Shown: piece by piece, positions 1 through 64,000 of the stretch
Numbering within the stretch: the first letter of the stretch is position 1
How the letters are laid out: each line of letters opens with the position of its first letter
Position numbers and translations under genes: made by a program
Notes under the pieces: model-generated
The model's input: only the letters and a program-made list of their open reading frames with translations
Databases searched by the model: none
What the model was told of the DNA's origin: nothing
Assembly: GCA_025210295.1 (NCBI GenBank)
Contig: JAOASC010000046.1
Coordinates: 248,001-312,000, forward strand
Length of the DNA stretch: 64,000 nucleotides
Source of the DNA: Flavobacteriales bacterium
Lineage (GTDB): Bacteria; Bacteroidota; Bacteroidia; Flavobacteriales_D; Parvicellaceae
Reading direction: 5' to 3'

Positions 1-8
1 ATGACACT

Positions 9-1373
9 TTACCCAAACAATGATCTCAACACATCTTCTATTTTATTGACCATTACGAGTTCTATCTTGTAGTTTTGTTGTAATAACCCTTTATTGTGTT
101 TGGAAATAAATATGCGTTCATACCCTAATTTCTCAGCTTCAGAAATGCGCTGTTCGATTCTTGGTACAGGCCTAATTTCTCCAGACAATCCTACCTCTGC
201 AGCAAAACAAGTTTTTGAATCAATACTTAAATCTACGTTTGAAGACAATATTGCACAAACTACTGCTAAATCAATAGAGGGGTCATCGACTTTTATCCCT
301 CCTGTTATATTTAAGAAAACATCTTTTTGACCTATTCTAAACCCGCATTTTTTCTCTAATACAGCCAACAGCATATTCAGTCTTCTTAAATCAAAACCTG
401 TTGCTGAACGTTGAGGAGTACCATAAGCAGCTGTACTTGCCAAAGCCTGTATCTCAACAAGTAATGGACGTGTTCCCTCCATAGTAACCGCCACACTAAC
501 TCCACTCAGTTCACCATTTTGATTACTAATTAATATTGCTGAAGGGTTATCTACCTCTTTTAACCCTTTGCTCGTCATTTCATAAATCCCCAACTCATTG
601 GTACTTCCAAAACGATTTTTAATACTTCTCAACAAACGATATAAATGATTTCGGTCTCCCTCAAATTGAAGCACCGTATCCACCATATGTTCAAGAACCT
701 TTGGACCTGCAATTGCTCCATCTTTAGTGATGTGACCAATTAAAATAATTGGTACACCTGTTTCTTTGGCATAACGCATCATTTCGGCTGTACATTCTCT
801 TACTTGAGAAATACTTCCTGGACTAGATTCTATAGCTGGCGTTTGTAAAGTCTGAATGGAATCTATGATAATTAAATTAGGAGCTAAATTACGTGCGTGT
901 TGAAAGATATTTTGTGTATTGGTTTCGGTTAACAAAAAACAATTCGCATCCTGATGATCTATTCGATCTGCACGCATTTTTATCTGCTCTTCACTTTCCT
1001 CACCAGAAACATACAATACTTTAAGCTGACTATTCAAAGCCAAGTCAAGCAACAATGTAGACTTACCTATACCGGGCTCACCACCTATCAACGTAAGAGA
1101 CCCTACCACAATGCCACCACCTTAGACTCTATTAAACTCATCATTAGACAATTTATAACGCCTATTCTCTAATGGTGTAATTTCGCTAATATGGTGGGGT
1201 TTCGTATTTTTTTTAAAGGAATCTCCATGTAATATTTTATCCTTTTTATTTTCTTTTTGGACAACTTCCTCTACAAACGTATTCCATTCATTACATCCCG
1301 GACATTTCCCTAACCACTTTGCTGATTCTGTTCCACAGTTTTGACAAAAAAATGCTGATTTTACTTTAGCCAT
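9..1373 (-). pseudogene. radA: radA, DNA repair protein RadA, interrupted by an in-frame TAA
   Basis: RadA is a RecA-like ATPase that promotes branch migration in recombinational repair. Reading the minus strand from the ATG at 1373, the first 83 codons hold the N-terminal zinc finger (CQNCG then CPGCN) and end at NRV followed by TAA (1122-1124). The same frame then continues with GGGIVVGSLTLIGG, the Walker A motif GGEPGIGKST, the RadA-specific KNRFGS motif and a Lon-like C-terminal domain, stopping at 9-11. The summed length (about 454 codons) matches normal RadA. In the family the residue at the stop is a leucine, so one T-to-A change of TTA explains it. A GTG at 1107-1109 could restart translation, giving a protein without the zinc finger. 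It is a real nonsense mutation, a sequencing error or a readthrough case; the frame itself is otherwise intact. Confidence 0.88.
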
Positions 1374-1377
1374 GTTA

Positions 1378-1385
1378 CAAATGTA
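1378..1385 (-). promoter_or_regulatory. Bacteroidota -7 box (TACATTTG) for radA
   Basis: The minus strand reads TACATTTG, a match to the Bacteroidota sigma -7 consensus TAnnTTTG. It ends only four bases before the radA ATG, so the transcript would be leaderless or nearly so. No clear -33 element was recognised. Confidence 0.5.
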
Positions 1386-1677
1386 ATGGCTTACTACGTA
1401 TTTTTTTTACGTTTTAATCTTTTTTTACCCTCTATCGAAAACTCTATTAAAAAACGCTAAGTCATTTTAGGGAATAGACTAAGGTCAACAACCAACAAAA
1501 ACAGCTAATCGAAGGAAAGTACCAATCCTATTTCAAGAAAAAAACACAAAAACATAAAACACTCTGTATCAATACTTAGAACTAAAGACTTTCACTAAAA
1601 AACTATCTAAATTTTATTTTTTAGGTATATTTAGGCCAAACATCCTTGTAAAGATTTTTTTTGAAAACCCCAATTAC
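1386..1677. other. gene-free AT-rich spacer between radA and the signalling operon
   Basis: About 290 bases between two divergent genes. It is very AT-rich with several A and T runs. I found no convincing TAnnTTTG box for the plus-strand gene, no long inverted repeat and no open frame that looks coding. The promoter of the 1678-6156 unit must lie here but I cannot place it. Confidence 0.4.
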
Positions 1678-2637
1678 ATGAAAAAATTACTCTTTGTTGA
1701 CGATGATCACTCAACTCGAATTCTTTTTCAAAAAGCTTTTAGAGACCAATACGATGTACTCCTTGCAAAATCGGCAAAAAAGGCATTGAAGATTCTCAAG
1801 AAAGAAGAAATACCTGTTATTATTTCGGATCAAGTAATGCCCAAACAAACTGGACTAGAATTATTTGAGTTATTAGCACATCGCACCCCATTGTCTCCAT
1901 CGATAAAAATTTTAATCACAGGATGTAAGGACATCGACATCGCCATTCACGCTATTAATCAAGGATACGTTTATAAGTACATCAAAAAACCTTTTGAAAT
2001 TGAAGAGTTAGACGAAGTACTGAAACATGCGTATCAACTCTATTCCTCTAGGGTAAAAAGAAAGGTTTTACAACAAGCTATTGATCAAGAGCGTGAAACA
2101 ACTCATGAACAATATGCTCGTGAACTACATGAAGATGTTGCACAAAATATTGCGGGGGTGAATTTTAATTTAAGCCTACCTCAACACCATACACCTCCAG
2201 AAAAACCAAGTAAAATCCTTCAGCAAACCATCCAATCGATCAGAAATTTAAGTTATGTTATTTCTCCTCGTTTACATGAATATGGCAACCTACAATCTGC
2301 AATTGAATTATTGATAGCAGGAAAAAAAAGGATAACGATAAACTCAAGTATTCAAGCAGATTTAAAATTAGACAAAAAACTAGAACTACATCTATATAGG
2401 TTAATACAATACTTCATTAAATACTATGAGGCCCAAAACATCACAAACATCACTTTCTCTTTATCATTAAACAAGAAGCTAAAGACACAATTAGTGTTTT
2501 ATAGCGATCAACAATCAGAATATCATAGTGATTTTTTAGAAACTATAAGCATAATGATTGAGCCTTATTACGGTCAATTAATTCAACGGGTTATTAATAA
2601 ACAATCTTCCAACTGCATCATTTACGGGCTCTATTAA
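1678..2637 (+). CDS. response regulator with decayed histidine-kinase-like C-terminus
   Basis: 319 residues. The N-terminal receiver domain (about 1-120) has the acidic pocket VDDD at 7-10, phospho-acceptor Asp51 in ISDQVMP, and the conserved lysine in YIKKPF. From about 135 the protein looks like a NarL-family kinase transmitter: ARELHEDVAQNIAG with His151 fits the HisKA_3 phospho-acceptor box. The following ATPase-like part is degenerate: a segment resembling the N-box helix lacks the Asn, and no DxG or GxG boxes are visible. It therefore probably cannot bind ATP and may act as a phosphotransfer or dimerisation module. There is no DNA-binding domain. The stop is one base before the start of the hybrid kinase, which strongly suggests an operon and a shared pathway. 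The receiver assignment is secure; the role of the tail is inferred. Confidence 0.85.
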   Translation: MKKLLFVDDDHSTRILFQKAFRDQYDVLLAKSAKKALKILKKEEIPVIISDQVMPKQTGLELFELLAHRTPLSPSIKILITGCKDIDIAIHAINQGYVYKYIKKPFEIEELDEVLKHAYQLYSSRVKRKVLQQAIDQERETTHEQYARELHEDVAQNIAGVNFNLSLPQHHTPPEKPSKILQQTIQSIRNLSYVISPRLHEYGNLQSAIELLIAGKKRITINSSIQADLKLDKKLELHLYRLIQYFIKYYEAQNITNITFSLSLNKKLKTQLVFYSDQQSEYHSDFLETISIMIEPYYGQLIQRVINKQSSNCIIYGLY

Positions 2638-2638
2638 G

Positions 2639-4996
2639 ATGAACAAACTTTACTTACTCATACTCAGCATAAGTATTTGCAATATGTTTTTCGCTAAAAA
2701 TAAAGCATTAATTATTGAAAAACAGCCAAGAAGCTATCCTGTCCGAGGCTTTATTGAAATACTAGAAGACAAAAACAACGAGTACTCTATCCATGATATT
2801 ATAAAAAAAGACTGTTTATTCGTTCGTTCCAATAAATTAAACATGGGATTTACGACCTCCGCCTATTGGTATAAACTTTCCATTACAAACCCTACTCACG
2901 TAACACAATCTTTGATCTTAAGTATCATGTATCCTGACCTTAATGAGCTAGATTTCTATGAGACATCCAACCAATGTATTCTTAGGTCTATCCAAACAGG
3001 TGAATCTAGGCCGTTTAACAACAGGATATTGATACATCGTAACTACCTCTTCCCCATAGATTTTCTCCCTAAAAGTTCGCTCACATTCTATATCAAAGCA
3101 TATAACAATGGGGATTCTGTTAATTTACCCCTTAAGCTATCGGAACAAGCCACATTTTTTATAGAAGATCAACTGCAAACAACTATCAATTGGCTTTTTT
3201 ATGGCGTTTATTTGGCTGTTATATTACTCAGTCTTTTTTTGTTTATAATCAGTAAAAGAAAATTATATCTTGATTATTTTTTATATGCCTTTTTCTTCTC
3301 ATTATTCATCTTAAACTTAGACGGTTTTTCTCGTCAACTACTATGGCCTAACTACCCTTGGTGGTCCAACCACTCTACTGTCCTTTTTGCTAGTCTAGGC
3401 AACCTATTTTTATTATCACTTACGAAACGTTTTTTAATTTTCAAAAGCCTTGAAAAGCTTCGAGCATCGCATCGCATCATTTACCTGTTTCAAATACTAT
3501 GCTTCATAGCAAGCATCCTATCCCTATTTAATCAAGAATTCTTACTTATAAGTATCTATTTATTAAATCTTTTTTACCCCTCAACAGTTATTCTTATCAT
3601 TATTCTATCCATTAAATCGATACAGCAAGGAAACGCTCTAGCCTATTACTTTTTAATTGGATTTTCATTATTTTTTATTTGCATTGTGTTATTTCAACTG
3701 TCAGACACAGGGATCATTCAATCTTCATTTTTAAATTCGAGTAGCATATTTAGAATAGGTTTAATCAGCGAAGGCATCTGTTTAACCCTTGCTGCTATTG
3801 ATCAATATCGTAAAGAAATTGAAAAAGTTACCCATACCTTAAGGATACAAAACCAAGCATTGACAATTGCTCAAAACCAAGCAGAAAATGCTAATCGATT
3901 AAAAGGCGTTTTTTTATCCAACATGTCACACGAAATAAGATCTCCTTTACATATCATTAATGGATATATCCAATTGTTTTTACAAGGAAAAATAGCAGAA
4001 ACTGATAAAGTCAACATTTTTCATTTAATAAAAAAAAATGCCAAAATATTACTACAACTCATCGATGACATTATCGACATCTCTAAAATTGAAGCGAATC
4101 AACTTCAATTAAATTTGAAGTTTTTTGATTTATCCGTCTTTTTTTCTGAGATCTATGAAGAGTTTAAAAATACAAAACAAACGGTTGTATTAAGTATCGC
4201 AATTCAAAAGTATGATCCTTTCGAATATTTTTTTTACACCGATCAACTTAGGTTAAAGCAAATTATTAGCAACCTCATCAACAATGCTTATAAATACACA
4301 GATAAAGGGGAAATAATTGTAGGATACACCCATCAAGACAACCAATTAACTTTCTTTGTAAAAGACACTGGGAAAGGCATACCTAACAACAAAATAGATC
4401 AAATTTTTGACCGATTTAACAAACTGGATCAATCTGAGGGGACTGGGATTGGACTTGCTATTTCCAAAGAATTAGTCATCCTCTTAAATGGTAAAATATG
4501 GGTTGAGTCCACTCCCAATCAGGGAACCTCTTTTTATTTTAACCTACCAATTAACTTCCCCCAAAAAGAAAAAGTTTGTATTCAACCCTCTAATCATCAA
4601 AACTTAAAGCATAATCTACCTTATAACTGGAAAGGAAAAACCATTTTAATAGCAGAGGATAAAGATGAAAGTTATTGGTTATTAAAACAACATTTAGAAG
4701 ATACCGAAGTCAACCTTATATGGGCAAAAAACGGCGTAGAAGCAGTTAATTTGTATTGCTCTTATGATAATATTGACTTGATATTAATGGACATTAACAT
4801 GCCGATTATGAATGGGTTTGAAGCATTAAAAGCCATTAGACAAGTTAACCCAGACGTCCCTGTATTTTCGCAAACTGCATACGGTTTAAATGACGAAATA
4901 GAAAAATGTAAAAACGCAGGATTCAATGAGTACATTCCGAAACCCATTGACCTGCAAACTATATCAAATACAATAAATAAATACTTAAAATTATGA
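2639..4996 (+). CDS. 7TMR-DISM hybrid sensor histidine kinase
   Basis: 785 residues. A short signal-like N-terminus is followed by an extracytoplasmic beta-rich 7TMR-DISM extracellular-type domain (about 25-170), about seven membrane helices (180-395), a coiled linker, a HisKA domain with His431 in FLSNMSHEIRS, and a HATPase domain with N-box NLINNAYKY, G1 DTGKGIP and G2 GTGIGLAI. A C-terminal receiver domain has Asp718 in LILMDINMP. All catalytic boxes are intact. 7TMR-DISM proteins are thought to sense small extracellular ligands. The gene lies one base after the response regulator gene, and its TGA overlaps the ATG of the next gene (ATGA), so the three are likely translationally coupled. 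Whether this kinase senses a product connected to the downstream AOS-family protein is an inference from position. Confidence 0.92.
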   Translation: MNKLYLLILSISICNMFFAKNKALIIEKQPRSYPVRGFIEILEDKNNEYSIHDIIKKDCLFVRSNKLNMGFTTSAYWYKLSITNPTHVTQSLILSIMYPDLNELDFYETSNQCILRSIQTGESRPFNNRILIHRNYLFPIDFLPKSSLTFYIKAYNNGDSVNLPLKLSEQATFFIEDQLQTTINWLFYGVYLAVILLSLFLFIISKRKLYLDYFLYAFFFSLFILNLDGFSRQLLWPNYPWWSNHSTVLFASLGNLFLLSLTKRFLIFKSLEKLRASHRIIYLFQILCFIASILSLFNQEFLLISIYLLNLFYPSTVILIIILSIKSIQQGNALAYYFLIGFSLFFICIVLFQLSDTGIIQSSFLNSSSIFRIGLISEGICLTLAAIDQYRKEIEKVTHTLRIQNQALTIAQNQAENANRLKGVFLSNMSHEIRSPLHIINGYIQLFLQGKIAETDKVNIFHLIKKNAKILLQLIDDIIDISKIEANQLQLNLKFFDLSVFFSEIYEEFKNTKQTVVLSIAIQKYDPFEYFFYTDQLRLKQIISNLINNAYKYTDKGEIIVGYTHQDNQLTFFVKDTGKGIPNNKIDQIFDRFNKLDQSEGTGIGLAISKELVILLNGKIWVESTPNQGTSFYFNLPINFPQKEKVCIQPSNHQNLKHNLPYNWKGKTILIAEDKDESYWLLKQHLEDTEVNLIWAKNGVEAVNLYCSYDNIDLILMDINMPIMNGFEALKAIRQVNPDVPVFSQTAYGLNDEIEKCKNAGFNEYIPKPIDLQTISNTINKYLKL

Positions 4997-6156
4997 AACG
5001 TAACGTACAAGAGTCAACTTTAAGAAACATAATGGATAACACCTACCAGTATGTTTATGACAAAAACCTCGGAAATGTAATTGAGGAAAATGGACGAGAA
5101 TTGATTATGATGGGATCAATTAATTACTTAGGCCTATCGAAGCATCCTAAAGTAATAGAAGCTGTTTTAAAGGATGTCCAAGAGAATGGAATAGTAGGTA
5201 CAGGAGCCCGATATTCTGATGGCTACACAAGTCATCACAAAGGGTTGGAAGATGATTTAAAAACATTTTTTAATCGTAAACATTGTTTAATTTTTAACTC
5301 AGGTTTTTTAGCAAATCTTGGAACTATTAGTTCTACTGGAAGAGGCGCTATCATCTTTTCAGACAAAGAGAATCACCCCAGTATACTTGATGGGATGCTA
5401 CTTGCTAGAGCCAATTCTGGAGCTCAATTTTATCGTTTTAGACACAATGACCCCAAACACTTTGAAGAGTTAGTAAAAAGAGCACCAGATTCACCTAATA
5501 AATGGTTAGTTTTAGTTGGTACTTTTGGTTCGAAAGGTGAACATATTAAATTAGCTCAATTTGTTGAAATTGCTAAAAAGTATAACATCAAAATATTTTT
5601 TGATGATGCACATTCTATTATTATTGACGGAGAAAACAAAAGGGGCTTATCAGAAAAAGAAAATGTATATAACGATATAGATATTTTAATGGGCTCTTTT
5701 CAAATGACTTTTGCAAACATTGGTGCTTTTATAGTAGGAAATGATGACTTAATCAAAAGCATGCAATATCATTCAAGACCTTATATGTACACCTACAATT
5801 TGCCCTCACAAAATGTAGTGGCAATTCGAACAATTTTTGAAATCATCAATTCAGATGAAGGAAAATACTTAATTCAGAAACTACACGAAAATGTAAATTA
5901 CATAAGAGAAGGTGTTCGTAAAATAGGACTTACACCTATATCTAAGGATTCTCAAGTTATTTGTTTTAAAGTAGAGAATGAAAAGTTAAAGTTTTTAGCC
6001 GATCAACTATACAAAGATGGTCTTTGGGTACAAAAATATCTTCCTAACGAAAATGGCTATTCTTCCATTAGATTAACCCCAATGGCTACACACACAAAAG
6101 AGCATTTAGATAAAACGCTTGCTATTCTTTCGAAATACAAAGCGCACATATCATAA
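4993..6156 (+). CDS. alpha-oxoamine synthase family protein lacking the PLP lysine
   Basis: 387 residues, full length for the AOS family (KBL, BioF, HemA, serine palmitoyltransferase, CqsA/LqsA), which condense an amino acid with an acyl-CoA. Conserved family landmarks are present: NYLGLSKHP, GTGARYSDG, SDKENHPSILDG with the PLP-stacking His, FFDDAHS with the PLP-contacting Asp and His, GENKRG, and a C-terminal SIRLTPMATHT. The Schiff-base lysine is not: the usual GT(F/L)xK motif reads GSFQM, placing Met238 where E. coli KBL has its lysine. No nearby lysine could substitute. This resembles the non-catalytic SPTLC1/LCB1 subunit of eukaryotic serine palmitoyltransferase. Its ATG overlaps the hybrid kinase stop. 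It may be a pseudoenzyme partner, a ligand sensor, or an enzyme with altered chemistry. Family call is sure; function is unknown. Confidence 0.88.
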   Translation: MKRNVQESTLRNIMDNTYQYVYDKNLGNVIEENGRELIMMGSINYLGLSKHPKVIEAVLKDVQENGIVGTGARYSDGYTSHHKGLEDDLKTFFNRKHCLIFNSGFLANLGTISSTGRGAIIFSDKENHPSILDGMLLARANSGAQFYRFRHNDPKHFEELVKRAPDSPNKWLVLVGTFGSKGEHIKLAQFVEIAKKYNIKIFFDDAHSIIIDGENKRGLSEKENVYNDIDILMGSFQMTFANIGAFIVGNDDLIKSMQYHSRPYMYTYNLPSQNVVAIRTIFEIINSDEGKYLIQKLHENVNYIREGVRKIGLTPISKDSQVICFKVENEKLKFLADQLYKDGLWVQKYLPNENGYSSIRLTPMATHTKEHLDKTLAILSKYKAHIS

Positions 6157-6198
6157 CTAACAAAACTACCTTCTACTCTCTTAAAAAATTAAAATACC

Positions 6199-6251
6199 CC
6201 TGTCCTCCTCAAAATATTCTCTTAGAAGAAATATGTTTATCAAAGGACAGG
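6199..6251. terminator. inverted repeat between convergent genes
   Basis: CCTGTCCT (6199-6206) pairs with AGGACAGG (6244-6251) around a 37-base AT-rich loop, in the gap between the AOS-family gene and ssb, which converge. It could be a bidirectional terminator, but the long loop and weak T-tract make this tentative. Confidence 0.35.
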
Positions 6252-6259
6252 AAGATTAT

Positions 6260-6601
6260 TTAGCTCATCTTTTTTCCTAACATTAAAATATCAGACACAA
6301 TAATTTCTGTTACATATTTTTTTACCCCATTACTATCTTCATAGGATCTGCTGTTTAATTTTCCAGCCACACAAATCTCTTTTCCTTTTTCTAAATACTT
6401 CTCGGCAATCGTTGCCTGATTATTCCATGCAACAAGGTTATGCCATTGTGTTTCTTTAACAACCTCACCTTTTCGGTTTTTATAGGACTCATTTGTTGCT
6501 AGCGTCATTCGTGCTACTTTAACTCCGTTTTCTAATTCTTTCACATCTGGATCTATTCCCAGGTTTCCGATTAATTGTACGCTGTTTCTTAGGTTTGCCA
6601 T
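6260..6601 (-). CDS. ssb: short single-stranded DNA-binding protein
   Basis: 113 residues forming just the OB-fold of SSB: NSVQLIGNLGIDPDVKEL, the conserved VARMTLATNESY, TQWHNLVAWN, AEKYLEKGKEICVAGKL and the final strand VTEIIVSDILML. The protein ends right after the OB-fold with GKKMS, so the flexible linker and the acidic DDDLPF-type tail that recruits repair proteins are absent. In Bacteroidota such short SSBs are usually paralogues of a main, tailed SSB encoded elsewhere; they can act in recombination, competence or stress. The gene is monocistronic. A palindrome at 6636-6649 lies in its leader or promoter. Confidence 0.9.
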   Translation of the reverse strand: MANLRNSVQLIGNLGIDPDVKELENGVKVARMTLATNESYKNRKGEVVKETQWHNLVAWNNQATIAEKYLEKGKEICVAGKLNSRSYEDSNGVKKYVTEIIVSDILMLGKKMS

Positions 6602-6635
6602 AATACTTTTTTTTACTTTGATTTTTTATTCTACC

Positions 6636-6649
6636 AAACAACATTGTTT
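6636..6649. promoter_or_regulatory. palindrome in the ssb upstream region
   Basis: AAACAA-CA-TTGTTT is a perfect 6+6 inverted repeat 35-48 bases before the ssb start. Flanking TAC and GTA extend the symmetry to 22 bases with one mismatched pair. It fits an operator in size and position; the regulator is unknown. Confidence 0.35.
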
Positions 6650-6805
6650 AGTACATCAATCCATTTTGACTTGACAACGCAAAGTAAATAGGTCGGCGAG
6701 GATTTAGTCGGTAATTAAACAATTAAAACCTGTGTAAAAACGAACTTAAACGGCTGTACGCTTTTTTAAAATTGATTATCAAACAGTTAAACTAAAAAAA
6801 TATAT

Positions 6806-7990
6806 TTAATACAATCCTTTAGCTACATCTAGCGCGCTCTTCTTTTTCTTGAGGTTTATTCTAACTTGTTCTTTATTAAAAACTTTAATGTAATAATATG
6901 ACAAAACATATTTTCCATTAGCCTCGTTTCTTTCTTTCACCTCTTTTTCTAATTCTTTTTGAATATAATCCAGAGGAGTTTTGTTGACATAAGTAAGTAC
7001 ACCATTTTTCAATTTAATTTCGGTCTCCCCTTCAACAACAACTGTTTCTATTTTTGAGAGAGTTAACTCTGTATTCCTATGATATCCTTCTTTGAATATA
7101 CAAGGTATATCAAAGGATGCTTCTTTTATATACGAAAGCGATTTATTTATTCCTGCTACTAATTTAAACTCATTGTTTGACTCAAAATCACCCTCATATT
7201 CTCCAGATTGACCATTATGCTTTCTTGTAAATTTCGCAGCATATATATTCTTATACTCAAAATATGAAGCTCCATCTCTTTTTGACTTACAGAACTCTGT
7301 CAGAGAATTTCTATTATAATCAAACTCTTTCATTAAGTTATCTGTTAATTGCTCTACGAAACGTTGATACTGCTCAGGAGACTCTTTATCTAGAGCAAGT
7401 ACTTTTGAAAGCCGTTCTGTTCTTTCTGCTTTCTCTTTAGCTAACCTTTCTGCTTTTTCTTTTTCTTTCTGGGCTTCTTGTTTTTCATATTCCAAAATCC
7501 CTGTATTGACTTTAGCTCTTGTTCCAGAAGAAAGTTTTTTCACATCCGTCTTTTTGATTTTCACAACTGCGTCTCCTAAAATATTTTCAGACAAAACACG
7601 ATATGTTTTATAATTAGGCGCGAAGAAATAATTACCAACAGCATTAAAATCACTTGTTTCCGCTACATAGAATGTCTTTAACTTAGATTTTGACATATCT
7701 ACATATTCTATTTTCACCTCATTACAAACTCCATCTTTTAATGAAAATATAATTGACCTCGTCGCTACAAAATCAAAATCCAGGTCTGATGTATTTGAAA
7801 ACATTAAATAAACTCCACTGAGTTCTCCATCTTCATACATTTTATGAAACAAACCAATCCCTTTTTCTTGTTCCCAATATTTACAATAATCAATTACTTT
7901 ATCTGCCGATTTTCCAATATAAGCCTCTTGAGACCAACTACTTTTTATGGAAAAAATAGCCAACACAACTATTACAAGTACACTTTTCAT
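6806..7990 (-). CDS. secreted protein of unknown function with a charged coiled-coil segment
   Basis: 394 residues starting with a clear signal peptide (MKSVLVIVVLAIFSIKSSWSQ). The mature N-terminal part is beta-rich and contains YYFAPNYKTYRV. It is followed near residues 165-200 by a Lys/Glu/Ala-rich helix (KEKEKAERLAKEKAER) typical of a short coiled coil, then a mixed C-terminal domain. There is no T9SS tail, lipobox or membrane helix, so the product is probably periplasmic. I do not recognise the family. It starts 22 bases after the stop of the 8013-8357 gene and is likely cotranscribed with it. Confidence 0.75.
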   Translation of the reverse strand: MKSVLVIVVLAIFSIKSSWSQEAYIGKSADKVIDYCKYWEQEKGIGLFHKMYEDGELSGVYLMFSNTSDLDFDFVATRSIIFSLKDGVCNEVKIEYVDMSKSKLKTFYVAETSDFNAVGNYFFAPNYKTYRVLSENILGDAVVKIKKTDVKKLSSGTRAKVNTGILEYEKQEAQKEKEKAERLAKEKAERTERLSKVLALDKESPEQYQRFVEQLTDNLMKEFDYNRNSLTEFCKSKRDGASYFEYKNIYAAKFTRKHNGQSGEYEGDFESNNEFKLVAGINKSLSYIKEASFDIPCIFKEGYHRNTELTLSKIETVVVEGETEIKLKNGVLTYVNKTPLDYIQKELEKEVKERNEANGKYVLSYYYIKVFNKEQVRINLKKKKSALDVAKGLY

Positions 7991-8012
7991 TTTCTCTTAT
8001 TATTTTATCTTC

Positions 8013-8357
8013 CTATTTTTCTAACAATTCTATAGTTTTAATATCCGTTAACCTTTGATAGGTATCTTCAAATTCTCCCCACTTGGTAGGACCTTTTAAG
8101 GAAAACTTAATGGAATTAATTGTAACATTTTGCCAATCGTCAGGATTAGAAAAATTCAATTCATTTTGATCATTGAGCTCATCAATCTTAAATACTCCCA
8201 CTTTGGTATTTCCAAAGAAATTATCTGTTAAACGAACTACTTTGTTATGCATTTGCCCTAAGCTGTATATAGCAACAACCTCTATCCCTTCAAGTCTAAA
8301 TAAAACTTCTGGTGATTCAGCATGAATCAATTCTAATTGTTTTTCTGTAAAACTCAT
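8013..8357 (-). CDS. small cytoplasmic protein of unknown function
   Basis: 114 residues from the ATG at 8357 (MSFTEKQLELIHAESPEVLF). The open frame extends upstream to 8420, but that extension contains the -7 promoter box at 8386-8393 and reads MKRRRFSYSYFCFEFNQ, unlike coding sequence, so I use the internal ATG. No signal peptide, cysteines or recognisable catalytic motif. The composition, with conserved-looking phrases such as WQNVTINSIKFSLKGP, suggests a small mixed alpha/beta fold. Unknown function; likely first gene of an operon with the downstream secreted protein. Confidence 0.65.
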   Translation of the reverse strand: MSFTEKQLELIHAESPEVLFRLEGIEVVAIYSLGQMHNKVVRLTDNFFGNTKVGVFKIDELNDQNELNFSNPDDWQNVTINSIKFSLKGPTKWGEFEDTYQRLTDIKTIELLEK

Positions 8358-8385
8358 TTTTTTATTGTTTTGATTAAATTCAAAG

Positions 8386-8393
8386 CAAAAATA
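8386..8393 (-). promoter_or_regulatory. -7 box TATTTTTG for the 8013-8357 gene
   Basis: The minus strand reads TATTTTTG, matching TAnnTTTG, 29 bases before the ATG at 8357. It supports the shorter start of that gene. Confidence 0.5.
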
Positions 8394-8465
8394 AGAGTAG
8401 GAAAAACGCCTTCTTTTCAAGGATGATTTATCGTGAAGTATTCTTTATTTAACGTAAACAAAAAA

Positions 8466-9224
8466 TTACAAGCTTTCAATCAGCATTAAAAGCTTCTCTT
8501 TTTTTCTAACAGAAACAGGAACAATACTTTGATCTGTCATTTCTAAGTATCCACCCTCACGCTTTTTATAACTTTCAAAATACTCAATATTAATCAGATG
8601 TGACTTATGAGCTCTAAAAAAGCCGAGATCAGTTAGTATACTATCATACTCTTTTAGAGGTTTTGAAACCATAATCTTTTCACCTGAAAGCAAATAAAAC
8701 CGTGTGTAATTGACATCTGCTTCACAACGAACTATATTTTTAATTTTCACCACCTTTATCTCCTCTTGTGTTTTTAGAACCAGTTTTGTTTTTTTAGGTT
8801 TGGCTTCACTTAAATTCTCTTGAAGTGTTCTCAACTGAAGCATTATAGATGACTGGTGGAGTTCTTTTTTACTTATCTTTTCAAAAACGTCTCCTAATTC
8901 TTCTATAGCTACAGGTTTTAATAAGAAATCAATCGCACTATATTTAATAGCATTTAAAGCATAATGTGCGTGGGAGGTTACTACAACTAAATGAAAATTT
9001 TCTTTATTGGCTGCTTCTAACAATTGAAATCCTGTTTTATCACCATCCAACTCAATATCTAAAAAGAGAATATCAAACGTTTTAGTCAACATCAGATTTA
9101 ACGCTTCTTGATAGCTATTAGCGACATGAATTGATGAAATTTCTTCTGCATAATATGATTTTAAGAGATCTATTAAAGAATCACTTAGCACTTCTACATC
9201 ATCTACAACTAATATATTATACAT
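8466..9224 (-). CDS. LytTR-family response regulator
   Basis: 252 residues: receiver domain (about 1-120) with acidic residues VDDVE at 6-10, phospho-acceptor Asp in ILFLDIELDG and conserved lysine in DFLLKPVAIEEL, then a LytTR DNA-binding domain (about 150-252) with FFRAHKSHLINIEYF, the typical recognition region of this family. LytTR regulators bind direct repeats upstream of their targets. It lies five bases downstream of the sensor kinase gene with which it forms a LytS/LytR-type pair. Targets cannot be told from the sequence; the neighbouring genes are not obvious ones. Confidence 0.93.
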   Translation of the reverse strand: MYNILVVDDVEVLSDSLIDLLKSYYAEEISSIHVANSYQEALNLMLTKTFDILFLDIELDGDKTGFQLLEAANKENFHLVVVTSHAHYALNAIKYSAIDFLLKPVAIEELGDVFEKISKKELHQSSIMLQLRTLQENLSEAKPKKTKLVLKTQEEIKVVKIKNIVRCEADVNYTRFYLLSGEKIMVSKPLKEYDSILTDLGFFRAHKSHLINIEYFESYKKREGGYLEMTDQSIVPVSVRKKEKLLMLIESL

Positions 9225-9229
9225 ACCTT

Positions 9230-11152
9230 TTAATTTATTACTAAAGCAACCCTAGTTCCTCTCACAACATCGTCTTCAATAATATTATTGATAGCCAACT
9301 CTATGCTTTGTTTATTTCTCATATTCTCAATTCGCTCCCTTGTGATTTGAATTGCATAAGATTTATACCCCTCCTTTTCACTGGCAACCTCTTCAACTTG
9401 TTTAAAGCCTTTCCCCTCATCTTCTACTTCCAAAATTAACACCCTTTCTTTCAATTTCACATTTACGATCAACTGGCTAGGAGCAGTCAGTTTTTCCACA
9501 CCATGCTCTATTGCATTTTCTATAAATGGCTGAAGCAACATTGGAGGAACGTCATATTCCTCGACGTCTATTTCATCATCCACATTGATTTGATAATTTA
9601 ATTTTTCCCCTAAACGCAATTTATGTAAAAACAGAAAATTTTCAATAATCTCAATTTCTTTTTCTAAACTAATCGACTCTTCTCTAGAACATTCTAAAAT
9701 TGCTCTCATTAATTTTCCAAATCGAGTAATATACCTGTAACTTTCTTCTTTTTTATTCGCCCTTATAAAACTACCTATTGTTGCTAAAGAATTAAAGATA
9801 AAATGTGGATTCATTTGAGTACGCAATAGTTTTTGCTCTAATTCTAACAGTTCTTTTTCTGCTTTAGCCTTTTTCCTATTCACCACTAAAAACATGAGTA
9901 ATGCAACGAATAACGTCCCAACAATTATCCCTACAGCAATTATTATTTTTAACCTAAAATCTTTCTCTTGAACAACGATACTTTGCTTGAGAATTTGATT
10001 CTCATAGGTTTTCTTTTCGGTATCATATTTAAGGGTTAATTCATTAATATTCTCAATATTTTGAGCATTCAGAAAAGAAGACTTAATACTATCTCTTTTA
10101 TTTAGAAAGAATAAAACTGAATCTGGACATTCTTTAATAGCTGCTAATGCCAAATAATAATACAAATGCTCTACATCTTGTTTTACTCCAAACTTATGAG
10201 CGACATTTAATGCTTTTCTAAGTTCGTGATAAGCTTCTGCATTTCTATTCTGCTCAACTAATAATGACCCTAAACCAATATAGGCACCTACTTCCCTACC
10301 TATATCATTAGTCAATTTACTGTACCTTAAAGACTCCTTAAGGTAATAATAAGCTGAATCTATATTATATTTTTCCGATTCTTTATTAGAATCATAATAT
10401 TTAGCCAAAGCGTATGAGGTATAACTTAAACTCTTATAATTATTTGTTTCTTTACCTATTTTATATGATAAAAACAACCTCTTGACAGCTTCTACTGAAT
10501 CTTGTAAATGCATCAATGCTCCTGCGATATTAGTATGGATTGTAGTTAAACTTAAGGAATCTTTTAAATTAAGCTTCTTTTTAGATAAAATTTCTTTCTC
10601 AGCAAGCTCATTATATTCTAAAGCTTTTTTATAATTTTTAACCCCATAATATGATGTAGAAATTAAACTTAAAGGAGGCAGCTTAGATATCCCTGCCTCT
10701 TCAGATATTTTTAGAGCTTTCAAAGCATAATCAATAGCTTTTTCATAGTCTGAACTTTTATAATAAAGTACCCCTAATTGATTGTAAGCTTTTCCTAACA
10801 AAGCTTTATTGTTGTTACTAACACAAAGATCTATTGCAGCATTAATATAATGTCCTGCTGAGTCAAATGAATATAATTTTGTTAATAGGCTTCCCTTATC
10901 TATATACCTTTGCGCTAACCTTTTATCATCTCTTTTATTTTGGCTTAATAAAATGGCAATTGACTTGTCACAATATATTTTTGATGAATCATAATTAACA
11001 CGCTTATATTCTAGCATTAAAAGCTCCAATACTTTTTCCTTTTCTGTTGCATCGTTTTCTTTAATTTTAAGAATCGTTTTTAAAGAGTCAATATCATTAG
11101 CGTGAATGGAAAAAGTAGAACTAATCAATATTAAAAAAAAGAAAAATTTCAT
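9230..11152 (-). CDS. TPR-containing LytS-type sensor histidine kinase
   Basis: 640 residues: signal peptide (to about residue 18), a long periplasmic array of tetratricopeptide repeats (about 30-370; for example ALLGKAYNQLGVLYYKSSDYEKAIDYALKA split over one repeat), one membrane helix (IIIAVGIIVGTLFVALLMF), a coiled coil, and a His_kinase domain with the phospho-acceptor in QMNPHFIFNSL, then an ATPase domain with LLQPFIENAIEHGV and DEGKGF. This architecture is common in Bacteroidota, with the cognate LytTR regulator directly downstream as here. What the TPR domain senses is unknown. A TAnnTTTG box lies 23 bases upstream. Confidence 0.93.
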   Translation of the reverse strand: MKFFFFLILISSTFSIHANDIDSLKTILKIKENDATEKEKVLELLMLEYKRVNYDSSKIYCDKSIAILLSQNKRDDKRLAQRYIDKGSLLTKLYSFDSAGHYINAAIDLCVSNNNKALLGKAYNQLGVLYYKSSDYEKAIDYALKALKISEEAGISKLPPLSLISTSYYGVKNYKKALEYNELAEKEILSKKKLNLKDSLSLTTIHTNIAGALMHLQDSVEAVKRLFLSYKIGKETNNYKSLSYTSYALAKYYDSNKESEKYNIDSAYYYLKESLRYSKLTNDIGREVGAYIGLGSLLVEQNRNAEAYHELRKALNVAHKFGVKQDVEHLYYYLALAAIKECPDSVLFFLNKRDSIKSSFLNAQNIENINELTLKYDTEKKTYENQILKQSIVVQEKDFRLKIIIAVGIIVGTLFVALLMFLVVNRKKAKAEKELLELEQKLLRTQMNPHFIFNSLATIGSFIRANKKEESYRYITRFGKLMRAILECSREESISLEKEIEIIENFLFLHKLRLGEKLNYQINVDDEIDVEEYDVPPMLLQPFIENAIEHGVEKLTAPSQLIVNVKLKERVLILEVEDEGKGFKQVEEVASEKEGYKSYAIQITRERIENMRNKQSIELAINNIIEDDVVRGTRVALVIN

Positions 11153-11174
11153 GGCATGGAACTTAATGCTTTAA

Positions 11175-11182
11175 CAAAGTTA
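11175..11182 (-). promoter_or_regulatory. -7 box TAACTTTG for the sensor-kinase/LytTR operon
   Basis: Minus strand TAACTTTG matches TAnnTTTG and sits 22 bases before the kinase ATG at 11152. It lies in the 44-base gap after the GH18-like gene, so the two-component pair has its own promoter. Confidence 0.5.
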
Positions 11183-11196
11183 CGTATTTTATTCCC

Positions 11197-12300
11197 TTAT
11201 CGGGAAGGATTACATTTTTCCTCAACCATCTTCCAGACATCAGGATGTTCGTTGGCATAACCCATTGCCCAAAAGCCAATTCCTCCAATTGATTTTTCTT
11301 TTAATAACTGGTTTATCTTATACGCTAAGTTTTCTTTACTTTCGAACCAACATTGCATGATCTTTTCTCCTTCTCGATAGACACAATAAGAACTTTGGCT
11401 AACGGAATCAAGCATAACTTTATCTTTTTCTACCAATTCCATTACTTTGTTATAGCTAATTTCTTTAATCCCTTTAACAGATCTACTGTTCAAATTTATG
11501 GTTTCCGTTTCCCATATTGTGCCATAAAGTGGTAAAGCAACCATGAATTGTTCTTTTGGAAAGGAATGTTCTAAGTATTGATCCACATTATCATTAATGT
11601 TATAAGGCTCCCAAATATCCCCACTTTGATAAGGAGAAATTGGTCCAGCATGATGACTTTTTAAATGGTAACAAGCATAGCCCATCATTACAAAGTAGTC
11701 TACACTCGTTTTTAAGACTTTTGCATTTACTATATTTTCTTGAAATGCTATGGGTAGCACCACCATAACACGATGCTTATTTTTCTTTAATTCTTGTCCT
11801 AACTGTTGTATAAAACCTGCAAAAAGACTACTATCTTTTTGATGAATCTCTTCAAAATCAACACAAACTCCAGCTGCATTTCGTTGCACCAACATATTAG
11901 ATACTCTCTTGATCAGTGTATCACAAGCTTTTTGATTAGATAACAACGCTGCATTTTTTGAATAACCAAAATTCGTAATTGTTAAATAAACCGAACAGTT
12001 TTTAGCTTGAGCTGAGTCTATTATTGGATCGTTTGCCCAATCGATACTTTCCTCAGCCTCTCCATTTGAGGGGTTCACTTTATAAGAAAAATAGGCCAAC
12101 ATATTTAAAGCTTCGTAATTGTAAGACTGAACACCTTCCTTTGTTCTATGCCAACCCAATACAGGAACTTTAGGTTTTTCTTGTTCCTTCTTTTCTTTTG
12201 AAATCGTTTCAACGCCTTTAGGTGTTTTATTTCCTGCTTCACAGGCTAATAAAAGTATTGAAAAAGCAAAAATTACTATTAAGTTAAAACATCTTCTCAT
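11197..12300 (-). CDS. GH18-like glycoside hydrolase lipoprotein
   Basis: 367 residues with a lipoprotein signal (FSILLLACEAG, lipobox Cys20). The body follows the glycoside hydrolase 18 (chitinase/endo-beta-N-acetylglucosaminidase, YaaH-like) barrel: a strand YNYEALNMLAYFSYKV, the catalytic strand AAGVCVDFEEIH (the DxxE-type motif, here VDFEE), VDYFVMMGYACYH on beta-6, and a C-terminal GGIGFWAMGYAN strand with the conserved Trp. The signature is slightly degenerate compared with DGxDxDxE, so the substrate (peptidoglycan, chitin or glycoprotein glycan) cannot be decided. It is a membrane-anchored, probably periplasmic or surface enzyme. Monocistronic. Confidence 0.85.
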   Translation of the reverse strand: MRRCFNLIVIFAFSILLLACEAGNKTPKGVETISKEKKEQEKPKVPVLGWHRTKEGVQSYNYEALNMLAYFSYKVNPSNGEAEESIDWANDPIIDSAQAKNCSVYLTITNFGYSKNAALLSNQKACDTLIKRVSNMLVQRNAAGVCVDFEEIHQKDSSLFAGFIQQLGQELKKNKHRVMVVLPIAFQENIVNAKVLKTSVDYFVMMGYACYHLKSHHAGPISPYQSGDIWEPYNINDNVDQYLEHSFPKEQFMVALPLYGTIWETETINLNSRSVKGIKEISYNKVMELVEKDKVMLDSVSQSSYCVYREGEKIMQCWFESKENLAYKINQLLKEKSIGGIGFWAMGYANEHPDVWKMVEEKCNPSR

Positions 12301-12336
12301 CTCTCTTGACTTCCTATAAAATTAATAACGATCATA

Positions 12337-12373
12337 AAAAAAGCCTTGTAGGAAATTCCTACAAGGCTTTTAA
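12337..12373. terminator. Rho-independent terminator after rplI
   Basis: A perfect stem: AAGCCTTGTAGGAA (12341-12354) pairs with TTCCTACAAGGCTT (12356-12369), flanked by A-runs and T-runs on both sides. It follows the rplI stop on the minus strand and can work in both directions. Confidence 0.9.
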
Positions 12374-12399
12374 AATATTAATCAAATTGCGTAAGCAAA

Positions 12400-12846
12400 T
12401 TATTCTCCTACAACTTCAAAACCTACTTTTACAGTGATTTCTTTGTGTAATTTCACTTCTGCTTCATAAGAACCAGCAGCTTTAATTGCGCTTCCTAATA
12501 ATTTAATTTTTCTTCTTTCTACTTCAAAACCAGCTTTGTTTAAAGCATCAGCTAACTGTACGTTAGTAACAGAACCAAAAATCTTTCCGTTCTCACCAAC
12601 TTTAGCACCAACTTTGATTGAAGCTTCAGCTAACTTAGCAGCAACTGCTTGAGCTTCTTCTTTAATCTTCGCTAATTTATGACTTCTTTGACGCATTGTT
12701 TCAGCGTGCATTTTCTTTACAGATTCTGTTGCAATAACAGCCATCTTCTGAGGGATAAGGAAATTACGTCCGTAACCATCTTTTACAGATACGATTTCAT
12801 CTTTATCTCCTAAATTATCTACATTTTTCTTTAATAAAACTTCCAT
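12400..12846 (-). CDS. rplI: 50S ribosomal protein L9
   Basis: 148 residues, normal L9 length. The N-terminal domain carries the L9 signature (VLLKKNVDNLGDKDEIVSVKDGYGRNFLIP), here split from a C-terminal domain by the long connecting helix rich in Ala, Lys and Glu. It binds 23S rRNA near the L1 stalk. Last gene of the rpsF-rpsR-rplI operon, 12 bases after rpsR, followed by a strong hairpin terminator. Confidence 0.98.
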   Translation of the reverse strand: MEVLLKKNVDNLGDKDEIVSVKDGYGRNFLIPQKMAVIATESVKKMHAETMRQRSHKLAKIKEEAQAVAAKLAEASIKVGAKVGENGKIFGSVTNVQLADALNKAGFEVERRKIKLLGSAIKAAGSYEAEVKLHKEITVKVGFEVVGE

Positions 12847-12858
12847 GATATGCCCTCC

Positions 12859-13128
12859 TTATTTTAATTGATCCGCAAGATATGGTAAAATCGCTAAATG
12901 ACGAGCTCTCTTAACTGCTTGAGCTACTTTCTTTTGATATTTAGCAGAGTTTCCTGTTATTCTTCTTGGTAAAATTTTACCTTGTTCGTTAATAAATTTC
13001 AATAAAAACTCAGGATCTTTATAATCTACATATTTAATCCCTAATTTTTTGAATCTACAATATTTATCGCTTTTAACGTCAATACTAATTGGCGTTAAAT
13101 ATCTGATATCTGAATCTTTTCCAGCCAT
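12859..13128 (-). CDS. rpsR: 30S ribosomal protein S18
   Basis: 89 residues. Carries the S18 core [24 protein letters not shown] and the C-terminal [32 protein letters not shown] region (in separate conserved blocks). Partner of S6 in the small-subunit platform. Middle gene of the operon. The usual second cysteine/zinc-type variation at the N-terminus is reduced to a single Cys. Confidence 0.98.
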
Positions 13129-13153
13129 TTCTGATCTTTTTTAATGTTTTTAA

Positions 13154-13486
13154 TTAAGCTTTAGCTTTACTTCTTCTTCTTTCTGCGAAAGCAACATGGT
13201 GCTTATCCATTTTAGTTGTTAAGAAACGTAAAATACGCTCGTCACGTCTAAATGCAAGTTCTAATTTTTCTACAACATCACCAGCTCCTTCAAACTGAAA
13301 TAATGTATAAAAACCTGTTGATTTCTTTTGAATTGGATATGCCATTTTTTTCAATCCCCAATTCTCCGTTTGAGAAAGCTTCGCTCCAGCATCTTTAAGA
13401 ACGCTCTGGAATTTCTCTACTGCTTCCTTTACCTGAACATCAGATAAAACGGGAGTTAAAATGAAAACAGTTTCGTAATTGTTCAT
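13154..13486 (-). CDS. rpsF: 30S ribosomal protein S6
   Basis: 110 residues with the S6 fold signatures [34 protein letters not shown] and [20 protein letters not shown]. Binds S18 in the 30S platform. First gene of the operon. Its promoter has a TAnnTTTGC box at 13533-13541, and the leader begins with a short hairpin that resembles a site for S6:S18 autoregulation. Confidence 0.98.
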
Positions 13487-13512
13487 AATAATTTGTTTTA
13501 AATAATTCTAAT

Positions 13513-13529
13513 CCGCACACTTTGTACGG
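13513..13529 (-). promoter_or_regulatory. leader hairpin of rpsF, possible S6:S18 autoregulatory site
   Basis: On the minus strand CCGTAC-AAAGT-GTGCGG forms a six-pair stem (one G-U pair) with a five-base loop, immediately downstream of the promoter box. S6:S18 complexes are known to bind CCG-containing leader hairpins of rpsF in many bacteria; the match here is by position and size, not proven. Confidence 0.4.
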
Positions 13530-13532
13530 CCT

Positions 13533-13541
13533 GCAAAAGTA
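13533..13541 (-). promoter_or_regulatory. -7 box TACTTTTGC for rpsF-rpsR-rplI
   Basis: Minus strand TACTTTTGC matches the extended TAnnTTTGC consensus, about 47 bases before the rpsF ATG. Confidence 0.6.
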
Positions 13542-13572
13542 ATCCTTTTTTATTTATTAACAAAACAATCTA

Positions 13573-14235
13573 TTATTTTACTTCCATTTCTAAATTAAAA
13601 CCGTTTCTATACTTAGCCAAATTATACAAATCTTTTCGAAACAGTGCTGCTCTTTTATTCCCCGAAACTCTAATCTCTTTATGGTTATTTGTACTTACTT
13701 CCCCCTCATTTCTTAGGATAAAAGTATAGCTTCCCAATTTTAAACTTTCTTTTCTTTTTTCTACTTCTCCAAGGTCTTTTTCTTTTACATGTATTTGTGG
13801 AACATGTTTAATAAAACGTCGTTCTTTTTGAACGTAGAAAGCTTCCTGAGGCTTCCAGTCAGATTTTCTCCAATAGGATAATGTTCGAATAGCTAGATCC
13901 AAATCATTTACACTTAAGAATTCAACTTCTAATGTGTAGATATATTCTGTTTTATTCAGTTCGTACCTTGCTCCAGTAATTCCTTTTTTCGTCCTTAACT
14001 CTTGAACCGCTTTGGCAAGCTCGCTTTCAATTTCATATTGTTTAGGAATACGATGGCCATCAATACTATCCAACTTCATTAAAGTATTGAGTTTAATTTT
14101 ACTTTGGCTCAAATTAATCGTATAGATAGCTTTTCCTCCTTTGGACTCATTTAGTTCTATTTCTTCTACCACATCTAAGCAACTTATCATAAAGAAAGGA
14201 GTTAATAGTAAGAATATTTTAGTTAGACTATGCAT
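13573..14235 (-). CDS. putative lipoprotein of unknown function
   Basis: 220 residues with a lipoprotein signal (LLLTPFFMISCLD, lipobox Cys19). The mature part is a mix of strands and helices with repeated charged segments and a strongly basic middle (VQKERRFIKHVPQ). No catalytic motif or known domain is recognisable to me. It is divergent from the patatin gene (64 bases between starts), so the two may share a regulatory region. A minus-strand TATTTTTG at 14290-14297 is a possible promoter box. Confidence 0.7.
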   Translation of the reverse strand: MHSLTKIFLLLTPFFMISCLDVVEEIELNESKGGKAIYTINLSQSKIKLNTLMKLDSIDGHRIPKQYEIESELAKAVQELRTKKGITGARYELNKTEYIYTLEVEFLSVNDLDLAIRTLSYWRKSDWKPQEAFYVQKERRFIKHVPQIHVKEKDLGEVEKRKESLKLGSYTFILRNEGEVSTNNHKEIRVSGNKRAALFRKDLYNLAKYRNGFNLEMEVK

Positions 14236-14299
14236 ATTTTAAAGGTTAAAGTATTTTTTAGTTGAAAGTGTTTTAACATCTTTGTAATACAAAAATAAA

Positions 14300-16618
14300 A
14301 TGAATCGGGTGAAAACGCTAAAGTTTGTATTTCTTATTTTGATTACGTGTACTTTAACAAGCAATTTTAGTGCCCAAAAAGTCGGTTTAGTTTTAAGTGG
14401 TGGTGGAGCACTTGGCCTTGCACATGTTGGGGCTATAAAAGCCTTGGAGGAACACAACATTCCCATTGATTATATAACAGGGACTAGTGCAGGAGCATTA
14501 GTGGGAAGTTTTTATGCTAGTGGATACTCACCACAAGAAATGGAGGCATTAGTGGGAAGCAAACTCTTTTTAAAAATGGCCTTTGGTAAAATTGATAAGG
14601 ACTTAGATTACTATTACAGAAATCCAGAAAATGATGCTGCTCTTTTAAAAATTTGGTTTGAAAAAGAATTTTCAATTAGTAAAGCTATTCCTACTAACAT
14701 TACCAATTCAGCTTTACTAGACTTTGAATTTATGACCACCTTTTCAGGTGTCTCTAAAGCTGCAGATTATAACTTCAACAATCTTTTTGTCCCTTTTCGA
14801 TGCGTTGGCTCTGACGTTAACACTAAACAGGCTGTTATTTTTAACAAAGGACATCTTAACCAAGCTGTGAGAGCTTCCATGACTTTCCCTGGTTACCTGA
14901 GGCCTATCAAAGTTGACGGAAAACTTTTATTTGATGGGGGATTGTATAATAATTTCCCTAGTGACATTATGTATAACGACTTTTACCCTGACATTATTAT
15001 TGGGGTAAACTTATCTGATTCAATTACACCTCCGGATGAAGATGATGTACTTTCTCAACTAAAAAGTATGGTCATTAACAGAAATGACGTTGATATTTTA
15101 TGTGATAATGGTATTTTAATCTCCCCAAAAGTTTCTATCGGAACCTTTGACTTTGAGGAAGCTCAAACAGCTATTCAAGAGGGCTATGATGCAACCATAA
15201 AATCGATGGATGCTATTAAGGCCCAAATAGCCAGAAGAGTGAGTACAGACAGCCTTATTCTTAGAAGAAACAACTTTAAATCTAAAGTTGCCCAATTAAA
15301 CCCAACAATTAACTTAATTACTATTGAGGGAGTTTCAAGTAATCAGGCTCGGTATATCAAGAATGCATTGATTCATCGAAATGAAATTGAGATCGACTTT
15401 CACACCTTAAAGGAACGTTTCTTTAAACTTCTTGCTGACGAAAAAATCAAATCATTATACCCTATTGCTAAATACAATCCACACTCTAAAAAATACGAAG
15501 TTAAAATCAATGTCATTCCTCAGAAACCCGTTGCTATAAAGTTTGGAGGTGTTTTTTCCTCAAGGCCAATCAACACTGGTTATTTTGGTTTAGAGTACTT
15601 AAAACTAGGCAAAATAGGATTAAAACTAAATAGCGATATTCACTTTGGTAAATATTATGGTTCGACGGGAATAGGCATTCAAACAGATTTTAATACCAGA
15701 ATACCTTTTTACCTCAAAGGGTACGGAGTACTAAACAACTGGGATTATTTTAAAAGTTTTACCACATTCTTTGACGCTGTCAAACCTTCATATATTATTC
15801 AAAATGAAAGTTTTTATGGAGGAGAAATTGGCATCCCTTTGGGGAAACAAATCAAGTTGACGTTCAATACTTCCCATGGAATCAATAAAGATAGTTATTA
15901 TCAAACAGATAATTTTTCTGCAAGTGACACTGCTGACATCACCTACTTTTCTGCGCATGTCAACAGTCTTAGCTTACGCACCTCAACCTTAAATCGAAAA
16001 GCTTATTCTTCTGAGGGAAGATTTTTCTCTGTTTCTGGGAAATACATCAAAGGACTAGAAGACTACTACCCAGGAAGTACAGCCAATGCAACAGTAGATC
16101 AATTTAACATTCCCCATTACGATTTTTGGTTAACTGCACATTATGAACAATACCTTAAATTCCACAAGAACATTAGACTAGGTATTGAAGTTGAAGCTGT
16201 AAACAGCTGGCGAAATCAATTTTTTGGAAATTACACTTCTACTGTTTTAAACGCTCCTATTTATCAGCCATTTCCAGAAAGTAAAACCCACTTTTTTAGA
16301 GAATACGCTTCTCATGGTTATGTTGGTCTAGGAGCCAAACTTGTTACACCAATTCGACCGAATATTGATTTACGTGGCGAAGTTTATTTATTCCGCCCTT
16401 CAGTCCTTATTGAACGTACGAACACCAATACCGCTAGCTATAATTACAATGTTTCTTTTAACGACTACAGGTATCTTGCTACTGCTAAGCTGGTTTTTCA
16501 CAGTCCAATTGGCCCACTAGCTTTTGCTGTAAACTATTATGATGCTCAACCCAACTCTCCTTGGAATTTTTCTTTAAACTATGGATATATTTTGTTTAAT
16601 AAACGATTCATTAAATAA
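14300..16618 (+). CDS. patatin-like phospholipase with C-terminal outer-membrane barrel
   Basis: 772 residues with a signal peptide ending near SNFSAQ. The patatin domain (about 28-310) shows the oxyanion loop SGGGALGLAHVG, the nucleophile Ser63 in GTSAG and catalytic Asp212 in FDGGLYNN, so the Ser-Asp dyad is intact. Then comes a POTRA-like segment (about 335-410) and a long BamA/surface-antigen type barrel to the end (SPWNFSLNYGYILF). The architecture is that of PlpD-type (type Vd) proteins, which expose or release a phospholipase A1-like domain. In Bacteroidota this combination is widespread; whether it is secreted or acts in outer-membrane lipid turnover is not established. Single gene. 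Confidence 0.92.
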   Translation: MNRVKTLKFVFLILITCTLTSNFSAQKVGLVLSGGGALGLAHVGAIKALEEHNIPIDYITGTSAGALVGSFYASGYSPQEMEALVGSKLFLKMAFGKIDKDLDYYYRNPENDAALLKIWFEKEFSISKAIPTNITNSALLDFEFMTTFSGVSKAADYNFNNLFVPFRCVGSDVNTKQAVIFNKGHLNQAVRASMTFPGYLRPIKVDGKLLFDGGLYNNFPSDIMYNDFYPDIIIGVNLSDSITPPDEDDVLSQLKSMVINRNDVDILCDNGILISPKVSIGTFDFEEAQTAIQEGYDATIKSMDAIKAQIARRVSTDSLILRRNNFKSKVAQLNPTINLITIEGVSSNQARYIKNALIHRNEIEIDFHTLKERFFKLLADEKIKSLYPIAKYNPHSKKYEVKINVIPQKPVAIKFGGVFSSRPINTGYFGLEYLKLGKIGLKLNSDIHFGKYYGSTGIGIQTDFNTRIPFYLKGYGVLNNWDYFKSFTTFFDAVKPSYIIQNESFYGGEIGIPLGKQIKLTFNTSHGINKDSYYQTDNFSASDTADITYFSAHVNSLSLRTSTLNRKAYSSEGRFFSVSGKYIKGLEDYYPGSTANATVDQFNIPHYDFWLTAHYEQYLKFHKNIRLGIEVEAVNSWRNQFFGNYTSTVLNAPIYQPFPESKTHFFREYASHGYVGLGAKLVTPIRPNIDLRGEVYLFRPSVLIERTNTNTASYNYNVSFNDYRYLATAKLVFHSPIGPLAFAVNYYDAQPNSPWNFSLNYGYILFNKRFIK

Positions 16619-16622
16619 TTAG

Positions 16623-17207
16623 TCAAAACGACTTTAAAGCTATTCTTAATTCAGCCCCGAGCATATTATTATCACCAAACCTACTATAAAAGAATCGTAC
16701 TGATGCCCCTAGTCTATAGGCTACAACTCCAATTTTATATCTAAGAACATTCAACTTTGAAGCTTCTTTTAAAACCTCAAATTCTGAAAAAGAACTTAAT
16801 CTATTTAGTTGCACTCCAACTAACAAACCTGTATAATTATGTTTTTTCTTTAGAAGATAATAATCAAAATCTATACCTGCTCCAAGCCCATGCTTTTTAT
16901 ACCTATACATCTTAATTTCACTACTAATAACAGTATCTAATTTTGAACTAGTATAAAATGAATAATTAATATCAAAAGTCACTAAAAAATTCTTCTTTAA
17001 TCGATGAGACATACCTATTTTAGGTACAAGACCTCCTTTAATCATCAATTCTTCTGAATTATTCAACGACATTAAATTTTTCACATCACCAAATCCTTCT
17101 AGCCCCTCGAACCCCACAAACAAAATATTAGTTTTACTAGAAGAGTCCGTTTGTGCGCTTAGCTCAATAGAAAATATAATAGCTATAATTAGTAAAATAT
17201 TATACAT
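16623..17207 (-). CDS. small outer-membrane beta-barrel-like protein
   Basis: 194 residues. A signal peptide (MYNILLIIAIIFSIELSAQ) precedes alternating amphipathic strands with aromatic girdles, such as FLVTFDINYSFYTSSKL and GLGAGIDFDYYLL, and a last strand ending AELRIALKSF with a terminal Phe as in outer-membrane barrels. Probably an eight-stranded barrel. Starts 15 bases after the giant T9SS cargo gene and may be its operon partner. No family name recognised. Confidence 0.7.
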   Translation of the reverse strand: MYNILLIIAIIFSIELSAQTDSSSKTNILFVGFEGLEGFGDVKNLMSLNNSEELMIKGGLVPKIGMSHRLKKNFLVTFDINYSFYTSSKLDTVISSEIKMYRYKKHGLGAGIDFDYYLLKKKHNYTGLLVGVQLNRLSSFSEFEVLKEASKLNVLRYKIGVVAYRLGASVRFFYSRFGDNNMLGAELRIALKSF

Positions 17208-17222
17208 GAGATAATATAGTAC

Positions 17223-20200
17223 TTACCTAAACAAACTCAATGTCCCTTTATACACTACTCCATTTAAGTCTATTATATAGAAATAAGTTCCTTCTGGCAC
17301 TTTTCTTCCACTTTCCTTTTTTCCATCCCATTTAATTGAACTTCCATCTGATTCGAAAATTAGTTGTCCCCACCTGTTAAACACAACAAACGAAGTACAT
17401 TCTTCAATTTCTGGGTTAAGTGCTACTTCGAAGAAATCGTTATCTCCATCTCCGTTGGGAGTAAACACATTAGGAGGAAGTGCTGAGAACAAGTCATTAA
17501 AGATTAACGTATTTCCATTGATTGTTAAGGTATCGTTACATCCACTTGGATCTGTGGTCACCAAAACAGCAGAGTAAGTTCCGTCATAATCAAATAAGTG
17601 TACTGGGTTTTCTTCCGTAGAGGTTGTTCCATCACTAAAAGTCCAGTTATAACTTGATGCATTTGTCGAATTATTCGTAAAACGAACGGTTGTTCCCTCA
17701 CAATCAGCTTCAACTTGAGTACTAAAACTTGACTGAGGAGCACTTAACGTGGTAATGGTCACTTGAGCTTGATCTTGACAACCTGCCACATCAGTAACAC
17801 TAACAACATAAGTCGTTGTATTGGTTGGCGTAGCTGTAGGAGTTGCAATAGATGGATTATCCAGCCCTGTAGTAGGAGACCACGAATAAACATCTCCTGG
17901 TGCACCATTTACGAATAAAGAGACGCTTTCTCCTACACAAATGGCAGTATCAGGCATAGTAGAAACCTCAAAAACTTCAACCGTTACACTAGCTGAATTT
18001 TCACAACCATTACCATCAGTTCCAACTACCGTATACTCAGTTGTAGACTGTGGAAAAGCAAAAGGATTGCTAATTATAGCCGAACTTAATGATTGACTAG
18101 GTGTCCAGGTATACGAAACTGCTCCACTTGCTTGTAATTGAGTGGTATCTCCAATACAGACATTAACGGTGGATTGTGTATGGGCTTGAAGAGTTGGCAA
18201 AGAATTAACGACTACTGTCACTTGTCCTTGAGAACCACAACCAATAGTATCAAAACCAGCAACTAAATATGTTGTTGTAACTGTTGGATAAACAACTGGG
18301 TTGGCTATTGTAGTGTCAGAAATATTGACGTTAGGAGACCATGCATAAGCATCTCCTCCACTAGCAGAAATCTCGACAGAGTCTCCCACACAAATTTGAA
18401 CTGTTGGGCTTGTTGAGATAGTTGGAGATTGGTTTACAAAAACAGTAACGGTATCTGTATTACTACATCCATAGTTATAGGTTCCTTCTACTACATAAGT
18501 TGTTGTAACAATAGGGAAAGCAAAAGGACTACTAGTGGTAGAGTCACTTAAAGAATCTCCTGGAGTCCACAAATATAGACTTGCTCCTGTAGCTGTTAAT
18601 TGAACAGTATCGTTCACACATATTCGTTGGTCTGATCCTGCATTAACGATTGGCAGCGGATAAACAGCGATATTAACAGAATCGTTATTTACACATCCAT
18701 TACTATCCGTAACAGCCACATAATATGTCGTTGAATCTAAGGTATAAGACCAAGGGTTAGCGATTGAATCATCCGCTAAATCAACAGAGGGGCTCCATGC
18801 GTAACTTTCCCCTCCAGAAGCCATCAATTGAGCCGAATCTCCATGACAAATTAAAGTATCTAACCCTGCATTAGCATTAGGGAGTGGGTTTACAATGACT
18901 TGAGTTGTATCCGTATTTACACAACCATTGGCATCAACACTTGTAACGATAAAACTTGTTGTATCTACTGGAAACGCCATAGGATCAGCAATTTGGTCAT
19001 TTGTTAAAAGTTGACCATTATTCCATGAATACGAAACCCCTCCTGAAGCATTTAGCTGAGCTGTATCTCCTATACAAATTTGCACAGCATTTCCTGCATC
19101 GATAATAGGCAAAGGATTTACTGTGACCAAGATGGTATCTGTTCCAGTACATGTATCATTAGAAGTATAAACAATAAACGCTGTAGTGACTAAAGGGAAT
19201 ACTGTTGGATTAGCTAATGTTGAATCGATAATACTTGCAGACGGAACCCAGGCATAATCTGTCCCATTTACAGCTGTTGGATTGCCTCCTATCACGATAG
19301 AATCACCAGCACAAATTGTCGTATCCATTCCTGCATCTGTTGGAACATTTCTACTGGCTGCAACTAAGACCGTATCTGAATTCACACAACCATTGGTATC
19401 TGTTACCTGCACAATGTAAGAGGTGTCAACTGTTGGTGTCACAACAGGATTTGCAATTGTTGTATCAGAAATATTAAAGTTAGGAGACCAAGCATACGTT
19501 ACTCCTCCTGTGGCATTCAACTGTGCTGTTCCTCCTGGACAAACCCACACATCTTCACCAGCACTAACTATTGGTAAACTATTGACATTTACGGTTACGG
19601 TGTCTGAACCAAAACATCCATTGGCATCTGTTCCTGAAACAATGTAAGACTGCGTGGTAGTTGGGTACACTAATGGATTACTAACAGCAACGTCATTTAT
19701 AGCAATATTTGGAGACCAGTTGTAGCTAGTAGCTCCTGATGCTCCCAATTGCACAGTATCACCGATACACAAAGCTGTATCCTGGCCAGCATTTATGACT
19801 GATTGATTAACTATAACCCGAACTGTGTCTGTATTGATACAAGATCCTCCTCCCATATTAACCGTTAAAACATAATCGGTTGTGACCTGTGGATAAACGG
19901 AAGGATTTAACGTTGTTCCATTAATTACATTTCCTAAAGGACTCCAACTTGATGTATAAGCATTAGCGGCAATAACCGAAGCACTTAATTGAGCGGTATC
20001 TCCAGCGCAAATTGTTACGTCAATTCCGGCATCAACAGTTGGACCTGAAGTTTTCGTAACATTAAGACTAATTGGCGCTGAATTACAACCAAATTGGTTC
20101 GTTGCTGACAGCGACACTGTTCCAGCACCAACACTTCCCCAATGTATATCTACAGAGGATCCATTATTTGCTATAATATTTCCTCCTATTACCGACCAAT

Positions 20201-21542
20201 TATATGTCGTATTGGGAACAGTTTGTGTAGTATAAGTTTGCACCGAATTTTCACAAATAATTACAGGGCCTATAATTGTATCAGGTGGAGCTACAGGATT
20301 TACCGTAATTTGAAAAACATTATTATTTGCCTTTGGTGGACATCCATTATCTGTTGCAGAAACTTGAAATTGATAGGGTAAGTTTTGAGCTTGTCCACAG
20401 ACTGTTGTCCAACAAAAACTTGTAGAAACAGTATCTAAACCAGAAACTGGTGAATTTACAGTAGCTGGTGGGTTAACACTGTTAGGATCAAAAATTTGAC
20501 CATTAACTTCTAAAGTAACACTATCTCCTTCTGGGTCATCATAACCAAAATCAAAACATAAAGTTTCTCCTTCAGTTACAGTATATTGAGTACTGGTTGA
20601 ACCTAAAGATGGGGATAAAGAGGGCGTTCCATTTGCAGAGCAGTTTAACACCAACAATTGCAAATCTCTTCGAGTAACACCTATCAAATTTCCATTCCTA
20701 TACTCCTTTATTTCAACAGCAACAACATAGTCACCAGTAACTGGTGGATAATACGAAGTTAATCCCGTTGAACCGTTAATATAAGAATACCCTCCTACTC
20801 CAAAAGGAGAAGCCATGTTATATCCTCCTGCGTACGTCACATTTGGAATATTCCATCCTAAATTGGGTTGAGGAGGAAGAGGTGCTGGGTTATTTGAATT
20901 TGCAAATCCATTATAAGGGGTAACAAAGCTAAATACTAACAAATCTCCATCTGGATCATAAGCAGTATTCAAAATCGTAGTGGTGTCCCCTGCACATAAA
21001 AATGGAACAGGATCATCTGTAAATACAGGAGATGTATTAGGTAGTAAAGGGGAAGGTATAAAAGCATGAAAGGCCATCGACTCTGAGGGTATTAAGTTTA
21101 CAATACTCCCATTCCTACAACATCTTTCATAGAAGACATGATAACCATTAAAATTAAGTGGTAAATCTACAAATCCTTCATAAACACCTTTATAAATACA
21201 AACATTTGATCCTATTGGACAGTTCCCAGGAAGATTAGGGTCTATCTGATTGGAATCAACCAATGTTATTGTTGCATCTGTAATCCATGTTTTGTCACCT
21301 CCATTTAGTGGATCATTTTGTACATCATGTCCATAAATACCAATGGTTAAGTTCGGTCCTTCTGGCTGCGGTATATTGGATGTTGCATCACAATTCGTAT
21401 AGGTTGTTAAAATAATTTTATAACGATAATTGGCTCCAAATTGACCAACGTACTCATATCCTAAGTTTCCACCTATTAGATGAGTTGCGAATGCTCCCAA
21501 ATACGATAAAATAAATACAGATAATAGTAATATTCTCTTCAT
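17223..21542 (-). CDS. giant secreted repeat protein with T9SS type B sorting domain
   Basis: 1439 residues. Signal peptide to about residue 20, an N-terminal cadherin/Ig-like region (20-420), then about eleven Ig-like repeats of about 80 residues (430-1265). Each repeat has the pattern AGxDxxIC.GD(T/S)xQLxASG..YxW(S/T)P, ANPxVxPxxTTxYxVxxTDxNGC and a linking TVTVNPLP, with paired Cys. A PKD domain (about 1265-1345, TWSFSDG type) is followed by the gliding-motility-type C-terminal domain starting at NVFTPNGDGDNDFF and ending VYKGTLSLFR, the type B CTD that directs secretion through T9SS with a PorP/SprF partner. Likely a cell-surface adhesin or filament related to SprB-like proteins. It sits between another T9SS cargo gene (five bases upstream) and a small barrel protein. 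Confidence 0.93.
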   Translation of the reverse strand: MKRILLLSVFILSYLGAFATHLIGGNLGYEYVGQFGANYRYKIILTTYTNCDATSNIPQPEGPNLTIGIYGHDVQNDPLNGGDKTWITDATITLVDSNQIDPNLPGNCPIGSNVCIYKGVYEGFVDLPLNFNGYHVFYERCCRNGSIVNLIPSESMAFHAFIPSPLLPNTSPVFTDDPVPFLCAGDTTTILNTAYDPDGDLLVFSFVTPYNGFANSNNPAPLPPQPNLGWNIPNVTYAGGYNMASPFGVGGYSYINGSTGLTSYYPPVTGDYVVAVEIKEYRNGNLIGVTRRDLQLLVLNCSANGTPSLSPSLGSTSTQYTVTEGETLCFDFGYDDPEGDSVTLEVNGQIFDPNSVNPPATVNSPVSGLDTVSTSFCWTTVCGQAQNLPYQFQVSATDNGCPPKANNNVFQITVNPVAPPDTIIGPVIICENSVQTYTTQTVPNTTYNWSVIGGNIIANNGSSVDIHWGSVGAGTVSLSATNQFGCNSAPISLNVTKTSGPTVDAGIDVTICAGDTAQLSASVIAANAYTSSWSPLGNVINGTTLNPSVYPQVTTDYVLTVNMGGGSCINTDTVRVIVNQSVINAGQDTALCIGDTVQLGASGATSYNWSPNIAINDVAVSNPLVYPTTTQSYIVSGTDANGCFGSDTVTVNVNSLPIVSAGEDVWVCPGGTAQLNATGGVTYAWSPNFNISDTTIANPVVTPTVDTSYIVQVTDTNGCVNSDTVLVAASRNVPTDAGMDTTICAGDSIVIGGNPTAVNGTDYAWVPSASIIDSTLANPTVFPLVTTAFIVYTSNDTCTGTDTILVTVNPLPIIDAGNAVQICIGDTAQLNASGGVSYSWNNGQLLTNDQIADPMAFPVDTTSFIVTSVDANGCVNTDTTQVIVNPLPNANAGLDTLICHGDSAQLMASGGESYAWSPSVDLADDSIANPWSYTLDSTTYYVAVTDSNGCVNNDSVNIAVYPLPIVNAGSDQRICVNDTVQLTATGASLYLWTPGDSLSDSTTSSPFAFPIVTTTYVVEGTYNYGCSNTDTVTVFVNQSPTISTSPTVQICVGDSVEISASGGDAYAWSPNVNISDTTIANPVVYPTVTTTYLVAGFDTIGCGSQGQVTVVVNSLPTLQAHTQSTVNVCIGDTTQLQASGAVSYTWTPSQSLSSAIISNPFAFPQSTTEYTVVGTDGNGCENSASVTVEVFEVSTMPDTAICVGESVSLFVNGAPGDVYSWSPTTGLDNPSIATPTATPTNTTTYVVSVTDVAGCQDQAQVTITTLSAPQSSFSTQVEADCEGTTVRFTNNSTNASSYNWTFSDGTTSTEENPVHLFDYDGTYSAVLVTTDPSGCNDTLTINGNTLIFNDLFSALPPNVFTPNGDGDNDFFEVALNPEIEECTSFVVFNRWGQLIFESDGSSIKWDGKKESGRKVPEGTYFYIIDLNGVVYKGTLSLFR

Positions 21543-21547
21543 TGATA

Positions 21548-23863
21548 TTATTTTCTTATTATAATTTTTTCTAAATGATTTTCTCCATTAGTATACCTTA
21601 TTGTTAAAAGATAGATACCGTTTACAAGTTCATTTAATTTTAGTTTCAAAAACAATTCATTGGTATTGGCTGTCATCGTTTGCACTAATTGTCCATCAAT
21701 GGTATACACATGAATTGACTCCATTCTGTAAAAGGTATTACTAACATTAATCGTTCCATTTGTTGGATTAGGGTAAATTTCCACTTCATTTAAATGTTTT
21801 TCAACAATTGTTGTAGTATCTACTTCAGGCTCTGTTATTATTAAAGAATAATCTTCTACTTGACCTCTTGTTAAATCATCACAACTCGATAAAGCTGCCC
21901 CCACTTCATCTGAAAGCACTCTCATTCTTAGCGGCGTATCCCAAACTACTCCCGAAGATGGGATAACAATATTTCCAGTTGGATGATAACTATTTAAAGC
22001 TTCCAAAACTATTTCAGCGTTATCAAAAGCTCCATCATTATTAAAATCTATCCAAACTCGAGTATCTTGTGGATTATCTACTCCTGTTCTAATAACGATA
22101 GGATAACTTGTTCCTCCAACTATACTATCATTATATTGACAAGAGTAATCTTGATAACCATCTTCTGCTCCATCAGAATAATTTGAAAAACCATACGCAG
22201 GATTAAAGCCTAGGTTGAATTCTACCTGATAAATACCATATCCGCAACAATGTCCTAAAGTTGCCGGAGTACATTGCGCTTCAACTAAACTGTTTTCTAA
22301 ATTTACTTGAATATAGTTGGTGTAAACAATGGTATCTGAACCAAATTGATTGGTTACAATTAAACGAATATCATACACACCACTCGATTGATAATCATGC
22401 GTTGGGTGTTGTTGAATTGAAGTATTTCCATCTCCAAAATCCCATAACCAAGAGGTAGGAATATTTGTTGACCAATCTGTAAATGTAACTGTTCCTTCGC
22501 AAGTAATCGTAGGATCAACTTCAAACGCTGCTACAGGAGGTACTGTTGCCTGTTCTACAATGATAGTATAATCTTCTGCTTGACCATAAGTTGGATTGGT
22601 ACAAGGAGTAGGAACTGCATTCAGGTCGTAATCGGCGATCACTCTCATTCTTAAAGGGGTATTAAGAACTGCATTTGATGCGATGGTTACATTTCCTGCT
22701 GTAGACAAAGCACTTGTATTCGATATTATTTTCTCTGTTAAATCATCAAAAACACCATCGTTATTATAATCAATCCATGCCACACAGTTATGGTTTGTTG
22801 GTTGGGCATGTTGTATGGTAATAGGATATGTTTGCCCTGCAAAAACTACTGTTTGGGAACAAGTATTATCTAAATATCCCTCAGCTGCATCACCAGAAGA
22901 CTCATTAATGGTGTTGAAGTTTACATTGGTTATTCCAAATCCCAACGTTCCATTTTGTGTTACTGGAGTACATCCTGCAACTACAGGTGTTTGAGCAGAT
23001 AAATTAACTGTAACAAAATTCGTCTTCGTTTCTATATGACTTCCAAACTGGTTGGTTGTTGTTAATTGAACAGTATAGGTTCCTGATGCAGTATACACAT
23101 GTGAGGGGTTTTGCTGCGTACTGGTATTTCCATCTCCAAAATCCCATGACCAAGTAGTTGGATCTCCTGAAGATTCATCAAAAAAACTAATTTGCCCTGA
23201 ACATGTTGTTACTGAACTCACAGAAAAATCGGTAACAGGAGGAACATTTGGAGCTTCCCACTCCAATTGTATATTTGGTCTATTCGATGACTCACTAAAT
23301 GAAAAACCATTTTGAGTTACCGAACAAACAGGCTGATTATCTCTTCTGTAATACAGCACACTATTGTAGGAAGTAGTCGAATAATACATTTGCGCATTCC
23401 CTGTATAATTGGTATTTTCAAAACAGGTTTCAATAATAAGGTTTGAAACTCCATCCCAGTAAAAGGGACTTGAAAAATTATGCGTATTCCACCCTGAAGT
23501 TTCAGTATAGGCTACAGTAGAGAAAACTGTTGTTAATCCTGTTTCAAAATCATCGTTAACATTCCACTCTGTTTTTGTGGTGAGTCCCATTGCAATATTA
23601 AAATTAGCCATTGCTACACCATTGGCTGTAGCAACATTAAATGACAAACTTGATATATTTCCGGCTGTCATCCCAGCAGTATTCAGTTCTGCTGCCCTAA
23701 TAATGATCTGATGTTTTGCTCCATCATAGTAATTTCCATATGGAGCTGGATATGATGTATTCCCATTGGTTGTATTATCGGTACCTATAGTAATAGTTGT
23801 TTGCCCCCAGCTGCACATTGATACCAAAAGCAGTAAATAACTAAACATTGTTTTTTTCTCCAT
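21548..23863 (-). CDS. secreted PKD/GEVED-domain protein with T9SS type A sorting domain
   Basis: 771 residues. Signal peptide, an N-terminal beta-sandwich (25-205; ITIGTDNTTNG), then two PKD domains (WSWDFGDGNTSTQQNP near 235 and WLWDFGDGNTSIQQHP near 475), each followed by a GEVED domain with Asp-rich metal-type loops (WIDYNNDGVFDD, WIDFNNDGAFDN). The C-terminal about 75 residues (EIYPNPTNGTINVSN to KIIIRK) form a type A T9SS sorting domain, which is cleaved on secretion and leads to surface attachment or release. No catalytic motif is visible. First gene of a three-gene minus-strand cluster. Confidence 0.93.
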   Translation of the reverse strand: MEKKTMFSYLLLLVSMCSWGQTTITIGTDNTTNGNTSYPAPYGNYYDGAKHQIIIRAAELNTAGMTAGNISSLSFNVATANGVAMANFNIAMGLTTKTEWNVNDDFETGLTTVFSTVAYTETSGWNTHNFSSPFYWDGVSNLIIETCFENTNYTGNAQMYYSTTSYNSVLYYRRDNQPVCSVTQNGFSFSESSNRPNIQLEWEAPNVPPVTDFSVSSVTTCSGQISFFDESSGDPTTWSWDFGDGNTSTQQNPSHVYTASGTYTVQLTTTNQFGSHIETKTNFVTVNLSAQTPVVAGCTPVTQNGTLGFGITNVNFNTINESSGDAAEGYLDNTCSQTVVFAGQTYPITIQHAQPTNHNCVAWIDYNNDGVFDDLTEKIISNTSALSTAGNVTIASNAVLNTPLRMRVIADYDLNAVPTPCTNPTYGQAEDYTIIVEQATVPPVAAFEVDPTITCEGTVTFTDWSTNIPTSWLWDFGDGNTSIQQHPTHDYQSSGVYDIRLIVTNQFGSDTIVYTNYIQVNLENSLVEAQCTPATLGHCCGYGIYQVEFNLGFNPAYGFSNYSDGAEDGYQDYSCQYNDSIVGGTSYPIVIRTGVDNPQDTRVWIDFNNDGAFDNAEIVLEALNSYHPTGNIVIPSSGVVWDTPLRMRVLSDEVGAALSSCDDLTRGQVEDYSLIITEPEVDTTTIVEKHLNEVEIYPNPTNGTINVSNTFYRMESIHVYTIDGQLVQTMTANTNELFLKLKLNELVNGIYLLTIRYTNGENHLEKIIIRK

Positions 23864-24037
23864 AATCTCCTAAATAACTTTGTTAAAAAAAATTATATAT
23901 AATAAATAAGACTCTTAAACACTATAAAAGGTTGTCTATCAAATCACAATAGCAAACTAACAACAATAAATGTAGAGTTAAAAATCTTTTTTTATTGATT
24001 TAGAATAAGAAAATTACCCTTAGAACAAAACTTTCAC

Positions 24038-24045
24038 TAATTTTG
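24038..24045 (+). promoter_or_regulatory. -7 box TAATTTTG for ndk
   Basis: TAATTTTG matches TAnnTTTG, 39 bases before the ndk ATG. No convincing -33 element. Confidence 0.5.
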
Positions 24046-24084
24046 TGGCTTATTATTTTAATTTAAAATTCAAAAAAACAAAAA

Positions 24085-24507
24085 ATGGCAGGTACTAGAA
24101 CATTTACAATGCTTAAGCCTGATGCTGTTGAAGATAACAACATCGGAAACATTCTTCAAATGATTACAGATGGAGGATTTAAAATTGTTGCAATGAAGTT
24201 GAGACAATTAACAACTGAACAAGCAAAAGAATTTTATGCTGTTCACAGTGAACGTCCTTTTTATGGAGAATTAGTAGAATACATGACATCTGGTCCTATT
24301 GTTGCAGCTGTATTAGAGAAAGATAATGCTGTTGCTGATTTTAGAACATTAATTGGAGCTACTAATCCTGCAGAAGCTGCTGAGGAAACAATTAGAGCTA
24401 AATATGCTGAATCTATCGGTAGAAATGCTGTTCATGGTTCTGATAGTGATGAAAATGCTAAAATCGAAAGTGATTTTCATTTTTCAGCTGAAGAATATGT
24501 AGGATAA
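24085..24507 (+). CDS. ndk: nucleoside diphosphate kinase
   Basis: 140 residues, the normal size. Transfers phosphate from ATP to NDPs through a phosphohistidine. N-terminus [11 protein letters not shown], conserved hexamer contacts, and the active-site His117 in [11 protein letters not shown] are all present. A single gene with its own promoter box and a strong terminator. Confidence 0.98.
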
Positions 24508-24526
24508 TTTTATTTTTCCACTATAC

Positions 24527-24560
24527 AAAAAGGGCTTAATCAAATGATTAAGCCCTTTTT
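24527..24560. terminator. bidirectional terminator between ndk and the HmuY-like gene
   Basis: AAAAAGGGCTTAATCA (24527-24542) pairs perfectly with TGATTAAGCCCTTTTT (24545-24560), a 16-base stem with a two-base loop flanked by A and T runs, between convergent genes. Confidence 0.92.
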
Positions 24561-24597
24561 CTTTATAATAGACCTTGTTTTTATATCATCGTTAAAC

Positions 24598-25827
24598 TTA
24601 TTCTATTACAAGCTTTTGAGTTCCAACTCTATTCTCTGATTGAATCATAACGTTATAGATTCCTGAGTTTAAAAATGAAACATCTATTGTTTGCTGATTA
24701 AATCCTGCTCCATAAAACTCGTTATTGTATACTGTTTTTCCTTGTAGGTCATAAATTGTGATTACTGCATCATTTTCTAATTCGTACAAGAAAGTTACTT
24801 GATTAGAAGCTGGATTAGGATATAATCCTAAATTAATTCCATTATTTTCCTCAATTGATACAGCAGAAATCATTTCTTTAGTAAATTCAATATTACCATT
24901 TGTAGACCCTCCAAAAGCGGTAAAAATGATATGCCAAATATTTCCAGCTCTATCAGTCACAAAATAACTTAAATCGTCCTCCATGATATAAGAATATGTA
25001 GAAAAGTCAAATGATTTCCAATCGAAACCAATAACATCAATTGCTTCTTCTTCTGTATAATCGCTCCATAAAGCAGTAGCAGTTGATACATTTCTAGCTT
25101 CTCTTGTTTTTAATCCTCTGTTCATTAATATTCCAGTAGATGGATAGTACCCTCCTTGTGGTTGAGGAGCTAAATATTTCATTGCTACAAAGTCCCATGT
25201 TCCTGTTGCAGGCTCTCTATCTATCACTGTTCCATTATCTAATGAATAATAGAAATAGTTTTTATCTGAATAATTGGATAATTGAATTGACTCACTAACT
25301 GTATTGGAGTTATCTAAGTTGGCATATTTATAGTTATAATGTCCATTTGCCAATGTTTGGATCCATATTTTTTTATAGTTTCCTGCTAAAGTTTTAATTA
25401 CATATACAGAATCACCTGTTACATAATGTGTTGTTGGGTTATAAGCTCCCCATCCATAATCAAAAGAACTACCATTAGCAGTTGTATTAAAAGCTCCATA
25501 ATCCCAGCTTTCACTTGAATTGTAGTTTTGAGACCAACCAGAGATTCCTGCTGTATCTACTGTTGCAAAATCTGAGGTATCGCCATTTGGATAGGTATAT
25601 AACTGAACCCCTTTTCCATCATTGATTCTGATATCAACACCAAAAATACTGGTATTGAATGCTAAGTCCCAGTCTTCGTTGGTGATATTCGAAACTTCTC
25701 CGTCTTCTAAACTATAGAAAACAGCATTAGAGTTTCCTGCCCCAGTTGATATCATGTCTGAAACCTGCTGTGCATTCATCGAATTTAATGCAATTAACGA
25801 TAAAGCTGATAGTAATATTCTTTTCAT
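24598..25827 (-). CDS. HmuY-like heme-binding protein with T9SS type A sorting domain
   Basis: 409 residues. Signal peptide to about residue 19, then a HmuY-type domain. Two phrases typical of this family occur (EDWDLAFNT near the start and IDVIGFDWKSFDFSTYSY near 270), both paralleled in the neighbouring HmuY lipoprotein (SWDLGFET, IDVIGYDWKYYDF). The last about 75 residues (LGLYPNPASNQVTF to GTQKLVIE) are a T9SS type A tail. So unlike classical lipid-anchored HmuY, this copy is predicted to be exported by T9SS. It has its own upstream region with a TTTAGA-n5-TCTAAA palindrome, separate from the receptor operon. Role as hemophore is inferred. Confidence 0.87.
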   Translation of the reverse strand: MKRILLSALSLIALNSMNAQQVSDMISTGAGNSNAVFYSLEDGEVSNITNEDWDLAFNTSIFGVDIRINDGKGVQLYTYPNGDTSDFATVDTAGISGWSQNYNSSESWDYGAFNTTANGSSFDYGWGAYNPTTHYVTGDSVYVIKTLAGNYKKIWIQTLANGHYNYKYANLDNSNTVSESIQLSNYSDKNYFYYSLDNGTVIDREPATGTWDFVAMKYLAPQPQGGYYPSTGILMNRGLKTREARNVSTATALWSDYTEEEAIDVIGFDWKSFDFSTYSYIMEDDLSYFVTDRAGNIWHIIFTAFGGSTNGNIEFTKEMISAVSIEENNGINLGLYPNPASNQVTFLYELENDAVITIYDLQGKTVYNNEFYGAGFNQQTIDVSFLNSGIYNVMIQSENRVGTQKLVIE

Positions 25828-25917
25828 CCTTTTATGTATTAATTTATTTTATATTTTTTTTGATTCACTGACAAAGTAAAGAAGTAAATGAGAGAAGAAA
25901 GCTAACAAAAATCATTA

Positions 25918-25934
25918 TTTAGACTGTCTCTAAA
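25918..25934. promoter_or_regulatory. palindromic operator TTTAGACTGTCTCTAAA
   Basis: Perfect six-base arms TTTAGA and TCTAAA spaced by five bases, and the symmetry extends outward (TTA/TAA). It lies 91 bases upstream of the T9SS HmuY-like gene and downstream of the HmuY lipoprotein gene. Three more copies with identical arms and spacing occur in this window, all intergenic. Its form is like the metal-regulator boxes of the DtxR/MntR class; the regulator is not in the window. Confidence 0.6.
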
Positions 25935-25982
25935 TAATTTACTTTTTTATGACATTTACCAAACCTTTTCATGACACAAAGG

Positions 25983-26942
25983 CTATAACTTTTGTATTTC
26001 AAAAGTTGGTGTTCCCTTATCTCCATTCTCATTATAGAAGTCTATAAAATGTAATTTATAAAAAATCCCCTCAGTAGTTTTTATTAGATAATTTTGATCT
26101 AAATGCACGGTATAATTTGCCAACGAAAAATCATAATATTTCCAGTCATAACCGATAACATCTATAGCATCAGAAAAATTATAGTTCCCAATATCTTCAC
26201 TTGTTATGTCAGCAAACTCCTTATCAAATACTTTTGCAGTTTGTACACCATTCCTATTCGCTAAAACTCCTGTTACAAGGTATTCTTCATGTAAATCTAC
26301 AAAGACATAAGTATACTGGGTAAATTGAATATCCCATGCTTCTTTATTGGGCTCTACTTCTACTTCTGCTCTAGTGTCACAAGAAAAAGCTACATAATTT
26401 AAAGCGTCATCTTTAGTGATGGTGATCATTTCATCAGATGTTCCATTTAAATTTGCGATTCTAAACGTATAGGTTGTACCTGAAACTGATTGAAATTCTA
26501 TTTTACAAAACCCTCTATGCGCTCCTAAATGATCATTTCCTCTATTAACGACATAGATACTATTTGTATTTTGCCAATCACCTATTGCTGTAGAGTCTAA
26601 ATTCCCTGAGGGAACATCAAATAACCAATCCAAACCGACGGTATCAGTAACGGCATTAAATGTAGTATTATTCACCTTTGCTATGGACATAAAGTTTGCT
26701 GAGTTCAAAATAACGCTCGAACCGTTTACCCCTGTCTCAAAACCTAAGTCCCAAGAAGTCTTAATATTTTCACTTACAAATGCATTAGTTTCTAAATCAA
26801 AAAAAGCTTGTTTTCGATAATCAGTTCCCATTTCGAAAGCATTGGAAATCACATTACCCGCCTGATGTTTCAAAACAGGTATTTCATCTTTTTTACAAGC
26901 AATGACACTCAACAACAATATGATATATATAATTCTTTTCAT
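25983..26942 (-). CDS. hmuY: HmuY family heme-binding lipoprotein
   Basis: 319 residues with a lipoprotein signal (IILLLSVIACKKDE, lipobox Cys16). The body has HmuY features: SWDLGFETGVNGSSVIL, YKLHF strands and IDVIGYDWKYYDF. HmuY captures heme from host proteins and passes it to its TonB receptor; axial ligands in Porphyromonas HmuY are two histidines. Here GNDHLGAHRGF offers two candidate histidines, not proven. Its ATG overlaps the stop of the TonB receptor gene (ATGA), so the two are coupled as in hmuRY operons. Confidence 0.9.
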   Translation of the reverse strand: MKRIIYIILLLSVIACKKDEIPVLKHQAGNVISNAFEMGTDYRKQAFFDLETNAFVSENIKTSWDLGFETGVNGSSVILNSANFMSIAKVNNTTFNAVTDTVGLDWLFDVPSGNLDSTAIGDWQNTNSIYVVNRGNDHLGAHRGFCKIEFQSVSGTTYTFRIANLNGTSDEMITITKDDALNYVAFSCDTRAEVEVEPNKEAWDIQFTQYTYVFVDLHEEYLVTGVLANRNGVQTAKVFDKEFADITSEDIGNYNFSDAIDVIGYDWKYYDFSLANYTVHLDQNYLIKTTEGIFYKLHFIDFYNENGDKGTPTFEIQKL

Positions 26943-29194
26943 TCTTTATTAGCTTTTTTCCATTTTGTAAGGTTCAATTTTAAAGCAGCAAAATAGGTTC
27001 TTCCCATTCCAACAGGTATTGTCGCTCCTCCAGAAGAGTGGGCTCCTCCACTACTTGTTGAAGAAGCTACTCTTTTTACATCAAATATATTTTTCACTCC
27101 AATAGAAAGGTCTATTTGTTTTTTGTATAATTTCTTTGACAAAGTAAAGTCTGATGTATGGTAGGCTTCAATATAGTTCGTTTGAATTTGACCATCGGCA
27201 TTTTGAATCACATTGGGGAGTTTCCCTTGATACTTATAGAATAATGCCATTGTTAATCCTTGTTTCTTTAATTCATATAACAAGCTGCTTCTTAATTCGG
27301 GGCTAAAACTAAATTGTGGAGCGCCATCAGCCTCTACACTATTAGACCTTCCAATATATGACCCTCCAACATTGGCTTTAAAGTGATAAAAGCCTACTTG
27401 AAAATCAGCTTGTCCTCCCACAGACTGAAACTCTCCAATATTGACATAAGTATATTGTGTCCCATCTGTTTGAGCTAATGCAATTTGGTCTTTTATTGCA
27501 TTGTAAAACCCACCTATTTCTGATTTAAAGATTAAGTTTTCGTGTAAAATATTGTAAGCCATCGTTAAGATATAATTAGCTGAGGTTTCTGCTTTTAAGT
27601 TGTTAGAACCTACAATATTATGGTTGATATCAACAAAATTAAAATACAATTCTTTTAATGATGGAGCTCTAAAACCTCTAGCAAACGAAGCTCTAATAGC
27701 GTATTTATCCTTTCCAAACTTAACATTTAATGAAGGCAATAATGGTGTTGAATAGCTAGTATTGTATGCATATCTTAATCCAGGCCTTACGATAAAATTA
27801 TTGTGACTATACTCAGAACTTGCAAACAAGGCATAATCTCCTTGCTCTTGTGTTCCACTTTCTATTCTTCTTCCCTCCGCTTGTTCGATATTAATTTCAT
27901 ACCCAATTTGATAATTTAATTTCGCTGAGTCTTTTTGGCTAATAAAGGATCCTCTTGAAAGAAACTGATTAAAAACAGAAGTGTCTTGGTCTCCTGCATT
28001 CTCTGTTAAGACTCTATCCAATGTGGTTAAATCTGTGTAAAACGTATTCTTAGTTCTCTCAAAGTGATTGATTGAAGCTAACGCATTAATGGTAGACTGT
28101 TTTCCTTTACGATTAAAGAACAATGCATTATCAATTCTAGCAGTTTGATAGTCATCATCAAAAGCGGTTTCCTGATATGGGGGACGTGGATACCCTCTAT
28201 TCCATATTGTCTCTTTAAACAAGTCTCCTTTATATTTTAACTTTACATTTTTTATGGTTTTCCCCAATTGTACCCCTCCAAACAATTGTTCTTTTGGTTT
28301 CCAAGATTTAAAACGTGTTGAATCAGCAATTGGTGTTGGGTTTTTAAATTGTTGATCACCATCATTCCAACCATCAAAATAGTTTCGCCCACCAGTAATT
28401 AAAACATCATTATTTTTTTTATTGAATCCGACTTTACCCGTAAAATTAAATTTACCAGCACTTTCATAATATGAAGTTCCTCCTACTGAAAACTGACCTT
28501 TTTTATTTGTTTTAGTGATTAGATTGATAGCTCCTGCCAAAGCATTGGTTCCATAGTTTACAGACAAAGGCCCTTTTACAATTTCTATTCTTTCAATATT
28601 ATCTAAATTGATTTGGGATAAATCGATATTTCCGTTCAAACGCCCTATTACAGGCACTCCATCTATTAAAATCTTTACATTTTGACCTGAAACTCCTTGT
28701 AGACTCATACCACTTCCTAAGATATTATCTTGCTCTATTCGAATCCCCATACTATTAGAAAGAGCATCCTGTAATGTTATAGCCCCCATTGCATCAATCT
28801 TTTTTCGATCAATAATTTCGATCTTATGCACCGCTTTTTCGGGACTATTTTCAGAGTATTGTGCTGTAACAACTACTTGATTTAGCATTACATTACTTTC
28901 TTTTAGAATAAAACTATAGGCTTGGTTTAGGCGAACCTTTCTATATATTGTTTCAAAACCAATAAAACTAACTTTTGCATCAAATGTATCGATCCCTTTG
29001 GTTTCTTCTTCAGAAAACTCAAGTTTCCCATTTGAGTCAGTTAGCTTCATTGCTACCAACTTTCCACTTTCAGAAAAAAGTGAGATATGGACTGAGGGAA
29101 TTGGGTATTGATCTTCATCATTAACTGTTATATGAATTTGTGCAAAATTCGTATAAGCTGAAAACAATACTATAAAAACAACTAATCTATACAT
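26939..29194 (-). CDS. TonB-dependent heme/hemoglobin receptor, HmuR-like
   Basis: 751 residues. Signal peptide (ending TNFAQ), a carboxypeptidase-regulatory-like domain (about 19-105), a plug (IEIIDRKKIDAMGAITLQD, about 120-235) and a 22-strand barrel. The barrel contains FRAPSLKELYF (about 507) followed by DINHNIVGSNNLKAE. FRAP and N-x-N-L type boxes with a histidine between them are the hallmark of heme receptors such as HmuR. The neighbouring hmuY gene supports this. Located in the outer membrane and driven by TonB. The heme assignment rests on the motif and context. Confidence 0.9.
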   Translation of the reverse strand: MYRLVVFIVLFSAYTNFAQIHITVNDEDQYPIPSVHISLFSESGKLVAMKLTDSNGKLEFSEEETKGIDTFDAKVSFIGFETIYRKVRLNQAYSFILKESNVMLNQVVVTAQYSENSPEKAVHKIEIIDRKKIDAMGAITLQDALSNSMGIRIEQDNILGSGMSLQGVSGQNVKILIDGVPVIGRLNGNIDLSQINLDNIERIEIVKGPLSVNYGTNALAGAINLITKTNKKGQFSVGGTSYYESAGKFNFTGKVGFNKKNNDVLITGGRNYFDGWNDGDQQFKNPTPIADSTRFKSWKPKEQLFGGVQLGKTIKNVKLKYKGDLFKETIWNRGYPRPPYQETAFDDDYQTARIDNALFFNRKGKQSTINALASINHFERTKNTFYTDLTTLDRVLTENAGDQDTSVFNQFLSRGSFISQKDSAKLNYQIGYEINIEQAEGRRIESGTQEQGDYALFASSEYSHNNFIVRPGLRYAYNTSYSTPLLPSLNVKFGKDKYAIRASFARGFRAPSLKELYFNFVDINHNIVGSNNLKAETSANYILTMAYNILHENLIFKSEIGGFYNAIKDQIALAQTDGTQYTYVNIGEFQSVGGQADFQVGFYHFKANVGGSYIGRSNSVEADGAPQFSFSPELRSSLLYELKKQGLTMALFYKYQGKLPNVIQNADGQIQTNYIEAYHTSDFTLSKKLYKKQIDLSIGVKNIFDVKRVASSTSSGGAHSSGGATIPVGMGRTYFAALKLNLTKWKKANKE

Positions 29195-29317
29195 TCATTA
29201 TTTTTTTACAAAGGTAAATTCAATGTGTTTTCTGTTTGTCATATTGTTGTCAGATTCCCTTTATAGAAACCTGATTTTAATCACCTTTTAATCACGGATA
29301 TCACATAAAAAAAACAA

Positions 29318-29325
29318 TAACTTTG
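29318..29325 (+). promoter_or_regulatory. -7 box TAACTTTG for the four-TM protein
   Basis: TAACTTTG matches TAnnTTTG, 17 bases before the ATG at 29342, in the divergent region with the heme receptor. Confidence 0.5.
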
Positions 29326-29341
29326 TCTGAAAATAATAAAC

Positions 29342-29818
29342 ATGGAACTTTTCACTTTAGCTAGAGTTTTACATGTCTTAGCTGTTGTTTTATGGATTGG
29401 AGGTGTTGCTATGGTAACCACTGTGATCATCCCCTCCATTAAAAAACTTAGTAAGCCAGAAGATCGTTATCAAACCTTTGAAAGTATTGAAGGCAAATTT
29501 GCTTTTCAAGCAAAAATTACAACATTAATCACAGCTATTTCTGGATTCTATATGGTTTACTACCTCAACGCATGGGACAGATTCCTTTCTTCCAAATTTT
29601 GGTGGATGCATACGATGACCTTAGTTTGGGTACTTTTTACAGTTGTACTATTCATTCTAGAGCCATTTATTCTACATCGACTTTTTAAAAAATACGCCTT
29701 ATCACACCCTGAAAAAACATTTAAAATTTTACATCGTTTTCACTGGGCTTTATTAACCATCAGCTTAATCACAATTATTGGTGCTGTTGCTGGCAGTCAT
29801 GGATGGTATTTTTTTTAA
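29342..29818 (+). CDS. four-helix membrane protein of the CopD/HemJ-like type
   Basis: 158 residues with four membrane helices (about 6-28, 52-73, 85-110, 130-152). Conserved histidines are placed at helix ends as in heme-b or copper-binding membrane proteins: ARVLHVLAVVLWIGG, KFWWMHTMTLVW, FILHRLF and ILHRFHWALL. This looks like the CopD/DUF2269/HemJ-like superfamily. It is divergent from the heme receptor gene, 147 bases away, suggesting a link to heme handling. Exact function unknown. Confidence 0.75.
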   Translation: MELFTLARVLHVLAVVLWIGGVAMVTTVIIPSIKKLSKPEDRYQTFESIEGKFAFQAKITTLITAISGFYMVYYLNAWDRFLSSKFWWMHTMTLVWVLFTVVLFILEPFILHRLFKKYALSHPEKTFKILHRFHWALLTISLITIIGAVAGSHGWYFF

Positions 29819-29825
29819 CACACTT

Positions 29826-30278
29826 TTAGTCTTTGTAATATACTGCCCACCCATGGTTCTGAGTGGTTGAATCATGAGGCACATCGGTTGACATTCCGGC
29901 CGAGAAGTTGGGTATTATTTCTTTGTACAAGCTTATGGAATCATCGACAACATTTTTTGCAAAGATGAGGTAATATACATTATCTGTAGTATGACCGATA
30001 TAACGATTATCTTCTAATAGGAAGGTATCTCTAATCATATTATAATTCGAATTTGCGACTGGTCCTGTTAGGGTATATCTTATACTATCCTGATATATCG
30101 AATATACGACTGTTTGAGTATTTCCTGGGCCAGCTTCAAATGTACGTTTCCATTTTCCTTCAAATGGAATCTCTATTTTTTCAACATCAACTATAGGGTC
30201 GTTTTCTTCTGGCGCTTCTTCCTTTTTACAACTTAATAGCGTAGCTACCAATGTTGAGGTAAAAATGATTCTTTTCAT
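29826..30278 (-). CDS. small putative lipoprotein
   Basis: 150 residues with a lipoprotein signal (STLVATLLSCKKEE, lipobox Cys17), followed by an acidic linker and a beta-rich domain like a small lipocalin-type barrel (GKWKRTFEAGPGNTQTV, YIGHTTDNVYYLIF). No catalytic motif. Converges with the four-TM gene (seven bases apart). A TACATTTG box at 30295-30302 precedes it. Confidence 0.65.
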   Translation of the reverse strand: MKRIIFTSTLVATLLSCKKEEAPEENDPIVDVEKIEIPFEGKWKRTFEAGPGNTQTVVYSIYQDSIRYTLTGPVANSNYNMIRDTFLLEDNRYIGHTTDNVYYLIFAKNVVDDSISLYKEIIPNFSAGMSTDVPHDSTTQNHGWAVYYKD

Positions 30279-30294
30279 AGCTGTGAATTTTTAT

Positions 30295-30302
30295 CAAATG
30301 TA
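30295..30302 (-). promoter_or_regulatory. -7 box TACATTTG for the small lipoprotein
   Basis: Minus strand TACATTTG matches TAnnTTTG, 16 bases before the ATG at 30278. Confidence 0.45.
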
Positions 30303-30423
30303 TCTCTTCTATGATGGATAGTTCCTAACATTTATCAGGTTGACAATAAAATGACAATCACACCGCATTGTCAAAATTCTGTAAAAACGGTTCGCTGTTA
30401 GATTCTCTTATTTGTATTCAGCA

Positions 30424-30431
30424 TACCTTTG
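30424..30431 (+). promoter_or_regulatory. -7 box TACCTTTG for the acyl-CoA transferase gene
   Basis: TACCTTTG matches TAnnTTTG and abuts the palindrome at 30432-30448, so a protein bound there would cover the transcription start. Confidence 0.55.
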
Positions 30432-30448
30432 TTTAGAATAAATCTAAA
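30432..30448. promoter_or_regulatory. palindromic operator TTTAGAATAAATCTAAA
   Basis: Second copy of TTTAGA-n5-TCTAAA, 14 bases before the ATG at 30463 and directly after the -7 box, an ideal repressor position. The 24 bases from 30428 to 30451 are identical to the reverse complement of 32540-32563 in front of another gene 2 kb away. Confidence 0.65.
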
Positions 30449-30462
30449 TAAAAAAAACTGGT

Positions 30463-31743
30463 ATGAAAAAAGAAACAATTGAGGATGTTGTAAAAGTGAT
30501 AAAATCTGGAGATAGGGTTTTTATACATACAGCGGCTGGGGCTCCACAGTATTTAATAAATGCAATGGTAGAGCGTGCGGATGAATTAGAAGATGTAGAA
30601 ATTGTTTCCGCTCACACAGAAGGAGCGGTTCCTTACGCAAGAGAGGAGTTTAAACATAACTTTAAAATAAACTGTTTTTTTGTTGGAAAAAACATACGCC
30701 CTTATGTTCAAAACGGGAGAGCTCATTACATTCCTATTTTTCTGAGTGAAATTCCACAATTGTTTAGAGATCAAAAAATGAAGATTGATGTTGCCATGGT
30801 AACGGTATCCCCTCCAGACAGCAAGGGGTATTGCTCACTTGGATGCTCTGTCGATATTTCTAATGCTGCTATAGATTCGGCAAAGTATGTCATTGCTCAG
30901 ATAAACCCTAACATGCCTAGGGTATATGGAAATGGAGTAATCCATCAATCAAAAATTCATGCTCATGTCTATATCAATGAGCCTTTACATGAGTTAACGA
31001 TTAATACTCCTACTTCTGTAGAACAAGAAATTGGAAAAAATGTCGCATCATTAGTAGAGGATGGAGCTACTTTACAAATGGGGATTGGAGGGATACCGAA
31101 CGCAGCCTTGAGTCAATTAAATAATCATAAACATTTAGGAATACATACTGAGATGTGTTCCGATGGAATTGTTGACTTAGTCAATAGTGGGGTTATTGAT
31201 GGTTCTCAAAAAGTAACAGAACGAGGAAAGATTGTAGCTGGATTTGCTTTTGGAACTCAAAAAATATATGATTTCATTCACGAAAATCCACTAGTAAATA
31301 TGATGGATGTTGAATATGTAAATGATGTAAGAACGATTAGAAGAAATCCTAAAGTTACTGCTATTAATAGCGCTATTGAAGTTGATTTATACGGACAGGT
31401 TTGCGCTGATTCAATTGGGACAAAGCATTATTCAGGAGTTGGTGGACAAATGGACTTTATTCGAGGTGCTACACTGTCTAAAGGAGGAAAAGCAATCATA
31501 GCCCTTCCATCTAGAACTTCCAGTGGTATTCCTAGAATAGTTAGCAATTTAAAACATGGAGCTTCTGTTGTAACTACGCGAGCTCATGTACAATATATTG
31601 TAACAGAATATGGGACAGCTTACTTGTATGGTAAAAATCTTAAGGAACGTGCTAAAGCTATGATTGAAATAGCGCATCCTGACGACAGAGAGCAGCTATC
31701 AGAACTTTATTTTTCACAAAAACAAGAACTTTTATTTGTATAA
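30463..31743 (+). CDS. acetyl-CoA hydrolase/4-hydroxybutyrate CoA-transferase family protein
   Basis: 426 residues covering both halves of the family. The N-terminal half has VMVTVSPPDSKGYCSLG and the CoA-binding MGIGGIPNAAL. The C-terminal half has the catalytic Glu in AINSAIEVDLYGQV and the GVGGQMDFIRGA loop. The family moves CoA between acetate, butyrate-type or succinate acids, or hydrolyses acetyl-CoA; the substrate is not decidable from sequence. The promoter carries the TTTAGA-n5-TCTAAA operator, shared with heme-region genes, so it is probably expressed under the same metal or redox control. The downstream lipoprotein gene starts three bases after its stop. Confidence 0.9.
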   Translation: MKKETIEDVVKVIKSGDRVFIHTAAGAPQYLINAMVERADELEDVEIVSAHTEGAVPYAREEFKHNFKINCFFVGKNIRPYVQNGRAHYIPIFLSEIPQLFRDQKMKIDVAMVTVSPPDSKGYCSLGCSVDISNAAIDSAKYVIAQINPNMPRVYGNGVIHQSKIHAHVYINEPLHELTINTPTSVEQEIGKNVASLVEDGATLQMGIGGIPNAALSQLNNHKHLGIHTEMCSDGIVDLVNSGVIDGSQKVTERGKIVAGFAFGTQKIYDFIHENPLVNMMDVEYVNDVRTIRRNPKVTAINSAIEVDLYGQVCADSIGTKHYSGVGGQMDFIRGATLSKGGKAIIALPSRTSSGIPRIVSNLKHGASVVTTRAHVQYIVTEYGTAYLYGKNLKERAKAMIEIAHPDDREQLSELYFSQKQELLFV

Positions 31744-31746
31744 GAA

Positions 31747-32226
31747 ATGTTAAAAATTAATTCTATTATCTTCTTTTTCATGCTTACTTCATGCACTATT
31801 AATCATGAGGAAGTGAAAAAGCACATTGCCTGGAATGTAGGAGATCAAATAACACCTCAAAAAAAACAAAAGCCAGTGGTCAACACCCAAGCTTTTGATT
31901 GGAACACTCAGTTTTCAAGACGTATCTTCTGCACTTCAGCAGTGCATGGTTGTATTCATTTCAACAGAAAAGACCCACTAAATAAAGGTTTAAATGGTGC
32001 TTTTTTCATCATCTTAGATGATCAAACGCAATTGGATGGATTGATCTATCAATTAAAGACTAATGGTTCTCAAGGTATTGATTGTATAAGAGATGAAATC
32101 ATTCAATTTTACAGAGTCAACAAATATCAGGTGCATTTAATGCATGATCAAAAAGGAAAGTATCATTACTTATTATACAATAAAAAGAATAACGAGATAA
32201 GAAGTGGGGAAATATTATTCACTTAA
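31747..32226 (+). CDS. small putative lipoprotein of unknown function
   Basis: 159 residues. Lipoprotein signal FFFMLTSCTINHEE (Cys16). The mature part contains two close cysteines and a His in FCTSAVHGCIHF and a later Cys in GIDCIRDEI, a possible disulfide or metal site. No family recognised. It follows the acyl-CoA transferase gene after three bases, so they share the operator-controlled promoter. Its last 12 bases overlap the end of the convergent gene at 32215. Confidence 0.65.
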   Translation: MLKINSIIFFFMLTSCTINHEEVKKHIAWNVGDQITPQKKQKPVVNTQAFDWNTQFSRRIFCTSAVHGCIHFNRKDPLNKGLNGAFFIILDDQTQLDGLIYQLKTNGSQGIDCIRDEIIQFYRVNKYQVHLMHDQKGKYHYLLYNKKNNEIRSGEILFT

Positions 32227-32538
32227 TATTCTTTGAACTTCAAACATTAATAAGGCCTCTTCAAACAAAGCTAACAATGTTTTTATTTCATGTACTGTAA
32301 AAGCAAAATAGGTATCCTTAATAGGGGAAGTGATCATCAACTTTTCATGAAATTCTGCTTCATCGTATATGGATACACTCTCTTTGATATCAACTAAAGA
32401 TAAATAAAGATTAGTAAATCTCGTGATGGACATATAACTTACTATGGCTCCAATTTGAACCTCAACTTGATTACAATATTTACAATGTCTAATCTTACCT
32501 ATTTCGTTACTTGCTATTTTATCAGAGTGTTTATACAT
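32215..32538 (-). CDS. small CxxC-containing protein, operator-controlled
   Basis: 107 residues from the ATG at 32538 (MYKHSDKIASNEIG). The open frame can be extended to a TTG at 32562, but that codon lies inside the operator palindrome and I reject it. The N-terminus carries HCKYCNQVEVQIG, a CxxC knuckle, followed by a helical domain with no other motif. Similar small CxxC proteins occur beside heme/iron uptake genes in Bacteroidota, but I cannot name the family with certainty. The start lies four bases after the palindrome 32543-32559, the same arrangement as for the acyl-CoA transferase gene. Confidence 0.75.
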   Translation of the reverse strand: MYKHSDKIASNEIGKIRHCKYCNQVEVQIGAIVSYMSITRFTNLYLSLVDIKESVSIYDEAEFHEKLMITSPIKDTYFAFTVHEIKTLLALFEEALLMFEVQRILSE

Positions 32539-32542
32539 ATTA

Positions 32543-32559
32543 TTTAGATTTATTCTAAA
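32543..32559. promoter_or_regulatory. palindromic operator TTTAGATTTATTCTAAA
   Basis: Third copy of TTTAGA-n5-TCTAAA, four bases upstream of the ATG of the small CxxC protein (minus strand). Together with its flanks it repeats 24 bases of the 30428-30451 promoter in opposite orientation. Confidence 0.65.
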
Positions 32560-32644
32560 CAAATAAAAACAGAAAACAAAATAATAGCAATACCACTTTC
32601 AAGGTATTTCTCTAATTACTCCTAAGTTTTGACATTTCTGAGAC

Positions 32645-35011
32645 TTAAAAGCTCCAACTAAATCCAAAACTTGGAAGTATAGGTAACTGATATACTTTTT
32701 GATTAGCAACAGGCTCTACATAGAAAATATTTTTTCTACTATAGGCATTGGTTACACTGGCTGTTAACTCGATTAAACTTTTATTCTTAAGTTCTAATTT
32801 TCTTTTAACAGCAAAGTCTAAACGGTGATATGCAGATAGTCTCCCCTCATTAATATTTCCATAAACAATATCAACATTATTAGCATTAGTAGTAGTATAA
32901 TCGGTATTGATTCCTCCTCCATTAAAATCTACAAACTGGGTAAATCCTTGAATTTGAGTAAAAGGTAGTCCTGATCCAAAATTCCAACGTGCATTAAGCT
33001 CCCATTTCTTATCTTTTCCTAAGAGATATGTTCCAACAAAATTGATGTTATGTCTACGATCAAACACTGGTGAATAGGTTTGTGTACCGTCCCATCTCGT
33101 TACTTTTCCTAACGAGTAAACACTCCATAAATAAAGTCTATCATCTGAGTACTTTAATACAAAGTCCACCCCGTAAGCATCTCCTGTTTCAATAATAAAA
33201 TCTTTCTTTAACACATCAGGGTAGTCATTCACACCATCTTCATATATTTTATTTCTATTCATATTGGATAGTTGCGTAAACCATTTGTAGTACCCTTCTA
33301 CATTAATAGACCAATGTTTAGCGACATCGTATTCAGCACCTAAAATCGCATGTGTTGCTTTTTGCAGCTTATGCGTAATCTCTCGCTCTGTTCCATCTTC
33401 TTGAATTAGCTCTTCCTGCAAGTTATCAGGTCCAGATAAGAACCCGTAAAACAAGTTGACCACATCTCTATCAGAAGTTGCACTAATTAAATTTTGAGAA
33501 TAGATTCCACTAGCAAATTTCAACCTTAATTTTTCATTGGCATTAAACTTCAATCCTAGACGAGGTTCTGGAGAAACATTTCCTAGAGAGGCATAATATT
33601 GTAACCTAAAACCTGGATTTAATACAAAACGGTTTCTTACGATTTTATAATCTAGATATCCTGAAAGCTCAGTTGTATTATCAACCTGCTCAATGGTTCT
33701 TCCTACTGAATTTTTAAAATTAAAATCTGTTCTAAACCCATTAATTTCTATACCATACTTGATTTCATCATCTTTCTTGAAGTACTTGAAATCAAAACCT
33801 AAAGTAAAGTTATTAACTCCACTGTGTCTTCCTTTTGAAGTATCGACTAAATTGGTATACGGATCTCTTTCTGACAAAGAAATTTTATAATCAGAGATAT
33901 TAAATCGACCTTCAATCAACACAGGCGTTGCGGCTGGCACCATCACAAAATTTGCTCCTGCCCCATAAGAATCCCATTTTAAATCTAAGAGTTCTTTCCA
34001 CTTTACATTATCACTAAAATTGTAACCAAAAATATTAGCCTTACTACCATTAGCTCCATTAATAGATACCTTTCCATACAAATCAGTATAATTAAAAGGT
34101 AACCCTGCTGTATCCACATAAGAATAAAACAATTTAGACGTTTGTTCTAGGTATGAGGTTTTTCCAGAGAGCACATAAGAGATTGTGCCCCCTCCATCTT
34201 CTTTTAGTTTTTTAATTGGCCCCTCTAGGGTTAGTTTTGATCCAAATGGATTAACTGCCGCTCGTCCAGAAAATTTAGATTTATTCCCATCTTTAGTAGT
34301 GATGTCCATTACTGATGAAATTCTTCCTCCATATTGTGCACTAAAACCTCCTGTATAAATATCTGCGTTCCTTATAATTTCTGTATCAAAAACAGAGAAA
34401 AAACCTATGGAGTGAAAAGGGTTATAAATTACCATTCCATCTAACAATACTTTATTTTGCACTGGTGAACCTCCTCTTACATACATTTGTCCACCTTGAT
34501 CTCCTGTACTAACCACACCAGGTACTGTTTGAAAGTAGGTTGCAATATCTGCCTCTCCACCTATTGATGGTACTGCTTGAATTTCTTTTTTGGTTGCCTT
34601 GATCATCGACATTTTCACTTGCTTCTTCGACTCTTGTCCCTCAGCAGAAACCTCAACTTCATCTAGTAACTTATCGTTTTCTTCTAAATAAATGTTTTTA
34701 GAAATAATCTTACCTTTAGTTACTGTTAACGGAATTTCTTTTGTTGAATATTGAACGTTTGTTATTTCAAGTACAACAGCCCCAACTGGAGCATTAGAAA
34801 TTTGATAAAATCCATTTACATCAGTAGGAGATCCTATTCCTGTACCTTTAATCTTCACATTGGTAAACATCACTGGCTCTCCATTTGCTTTATCATAAAC
34901 AAACCCTCTAATTGTACCTGTTTCTTGAGCTAAAGCAGTAAATCCAGAAAAAATTATTGATACTAACGTGAGCGCTACTAATTGTTTCAAAAATAGAGTA
35001 AGTGAATTCAT
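32645..35011 (-). CDS. TonB-dependent receptor with carboxypeptidase-regulatory-like domain
   Basis: 788 residues. Signal peptide to about 29, a CarboxypepD_reg-like domain (30-115; GTIRGFVYDKANGEPV), a plug (about 125-235) with MYVRGGSPVQNKVLLDGM, and a barrel ending in PSFGFSWSF with terminal Phe. It is not of the SusC type (no SusD partner) and lacks the heme-receptor FRAP box. Substrate unknown. Single gene, with 92 bases to the permease gene upstream. Confidence 0.92.
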   Translation of the reverse strand: MNSLTLFLKQLVALTLVSIIFSGFTALAQETGTIRGFVYDKANGEPVMFTNVKIKGTGIGSPTDVNGFYQISNAPVGAVVLEITNVQYSTKEIPLTVTKGKIISKNIYLEENDKLLDEVEVSAEGQESKKQVKMSMIKATKKEIQAVPSIGGEADIATYFQTVPGVVSTGDQGGQMYVRGGSPVQNKVLLDGMVIYNPFHSIGFFSVFDTEIIRNADIYTGGFSAQYGGRISSVMDITTKDGNKSKFSGRAAVNPFGSKLTLEGPIKKLKEDGGGTISYVLSGKTSYLEQTSKLFYSYVDTAGLPFNYTDLYGKVSINGANGSKANIFGYNFSDNVKWKELLDLKWDSYGAGANFVMVPAATPVLIEGRFNISDYKISLSERDPYTNLVDTSKGRHSGVNNFTLGFDFKYFKKDDEIKYGIEINGFRTDFNFKNSVGRTIEQVDNTTELSGYLDYKIVRNRFVLNPGFRLQYYASLGNVSPEPRLGLKFNANEKLRLKFASGIYSQNLISATSDRDVVNLFYGFLSGPDNLQEELIQEDGTEREITHKLQKATHAILGAEYDVAKHWSINVEGYYKWFTQLSNMNRNKIYEDGVNDYPDVLKKDFIIETGDAYGVDFVLKYSDDRLYLWSVYSLGKVTRWDGTQTYSPVFDRRHNINFVGTYLLGKDKKWELNARWNFGSGLPFTQIQGFTQFVDFNGGGINTDYTTTNANNVDIVYGNINEGRLSAYHRLDFAVKRKLELKNKSLIELTASVTNAYSRKNIFYVEPVANQKVYQLPILPSFGFSWSF

Positions 35012-35103
35012 AGCTTGCTAAATTACAAATTATTACAATTGTATGACCTAATTTTTGTTAAAACTATTAAGCGGTCGATTTTGCCAAGAAAAGGAATCCT
35101 TGC

Positions 35104-36756
35104 TTAATCAAATTTGATTGCTTTTACAGGGGTTATTTTAGTGACAATAAACGAGGGTAGAACTAGTGCTAAGTAGCAAACTACAAAAGCTCCTAAATTG
35201 ACTAACAACAGTGCAAAAACGGGAATATCCATAGGCACAACACTAACATAATAATTTTCCTGAGGTAAGGTTATGATATGAAATTGTTGCTGTAAGAAAA
35301 TTACCAAAAAAGCTAAGATATTTCCATACAACATGCCTTTTAAAATGAGGTATGCTCCGTTGTAAATAAAAACTTTTCTTACACTCCAATTAGTTGCCCC
35401 TAAAGCTTTTAGGATTCCTATCATTTGCGTTTTTTCTAATATTAAAACCATTAACGCCGAGGTCATATTAATAATTGCAACAATAATCATTAATCCAATG
35501 ATGATATAGACATTCATATCTAGCATTTCTAGCCAATTGAATATCTCTTCATTCTGCGTAACGATTGTTGTCACATTATATTGAGGCCCCACATATCTTT
35601 CTATAATTTCCTCTCCTTCCTCTAATTTTTCAAATTTGTTTAACAGCACCTCTACTCCTCCGCTATAGTGGTTAGCGCTCCCCCCAGAAGTTTTTAATGT
35701 GGTAATAAAGGTTCCTCCTTGAGTACGATACGCTGTCACTGAATCATTAAGGTAATTGGGCTCTAAATCTGCCGTACTGCTTTCACAATTACATTGGTTA
35801 TTCCCTTGCGTTTTAATGGTTAACCAAGCTGTATCTGCTATTGATTTTTGTTCAATCGGCTCCAAGTAGCCATTGGATTCAAAATCTGTAGCCACTAATT
35901 GAATTACTGTATCTTTAATTGGACAAAGAATTTGTTTTTGTTCAACACTATAAGGAGCGTTATTCCAACTATAGCGATAATTTTGATTTCCTCCAAAAAC
36001 CTTTGCACTCACAACTACAAATCCATGTTCACAGTTTTCTTCAACTTTCAAAAATGTTGCTATTCCCCATTCATTCAATTTTCTAACTTGGTTGAGGTCT
36101 ATAAAGCAAAATTGTCGATCAAAATCTTCTAAGCCAGTTTCATAGATTCCAGCAACTATCAAGTTTCGTTGTTTAGGTCCCTCTTGTTTCACAAAAAAAG
36201 TGGCCACTTTATCATTGATTGCTAACTGTAATTTATCTGCAATAAACCTAGACACTACAATGCTATCATTTTCGCCTCGGTTTTGAAAGTTAGGGATCTT
36301 TCCCTCTTTTAAATGTTTTTGAAAAAAAGTGTTATTAAAATCATGGCTAACACCTTTAAACACGACTCCTAAGATATCCCTTATCGCTTCTCCTTTTTCA
36401 TTCTTTTCAAGCACTTCTTTCGCTTGCATGATTGCTGGCTTATAGGCAAATACTTGTACATGATTAACGGATTCATCTGCCTTTATAGCATCCATTGCAA
36501 TATCGTCAATGAGCAATGGACTTGATTCAAACGATAAATTATTATAAGAACTAGATATTTGAACATGTGAACCAAACCCAATAATTTTTTCCCTTACTTC
36601 TTTTTGAAAACCTGAAGCAATAGAAATGGACAATAACATTACCGCAATACCTAATGTAATACCGGCAATAGCTAAAAATACAATAGGTTTAGAAACTTTT
36701 TCCTTCCCCTTTTTGTTTTCTAGCATCCTTTTTGCTATATATAGTTCTGTATTCAA
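35104..36756 (-). CDS. LolE/FtsX-type ABC transporter permease with periplasmic insertion
   Basis: 550 residues. N-terminal membrane helix (IVFLAIAGITLGIAVMLL), the MacB-PCD periplasmic domain, and three C-terminal helices with the FtsX pattern (IGLMIIVAIINMTSALMVL, GILKALGATNWSVRKVF, the last being the classical cytoplasmic loop). This is the lipoprotein-releasing LolC/E group of Bacteroidota. Relatives are usually near 400 residues. Here a segment of about 130 residues (about 236-365) is inserted in the periplasmic part; it includes VFGGNQNYRYSWNN, like an SprB/PKD-type beta-sandwich, and a C-x-C pair. No ATPase gene is adjacent. A TAnnTTTG box lies 21 bases upstream. Confidence 0.88.
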   Translation of the reverse strand: MNTELYIAKRMLENKKGKEKVSKPIVFLAIAGITLGIAVMLLSISIASGFQKEVREKIIGFGSHVQISSSYNNLSFESSPLLIDDIAMDAIKADESVNHVQVFAYKPAIMQAKEVLEKNEKGEAIRDILGVVFKGVSHDFNNTFFQKHLKEGKIPNFQNRGENDSIVVSRFIADKLQLAINDKVATFFVKQEGPKQRNLIVAGIYETGLEDFDRQFCFIDLNQVRKLNEWGIATFLKVEENCEHGFVVVSAKVFGGNQNYRYSWNNAPYSVEQKQILCPIKDTVIQLVATDFESNGYLEPIEQKSIADTAWLTIKTQGNNQCNCESSTADLEPNYLNDSVTAYRTQGGTFITTLKTSGGSANHYSGGVEVLLNKFEKLEEGEEIIERYVGPQYNVTTIVTQNEEIFNWLEMLDMNVYIIIGLMIIVAIINMTSALMVLILEKTQMIGILKALGATNWSVRKVFIYNGAYLILKGMLYGNILAFLVIFLQQQFHIITLPQENYYVSVVPMDIPVFALLLVNLGAFVVCYLALVLPSFIVTKITPVKAIKFD

Positions 36757-36777
36757 ATCGTTTTATCTATTTTGCGC

Positions 36778-36785
36778 CAAATTTA
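36778..36785 (-). promoter_or_regulatory. -7 box TAAATTTG for the permease gene
   Basis: Minus strand TAAATTTG matches TAnnTTTG, 21 bases before the ATG at 36756, in the 55-base divergent gap with namZ. Confidence 0.45.
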
Positions 36786-36811
36786 GGTAAAAAACCCATT
36801 TTATTATACAC

Positions 36812-37987
36812 ATGAAAAATATATTCACCTTATTTTCTTTGTTTGTGCTTTCTTTATTAGAAATCTCAGCTCAAATCAATACAGGAGCAAACCAGACTTC
36901 GAAATACCTTCCTCTCTTACAAGGTAAAAAAGTAGCTGTTGTAGCCAACCAAACAAGTGTTATTCAAAACACTCACCTTGTGGACTCTTTAGTTTCTTTA
37001 GGAATAACTATAGAAAAAGTTTTTGCTCCAGAACATGGTTTTAGGGGCACTGCAGATGCTGGAGAAAAAGTTGCTGATGGGAAAGATAAAAAAACTGGAA
37101 TTTCTATTCTGTCACTTTATGGTAGAAAAAACAGAAAACCTTCTGCTGAAAAATTAGCAAATATTGACCTTGTTATTTTTGATATCCAGGATGTAGGTGC
37201 GCGCTTTTACACCTATATCAGTACTATGCATTATGTAATGGAAGCTTGTGCAGAAAACAATATTCCTCTATTATTGTTAGACCGACCTAACCCTAATGGT
37301 TTTTATGTTGATGGACCGGTGTTGGAGATGAGTCAAAAATCATTCATTGGAATGCACCCTGTTCCTATTGTCCATGGAATGACAATAGCTGAATATGCCC
37401 AAATGATTAATGGTGAAAAGTGGCTCAATAACGGAATACAATGTCAATTAGAAATCATTCAATGTAGCAATTATACACACAAAGATAAGTACCATCTTCC
37501 TATTGCTCCATCTCCTAACTTACCGAATATGACAAGTATTTACCTTTACCCTTCTCTTTGTTTGTTTGAAGGTACAAATGTTAGTGTTGGTAGAGGAACC
37601 ACTACACCTTTTCAAATTTTTGGTTCTCCTTTTATTCCTTCTACCGATTTTTCTTTTATTCCCCAACCTATGTTTGGTGCAAAGCATCCTAAACATGAAA
37701 ATAAACGTTGCCATGGATACGACCTCACTGCTTTTGGAGATCATTTTATGCCTGAATTAGGGGAATTGTATTTACATTGGTTAACGAGTATGTATCATCA
37801 ATCTTCCAACCCATCTGACTTTTTTAGGAAAGATGGTTTCTTTTATTTATTGACTGGAAATAAAAAAATCAAACAAATGATTGAGGAGGGAAAGTCAGTA
37901 AAAACAATCCGAGCATCATGGAAAGATGAATTGAATGCGTTTAAAATGGTGCGTAAAAAGTACTTACTTTACCCAGATTTTGAGTAA
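36812..37987 (+). CDS. namZ: NamZ-type exo-beta-N-acetylmuramidase (DUF1343)
   Basis: 391 residues with a signal peptide ending LEISAQ. Family signatures in order: GKKVAVVANQTSV, FAPEHGFRGTADAGEKV, DIQDVGARFYTYISTM, LLLDRPNPNGFYVDGP, GMTIAEYAQMINGE, PNLPNMTSIYLYPSLCLFEGTNVSVGRGT (in two blocks) and PFQIFGSPF. NamZ proteins remove terminal N-acetylmuramic acid from peptidoglycan fragments in recycling. Predicted periplasmic. Length slightly short at the C-terminus but all core motifs are present. Monocistronic. Confidence 0.92.
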   Translation: MKNIFTLFSLFVLSLLEISAQINTGANQTSKYLPLLQGKKVAVVANQTSVIQNTHLVDSLVSLGITIEKVFAPEHGFRGTADAGEKVADGKDKKTGISILSLYGRKNRKPSAEKLANIDLVIFDIQDVGARFYTYISTMHYVMEACAENNIPLLLLDRPNPNGFYVDGPVLEMSQKSFIGMHPVPIVHGMTIAEYAQMINGEKWLNNGIQCQLEIIQCSNYTHKDKYHLPIAPSPNLPNMTSIYLYPSLCLFEGTNVSVGRGTTTPFQIFGSPFIPSTDFSFIPQPMFGAKHPKHENKRCHGYDLTAFGDHFMPELGELYLHWLTSMYHQSSNPSDFFRKDGFFYLLTGNKKIKQMIEEGKSVKTIRASWKDELNAFKMVRKKYLLYPDFE

Positions 37988-38062
37988 TGTTTCTTTTGTA
38001 ACAAATACTACATAAAATACCATTTTTGACAAAAATCATAGTTATGCATCTCTAATAAAAGT

Positions 38063-38070
38063 TATTTTTG
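38063..38070 (+). promoter_or_regulatory. -7 box TATTTTTG for the ferredoxin reductase operon
   Basis: TATTTTTG matches TAnnTTTG, 21 bases before the ATG at 38092. Confidence 0.5.
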
Positions 38071-38091
38071 TATTGATATAAAAAATAAGAG

Positions 38092-39099
38092 ATGATTGAA
38101 ACAGATATATTAATTATTGGAGCAGGGCCTGTTGGGTTGTTTACGGTATTTGAAGCTGGGTTACTAAAATTAAGGTGTCACTTAATTGATTCCTTACCAC
38201 AGGTTGGTGGACAATGTTCAGAAATATACCCTAAAAAGCCAATTTATGATATTCCTGCGTATCCTTCTATACTTGCAGGAGATTTGTCGGATAAGTTAAT
38301 GGAGCAGATCGCTCCTTTTAAACCTGGCTTTACACTAGGTGAAACAGCTGTAAGCATTGAGGAGACTGAAGACAACCAATTTATTGTGACAACAAATGCA
38401 GGAACTAAACACAAAGCTCCTAATGTTGCCATTGCAGGTGGGCTAGGTGTTTTCACACCAAGAAAACCACCTATTCCTACATTAAAACAATTTGAAAAGA
38501 AAGGAGTAGAATATATTGTCAAGGATCCTGAAATATACCGTGACAAACGCGTAGTTATCAGTGGAGGTGGTGACTCTGCTTTAGACTGGGCCATTTTCCT
38601 TGCAGAAGGAGTAGCGAAAGAAGTAACCTTGGTTCATCGAAGTAAGAGTTTTAGAGGTCATTTAGACTCTGTACAACGCATTATGGATATGGCTTCTGAA
38701 GGTAAAGTAAAGTTGATGACAGATAGTGAAGTATTTGAGTTAGAAGGGGAGGATCAGCTTGAGCGTGTTGTTATTAAAACGAAAGGAGCGGAAAATACTT
38801 CTATTGAATTAGATAACTGGCTTCCTTTATTCGGGTTAACTCCTAAACTAGGTCCTATTGCTAAATGGGGATTAGAAATTGAAAAGAATTCTATTAAGGT
38901 GGATACTTTTGACTATAGCACCAATAGAGCGGGAATTTTTGCTATTGGGGATGTAAACACTTACCCTGGTAAACTAAAATTAATTTTATGTGGTTTCCAT
39001 GAAGCTACATTAATGGTTCAAAGCGCTTTCAAAAGAATTTATCCAGAAAAGAATAACGTTTTAAAATATACAACAGTAAACGGGATTAACGGCTTTTAA
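38092..39099 (+). CDS. ferredoxin/flavodoxin-NADP reductase, thioredoxin-reductase-like type
   Basis: 335 residues. FAD-binding motif IGAGPVGLFTVFEAG at the N-terminus, FAD contact QVGGQCSEIYP, an NADPH-binding motif ISGGGDSALDWAI near 160, and the C-terminal FAD motif AIGDVNTYPGKLKLILCGFHEA. The redox-active CxxC of thioredoxin reductase is missing, which places it with the TrxR-like ferredoxin:NADP oxidoreductases (YumC type). Catalyses electron exchange between NADPH and ferredoxin; the ferredoxin gene follows 19 bases downstream and is the likely partner. Confidence 0.94.
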   Translation: MIETDILIIGAGPVGLFTVFEAGLLKLRCHLIDSLPQVGGQCSEIYPKKPIYDIPAYPSILAGDLSDKLMEQIAPFKPGFTLGETAVSIEETEDNQFIVTTNAGTKHKAPNVAIAGGLGVFTPRKPPIPTLKQFEKKGVEYIVKDPEIYRDKRVVISGGGDSALDWAIFLAEGVAKEVTLVHRSKSFRGHLDSVQRIMDMASEGKVKLMTDSEVFELEGEDQLERVVIKTKGAENTSIELDNWLPLFGLTPKLGPIAKWGLEIEKNSIKVDTFDYSTNRAGIFAIGDVNTYPGKLKLILCGFHEATLMVQSAFKRIYPEKNNVLKYTTVNGINGF

Positions 39100-39118
39100 T
39101 TAATTAAAGAATAAATCA

Positions 39119-39466
39119 ATGGACAATATCATAACTGTAACGGTTATCGACAGAGAAGGTGTTGAGCACCAATTAGAAGCTCCAACAGACATGAACATGA
39201 ATATGATGGAGCTTTGCAAAAGCTATGAGTTACCAGTAAAAGGGACTTGTGGAGGAATGGCGATGTGTGCTTCTTGTCAAATGTATGTTCTGAATGATAA
39301 AGTTACACTTGAACGTAATGAAGACGAGCAACTAATGTTAGATGAAGCTTGGCATGTAGAAGATAACAGTCGACTAGGATGTCAAATTCATTTAACGAAT
39401 GAGATGGATGGACTTCTTGTTCAACTTGCTCCTGAGGTTGAAGAGGATGACGATGATGATTGGTAA
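39119..39466 (+). CDS. 2Fe-2S ferredoxin, adrenodoxin type
   Basis: 115 residues. Cysteines in the pattern CGGMAMCASC and a later GCQIHL give the C-x5-C-x2-C ... C arrangement of adrenodoxin-like 2Fe-2S ferredoxins. It has an acidic tail (EEDDDDDW). It lies directly downstream of the TrxR-like ferredoxin reductase gene, so they form a two-gene electron transfer unit ending in a strong hairpin. The final acceptor is unknown. Confidence 0.95.
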   Translation: MDNIITVTVIDREGVEHQLEAPTDMNMNMMELCKSYELPVKGTCGGMAMCASCQMYVLNDKVTLERNEDEQLMLDEAWHVEDNSRLGCQIHLTNEMDGLLVQLAPEVEEDDDDDW

Positions 39467-39512
39467 TCATTTCACTTGAAGCATTTAGCTTTAAGCATAC
39501 TAATATTTACAA

Positions 39513-39545
39513 AAAAAGCTCTGCATACTGTATGCAGAGCTTTTT
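39513..39545. terminator. terminator after the ferredoxin gene
   Basis: AAAAAGCTCTGCATA (39513-39527) pairs perfectly with TATGCAGAGCTTTTT (39531-39545) around a three-base loop, between convergent genes. Confidence 0.93.
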
Positions 39546-39563
39546 ATTTTTAAGTATTGCTCC

Positions 39564-41579
39564 TTAAATTTCTATTCCTAAGACCAGCATATCATCTAGC
39601 TGTTCTGCTCCGTTCATCCATTCAACAATTGTATTCTCTAATAAATCTCTTTGAAAATCCATAGACTGTGTTCCTGACCCTTGTAAAATTTCTCTAAATG
39701 GTCTATAGTAGAATTTTTTCCCTTTCGGTCCACCTTTTTGATCTGCAAAACCATCAGAGAACATATACAGTCGATCTCCTTTAAGTAGGTCCATTTCTAT
39801 ATTCTCAAATTCTGAGGCTACTTTTTTACTGTTATACCCTACAGACATTTTCGTTGCTTTCACTTCTTCCAACTGTCCAGCTCTATAGAAGTATAATGGG
39901 TTTCTTGCTCCAGCAAAGCTTAGTTTATTGTTTGATTTATCAATACAAATTAGCGTCATGTCCATTCCATCTTTTACTTCAGAGACACCTGTTGACATTC
40001 CTAGCTGTTCATTGATACGATCACTCATAAACTTTAACACATCTGCTGGTTTATCGATTTTTAGCTCTACAATCGCTTTTTCTATTAAGTTATTACCAAT
40101 AATAGACATAAATGCTCCTGGAACACCATGTCCAGTACAATCAGAGACAGAAACATACAATTTAGAACCATGTTCATAGTACCAATAGAAATCTCCACTT
40201 ACAATATCTTTAGGTCTAAAAAACACAAATGAATCTGAAAATTTTTCTTTCAAACCACCAATTGGAGGCAATATTGAAGTCTGGATTTTTTTAGCATAAT
40301 CTAAACTCTCTTTTATGTTGTGATTCTTATGTTCTAATTCAGCCTTTTGCTCTTCTAGAGAATTTTTCTGCTCTTCAATCAACTCATTCTTAGCGACCAG
40401 GGCTTCATTTGCTTTCTTTCTTTCTCTATTACTTTTTAAAACAAAAAGAATTAAAATTGCTAACAAAGCTAATCCAATTCCACCGCCAATTATCATTGTT
40501 GTTTGCTTGGCATTTTGAGCTGCTAACAAGTCATTTTTTGCAGCTACTTTCTCTTCTTCAGCTTTAGCTGCTGAAGCAACTGTTTCGGCTAATTTCTTAG
40601 CTTGTTCTAACTTTAATTTTTCTTCTTCTTTTTCTTTAATTTCCCTGTCATACGCCTCTTTCTCTAATCGTTTTTTAAGCTCAAGGATCTGCATGGTTTC
40701 ACTCAACTCACTTATTTTCTCATCAGATAAAATAATCATATCCTCATAATCATTCATTCTTCTTGCAATATCATTTTGATTCTCAATATCAACATCTGTT
40801 ACACTACTCGCTTTTTTCTCTTGATTTTCTTGGACTATCGAAAGATTTTTAGCGGCACTTTTCTCAAGGGAATTTAGACCATATTGTTTAGCTTTATCTT
40901 TAGCCTCTTGCAATTGCTTAATGGCTTTTTCATAATCACCTCTATTAGCATTAAGAGCTCCAATAGCCATCATTGCTTGAACCTCTCCTTGCTTATTTTT
41001 TGATTTTTGGTGATGGGCTAAACTTACTTCAAACCATTTAATTGCTTTTTTTCTATCGTTCGCTTTTTTTTCCATGTTAGCATAATCACCTGCCACATAC
41101 CCTAATGCTCTTTCATCTTTTAGTTTAGTGTAGATATCATAAGACTCCTGAAAACTGTTTCTTGCATCACTAAACTTCTTTAGCGAAGTATATTCTTTTC
41201 CTAAGAGACTTAAATCATACGCAGCACTTGGTTCATTACCAAATTCTTGATCAACTTTTAAAACTTTTTCGATTGCTTGAATTGCTTCAGTGTGCTTTCT
41301 TAATGCTGACAATGCCTTTCCTTTATTCAAGTATCCATCCATTTCTTCAGCAACATCACCTAAGTCCTGACTTAACTTTATTGCTTCTTCTGCATAAGCT
41401 AAACTCTCTTTTCTGTTCTTTCTTAATAAGGTTTTAGAGAGCATATTTAAAACATGTGGTTTTTCTTCTTTAGGAGACGCTTCTAGTTTTTCTTTCAACA
41501 GCGTTACCTTATCCTGACTATAAGACACTGATGCTAAAAAACTTAACAAGGCTATTAAAACAATCTTGATATAGTTCAT
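39564..41579 (-). CDS. TPR and SpoIIE-type PP2C phosphatase, membrane-bound
   Basis: 671 residues. Signal peptide, TPR repeats (about 25-250; for example EKAIKQLQEAKDKAKQYG), a coiled coil (290-360), one membrane helix (TMIIGGGIGLALLAILILFVL), a second coiled coil (390-430) and a SpoIIE/PPM serine phosphatase domain (435-671) with the metal-binding SGDFYWYY, VSDCTGHGVPGAFMS and the last MLVLGIEI strand. In Bacteroidota such proteins are common and probably dephosphorylate anti-sigma antagonists or other regulators; no partner is visible. It precedes the T9SS-related operon but is separated by an imperfect hairpin. Confidence 0.93.
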   Translation of the reverse strand: MNYIKIVLIALLSFLASVSYSQDKVTLLKEKLEASPKEEKPHVLNMLSKTLLRKNRKESLAYAEEAIKLSQDLGDVAEEMDGYLNKGKALSALRKHTEAIQAIEKVLKVDQEFGNEPSAAYDLSLLGKEYTSLKKFSDARNSFQESYDIYTKLKDERALGYVAGDYANMEKKANDRKKAIKWFEVSLAHHQKSKNKQGEVQAMMAIGALNANRGDYEKAIKQLQEAKDKAKQYGLNSLEKSAAKNLSIVQENQEKKASSVTDVDIENQNDIARRMNDYEDMIILSDEKISELSETMQILELKKRLEKEAYDREIKEKEEEKLKLEQAKKLAETVASAAKAEEEKVAAKNDLLAAQNAKQTTMIIGGGIGLALLAILILFVLKSNRERKKANEALVAKNELIEEQKNSLEEQKAELEHKNHNIKESLDYAKKIQTSILPPIGGLKEKFSDSFVFFRPKDIVSGDFYWYYEHGSKLYVSVSDCTGHGVPGAFMSIIGNNLIEKAIVELKIDKPADVLKFMSDRINEQLGMSTGVSEVKDGMDMTLICIDKSNNKLSFAGARNPLYFYRAGQLEEVKATKMSVGYNSKKVASEFENIEMDLLKGDRLYMFSDGFADQKGGPKGKKFYYRPFREILQGSGTQSMDFQRDLLENTIVEWMNGAEQLDDMLVLGIEI

Positions 41580-41597
41580 AATTATGTTTGTATAAAT

Positions 41598-41636
41598 GAA
41601 AAATCCTATACAACTGGCGTTATACAGGAATTTTTC
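41598..41636. terminator. imperfect hairpin after the OmpA/PD40 gene
   Basis: GAAAAATCCTATACAAC-like left arm and a right arm ending GGAATTTTTC pair with a few mismatches across 41598-41636, just after the stop of the OmpA/PD40 gene. Likely terminator for the 49101-41652 operon. Confidence 0.6.
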
Positions 41637-41651
41637 ACAATTAGTTAAATG

Positions 41652-43853
41652 TTATAGTATTTTTATTTCCACTCGTCGATTTTTCTCTGCCTCTTTCTCA
41701 TTAGAACGCTGCAACTTACAATCGTTAAGTATATATTTCTCTCCATATCCTACCCCTTTTAATCTTGAGCTTGATATTCCATGTTTAACAATGTACTCAA
41801 CACAAGCCTTGGCTCTCTTTTTAGACAGTGCTAAGTTATAAGAATCTTTACCGATACAATCTGTATGAGCACTCAATTCGATTTTTACATCTGCATTTTC
41901 ATTCAGATACTCTACAATATTATCTAAAATTGGGTAAGATTCTTCTTTAATCTTTCCTTTATCAAAATAGAAGTAAATATTATTAATTTTAAGCTTAACA
42001 TCTTTTTTAGCCGTTGGGTTAAACTTAAGTGGGTTCATCGACTCTATAATGCTTGATCTATTTGGATCATTACTCACTACAGAAGGAATTTCAAAGGCTT
42101 TTTCATCATAGCCTTCTCTATTGATGTTCACTCTGTATTCTTTATCTCTACGAATATTGTGCTTCCAAGATCCATATTTATCAGTAAGAACACTTGCGAC
42201 TTTTACGTATTCCCCGTTTTCATTTTTTTCGTAAAGATCTACTACAGCTCCTTCTACAGCTTTGTTGGTAATCGCGTCAATCATTTGCCCAAATAAAACA
42301 GCCTTTTCTAACTTAACTCCACTTTTAATTTGAGCTAACTTTTTATCTCTACGTTTATCGTTTTGTAATAATTCGATTTCTTTTACTTCATAATAAGGGT
42401 TATCATAAACGATTTTGTAATCTTTATTTTTGGCAAAATTAGTTCCCCACACACCGTTTTCATCAGTAATATTAACTGAAGACTCTACCCATTCTCCGTC
42501 AACTTTTTCGTAAACGATAATTTTCGTTTCTGAGATAGGTTCTCCTGTCTCCTTATCAATAACTTTATACTCAGCTGGAATTAACTTAAATGAATAGATC
42601 TTATCTGATCCATCTTCACTATCTCTATTAGAAGATAAAAATCCTGTTACTTGGTCTTTATTTGGAGAAAATGCAAAATCATCAAATGTTGAGTTTAACG
42701 GCTTTCCGACATTTTCAGCTTTTTTAAACAATTCATCTTTATCCATTTCAGCTTTAAAGATATCTGATCCTCCAAATCCAAAGTGTCCTCTTGAAGAGAA
42801 ATACAAGCTGTTATTTACAAAAGATGGTGTCATTTCATCTAACTTCGTATTGACACTTGGACCTAAGTTAACAGGTTTTGAAAATGTACCATCATTATTT
42901 TTAGTTGCTTTATAGACATCATAACCTCCCATAGTTCCTTCCATGTTAGATACAAAATATAATGTATTACCATCTTCAGTAATAAAAGGATGAGCACAAC
43001 TATATTCATTGCTATTAAACGACAATTCTTCTTTTTCAGTCCAAGAACCATCTTTAAACTCTGTTCTAAAAATTTTAAGAACGTTTACACCTTTAGAGCT
43101 ATAATCCATTTTTTTAGTTTTAGATGGACTGTATTTATTTTTCCCTGAAGAATTAGATGTAAAATAAATGGTATTACCATCTTTTGAGACAGATGGATAA
43201 CCTGAGTAGTATTGACTTGTTAAATTTTTAGCTAAAACAGTAGGTGCTTCAAAAGAATTTTCTCCTGATTTTTTACTATATCCTAAGTTATAGAATATCG
43301 TTTTTCCTTCATCAGTAGATTGTGCTAAACCTGTTAAGACACCTTCTTTATATTCAGAAGTTCCCATACTAATTCCATTGGTAGCAATATTAGTTACATC
43401 CACTAAATAAGGTGTTGCATCATCTCCATGAGCTTCTGCCCAATCGATCATTTTATTGAAATCCTTTTTCAATTTAGCATCTCCTTTTTTTTCTGCATAT
43501 TTTAAAAAGAAAATCTTAGCCTCTTCAGTTTTTCCTACAGTTCTTAACATAGAACTATAGTTTAAGAATTTATCGATATCGTTTGGATTTGCCGCAAGGT
43601 ATTTTCCGTAATAATCAGACGCTTTATTATAATTATGAGTCTTCTCATTACATTCTGCCAACCCTTTATAGACAAGTACTTTTTGTTCGTCACTAATTTT
43701 TGGGTTATTTAAAGCTTGCTCGAAGTTTGCTATAGCTTCTCTATAATATCCTCCTTTTTGTTTTTCAACACCTACAGTAAGCTCTTTTTGCTGTGCATTT
43801 AAGTTTAATGCCACAAGTAAAGCGGTGCTTACACTAAAAATTAACTTCCTCAT
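41652..43853 (-). CDS. OmpA family protein with TPR and PD40 repeats (PorE-like)
   Basis: 733 residues. Signal peptide, a TPR region (20-125), PD40 beta-propeller repeats (about 190-410; SKDGNTIYFTSNSSGK, TEDGNTLYFVSNMEG), carboxypeptidase-regulatory-like beta-sandwiches (about 420-600) and an OmpA C-terminal peptidoglycan-binding domain (610-733; IELSAHTDCIGKDSYNLALSKKRA). This domain set matches PorE-type T9SS accessory proteins and similar OmpA proteins, often encoded beside PorP/SprF as here (33 bases downstream of it). Probably anchors the outer-membrane secretion complex to peptidoglycan. Confidence 0.9.
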   Translation of the reverse strand: MRKLIFSVSTALLVALNLNAQQKELTVGVEKQKGGYYREAIANFEQALNNPKISDEQKVLVYKGLAECNEKTHNYNKASDYYGKYLAANPNDIDKFLNYSSMLRTVGKTEEAKIFFLKYAEKKGDAKLKKDFNKMIDWAEAHGDDATPYLVDVTNIATNGISMGTSEYKEGVLTGLAQSTDEGKTIFYNLGYSKKSGENSFEAPTVLAKNLTSQYYSGYPSVSKDGNTIYFTSNSSGKNKYSPSKTKKMDYSSKGVNVLKIFRTEFKDGSWTEKEELSFNSNEYSCAHPFITEDGNTLYFVSNMEGTMGGYDVYKATKNNDGTFSKPVNLGPSVNTKLDEMTPSFVNNSLYFSSRGHFGFGGSDIFKAEMDKDELFKKAENVGKPLNSTFDDFAFSPNKDQVTGFLSSNRDSEDGSDKIYSFKLIPAEYKVIDKETGEPISETKIIVYEKVDGEWVESSVNITDENGVWGTNFAKNKDYKIVYDNPYYEVKEIELLQNDKRRDKKLAQIKSGVKLEKAVLFGQMIDAITNKAVEGAVVDLYEKNENGEYVKVASVLTDKYGSWKHNIRRDKEYRVNINREGYDEKAFEIPSVVSNDPNRSSIIESMNPLKFNPTAKKDVKLKINNIYFYFDKGKIKEESYPILDNIVEYLNENADVKIELSAHTDCIGKDSYNLALSKKRAKACVEYIVKHGISSSRLKGVGYGEKYILNDCKLQRSNEKEAEKNRRVEIKIL

Positions 43854-43886
43854 TTGTATATATATTCCTTGTATAATATTTTTTAT

Positions 43887-44849
43887 TTAAAATCTTGGTG
43901 GTTCAATTAGTAGGGGCTCTTTTGTTGGCATTTGAAACAACAACATAATCTCATGAGAACCTGTATGATATGTTCCTAATTTTGATAAAGAGAAATCATA
44001 CGAATAAGCTAATTTGAACATTTCATTAATTTGGAATGACAACAAACCAACCAATTCTTTACTAGAACGATAAGAGACTCCTACTCCTAACCTATCATTA
44101 AATACAACTTGGGCATTTAAATCAAATTGAAATGGAGCTCCTGAAATTTGCTTCAATAATGTAGAAGCATTTAAGTCCATGCTTTCTGAAAGTTCAAAGG
44201 TATACCCTGCATTCAAGTAATAGTGCATTTGAGAAAAATCAAATGATGTAGAAGCGTTATCAGTACCTGTAGAATCAGACGTTACAGAATTTAATAACAA
44301 TTTAGGTAGCGACAGTCCTACATAAAATTTATTGGTGTAATAATACATTCCATACTGAAAGTTAGGCAAGACATGCATTCTAGTATCATTGGCAAATAAC
44401 GGATCATTCGCATCATTTACAGTTGCTTGAGAAAAGTTACTTTGATTTAAAACAGCCATACCAGATAACCCTAAAGCTAATTTAGAATTTGTACCCAATG
44501 CAAGGTTATAAGCATATGTCCCTGTTATATCGATTCTATTATTGACTCCAATTTGGTCTCTTACTACTGAAAATCCAGCATTACCATTAGTCGTACCAAT
44601 AGGTGAATTTACATTGATTGCTTGGATTGATGGTGCCCCTTCAAGGCCTACCCATTGTTGTTTAAATAAACCTGCTCCATTTAATGACCCATAGCTACCT
44701 ATTGCAGCTGGGTTAACAAATGGTTGGTGCATCATATATTGTGATATATGAAAATAATCTTGAGCTTTCAACGTTCCAGAATATGTTAATACCCCAATTG
44801 CAACTATTAAAGTAGATACTATTTTATTCATACTAATTCGACTAATCAT
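43887..44849 (-). CDS. PorP/SprF family T9SS membrane protein
   Basis: 320 residues with a signal peptide. Family features: QDYFHISQYMMHQPFVNPAA near the start, then AGLFKQQWVGLEGAP, and strands of a beta barrel to the end (LAYSYDFSLSKLGTYHTGSHEIMLLF). PorP/SprF proteins are outer-membrane partners needed for secretion and anchoring of cargo with type B C-terminal domains; the gene immediately upstream encodes such a cargo, separated by one base. The start could be the ATG at 44849 or the next ATG at 44831, which gives a more usual signal peptide (MNKIVSTLIVAIG). Confidence 0.94.
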   Translation of the reverse strand: MISRISMNKIVSTLIVAIGVLTYSGTLKAQDYFHISQYMMHQPFVNPAAIGSYGSLNGAGLFKQQWVGLEGAPSIQAINVNSPIGTTNGNAGFSVVRDQIGVNNRIDITGTYAYNLALGTNSKLALGLSGMAVLNQSNFSQATVNDANDPLFANDTRMHVLPNFQYGMYYYTNKFYVGLSLPKLLLNSVTSDSTGTDNASTSFDFSQMHYYLNAGYTFELSESMDLNASTLLKQISGAPFQFDLNAQVVFNDRLGVGVSYRSSKELVGLLSFQINEMFKLAYSYDFSLSKLGTYHTGSHEIMLLFQMPTKEPLLIEPPRF

Positions 44850-44850
44850 T

Positions 44851-46113
44851 TTACTTTCTTCTTAATTCAAAAGATCCTTTAAGTGGATCGGTTTCTTGAT
44901 CTTGTGATAATTTTAAAACATAAAAATATGTTCCATCAGAGACTTCTGTTCCTGTTAGGATCATCGCTCCATTAACTTGCCCATTCCAATCGTTCATGTA
45001 TGGACTAGCCTCATAAACCACATCTCCCCATCTGTTAAAAATCACTAATTCATTTTCTGGGAAATACTCTAAATTTTCAACAACGAAATTATCGTTAAAC
45101 CCATCACCATTTGGAGAAACCCCTCCTGGAACTTCAATTTCAAACTCTAATTCTGCCAATGCAAAAACGTCATGATTAAAGTCATTGATAGCTGTTTTAG
45201 TTAATGAAACATCTGGACTGTTTAATGTTGCTCCAGTTGTTGACGGTGCATAATTAAAATCTAATCCTTTCCACTGTGAATTTGTTCCATCCCATTGTGC
45301 TAATGTTTGGTATGCTCCATCAGCATTAAAGAAATCAACTTGAACATCTACAGCATCTGTTCCCGAAAGTCTAGCGATATTAAAGTAATAATCTGTATTA
45401 ATTGCTCTTACTTGCGCTTCTTTATTGGCTACTGGGAAAGGTCCTACTGCTCCTGAGTTAGATGTTCCTGTATTATCTGAATCAGGATTTTCATCAGACA
45501 ATCTTACTCCATAAACATTTGCATTTGATGAAGCTGGTGTTAAAAAAACAGGTCTATAAGTATCAGATAACAATCCTGATCCAACTGGAAATGTATAAGT
45601 TCCTGTTGAGTTTGTTGCTCTTGCAAGGTATCCACCTAAACTATCGCTTTTTACATATCCTGTATTCCAAACGATAGCTCCAACAGCTGGATTATTTACA
45701 TGCATTGTATTGGAATTTGTTTGTAATTCCTCATTTCCTAAATCTAATTCATTAGCAACATTAGCATCTAATTCTAAAGTTTTTACAGTTGTCCCTCCAG
45801 AGAGTTTTAAGTTATAAAAATCCGTAATTGAACTTCCTTTTATTGCCTGGTTATTTCCATCTAGTGTAACATTTCCAGGACTATTATTAACCAACATGGT
45901 ATTATTTCCATTATTGGTCCAATCTCCAGACACATTAATATCTCCAGAATTATCAATTGTTCCAGAATTCTGATTAACAACACCACCTTTAACAGTCAAC
46001 AATCCATTATTTGTGACATGTATACTTCCTCCATCCACAACTAAAACATCCTGTGCGAACACTTGCATAGATAGGGTTGCAAAAATTCCTAATATATATG
46101 TGTTTTTTTTCAT
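44851..46113 (-). CDS. secreted protein with T9SS type B (gliding-motility-associated) C-terminal domain
   Basis: 420 residues. Signal peptide to about 20, then a beta-helix-like N-terminus with short repeats (SIHVTNNGLLTVKGGVVNQ; NSGDINVSGDWTNNG), a middle Ig-like part, and the type B CTD: GGVSPNGDGFNDNFVV, FNRWGDVVY, SDGTYFYVL and a final GSFELRRK. Directly followed by the PorP/SprF gene, which is its probable outer-membrane secretion partner. Function on the surface unknown. Confidence 0.92.
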   Translation of the reverse strand: MKKNTYILGIFATLSMQVFAQDVLVVDGGSIHVTNNGLLTVKGGVVNQNSGTIDNSGDINVSGDWTNNGNNTMLVNNSPGNVTLDGNNQAIKGSSITDFYNLKLSGGTTVKTLELDANVANELDLGNEELQTNSNTMHVNNPAVGAIVWNTGYVKSDSLGGYLARATNSTGTYTFPVGSGLLSDTYRPVFLTPASSNANVYGVRLSDENPDSDNTGTSNSGAVGPFPVANKEAQVRAINTDYYFNIARLSGTDAVDVQVDFFNADGAYQTLAQWDGTNSQWKGLDFNYAPSTTGATLNSPDVSLTKTAINDFNHDVFALAELEFEIEVPGGVSPNGDGFNDNFVVENLEYFPENELVIFNRWGDVVYEASPYMNDWNGQVNGAMILTGTEVSDGTYFYVLKLSQDQETDPLKGSFELRRK

Positions 46114-46131
46114 AATCTTAATTGTTTTATT

Positions 46132-49101
46132 TTATTGGAAATTAATTAATTTATAATAGCGATGCCAAGGTCCTTGAGCGTTATTTGTTCCATTACCTAA
46201 CTGCCCATAATGTGGAGCTCCAGTCGTCATCACTCTTCCATCTTCAGTTAAAGCGACCATACTCATATAATCGTTTCTATAATGTCCTATTGGTTGAATA
46301 TCTACAAATTTCACTGCACCGCTTAATTCATCCATTGCTCTTGCAAATAATCCATTTGGATCAGCGTCATGAGTTCCTCCAGTACCTAGCTGTCCTCCAA
46401 CATTATCTCCACAAGCCCATATTCTGCCTAGAGTATCTAACACATGAATTGATTTATAACTCCCCCAAGCTTGTAATACTACTTTCTTCACCATTCCTTG
46501 GAAAGGTGCTGATGGCATGGTATAATTGGTAACTGTTGTCCCTACTGTTCCTAAACCTAATCCATAATGCGCATTATATCCTGCTACATATAAATCTCCA
46601 CTATTAGTGACTATTGCGGCAGCGTGGTTATTAACTCCCATGTGTACCTCTTTAGCATTGGTAAAAACATTGCTGGTTTGTGTAAATGTATTTCTATTGG
46701 TTGTAGTACCATCTCCTATAACTCCTAATCCATTATAACCTGCACCTAAGACATTTCCAGCTGCATTGATCAACAATGTTGAACCATACGACCATCTTCT
46801 CATGACTATATCTTGTGCTGTTATTCCTGAGATGAATTGTGGACTATTAAAATTAGAAGTACTTCCTGTTCCCAGTTGTCCGTATCCGTTATACCCCCAT
46901 GTGTATAAAGAACCTGTTGCACTAATTGCAGCAACAGAGACTCCTGTTCCACCACCTCCAGACTGCGTCATTTTAACAATGTTTCGACCTTGTAGTGTAG
47001 TAATAATTAATGGTGTTTGTTGATCTGTTGTATTTCCTATACCTAATTGTCCTACTCCATTTCTTCCCCACGCATATACATCTCCATTATCTGTTAATGC
47101 ATATACAGCCTTACCTTCATTAGTATTTGGTGTTGTTGGAGAAATGTATAAATATTTAACTCTAATGTTATTATTTTCAAAATATGCCATTTTGGTCAAA
47201 TATAATAGTGCTCCAGCTCCAGTACCATTCCCTAACTGACCATTATAATCTTGACCTCTTCTGTAGACTTCTCCACTATCAGTAATAGCCCATAAGGTAT
47301 TTCTATCAGTAAAAACATGTTTCCACTTTCCTCTTCGATCTCCATTCACGGGATCTACTGGTTCAATATGAGGTTGAAAAGAGTTATCTGTTAACCCTGG
47401 AACTCCATATTGATATTGAGCACCATGTCCATGTGCCCAAATATTATCATCTGCACCAATGTATGCTGTACCCAAGATATCGTTTTGACATTGAGCTTCA
47501 ACAAGCTTAATCATTTGAACACCTGAAGCTCCGACAGTTGGAGTTGTATTAGCAGTATTACTGTTCCCTCCACTTCCGATAGATGACAAATCAATTGTTG
47601 ATCCACTTGTTATACTTAGGTTCGTTCCATTTAGGCTTATATCCTGCAACTCATTTGTTGGATCAGTATCTGTAAGTGTTACTGAATTAGCTCCTGATAT
47701 CGACAAGGTATTTCCTGTTAATGTTAAGTTTTGAATCTCATTGGTGACACTTCCATCAACTTCGGTTACTGTTAATGGTGATCCTGAAGTTCCGTTCCCT
47801 GAAATATTTGAACCTGATGTATTCACGACATCTGTTCCCCAATTGTCTGCTCCTGAAGGTAAGGTTACTGAATTAGCTCCTGAGATAGACAAGGTATTTC
47901 CTGTTAATGTTAAGTTTTGAATCTCATTGGTGACATCTCCATCGACTTCGGTTACTGTTAATGGCGAACCTGAAGTACCATTTCCTGAAATATTTGAACC
48001 TGATGTATTCACGACATCTGTTCCCCAATTGTCTGCTCCTGAAGGCAAGGTTACTGAATTAGCTCCTGAGATTGACAAGGTATTTCCTGTTAATGTTAAG
48101 TTTTGGATCTCATTAGTGACATCTCCATCGACTTCAGTTACTGTTAATGGCGATCCTGAAGTTCCGTCCCCTGAAATATTTGAACCTGATGTATTCACGA
48201 CATCTGTTCCCCAATTGTCTGCTCCTGCCACTGAGTTTTGCGCAACCCAACCTGTTCCATTCCATGTTAGTACTTGTCCATTATTTGCAGTTGCTGGTAA
48301 TTCAATTTCGTTGTTGGGGTCGCTATCTCCATCTGTAACAACAATTGGTGATCCCACTGTTCCGTTTCCTGAGATATTACTACCAGAAACATTTACGACA
48401 TCTGTTCCCCAATTATCTGCTCCTGAAACTGGGTTTTGTGCGACCCAACTTGTTCCATTCCATGTTAGAACTTGTCCATTTATTGCACTAGCTGGCAATT
48501 CAATTTCATTATTGGGGTCGTTATCTAAGTTTATTGCTACCGAAAGCGGCGAACCAATGGTTCCGTTACCAGAAATATTTGTTCCAGTAGTCACTACTGT
48601 TTGAGCTCCCCAGTTATCTGCTCCTGATCCAGGGTTTTGTGCAACCCAACTTGTTCCATCCCAAGTGGCAACCTGACCATTAATTGCAGATGTTGGTAAT
48701 TCCATCTCATTTGTTGGATCATTATCTAAATTGACATCCACACTTAAAGGAGATGCTATGGTACCATTCCCTGAGATATTTGTTCCAGTAGTCACCACCG
48801 TTTGGGCTCCCCAATCGTCTCCCCCCGTTCCAGTTCCAATTGCTGACCAAGCTGTGCCATCCCAAAAATAGAATTGTGAATCATCAACATCATAAACCAT
48901 CAACGATTCATGCAATGTTCCTAGAGACGTTCCTAAAGAATTTCTCTGAACAGTTGTCATTCTTGGAATTAAAATTCCTTTATCTGTTGACTCTATATCT
49001 AACGCTGCCATAGGGTTCGGGGTAGCAGTATTAATACCAACACTTTGTGAAAAAGTGTATGAGGAACTAATTACAAAAATCGAAAGTAGAAGTTTTCTCA
49101 T
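46132..49101 (-). CDS. secreted RCC1-repeat protein with long tandem repeats
   Basis: 989 residues. Signal peptide, then SVGINTATPNPMAALDIEST, a fibre-type opening common in Bacteroidota surface proteins. Residues about 85-490 are repeats around the phrase GADNWGTDVVNTSGSNISG; three copies are 62 residues (186 bases) and nearly identical. Residues about 540-985 are RCC1-type propeller repeats (GAGYNGLGVIGDGTTTN, YAWGRNGVGQLGIGNTTDQ). No T9SS C-terminal domain is visible, so export route is unclear. First gene of the operon with the type B cargo, PorP/SprF and OmpA/PD40 proteins, which suggests a surface appendage or adhesin. Confidence 0.88.
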   Translation of the reverse strand: MRKLLLSIFVISSSYTFSQSVGINTATPNPMAALDIESTDKGILIPRMTTVQRNSLGTSLGTLHESLMVYDVDDSQFYFWDGTAWSAIGTGTGGDDWGAQTVVTTGTNISGNGTIASPLSVDVNLDNDPTNEMELPTSAINGQVATWDGTSWVAQNPGSGADNWGAQTVVTTGTNISGNGTIGSPLSVAINLDNDPNNEIELPASAINGQVLTWNGTSWVAQNPVSGADNWGTDVVNVSGSNISGNGTVGSPIVVTDGDSDPNNEIELPATANNGQVLTWNGTGWVAQNSVAGADNWGTDVVNTSGSNISGDGTSGSPLTVTEVDGDVTNEIQNLTLTGNTLSISGANSVTLPSGADNWGTDVVNTSGSNISGNGTSGSPLTVTEVDGDVTNEIQNLTLTGNTLSISGANSVTLPSGADNWGTDVVNTSGSNISGNGTSGSPLTVTEVDGSVTNEIQNLTLTGNTLSISGANSVTLTDTDPTNELQDISLNGTNLSITSGSTIDLSSIGSGGNSNTANTTPTVGASGVQMIKLVEAQCQNDILGTAYIGADDNIWAHGHGAQYQYGVPGLTDNSFQPHIEPVDPVNGDRRGKWKHVFTDRNTLWAITDSGEVYRRGQDYNGQLGNGTGAGALLYLTKMAYFENNNIRVKYLYISPTTPNTNEGKAVYALTDNGDVYAWGRNGVGQLGIGNTTDQQTPLIITTLQGRNIVKMTQSGGGGTGVSVAAISATGSLYTWGYNGYGQLGTGSTSNFNSPQFISGITAQDIVMRRWSYGSTLLINAAGNVLGAGYNGLGVIGDGTTTNRNTFTQTSNVFTNAKEVHMGVNNHAAAIVTNSGDLYVAGYNAHYGLGLGTVGTTVTNYTMPSAPFQGMVKKVVLQAWGSYKSIHVLDTLGRIWACGDNVGGQLGTGGTHDADPNGLFARAMDELSGAVKFVDIQPIGHYRNDYMSMVALTEDGRVMTTGAPHYGQLGNGTNNAQGPWHRYYKLINFQ
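47678..48228 (-). repeat. 186-base tandem repeat in the RCC1 protein gene
   Basis: Nearly identical blocks start at 47761, 47947 and 48133, exactly 186 bases apart, with matching sequence reaching back to about 47678 and ending near 48228. Codon-level differences are few, so the array is recent or homogenised and could vary in copy number. More diverged units continue to about 48830. Confidence 0.92.
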
Positions 49102-49421
49102 AGTTGAAGCTAGATTAAAAACGGTTCTTAATGTTTACATAATTACACCTTTTTTTGGTCATAAACAAACCTAAACTTATTTTTTTGTTAAAATTAGCCT
49201 CTTCTATGATTAGTCGTTTACTACTGTAGTTAAATTAGTTCATGTACGGCTGGCAATTGCCATACCTTCAATAAAATCAATAATTTTCTTCCCTATATTA
49301 TTCTATTATTACCCAATAGTCTCTTTACTTGCTTCAAGCCTTTTGATTGCTATGGTCAAATTTTAGTGGATTGTTGAATACGATTTCTACTAAAAAGCCT
49401 TATTAATCCTCATTTGTTTTA
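49102..49421. other. gene-free stretch between the RCC1 gene and ruvB
   Basis: About 320 bases of AT-rich sequence. It holds a 12-base perfect palindrome TGGCAATTGCCA at 49251-49262 and the upstream region of the RCC1 gene, but no TAnnTTTG box, tRNA or convincing small ORF. Nothing else seen. Confidence 0.4.
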
Positions 49422-50441
49422 TCAAAACAGTCCTCCTTGAAAAGGGTTTTTATTTTTCCCTAAGTGATTATAGGCTAAGTCTGTTACGATTCTTCCTCTT
49501 GAAGTTCGTTGTATATAGCCTTCTTTAATTAAGAAAGGTTCATAAACCTCTTCTATTGTTCCCGCTTGTTCGCCTACAGCTGTTGCTATCGTTGATAATC
49601 CTACTGGCCCACCATTAAACTTTTCTATAATCGCTGATAAGATACGATTATCCATCTCATCCAATCCGTGTTGATCAACGTTTAATGCTTCTAGTGAGAA
49701 TGTCGTAATTTTAGGGGTTATTGTCCCATTTCCTTTTATTTGGGCAAAGTCCCTTACTCTTCTTAATAAGGCATTGGCGATTCGAGGCGTACCTCTACTT
49801 CTACTTGCTATTTCGTATGCTGCTTCATACTCAATTGGGACATCTAGAATGCCTGCTGAACGTTCTACAATATCTGTTAAAACTTTAGCTTCATAATATT
49901 CCAAACGACTATGTATACCAAATCTTGCTCTTAAAGGTGCTGTAAGCATTCCTGATCGAGTTGTAGCTCCTATTAGGGTAAAAGCGTTTAGGTCAATTTG
50001 AACTGTACGAGCATTTGGTCCACTATCTATCAAAATGTCAATCTTATAGTCTTCCATCGCTGAGTACAGGTACTCTTCTATGACAGGACTTAATCGATGG
50101 ATTTCATCTATAAACAAAACATCACCTTCTTCAAGATTGGTCAACAAACCTGCTAAATCACCTGGTTTATCTAACACTGGTCCTGAGGTTACTTTAAAAC
50201 CTACACCAAGTTCATTGGCTATGATATTGGCCAAAGTTGTTTTTCCTAGACCAGGAGGACCATGTAGCAATACATGATCTAAAGATTCCCCTCTTAATTT
50301 TGCTGCCTCTACAAATACTGACAAATTATCTACTATTTTATCTTGCCCAGCAAAATCATCAAATAACTTTGGCCTTAAAACCTGTTCGATTTCTTTATCT
50401 GAACCAAAATCATCTCCGTGTATGTCAAATTCTTCTATCAC
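49422..50441 (-). CDS. ruvB: Holliday junction branch migration helicase RuvB
   Basis: 339 residues. AAA+ ATPase with Walker [15 protein letters not shown], Walker B FIDEIHR, sensor 1 GATTRSG, arginine finger region APLRARFGI, and the RuvB C-terminal winged helix ([10 protein letters not shown]). Full length. The start is GTG at 50441. A TAnnTTTG box ends four bases upstream of it, so the message is probably leaderless. RuvA is not adjacent, as usual in Bacteroidota. Confidence 0.98.
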
Positions 50442-50445
50442 GTAA

Positions 50446-50453
50446 CAAATATA
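50446..50453 (-). promoter_or_regulatory. -7 box TATATTTG for ruvB
   Basis: Minus strand TATATTTG matches TAnnTTTG and ends four bases before the GTG start of ruvB, the same unusual spacing seen for radA. Confidence 0.5.
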
Positions 50454-50462
50454 ATTCTTAAA

Positions 50463-51083
50463 TTATTTATTTAGAACTTCCTCTTTATAGATTTTAACGA
50501 AATCGACTTTTAGCCTTAAGATAACTATTGGTGCTGAAAATTTTTCTGTAATATTATTCGATTCTCTAAAAACAAATCTATATCCAATACCGCTACCTAT
50601 TACCAAGTACTTAATCAGGTTATATTCACCTATTAAAGACGGTTCTAAAACGCTCCCAAAAGACTGATAGTCAAACTGTTTTGTTTGCCTGTTTTTATAC
50701 CCAAGTTTTACGATAGCTAAATCTGTATTCAGTAAGTAAGACCATTTATTTTTTTTATAAAAATTATAGTCACCAAATACTGAGACATAGGAATATCTTA
50801 GGTCATAATTTTCATTATTAACGATTGCATTAGGGTTGTCGAAAGTAAAATTATTTTTCATCCAGCTATAGCCTAGGCCTAACTTTATTTTACTTTTAAA
50901 ATTCAATCCTGCTTTTACCCCATTCATCGTCACTAACTGATTACTTACAAACGAGAACTTAGAATCTAATTTCATCAAAAATTTAGGAGGTGTATTCATC
51001 GCTTCTTTAAGGGAGTCTAAATGGTTAACTTGTGAAAAGAAGCTAATAGGAGAACACAATAATATAAACACAAAAAAGTCCAT
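50463..51083 (-). CDS. outer-membrane beta-barrel-like protein after coxA
   Basis: 206 residues from the ATG at 51083, which gives a proper signal peptide (MDFFVFILLCSPISFFSQ). An upstream ATG at 51143 overlaps the coxA stop and would add 20 basic residues; I prefer the internal start. The mature protein is a series of amphipathic strands (KIKLGLGYSWMKNN; VIGSGIGYRFVFRES) and probably forms an eight-strand barrel. Family not recognised. Its chosen ATG lies within the coxA terminator hairpin. Confidence 0.65.
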   Translation of the reverse strand: MDFFVFILLCSPISFFSQVNHLDSLKEAMNTPPKFLMKLDSKFSFVSNQLVTMNGVKAGLNFKSKIKLGLGYSWMKNNFTFDNPNAIVNNENYDLRYSYVSVFGDYNFYKKNKWSYLLNTDLAIVKLGYKNRQTKQFDYQSFGSVLEPSLIGEYNLIKYLVIGSGIGYRFVFRESNNITEKFSAPIVILRLKVDFVKIYKEEVLNK

Positions 51084-51104
51084 ACTTTTAATGTATGGAC
51101 TTTT
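51074..51104 (-). terminator. coxA terminator hairpin overlapping the next start codon
   Basis: AAAAGTCCATAC (51074-51085) pairs perfectly with GTATGGACTTTT (51093-51104) across a seven-base loop; on the minus strand a run of six T follows. It stands 23 bases after the coxA stop and contains the ATG (51081-51083) of the following gene in its second arm. Confidence 0.85.
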
Positions 51105-51126
51105 ATATTTTTTGTATTTAATATCG

Positions 51127-52902
51127 TTAATGCTCTTCCTCATTTTCTCCTAAAGGAACATCTTGCATCACAAAATCTTCTTCTTGACCTGGTTTACTAT
51201 AATCGTAAGGCCATCTATGAACTTCTGGAATAGGACCATCCCAGTTACCATGTACATGATCTATTGGTGTTGTCCACTCTAGTGTTGTAGATTTCCAAGG
51301 ATTTTTAGATGCTCTAGGTCCTCTAAACGCACTCCAGAAGAAGTTAAAGAAGAATACTAATTGTCCTAAAACTCCTACAATGGCAAACACACTAATAATT
51401 GTATTTAAATCTAAGAAGTGATCAAACATTGGGAATGCTGTATTTTCATAGTATCTACGAGGCATTCCTCCTTCACCTAGGAAATGCATTGGTAAGAACA
51501 CTCCATATCCACAAACAATAGTGATCCAGAAGTGAATATAACCTAATTTCTTATTCATCATTTTACCATACATTTTAGGGAACCAATGATAGATACCTGC
51601 AAACATTGCAAGAATAGCTGACATTCCCATAACGATATGGAAGTGACCAACCACAAAGTAAGTATCGTGTTGACTGATATCTAATGCTGAATCTGCTAAG
51701 ATAATCCCTGTGATACCACCAGTAATAAATGTTGATACCATTCCTACAGAAAAGACCATAGCAGGTGTTAGGATGATATTACCTTTCCATAATGTTGTTA
51801 AATAGTTAAATACTTTAACAGCAGATGGAATAGCAATTAATAATGTTGTAAATGTAAATACCCCTCCTAAGAATGGGTTCATTCCCGTAACGAACATGTG
51901 GTGTCCCCATACGATAAATGATAAGAATCCAATAGCTAAGATTGAACCAATCATTGCTCTATATCCAAAAATTGGTTTTCTTGCGTTTGTCGCTACTACC
52001 TCTGATGAAATTCCTAGTGCAGGTAATAATACGATATATACCTCAGGGTGACCTAAGAACCAGAATAAGTGTTCATATAATATTGGACTACCTCCTGTTT
52101 GGTCTAAAGCTCCTGATGATAATGTAATATCACTTAAGTAAAAGCTTGTTCCTCCCATTCTATCCATGATTAATAGAACTGCAGCTGACAATAAAACTGG
52201 GAATGATAATAAACCAATAATAGCTGTAACAAAGAACGCCCATATTGTTAAAGGCAATCTTGTCATTTTCATTCCTTTAGTTCTTAAATTTAGAACTGTA
52301 ACAATATAGTTAATACCTCCTAATAAAGAAGAGGCAATAAATATAGCCATAGAGAATAACCACAATGTCATTCCTAGACCACTACCAGACTGAGCTTCTT
52401 CTAGCGCACTTAAAGGAGGATAAATTGTCCACCCTGCCATTGCTGGTCCAGTTTCTATGAATAATGAGAAGGTCATGATTATACTTGATAAAAAGAATAA
52501 CCAAAATGAGATCATATTCAACAAACCTGAAGCCATATCTCTTGCTCCAATTTGCAATGGAATTAATAAATTTGAGAATGTACCAGACAATCCACCTGTT
52601 AGTACAAAGAATACCATGATTGTACCATGCATAGTAACTAAACCTAAGTACATGTTACTATCCAATACTCCATCTGGCGCCCAATCTGAACCTAAAATAG
52701 CTTCTAGTATTGGGAACTTTGTATCTGGCCAACCTAATTTTAACCTAAATAACCCTGATAATCCAATACCTATGATTCCCATTATTATAGCGGTAACTAA
52801 GTATTGTTTACCAATCATTTTATGATCCATCGTAAAGATATACTTTGATAAAAAGCTTTCTTTTTCGTGATGGTGATGTGCATGTTCGTGATTTGCAGAC
52901 AT
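51127..52902 (-). CDS. ctaD: cytochrome c oxidase subunit I
   Basis: 591 residues with twelve or more membrane helices. Heme and CuB ligands are visible: TMHGTIMVFF, WFLGHPEVYI (His-Tyr pair region), WGHHMFVTG (the two CuB histidines) and HFHIVMG (heme a and a3 ligands). The K-channel tyrosine is present in HPEVYI, so this is an aa3-type A-family-like terminal oxidase. It starts with a His-rich cytoplasmic stretch (NHEHAHHHHEKE). Last oxidase gene of the act-cox cluster, after coxB with 41 bases between. Confidence 0.97.
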   Translation of the reverse strand: MSANHEHAHHHHEKESFLSKYIFTMDHKMIGKQYLVTAIIMGIIGIGLSGLFRLKLGWPDTKFPILEAILGSDWAPDGVLDSNMYLGLVTMHGTIMVFFVLTGGLSGTFSNLLIPLQIGARDMASGLLNMISFWLFFLSSIIMTFSLFIETGPAMAGWTIYPPLSALEEAQSGSGLGMTLWLFSMAIFIASSLLGGINYIVTVLNLRTKGMKMTRLPLTIWAFFVTAIIGLLSFPVLLSAAVLLIMDRMGGTSFYLSDITLSSGALDQTGGSPILYEHLFWFLGHPEVYIVLLPALGISSEVVATNARKPIFGYRAMIGSILAIGFLSFIVWGHHMFVTGMNPFLGGVFTFTTLLIAIPSAVKVFNYLTTLWKGNIILTPAMVFSVGMVSTFITGGITGIILADSALDISQHDTYFVVGHFHIVMGMSAILAMFAGIYHWFPKMYGKMMNKKLGYIHFWITIVCGYGVFLPMHFLGEGGMPRRYYENTAFPMFDHFLDLNTIISVFAIVGVLGQLVFFFNFFWSAFRGPRASKNPWKSTTLEWTTPIDHVHGNWDGPIPEVHRWPYDYSKPGQEEDFVMQDVPLGENEEEH

Positions 52903-52943
52903 ATTCTTCTTCTTTCTTTTTCTTTACTTCTTTATTAACAAAA

Positions 52944-54221
52944 TTACTTCGCTTCAGCTACTGATTGAGATCCCCAATATTTTGGAGTTTTTCCGTCGAT
53001 TTGCTTTTGAGATTCAATCCAAGCTTTAAACTCTTCTTCTGTCTCAACAATAACTTTCATTTGCATATTATAGTGGCTTGCTCCACATATTTTGTTACAC
53101 ATTAAAACAAAATCAAACTCAACTTCTTCTTCTGGCTCACCAATTTTTCTCATTCGCTCATTGTGAAATTCGTTGATCTTTTTATAGTGTTCTTTGGTAA
53201 ACTCATCAGCTCTTACTTCTAATGTTGTTTTATTAGGTGTAAATGTAAAGTTAGTTATCATCCCAGGAACACAGTTCATTTGTGCTCTAAAGTGTGGGAA
53301 CCAAGCACTGTGAATGATATCTTTTGATCTAAATTGGAAAGTATAAGTTTCTCCTTTGATAAGGTGTAACTCTTTTGTAAGGACATCATTATTTGCCATT
53401 TCGAAAACACCTGGCTCAATTCCTTTATCGATTCCTCCTTTGATTCTATATTTTTGACGTTTTAAGCTTTCTAGCTTATTGGTCATTTCCTTAATCTTAG
53501 CATCAGGTAAAAGGTACTCATCACCTACCTTATTTTCTGCTAATTTTGTTTCTAACCCTTCGATCTTTTTATCTAAATAAGCATAAGATCCTTCGATTCC
53601 TTCTTTAGAGATAACTCCTAGAGGATTATCATTAGTAATCAATTTATAATCAGCTCTTCCTAATTTATTGTCTTCTCCAGCATATCTTGCTGTCCAACCA
53701 AATTGTTGTGCATAAATTTCGATTACTGTACCTTTTTGTTCAGGATTCATTACTGAATTCCAAGTTTTCAATCCAAAAATGATGATTACTGCCAAAGCCA
53801 TTGATGGGAATACAGTCCAAATCATTTCTAATTTATTACTGTGTGCAAAATATAATGCTCTTCTATTTGGATTATACAGATACATTCTTACAAAAACAAA
53901 CAACAAAGTATTTGTAATAAAGAACACTGGTAAAATAATCCACCAGTTTAAGGTTAATAATGAATCTATTTCTTGACCGTGAACAGAAGCAGCTTCTCCC
54001 ATTCCCCCGTCTCCATATACAAACATCATCCAAATGATAGATCCAAAGAAAGCTACCATAAACAGAATAAATAAGTTTGCATTTAATGCATTTTCTCCTT
54101 TTGTAACTGTTTCTTCAACACCACCACCTTTGACTTTAGATGCTAATTCGTAAACTCTTACAATTTGTACTACAGCGATAGCAACTATTGCTATGACTAA
54201 AAATATTAATAACTTTTCCAT
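52944..54221 (-). CDS. coxB: cytochrome c oxidase subunit II
   Basis: 425 residues. Four predicted N-terminal helices (about 3-20, 48-70, 92-113, 133-155), then the CuA cupredoxin domain. The CuA site is intact: CNKICGASHYNM gives C-x3-C-x3-H-x2-M, and an upstream AWFPHF supplies the other His. Within the cupredoxin domain there is an insertion of about 60 residues rich in Lys and Glu (DKKIEGLETKLAENK), likely a helical hairpin. Accepts electrons from the act complex or cytochrome c. Starts 22 bases after the small ORF 54244-54360. Confidence 0.95.
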   Translation of the reverse strand: MEKLLIFLVIAIVAIAVVQIVRVYELASKVKGGGVEETVTKGENALNANLFILFMVAFFGSIIWMMFVYGDGGMGEAASVHGQEIDSLLTLNWWIILPVFFITNTLLFVFVRMYLYNPNRRALYFAHSNKLEMIWTVFPSMALAVIIIFGLKTWNSVMNPEQKGTVIEIYAQQFGWTARYAGEDNKLGRADYKLITNDNPLGVISKEGIEGSYAYLDKKIEGLETKLAENKVGDEYLLPDAKIKEMTNKLESLKRQKYRIKGGIDKGIEPGVFEMANNDVLTKELHLIKGETYTFQFRSKDIIHSAWFPHFRAQMNCVPGMITNFTFTPNKTTLEVRADEFTKEHYKKINEFHNERMRKIGEPEEEVEFDFVLMCNKICGASHYNMQMKVIVETEEEFKAWIESQKQIDGKTPKYWGSQSVAEAK

Positions 54222-54243
54222 TTTTTATTACCTCTTTGTACGC

Positions 54244-54360
54244 TTAGTTATTTTTATTTATTAAACTTTTTTTCAGTAATACAGCTTGCTGTCTTACGTT
54301 TTTCAACTCTAGTATTGCTATTGAAGCAACACAAAATAATAAACCGCTTAAAATAATCAT
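54244..54360 (-). CDS. small single-TM ORF between actF and coxB
   Basis: 38 codons: MIILSGLLFCVASIAILELK followed by a basic tail (NVRQQAVLLKKSLINKNN). It starts four bases after the actF stop and ends 22 bases before coxB, exactly filling the gap. One hydrophobic helix with positive residues after it is the usual form of small accessory membrane subunits. Not certain to be translated; conservation of the position in related genomes would decide. Confidence 0.5.
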   Translation of the reverse strand: MIILSGLLFCVASIAILELKNVRQQAVLLKKSLINKNN

Positions 54361-54364
54361 AATT

Positions 54365-55933
54365 TTAAAATTCGTGGTGTTTACTTTCCTCTAAGAATGG
54401 GTGATTCTTTTGTACTAATGAAGCATTCCCCATTGATTTCAATACAGTGAATAAGAATCCTCCTAAGAATAATGCAAACATTCCAACATCTAACAATCCA
54501 AATGACCACTCATCGTGAAGAGTACCAGGCATAACCATCATAAATACATCAAACCAGTGTCCAACGAAGATGATCGATCCAATCACTACAATGAATCCCC
54601 AAGATCTCTTTACATCTCTTGCCATTAAGAATACCATTGGTAAAACAAAGTTTAATCCAAACATTGTGAAGTATAGGTATTTGTACTCCATGATTCTTTC
54701 CCAATAGTAAATAGTTTCTTCACCGATATTTGAATACCAGATTAACATGAATTGAGAGAACCATAAATAACTCCATAAGAAACTTAAAGCAAACATCCAT
54801 TTTGCTAAATCGTGAATATGTGATTGTTTAACAAACTCTAAATATCCTAAACTCTTTAAGTACCCAGTAATCATTAAAACCATAATGATTCCTGACAACC
54901 AAATTCCTGAGAATGTATACCATCCAAATAGTGTACTATACCAGTGAATATCAATTGACATGATAAAATCCCAAGACATTGTTGAAGAGAAAACAGCAAA
55001 GAAAACTAAGAATAATGCTGCTCTTCTAAACATAGTAAAGTGTAGCACTGTACCTCCTTCTTCGTCTTCTCTCATCGACATTTTTCTAAACCATTTCATG
55101 AAATAGATAAATATCCCAAAATACGCGACAACTCTAATCCAGAAGAAAATTTGGTTAAAGTAACCTGACTTTCTCCAAATTAAGTGATCAGCTTTTACGT
55201 TTTCTGGGTCCATCCATGAATAAATATCGTGTAAGCCCATTGCTCCAGTAGCAAAAACAATAACTAAAACAATAATACCAATTGGTAATGCTTGAGATAC
55301 CCCTTCAAATACTCTTAATAATACAACTCCCCATCCAGACTCAGTTGCATAATGCAATGCTAAATAAAATAGAGCTCCTAATGCTATACCAAAGAAGAAG
55401 AATCCATTGATTAAAAGGTTTGACCAAAATCTTCTGAATTTAGAATCAGAAAAAGCAATAGTCCCAGATTCACACAATTCAACGATTGTTTGAGCTGCAT
55501 CTTCGTGATGACCACCGTGAGCTTCATGACCTTCGGCATGCTTAATATGCACACTCCACAAGAAAGTTGGACTTGCATGATGACTTCCGTGAGCTTCATG
55601 TTCATCTCCATGCTCAGCATGTTCTCCATGTCCATCGTGATCTGCGTGTGCATCATGACTCTCTCCATGATGATCTGCATGTCCGTGTCCAGCATCGTGA
55701 ATATCTAACTGATATCCTTTAGCCTCCATTGTTGCAACCAAATCGGTTTTTAATGCATCAATTTTAGCTTGTTCTGCATTTCCCCAATATTCGATATTCA
55801 CCGAATGTTCGTCTATTTTCTCAGCAAAAACATATTCTTTTTGTGAGAAAAATCCAATAATCATTAAAACTAAACCAACAATAGCTAGTCCTAGCGTTAC
55901 TTTTTTTGCTTTATCAGAAATTTGATATTCCAT
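54365..55933 (-). CDS. actF: alternative complex III subunit ActF (quinol:cytochrome c oxidoreductase membrane subunit)
   Basis: 522 residues with about ten membrane helices of the ActF/NrfD-like group (LLINGFFFFGIALGALFYLAL, WMFALSFLWSYLWFSQFM). Two helices flank an unusual soluble segment near the N-terminus: residues 79-143 hold 21 histidines among 65 residues, mixed with Asp, Glu, Ala and Gly. The family has a short loop there. It is part of the quinol-oxidising membrane section of alternative complex III. Follows actE after 62 bases. Confidence 0.93.
   Translation of the reverse strand: MEYQISDKAKKVTLGLAIVGLVLMIIGFFSQKEYVFAEKIDEHSVNIEYWGNAEQAKIDALKTDLVATMEAKGYQLDIHDAGHGHADHHGESHDAHADHDGHGEHAEHGDEHEAHGSHHASPTFLWSVHIKHAEGHEAHGGHHEDAAQTIVELCESGTIAFSDSKFRRFWSNLLINGFFFFGIALGALFYLALHYATESGWGVVLLRVFEGVSQALPIGIIVLVIVFATGAMGLHDIYSWMDPENVKADHLIWRKSGYFNQIFFWIRVVAYFGIFIYFMKWFRKMSMREDEEGGTVLHFTMFRRAALFLVFFAVFSSTMSWDFIMSIDIHWYSTLFGWYTFSGIWLSGIIMVLMITGYLKSLGYLEFVKQSHIHDLAKWMFALSFLWSYLWFSQFMLIWYSNIGEETIYYWERIMEYKYLYFTMFGLNFVLPMVFLMARDVKRSWGFIVVIGSIIFVGHWFDVFMMVMPGTLHDEWSFGLLDVGMFALFLGGFLFTVLKSMGNASLVQKNHPFLEESKHHEF
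55505..55699 (-). other. His-rich loop coding segment in actF
   Basis: Codes for ActF residues 79-143, with 21 His of 65. Codons are CAT/CAC mixed, with repeated GAT/GAA/GCT, so the repeat is imperfect at DNA level. Looks like a metal-binding or buffering loop. Confidence 0.8.
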
Positions 55934-55995
55934 TGCGTATAATTATTCTTTATTAACTTCTTTTTTTTCGAACTAAATTAATCTAGTCTTATTTC

Positions 55996-56712
55996 TTAAT
56001 GACCTGCACCTGGTTCAACAACAGCTACTGAATCCATTACGACAGCAGTTGAATCTGAAACTGGTTTTAATTCGTTTAATTTAAAATCTCCTCCATGTTG
56101 TAAGGTTCTTACATACATAGCAACTTTCCATCTTTCCTCTTTATTTAATTGAGAGGCATGTGGTCCCATTGCTCCTTTACCATAAGTAATGACATGAAAT
56201 ATTTTTCCTAGAGGTCTATCTTTATAGGCTCCATCATAAGGACTCGGTGGGTTGAACCCTCCTACTTCTACAACACCTCCATCTCCTTGTCCTTTCATTC
56301 CATGACAATGTTGACACATGATGTTATATAGACGCTTTCCTTCTTTAACATTTCCATCCACATCTTCTAAGAAAACAGCTGGAATATTATTGTTTGCTGC
56401 TGCTTCATAACCTTCAGGAGTATTCTCATAACCGTAAGGCATTAATATAGCCGCTTTTTCTGGATTAGCAGTAAATGGAATTGTTCCTTCAGCAGGAGTT
56501 CTTGCAGAAATTGTATTTTTTCTAACTTGAGCTTCTTCACTGTATTCATCATCCTTAACTAAACCATAATCTACGTATGCTTCAATTGCTTGAGAACGAT
56601 ACATATCTGGGACATATTCATATCCTGGGCTATCTTCGCTTTTTATACAAGACGAAAGCATTAGCGCTCCTCCTATTGTAAAAATCGATATATATTTTAA
56701 ATTAATTTTCAT
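55996..56712 (-). CDS. actE: alternative complex III subunit ActE, mono-heme cytochrome c lipoprotein
   Basis: 238 residues from the ATG at 56712 (the frame extends to a TTG at 56739 that I do not use). Lipoprotein signal GGALMLSSCIKSED. The mature part has the ACIII N-terminal DMYRSQAIEAYVDYG and a cytochrome c domain with the CxxCH heme site CQHCHGMKGQGDG and a downstream Met ligand candidate in YGKGAMGPHA. Passes electrons to the oxidase side. 31 bases downstream of actD. Confidence 0.93.
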   Translation of the reverse strand: MKINLKYISIFTIGGALMLSSCIKSEDSPGYEYVPDMYRSQAIEAYVDYGLVKDDEYSEEAQVRKNTISARTPAEGTIPFTANPEKAAILMPYGYENTPEGYEAAANNNIPAVFLEDVDGNVKEGKRLYNIMCQHCHGMKGQGDGGVVEVGGFNPPSPYDGAYKDRPLGKIFHVITYGKGAMGPHASQLNKEERWKVAMYVRTLQHGGDFKLNELKPVSDSTAVVMDSVAVVEPGAGH

Positions 56713-56742
56713 TTTCTTTAATATTAAAAGCCAGATCAAAAA

Positions 56743-57288
56743 TTATTTAATTACTTTTTCTTCTAGCTCAACAATAGGTGTTGATTTAACAATTGCATTT
56801 AACTCATCCATTGAAAACTGCGTATTTTCTTCTGGTCTTATTTCAACCACAAAACGATCATCAGTAGTTCTTGGATCTGGATTTCTTGATGGCATTCCTG
56901 GTAAAATTCCATTTCTCAAGAAGTAAACAAATGCCATTCCATGAGCTGCACAAAGTACAGTAAATTCAAACATAATCGGAACAAATGATGGCATGTTACC
57001 TAAGAAATCGAAATTAGGTTTACCTCCGATATTAATTCCTCCCCAATCAACAATCATCATATATCTGATTGTAAGCATAGCTAGTGTTAATCCAGTAATT
57101 CCGAACATAAAAGAAACAATACCTAAACGTGTTTCTTTTACCCCTATAATAGGATCAATACCGTGTATTGGAAATGGTGAAAAAACATCTGCGATGTGTA
57201 CGCCCTTAGCTATCATCTTTTTAGCTGCGTCTTTTGTCACATCATCATCATCGTACATTGCATATATAACTTTATCTGCCATATCCAT
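56743..57288 (-). CDS. actD: alternative complex III subunit ActD (DUF3341)
   Basis: 181 residues. DUF3341 membrane protein with two helices (about 57-80 and 100-125), cytoplasmic N-terminus with DVFSPFPIHGID, and conserved GMPSRNPDPRTTDDRFVV. Its ATG overlaps the actC stop by one base (TAATG), so the two are translationally coupled. A second ATG two codons later is also possible. Confidence 0.95.
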   Translation of the reverse strand: MDMADKVIYAMYDDDDVTKDAAKKMIAKGVHIADVFSPFPIHGIDPIIGVKETRLGIVSFMFGITGLTLAMLTIRYMMIVDWGGINIGGKPNFDFLGNMPSFVPIMFEFTVLCAAHGMAFVYFLRNGILPGMPSRNPDPRTTDDRFVVEIRPEENTQFSMDELNAIVKSTPIVELEEKVIK

Positions 57289-58757
57289 TAGTTATTTTCG
57301 TTCGTGTTATTAGTTGATTCAGCGTCATTAGCTTCTTCAGCATGGTGATCATCGTGACCATGTCCATCATAATACCCTGCTCCGTTTCCGAAACCTTCTT
57401 TAAAGTTTTGACCTGATGATTTTAAGATTGTCTTTAACTCAGCAATAGGCATTACTGGGAAATATCTAGCAAACAATAGGTATAATACAAAGAATAATCC
57501 CATTGTCCCTACATAGACTCCTATATCTACCCAAGTAGGGTGGAAATATGACCAAGCTGATGGTAAATAATCTCTATGGATTGAAGTTACAATAATTACA
57601 AAACGTTCGAACCACATCCCGATATTCACCACAATCGATAAAATAAATGTAAAAGTTAAACTTGTTCTTAATTTTTTGAACCAGAAGAACTGAGGAGATA
57701 ACACGTTACAAGTCATCATTGCCCAATAAGACCACCAATATGGTCCTGTTGCTCTGTTCAAGAATGCATAAGCTTCATATTCTACTCCTGAATACCATGA
57801 GATAAATAGCTCTGTAATATAAGCTACCCCTACTATAGATCCTGTAACCATGATTACGATATTCATGTACTCTATATGTTTGGTATGTAAGTAAGCTTCT
57901 AATTTAAATGCTTTTCTTAAGATAAGCATTAATGTTTGTACCATTGCAAACCCTGAGAATACCGCTCCAGAAACGAAGTAAGGAGGGAAAATTGTTGTAT
58001 GCCAACCAGGAATAACTGATGTAGCAAAGTCAAAAGATACAATAGAGTGTACTGAGAATACTAATGGTGTTGCTAAACCAGCTAATACTAAGGATACTAA
58101 TTCGAAACGGTTCCATGCTTTTGCATTTCCACTCCATCCAAAGCTCAATACACCGTAAGCTCTTTTAGCCACTGGACTAGTAACTCTATCTCTAATCGTT
58201 GCGAAATCTGGAATTAATCCGATATACCAGAATACTAAACCTACAGAGAAGTAGGTAGAGATCGCAAATACATCCCATAATAATGGTGAATTAAAGTTTA
58301 CCCATAAAGATCCAAATTGATTTGGTAATGGGAACACCCAATAACCTACCCAAAGACGTCCCATGTGAATTAATGGAAAAAGTCCTGCCATCATTACGGC
58401 AAAGATTGTCATCGCCTCAGCAGCTCTGTTAATCGCCATTCTCCATTTCTGTCTAAACAGTAATAGTACAGCAGAGATCAGTGTTCCAGCGTGACCGATA
58501 CCTACCCACCATACGAAGTTGGTAATATCCCAAGCCCATTCAACGGTCTTGTTTAGTCCCCATACACCAATACCTGTTCCTAAAAGGTATACGATACATC
58601 CTACTCCCCACAATCCGAAGATTGCAGATATTGTAATTAAAATATACCATCCTTTTGGCGCCTTACTCTCAATTGGACGAATAATATCATCCGTAATGTC
58701 TCTGTAAGACTTGTCTCCCAAAATAAGGGGAATCCTAATGTCTGATTCTTTGTGCAT
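57288..58757 (-). CDS. actC: alternative complex III subunit ActC (NrfD-like)
   Basis: 489 residues with about ten membrane helices of NrfD/PsrC type, a quinol-binding subunit: NFVWWVGIGHAGTLISA, RAAEAMTIFAVMMAGLFP and WHTTIFPPYFVSGAVFSGFA are the conserved helices. The C-terminal tail has GYYDGHGHDDHHAE, a short His-rich stretch. Couples quinol oxidation to the Fe-S subunit. Starts 31 bases after actB. Confidence 0.95.
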   Translation of the reverse strand: MHKESDIRIPLILGDKSYRDITDDIIRPIESKAPKGWYILITISAIFGLWGVGCIVYLLGTGIGVWGLNKTVEWAWDITNFVWWVGIGHAGTLISAVLLLFRQKWRMAINRAAEAMTIFAVMMAGLFPLIHMGRLWVGYWVFPLPNQFGSLWVNFNSPLLWDVFAISTYFSVGLVFWYIGLIPDFATIRDRVTSPVAKRAYGVLSFGWSGNAKAWNRFELVSLVLAGLATPLVFSVHSIVSFDFATSVIPGWHTTIFPPYFVSGAVFSGFAMVQTLMLILRKAFKLEAYLHTKHIEYMNIVIMVTGSIVGVAYITELFISWYSGVEYEAYAFLNRATGPYWWSYWAMMTCNVLSPQFFWFKKLRTSLTFTFILSIVVNIGMWFERFVIIVTSIHRDYLPSAWSYFHPTWVDIGVYVGTMGLFFVLYLLFARYFPVMPIAELKTILKSSGQNFKEGFGNGAGYYDGHGHDDHHAEEANDAESTNNTNENN

Positions 58758-58788
58758 CTAAATTATCTTTTTAATTGCAATTACTATA

Positions 58789-61700
58789 TTAATGACCGTG
58801 ACTTTCATGTCCCTCATCTGCATGTGTTGCTTCCGCATGATGAGCTACAGTCTCTTCTACATTATTTACTTTAACCTGATACCAAACGTTTGGTTTAATA
58901 CCTACTTCTTCTAAAGCTTGGTATGCTCTGTCGCCTTCAGTTTTTGCTCTAACAGCAGACTCTTCATTGTTCCAATCTCCAAAAGTAATACAATCACTTG
59001 GACAAGCATCACCACAAGCAGGCATCACATCTCCATCTACAAGGATTCTACCTTCTTTTTTGGCATTTAATTTACCTTCTTGGATTCTTTGAACACAGAA
59101 TGAACATTTTTCCATTACCCCTCTTGAACGAACAACTACATCTGGATTTAATACCATTCTTGCTGTAGCATCATGCGTTGGGTTAACTTTATCAAACTTC
59201 TTATAATCTCTATAGTTAAACCAGTTGAATCGTCTTACTTTGTAAGGACAGTTATTTCCACAATAACGTGTTCCAATACATCTGTTGTAAGCCATCATAT
59301 TTAACCCCTCGTTACTATGTGTTGTAGCTGCCACTGGACAAACTGTCTCACATGGAGCATGGTTACAGTGTTGGCACATCATTGGCATGAAAACAACTGA
59401 AGGATTTTCTTCAGGAATCTCCATTAATCCATAGTCAAAATCGTTGGTTAAAGGATCTAAGTCATAGGCTTTGTTCTTTTCTTCTTCAGCTGAAGAGAAA
59501 TACCTATCCATTCTTAACCAGTGCATATCTCTTGCTCTTCTGATTTCGTCTTTCCCAACAACAGGAACATTATTTTCAGAGTGACAAGCTACGATACAAA
59601 CACCACATCCATTACATGAAGTTAAGTCAATAGACATCCCCCATCTGTGACCTACATGCTCTACTGGATGTTCATCCCATAAAGACATTTCATTAGGGTT
59701 TACATGTTCACTATGTCCTTTACGGTGAATATGTAATTCATGAATATGATTATAATCGTGTTTACTTCCATTAATGAACGTATCTAATGTCGTTTCTTTA
59801 ACAATAGAATCTCTTCCCATCACCGTGTGATGTGTTTGAGTACATGCCATGTAGTAACGTTCTCCTACAGACAAATCGAAAGTAGCTGGAGCATTGTATG
59901 TTAATTCTCCATTTACAAAACTTGTGAATGGGTATGCATTCCCTCCAATTGGTGTTTTCTTACCATTTTCGTCCAACAAATATTCACCTGTTTGGTCTAA
60001 AGTAACTTGGTAAGCTGCTTTTCCAATTTGTTCTTCATTTGCTCCACGACCATATCCTAAAGCGATACCTATTGTACCTACTTTTTGACCTGGTGTTGGA
60101 ACTACTGGTAATTTAAGTTTATGATCTCCAACTGTAACAGTTGCAACATAAGCTTTATCTTCTTGTCCTAAATGAACTCCATCCCATTGAGATTTTGCAG
60201 TTCCGTTTAATCCAAACTTAACGTAACAATCTGCTGGAGCCATTGTAATATAGTTATCCCAAGTTACCTTTGTCATTGCATCAGGTAACTCTTGTAACCA
60301 TGGGTTAGCAGCATATTGTCCTTCTCCCATCTCAACTTTTTGATACATTACCACCTCTAATTCTGGTGCTTTAGCAACAATATCTTTTATCGTTTTTGCA
60401 GCTGAAGAAGTTGTATCATTAAATGAAACGGCTGTTGCTGGGATTAATGAGCTTTCTGCTGACCCATTATGTACTGCCCAGTTCCAGTATTCATCAAAAG
60501 TTAAATATTTTGTTTGTTGTGAGAAACCATATTTATTCCATGCCTCTCTCATATAGTTATAGAAAGCTTTACTTTCTCTATCAGCTCTTTCTGCTTTCCC
60601 CGCCCATACTAGCAACGTATCTTGCATTTGGCGTGTATCATACATTGGTCTGATAATTGGCTGTTGGATTGAATACTCTCCCATTTTAGGATTTAAATCA
60701 TTCCATGCCTCTAAATAATTATGTGTTGGTGCGTTGTACGTACACAATGCTCCTGTTTCATCTTTATATTCTGAGAAAGAAACTGTTAATCCTATTTTAG
60801 CCATACCTTCAGCAAATTTCTGACCGTTAGGTAAAGTATAAACAGGATTTACTCCATACATTAACAAAGCATCAACTTTTCCAGCCTCTACTTCTTTTAC
60901 AAGCGCTTCAACTTTAGCATCATCAGCTTGTTTAACGTTCAATGGATTATCTAAATCAATTGTCTTTCCATAGTTACCCAATGCACTATTAATTGCATTA
61001 ACAATAACTTGAATTGCTTTATTATTTGCACCTGCTACAACGATAGATTCTCCTTTCGCTGCTTTTAAGTCTTTTCCTATTTTCTTAGCAACAGCTGCTA
61101 TATTTTCTGGAATAGCAACTCCTAAATCTTTTCCTGTTACTTCTTTCAAAATTGCTGCAGCAACCACTCCTTCTTCTGATGGTTTGATTGGAGTTCTAAC
61201 GTCAGCATTTGCTCCAGTTAAACTAAATACCGCATCAAAATGATAGTGCTTAGACATCCAACCACTTTCTGGTTTTCTTGTTTCAGCAAAATCAACATTA
61301 AATTTTGTTGGCATTAACCAGTTTGCTAAGAAATCTGCATCAATACCTACAACAACTTTTGCTTTAGAAAAATCATAATCTGGAATTACATTTTTCCCAA
61401 ACGACTCGTTATTGGCTTTTCTTAATGCTGAATATGAAACCGCATCATACTGAACATGTTTCACATCTGCATTACCGTTAGAAGTCATTGCAGGTGTTCC
61501 ATCTTCGTTTAAAACTGGCATTCCCGCTTCATCAAGAACAGGTGTTTCACCACCTCCTAAAGAAGCAATAAAATCTCCAACAACTAACTGCGTTGAAGGG
61601 CTGATGATTGAATTTGTCAACAACCTTACTTTACCTCCTTTACTCGCTATTGCTTTCAATTTTGCTCCAACTTCCTTATCCAAGTCAGCCCAAGTAATTT

Positions 61701-62172
61701 CAGCATCTCCTTTATAAGCTCCTTTTAGACGTTCCCCATTATATAAATTAAGAACAGAAGCTGCAACTCTAGGTGTTAATCCACCTTTTGTTAATCCAAA
61801 ACTTTTGTTTCCTTTAACCCAAATTGGACGTCCTTCTCTAGCTTTTACTAAAACATTAGCAAAATCATTCCCATCATAGAATGTACTTGCGTACCAATTC
61901 GCTACACCAGGAGTAATATCTTCTGGTTTGTTAACGTAAGGAATAGACTTAATAACAGGTGCCTCACATGAAGCTAATGTTGCAGCAGCAACACCAAAAC
62001 CTAAAAACTTCAAGAAATCTCTTCTACCCGTTTTAAATTCAGAAGCTCCTTCGTCTCCAATAAACTCACCTACAGGCAAATCTTCTTTGAATTCTTTCTG
62101 GCTCTTTTCAATAAACTCAGGTGTTTGATGTTTCTCATCTAACCCTTTCCAGTATGTTTTATTCATACTCAT
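58789..62172 (-). CDS. actB: alternative complex III subunit ActB, fused molybdopterin-like and Fe-S subunit
   Basis: 1127 residues. N-terminal Tat-type signal (GRRDFLKFLGFG, followed by ASC). Residues about 60-790 resemble molybdopterin oxidoreductases but, as in known ActB, no cofactor ligand is evident. The C-terminal part (about 850-1090) holds four cysteine clusters for iron-sulfur centres: CNGCGVCIVACH, CQHCNHAPCETVCP, CIGTRYCGNNCPY and CSFCVQRIQ with a late CGDACPSDC. The tail (VAHHAEATHADEGHESHGH) is His-rich. Takes electrons from quinol via ActC/F and passes them to the hemes of ActA. 24 bases after actA. Confidence 0.96.
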   Translation of the reverse strand: MSMNKTYWKGLDEKHQTPEFIEKSQKEFKEDLPVGEFIGDEGASEFKTGRRDFLKFLGFGVAAATLASCEAPVIKSIPYVNKPEDITPGVANWYASTFYDGNDFANVLVKAREGRPIWVKGNKSFGLTKGGLTPRVAASVLNLYNGERLKGAYKGDAEITWADLDKEVGAKLKAIASKGGKVRLLTNSIISPSTQLVVGDFIASLGGGETPVLDEAGMPVLNEDGTPAMTSNGNADVKHVQYDAVSYSALRKANNESFGKNVIPDYDFSKAKVVVGIDADFLANWLMPTKFNVDFAETRKPESGWMSKHYHFDAVFSLTGANADVRTPIKPSEEGVVAAAILKEVTGKDLGVAIPENIAAVAKKIGKDLKAAKGESIVVAGANNKAIQVIVNAINSALGNYGKTIDLDNPLNVKQADDAKVEALVKEVEAGKVDALLMYGVNPVYTLPNGQKFAEGMAKIGLTVSFSEYKDETGALCTYNAPTHNYLEAWNDLNPKMGEYSIQQPIIRPMYDTRQMQDTLLVWAGKAERADRESKAFYNYMREAWNKYGFSQQTKYLTFDEYWNWAVHNGSAESSLIPATAVSFNDTTSSAAKTIKDIVAKAPELEVVMYQKVEMGEGQYAANPWLQELPDAMTKVTWDNYITMAPADCYVKFGLNGTAKSQWDGVHLGQEDKAYVATVTVGDHKLKLPVVPTPGQKVGTIGIALGYGRGANEEQIGKAAYQVTLDQTGEYLLDENGKKTPIGGNAYPFTSFVNGELTYNAPATFDLSVGERYYMACTQTHHTVMGRDSIVKETTLDTFINGSKHDYNHIHELHIHRKGHSEHVNPNEMSLWDEHPVEHVGHRWGMSIDLTSCNGCGVCIVACHSENNVPVVGKDEIRRARDMHWLRMDRYFSSAEEEKNKAYDLDPLTNDFDYGLMEIPEENPSVVFMPMMCQHCNHAPCETVCPVAATTHSNEGLNMMAYNRCIGTRYCGNNCPYKVRRFNWFNYRDYKKFDKVNPTHDATARMVLNPDVVVRSRGVMEKCSFCVQRIQEGKLNAKKEGRILVDGDVMPACGDACPSDCITFGDWNNEESAVRAKTEGDRAYQALEEVGIKPNVWYQVKVNNVEETVAHHAEATHADEGHESHGH

Positions 62173-62196
62173 GTTTTTTGATTCTTTACGTAATAA

Positions 62197-63537
62197 TTAA
62201 TAATGACACTTAGCACATTCCCATCCTCCAAGCTCTCTCACAGTAACTTTCTCGTCCTCTAATATTCTTCTCATTGCATCTGGACGATTCTTTAATCTAT
62301 TATGAACTTCTTCATAATAATCACTTTTCGTCAAATCAACAGTCTTTTCATTATGACATTCGATACACCATCCCATTGTTAAGATTGGTTTTTCCAAAGG
62401 AATAATTTTATCATCAGTTTTTGCCAACTCATTGATTTCTTCATTAGTTGAAACTCTACCCAACGTGTAAGTTTTAACATCTCCGTGACATTGACGACAA
62501 TCGATATTCCCTGTATTAGCATTTACGTGCTGAGCATGACTAAAGAACACATGATCAGGCATATTGTGGGCTTTATTCCAAACTATTGGAGTTCCCTCAA
62601 TCACATTCCCATACTCATCGTAGTTATAATCGCTTTTCTCAGGATCATAACCTGCAGCAGCATATAGTTTAGCAATTTCTTTTGTTCCTGTTTCTGTACC
62701 CTCTGGCACCATTCTATGACAGTTCATACAAACATTGGTCGTTGGAATTCCAGCATGCTTAGACTTTTCAGCTGAATTATGACAATACTTACAGTCAATC
62801 CCCATATCTCCAGCATGCAACTTATGCGAATATTTCACAGGTTGAGATGGTTGGTAATCAGAAATAACATTTACTTCGTACCCACGAGCAAATAACTCTA
62901 CACCAGCTGTTATTGCTACCACTAAAAACAACAACAATGCAAACAACCAGTTTCTGTATATCCAAGAATTAACTCGATCCTTAGTGCTATCGTAAGTAAC
63001 AACTTCTTCTCCTTTTCTTTCAGCAACAGCTACAGAAAGCAACCTCTTCACAGACAATGCAGCATATGCTACAACACCTGCTACCAATAACGAAACAATC
63101 AACCACAACACATAATTTGTAGTTGGCTCTTTCACGGCAACCTCACCACCTGTATCTTTCTTCTTTACAGGAGCCACATAAGCATCAGCATAATCTAAAA
63201 TAGCATCCACTTGCTCTTTGGTAACTGACTGTGGAGTCATCTGAGACTTACTAAAATTGATTACTTCAGCTGCTCTTTTCGACTTACCACTTTCAGCCAA
63301 ACCAACAGGGTCAGCTATCCATTCATAAATCATTTCTCCTTCGCCAGCCTCTTCCCAAAGTGCTCTCGCACCTTGCAACTTTGGTCCAGTTGAATTCTTA
63401 TCTAACTTATGACAAGCAGCACAATTTGCTTTAAACAAAGCGGCACCATCTTCAGCAGCGAAACCACTTGGAACAGCAGCAAATATTGCTAAAGTTACTC
63501 CAAGAGTTTTAATTTTATTTCTCCAATTAATCTTCAT
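62197..63537 (-). CDS. actA: alternative complex III subunit ActA, hexaheme cytochrome c
   Basis: 446 residues. Signal peptide (to about residue 27), a class I cytochrome c domain with CAACHK, two membrane helices (YVLWLIVSLLVAGVVAYAAL and WLFALLLFLVVAITAGVELF), then a pentaheme part with CKYCHN, CMNCHR, CRQCHG, CIECHN and CAKCHY. Typical ActA has five hemes; this one has an added monoheme domain at the N-terminus, giving six CxxCH sites. First gene of the act-cox operon. A TAnnTTTGC box lies 43-51 bases upstream. Confidence 0.95.
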   Translation of the reverse strand: MKINWRNKIKTLGVTLAIFAAVPSGFAAEDGAALFKANCAACHKLDKNSTGPKLQGARALWEEAGEGEMIYEWIADPVGLAESGKSKRAAEVINFSKSQMTPQSVTKEQVDAILDYADAYVAPVKKKDTGGEVAVKEPTTNYVLWLIVSLLVAGVVAYAALSVKRLLSVAVAERKGEEVVTYDSTKDRVNSWIYRNWLFALLLFLVVAITAGVELFARGYEVNVISDYQPSQPVKYSHKLHAGDMGIDCKYCHNSAEKSKHAGIPTTNVCMNCHRMVPEGTETGTKEIAKLYAAAGYDPEKSDYNYDEYGNVIEGTPIVWNKAHNMPDHVFFSHAQHVNANTGNIDCRQCHGDVKTYTLGRVSTNEEINELAKTDDKIIPLEKPILTMGWCIECHNEKTVDLTKSDYYEEVHNRLKNRPDAMRRILEDEKVTVRELGGWECAKCHY

Positions 63538-63579
63538 GCTTTTACCTTTAAGGTCGATTTTTAAGCTTTTTTAACATCC

Positions 63580-63588
63580 GCAAAAGTA
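63580..63588 (-). promoter_or_regulatory. -7 box TACTTTTGC for the act-cox operon
   Basis: Minus strand TACTTTTGC matches TAnnTTTGC, identical to the rpsF box, about 43 bases before actA. The operator 63646-63662 is 57-74 bases further upstream. Confidence 0.6.
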
Positions 63589-63645
63589 ACACTTGCCTCT
63601 TTATTTCACAGCGTTTTGTCATAAAATTGTCTACAAATTCACTAT

Positions 63646-63662
63646 TTTAGAATTATTCTAAA
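63646..63662. promoter_or_regulatory. palindromic operator TTTAGAATTATTCTAAA
   Basis: Fourth copy of TTTAGA-n5-TCTAAA, in the 268-base divergent region between actA and the gene at 63806. It is 109 bases from actA and 143 from the other start, upstream of the actA -7 box, a position more like an upstream activation site. Which gene it controls is open. Confidence 0.55.
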
Positions 63663-63805
63663 TAACATAAATAAAAATATAATTCGCCTACCACAATTAT
63701 TCCTCGACAAAAAGCAGAATACTTCTACATTTAAAAACTGGAACAATTTTTATGGTTTATATTATTCTTTTATATTACTTTGTAAAACCAAACCGTATTA
63801 AACCA

Positions 63806-64000
63806 ATGAAATTACTTAATTTAATCTTGTTATTTTCCTTAACTTTTAGTGCATATAGTCAAGAAAAACAAAACTGGAGACTCTATCCAGGCAAGGAAGA
63901 AATAAGCAACAAAAACACTTCTCACAAGATAGATTCAACTAAAAAAACACTTGATTTTAACCAACCTGAAGGAACTGTAACGATACACCAGACTAGAGAA
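63806..64000 (+). CDS. secreted protein, 5' part only (possible SPOR-type)
   Basis: 65 codons run to the window edge without a stop. Signal peptide MKLLNLILLFSLTFSAYSQE, then a short linker and GTVTIHQTRE. A strand of the form GTVTI(H/N)QDxRI often comes before the SPOR domain of Bacteroidota cell-envelope proteins, so a SPOR-type protein is possible, but the part shown is too short to decide. Truncated by the window. Confidence 0.65.
   Translation, partial: MKLLNLILLFSLTFSAYSQEKQNWRLYPGKEEISNKNTSHKIDSTKKTLDFNQPEGTVTIHQTRE

Follow-up and report, generated by a model that had tools for sequence, protein, structure and literature searches.

A lysine-less alpha-oxoamine synthase homologue encoded with a receiver protein and a hybrid histidine kinase in a Flavobacteriales bacterium

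Members of the alpha-oxoamine synthase (AOS) family form a Schiff base with PLP through a lysine that is thought to be both the base removing the alpha proton and the anchor of the cofactor (PMC3794620). We analysed a 64,000-nucleotide stretch of the genome of a Flavobacteriales bacterium (hereinafter the window, to which positions refer unless a contig is named) that codes for an AOS homologue, P0001, with methionine in the place of this lysine. What might such a protein do, and is its lysine really lost? The original prediction, made from the sequence of the window, had described the AOS gene; that account did not include the operon in which we find it to lie, along with genes for a receiver protein and a 7TM hybrid kinase.

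A three-gene operon and its neighborhood

The genes and their junction are as follows:

1678 to 2637, forward strand: receiver-domain protein of 319 aa (Response_reg, 61.8 bits), its C-terminal half weakly HisKA_3-like (19.7 bits, below the cut-off)
2639 to 4996, forward strand: hybrid histidine kinase of 785 aa with 7TMR-DISMED2, 7TMR-DISM_7TM, HisKA, HATPase_c and receiver domains (Pfam)
4993 to 4996, forward strand: ATGA overlap joining the AOS start codon and the kinase stop codon
4993 to 6156, forward strand: P0001, the lysine-less AOS-fold protein of 387 aa, recognized by its open reading frame and by profile and structure comparisons

The receiver gene comes first, the kinase follows after a gap of 1 bp past its stop codon, and the AOS gene overlaps the kinase by 4 bp. 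All three frames are unbroken, that of P0001 running through 387 codons without an internal stop or frameshift. The C-terminal half of the receiver protein resembles a degenerate NarX-type (HisKA_3) histidine kinase, and no full-length orthologue of this protein was found among 60 relatives. A scan for promoters and terminators performed no better than shuffles, and PADLOC returned no match.

An AOS gene adjoining a sensor histidine kinase is also a feature of CqsA/LqsA neighborhoods: at the CqsA/CqsS and LqsA/LqsS/LqsR quorum-sensing loci, a membrane histidine kinase and a receiver protein likewise accompany the AOS, the lqs cluster comprising an AOS, a sensor kinase and a receiver (PMC3376566). 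However, the lysine that P0001 lacks is present in CqsA (K236) and LqsA (K258; PMC3376566), the input domains of the kinase at our locus are of the 7TMR-DISM type, and P0001 resembles SPT, scoring 138.5 bits with the CqsA/LqsA model NF005526 against a cut-off of 428.

In six genus mates and two further genomes of the family, other genes occupy the examined flank of radA (very short in one of these genomes) and the operon is absent from it; the operon was therefore either gained locally or lost repeatedly. A paralogous pair of receiver and 7TMR-DISM kinase lies elsewhere in the same genome (contig C16, 450000-468000) without an AOS gene. Across the phylum, kinases with a similar sensor part were found at 25 places, one of them in this genome, with no AOS in the flanks examined.

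The radA gene itself (9-1373, reverse strand) is split by one in-frame TAA, with the stop at 1122-1124. Here the leucine of NRVLGGG has become a stop codon through a one-base A/T difference (TTA to TAA), while in six same-genus genomes radA is intact and codes for 454 aa. This stop could reflect a genuine nonsense mutation or an erroneous base in the sequence.

Met238 and the surrounding active site

P0001 scores 108 bits with the Pfam model PF00155 (cut-off 19.7), placing it in the AOS superfamily of fold type I, and it is devoid of the Schiff-base lysine on which AOS catalysis depends; on its sequence, it is an AOS homologue and not an AOS enzyme in the usual definition. Its top NCBIfam models are those for SPT and BioF, all far under their curated cut-offs, the SPT models NF047599 and NF047600 giving 240.9 bits against 500 and 217.3 against 640, respectively. 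The positions of interest are:

5374 to 5376, forward strand: His128 (SDKENHPS), the PLP-stacking histidine, kept (alignments; role from PMC10196870)
5602 to 5613, forward strand: Asp204 to His207 (DDAH), contacts to PLP N1 and O3', kept (alignments; roles from PMC10196870)
5692 to 5706, forward strand: GSFQM instead of GTFSK (phmmer and multiple alignments)
5704 to 5706, forward strand: ATG, Met238, at the Schiff-base lysine position (in-frame codon and alignments)
6070 to 6072, forward strand: Arg360 (SIRLT), the C-terminal arginine of the family, kept (alignments)

The motif sequence of P0001 is MGSFQMTFANIGAF. GSFQM is paired with GTFSK in phmmer pairwise alignments to solved SPTs and also in multiple alignments, and the column of Met238 holds lysine in 111 of 111 relatives aligned with MAFFT and, in a larger set, in 116 of 116. 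No substitute lysine lies within residues 235-253. Thus, the original prediction of a plain in-frame ATG where the Schiff-base lysine is expected, with the PLP-stacking histidine, the aspartate and histidine of DDAHS and the C-terminal arginine retained, is upheld by the alignments for each of these residues.

For the remainder of the pocket, we took residue correspondences between P0001 and SPT from alignments and the roles of the PLP-site residues from the structure paper on the Sphingobacterium multivorum enzyme (PMC10196870). The contacts to the PLP ring are kept (S. multivorum SPT/P0001): His138/H128 for stacking, Ala212/A206, Asp210/D204 to N1 and His213/H207 to O3'; R360 corresponds to Arg390 of S. 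paucimobilis SPT. The shared stacking histidine, DDAH and C-terminal arginine extend to S. wittichii SPT. In contrast, residues of the phosphate cup and on the substrate side are changed in P0001 (T235S, S237Q, S179G and S72A among them); on the phosphate side, Thr241 is replaced by Ser235 and Ser243 by Gln237, in addition to Lys244 by Met238. Further differences from bacterial SPT are the change of Ser185 to Gly179, a loop before the C-terminal arginine that is two residues shorter, a shorter N-terminal arm and scores that reach less than half of the NCBIfam cut-offs for SPT. Among the residues that reach in from the partner chain, marked by an asterisk, Ser81* has become Ala72, Ser273* Thr267 and Ala274* Tyr268. 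We did not count the loss of N43 as a catalytic one: S. wittichii SPT has tyrosine there and asparagine next to it, like Asn44 of P0001. One alignment shows an N-terminal deletion of 17 residues that shifts in another, and the claim is limited to the shorter arm.

Twenty-one columns of the alignment are invariant, that is, identical in all 116 other rows, and P0001 departs at five of them (N43I, G210I, G216K, T235S and K238M). Elsewhere, two other rows have one such loss each and the rest none, the exception being the BioF paralogue of this genome, which is equally distant, loses five of 26 columns and retains its lysine. The extent of change in P0001 is about what its distance predicts, the diagnostic part being the presence of the lysine among the losses. 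T235S, S237Q, S179G, A129P and G210I surround the lost lysine, and Met238 is therefore not an isolated departure.

This bears on the accuracy of the sequence. ATG is one base away from AAG, and Met238 taken by itself could come from a single substitution or a base-call error; moreover, radA in the same window has another one-base A/T oddity. Nevertheless, it seems to us improbable that P0001 is an active AOS altered by no more than an assembly point error or a mutation of the strain: S237Q and T235S in the same motif require more changes, and a codon-based scan, albeit a weak one, detected no clearly split gene besides radA in the 64 kb of the window.

The retained ring-binding and substrate residues also invite the idea of an active enzyme with an altered, lysine-free chemistry, which would either take up PLP adducts that arise in solution or dispense with PLP. 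In its favor, the lysine-free SPT K265A was crystallized with a PLP-myriocin aldimine (4bmk; PMC6148460), the myriocin adduct being in a decarboxylated form (PMC6148460). However, given the dual role ascribed to the lysine as alpha-proton base and PLP anchor (PMC3794620), and with no candidate replacement base identified in P0001, we consider such an activity very improbable. What the K265A structure does establish is that the fold can carry PLP adducts without the lysine, since it holds the PLP-myriocin aldimine.

Fold, kinship and distribution

An AlphaFold2 model of P0001, built on a 24-sequence alignment, has a mean pLDDT of 82.7 and a pTM of 0.81, with values below 50 only in residues 1-25, and P0001 is confidently predicted to take the full AOS fold. 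Structural matches (Foldseek, VIA-align) comprise SPT, KBL, ALAS and BioF; the best are SPT and KBL, followed by ALAS, with Z of 41-43 and bacterial SPT at the top (Z about 43). The closest solved sequences are likewise bacterial SPTs (phmmer, to 6e-48). A quick tree built from 46 AOS proteins puts P0001 with the SPT-type rows, without a clear sister and with the unsure placement of so long a branch, its terminal branch measuring 3.15 against a median of 0.17, about 18 times as long.

No P0001 orthologue was recovered from six genus mates or the other 38 genomes of the family, nor from wider samples of the order (399 genomes), the phylum (395) and the class (395); the samples overlap partly and altogether hold more than 1,000 distinct genomes. 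A peptide-pattern scan of 84,980 species, by a method that misses many relatives of moderate identity, also found no orthologue, its best matches being lysine-bearing SPTs of Acholeplasmataceae, about 35% identical. Overall, the best relatives are lysine-bearing SPTs with 30-37% identity, and no full-length relative clearly above 37% was present in the genomes, viral contigs, plasmids and phages searched. A viral DNA-pattern scan for DDAHS...GSFQM gave no match, and the full-length plasmid matches have the lysine and no adjoining kinase. The lysine-less P0001 is known from one genome only.

The original prediction had taken conservation outside the motif as a sign of selection. Such conservation falls short of demonstrating selection, given that no orthologue was found, that the terminal branch is some 18-fold longer than the median and that further residues of the pocket differ. 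The same single-genome occurrence and very long branch favor a recently inactivated AOS, perhaps a former synthase of a signal molecule paired with the kinase, in which a late change of lysine to methionine, a single base, marks early decay with no present function; the nearby radA, with its nonsense codon absent from genus mates, would be in keeping with this. Weighing against such decay are the 387 codons free of stops and frameshifts, the preserved start-stop overlap, the open upstream genes of the operon, the four catalytic residues that are kept, and a pocket altered at several linked positions and not at one. On balance, we deem it unlikely.

The known lysine-less precedent is SPT1/LCB1/SPTLC1, which shares with P0001 an AOS fold without the PLP lysine and works with LCB2; AOS are dimeric, and their active sites lie at the dimer interface (PMC6148460, PMC3794620). 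P0001 might by analogy be a non-catalytic subunit that pairs with KBL, a cysteate acyl-ACP transferase homologue or BioF and shapes or regulates the interface active site. The lysine-bearing AOS called for by such pairing, which the original prediction had suggested seeking, do occur: the genome codes for four, namely KBL, BioF and a pair of close homologues of solved cysteate acyl-ACP transferases, enzymes of sulfonolipid synthesis from the same superfamily as P0001, and one of the four is an additional copy that was not found in genus mates. Moreover, some of the residues that project into the active site of the partner are either retained or replaced conservatively (Gly71, Arg73, Thr267). 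Yet none of the lysine-bearing AOS is linked to the P0001 locus; their identity to P0001 is only 27-31% (27-30% for the two cysteate acyl-ACP transferase homologues), and the equivalents of Ser81* and Ala274* have become Ala72 and Tyr268.

The parallel with SPTLC1/LCB1 drawn by the original prediction holds for the absent lysine and fails beyond it: LCB1 is also without equivalents of His159, Asp231, His234 and Arg390 (PMC6148460), whereas P0001 keeps all four (H128, D204, H207 and R360). LCB1 is also well below bacterial SPT in sequence score (phmmer, 88-90 bits for its chains versus 167) and somewhat below it in fold (LCB1/SPTLC1 chains, Z 37-39 to the P0001 model). Because LCB1 lost the residues kept in P0001 and no partner gene is linked, we regard an LCB1-like role as less favored and doubtful.

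The extra cysteate acyl-ACP transferase homologue lies on contig C29 (as binned, 9.4 kb) at 2808-4055, adjoins a thioredoxin-reductase-like gene and is 62% identical to the homologue common to family members; no second homologue was found in genus mates.

A possible sensory role for P0001

Taken together, P0001 is probably catalytically dead and reused for binding or signaling. The original prediction had left a choice between regulatory pseudoenzyme, ligand-binding sensor and half of a heterodimer; an AOS-family pseudoenzyme is the best reading, and the operon favors signaling over the other options. We propose, at close to but short of an even chance, that P0001 is a non-catalytic SPT-type AOS-fold protein that acts with the co-made kinase and may still bind PLP or a PLP adduct without a covalent bond. 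The operon would co-produce it with the receiver protein and the 7TMR-DISM hybrid kinase. Lacking Lys238, it would form no internal aldimine and remove no alpha proton, and P0001 alone would therefore perform no Claisen condensation. With His128, Asp204, Ala206, His207 and Arg360 kept, it may be able to bind PLP, or an adduct of PLP with an amino acid or amine, in a non-covalent manner, and this bound state might be read by, or tune, the kinase. A narrower proposal, offered tentatively as possible rather than probable, is that a lysine-less AOS with its PLP-ring site kept is a dedicated ligand-binding part of a two-component operon, a pseudoenzyme counterpart of CqsA/CqsS.

Gene order is the one line of evidence suggesting a functional link between P0001 and the kinase. 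The occurrence in a single genome and the absence of AOS at the 25 places with similar kinases argue against our main reading and make the pairing putative as an old or functional one; the long branch would also fit relaxed constraint.

Lysine-less AOS have so far been described for the eukaryotic-type SPT1/LCB1, whose heterodimeric arrangement a review calls unique in the AOS family (PMC6148460), and we found no paper on a bacterial one among the open-licence papers searched. If the proposed reading is true, this bacterial case would be a simple test of a PLP enzyme turning into a sensor or regulator, and its locus would test whether AOS-plus-kinase loci can work without synthesis of a signal molecule.
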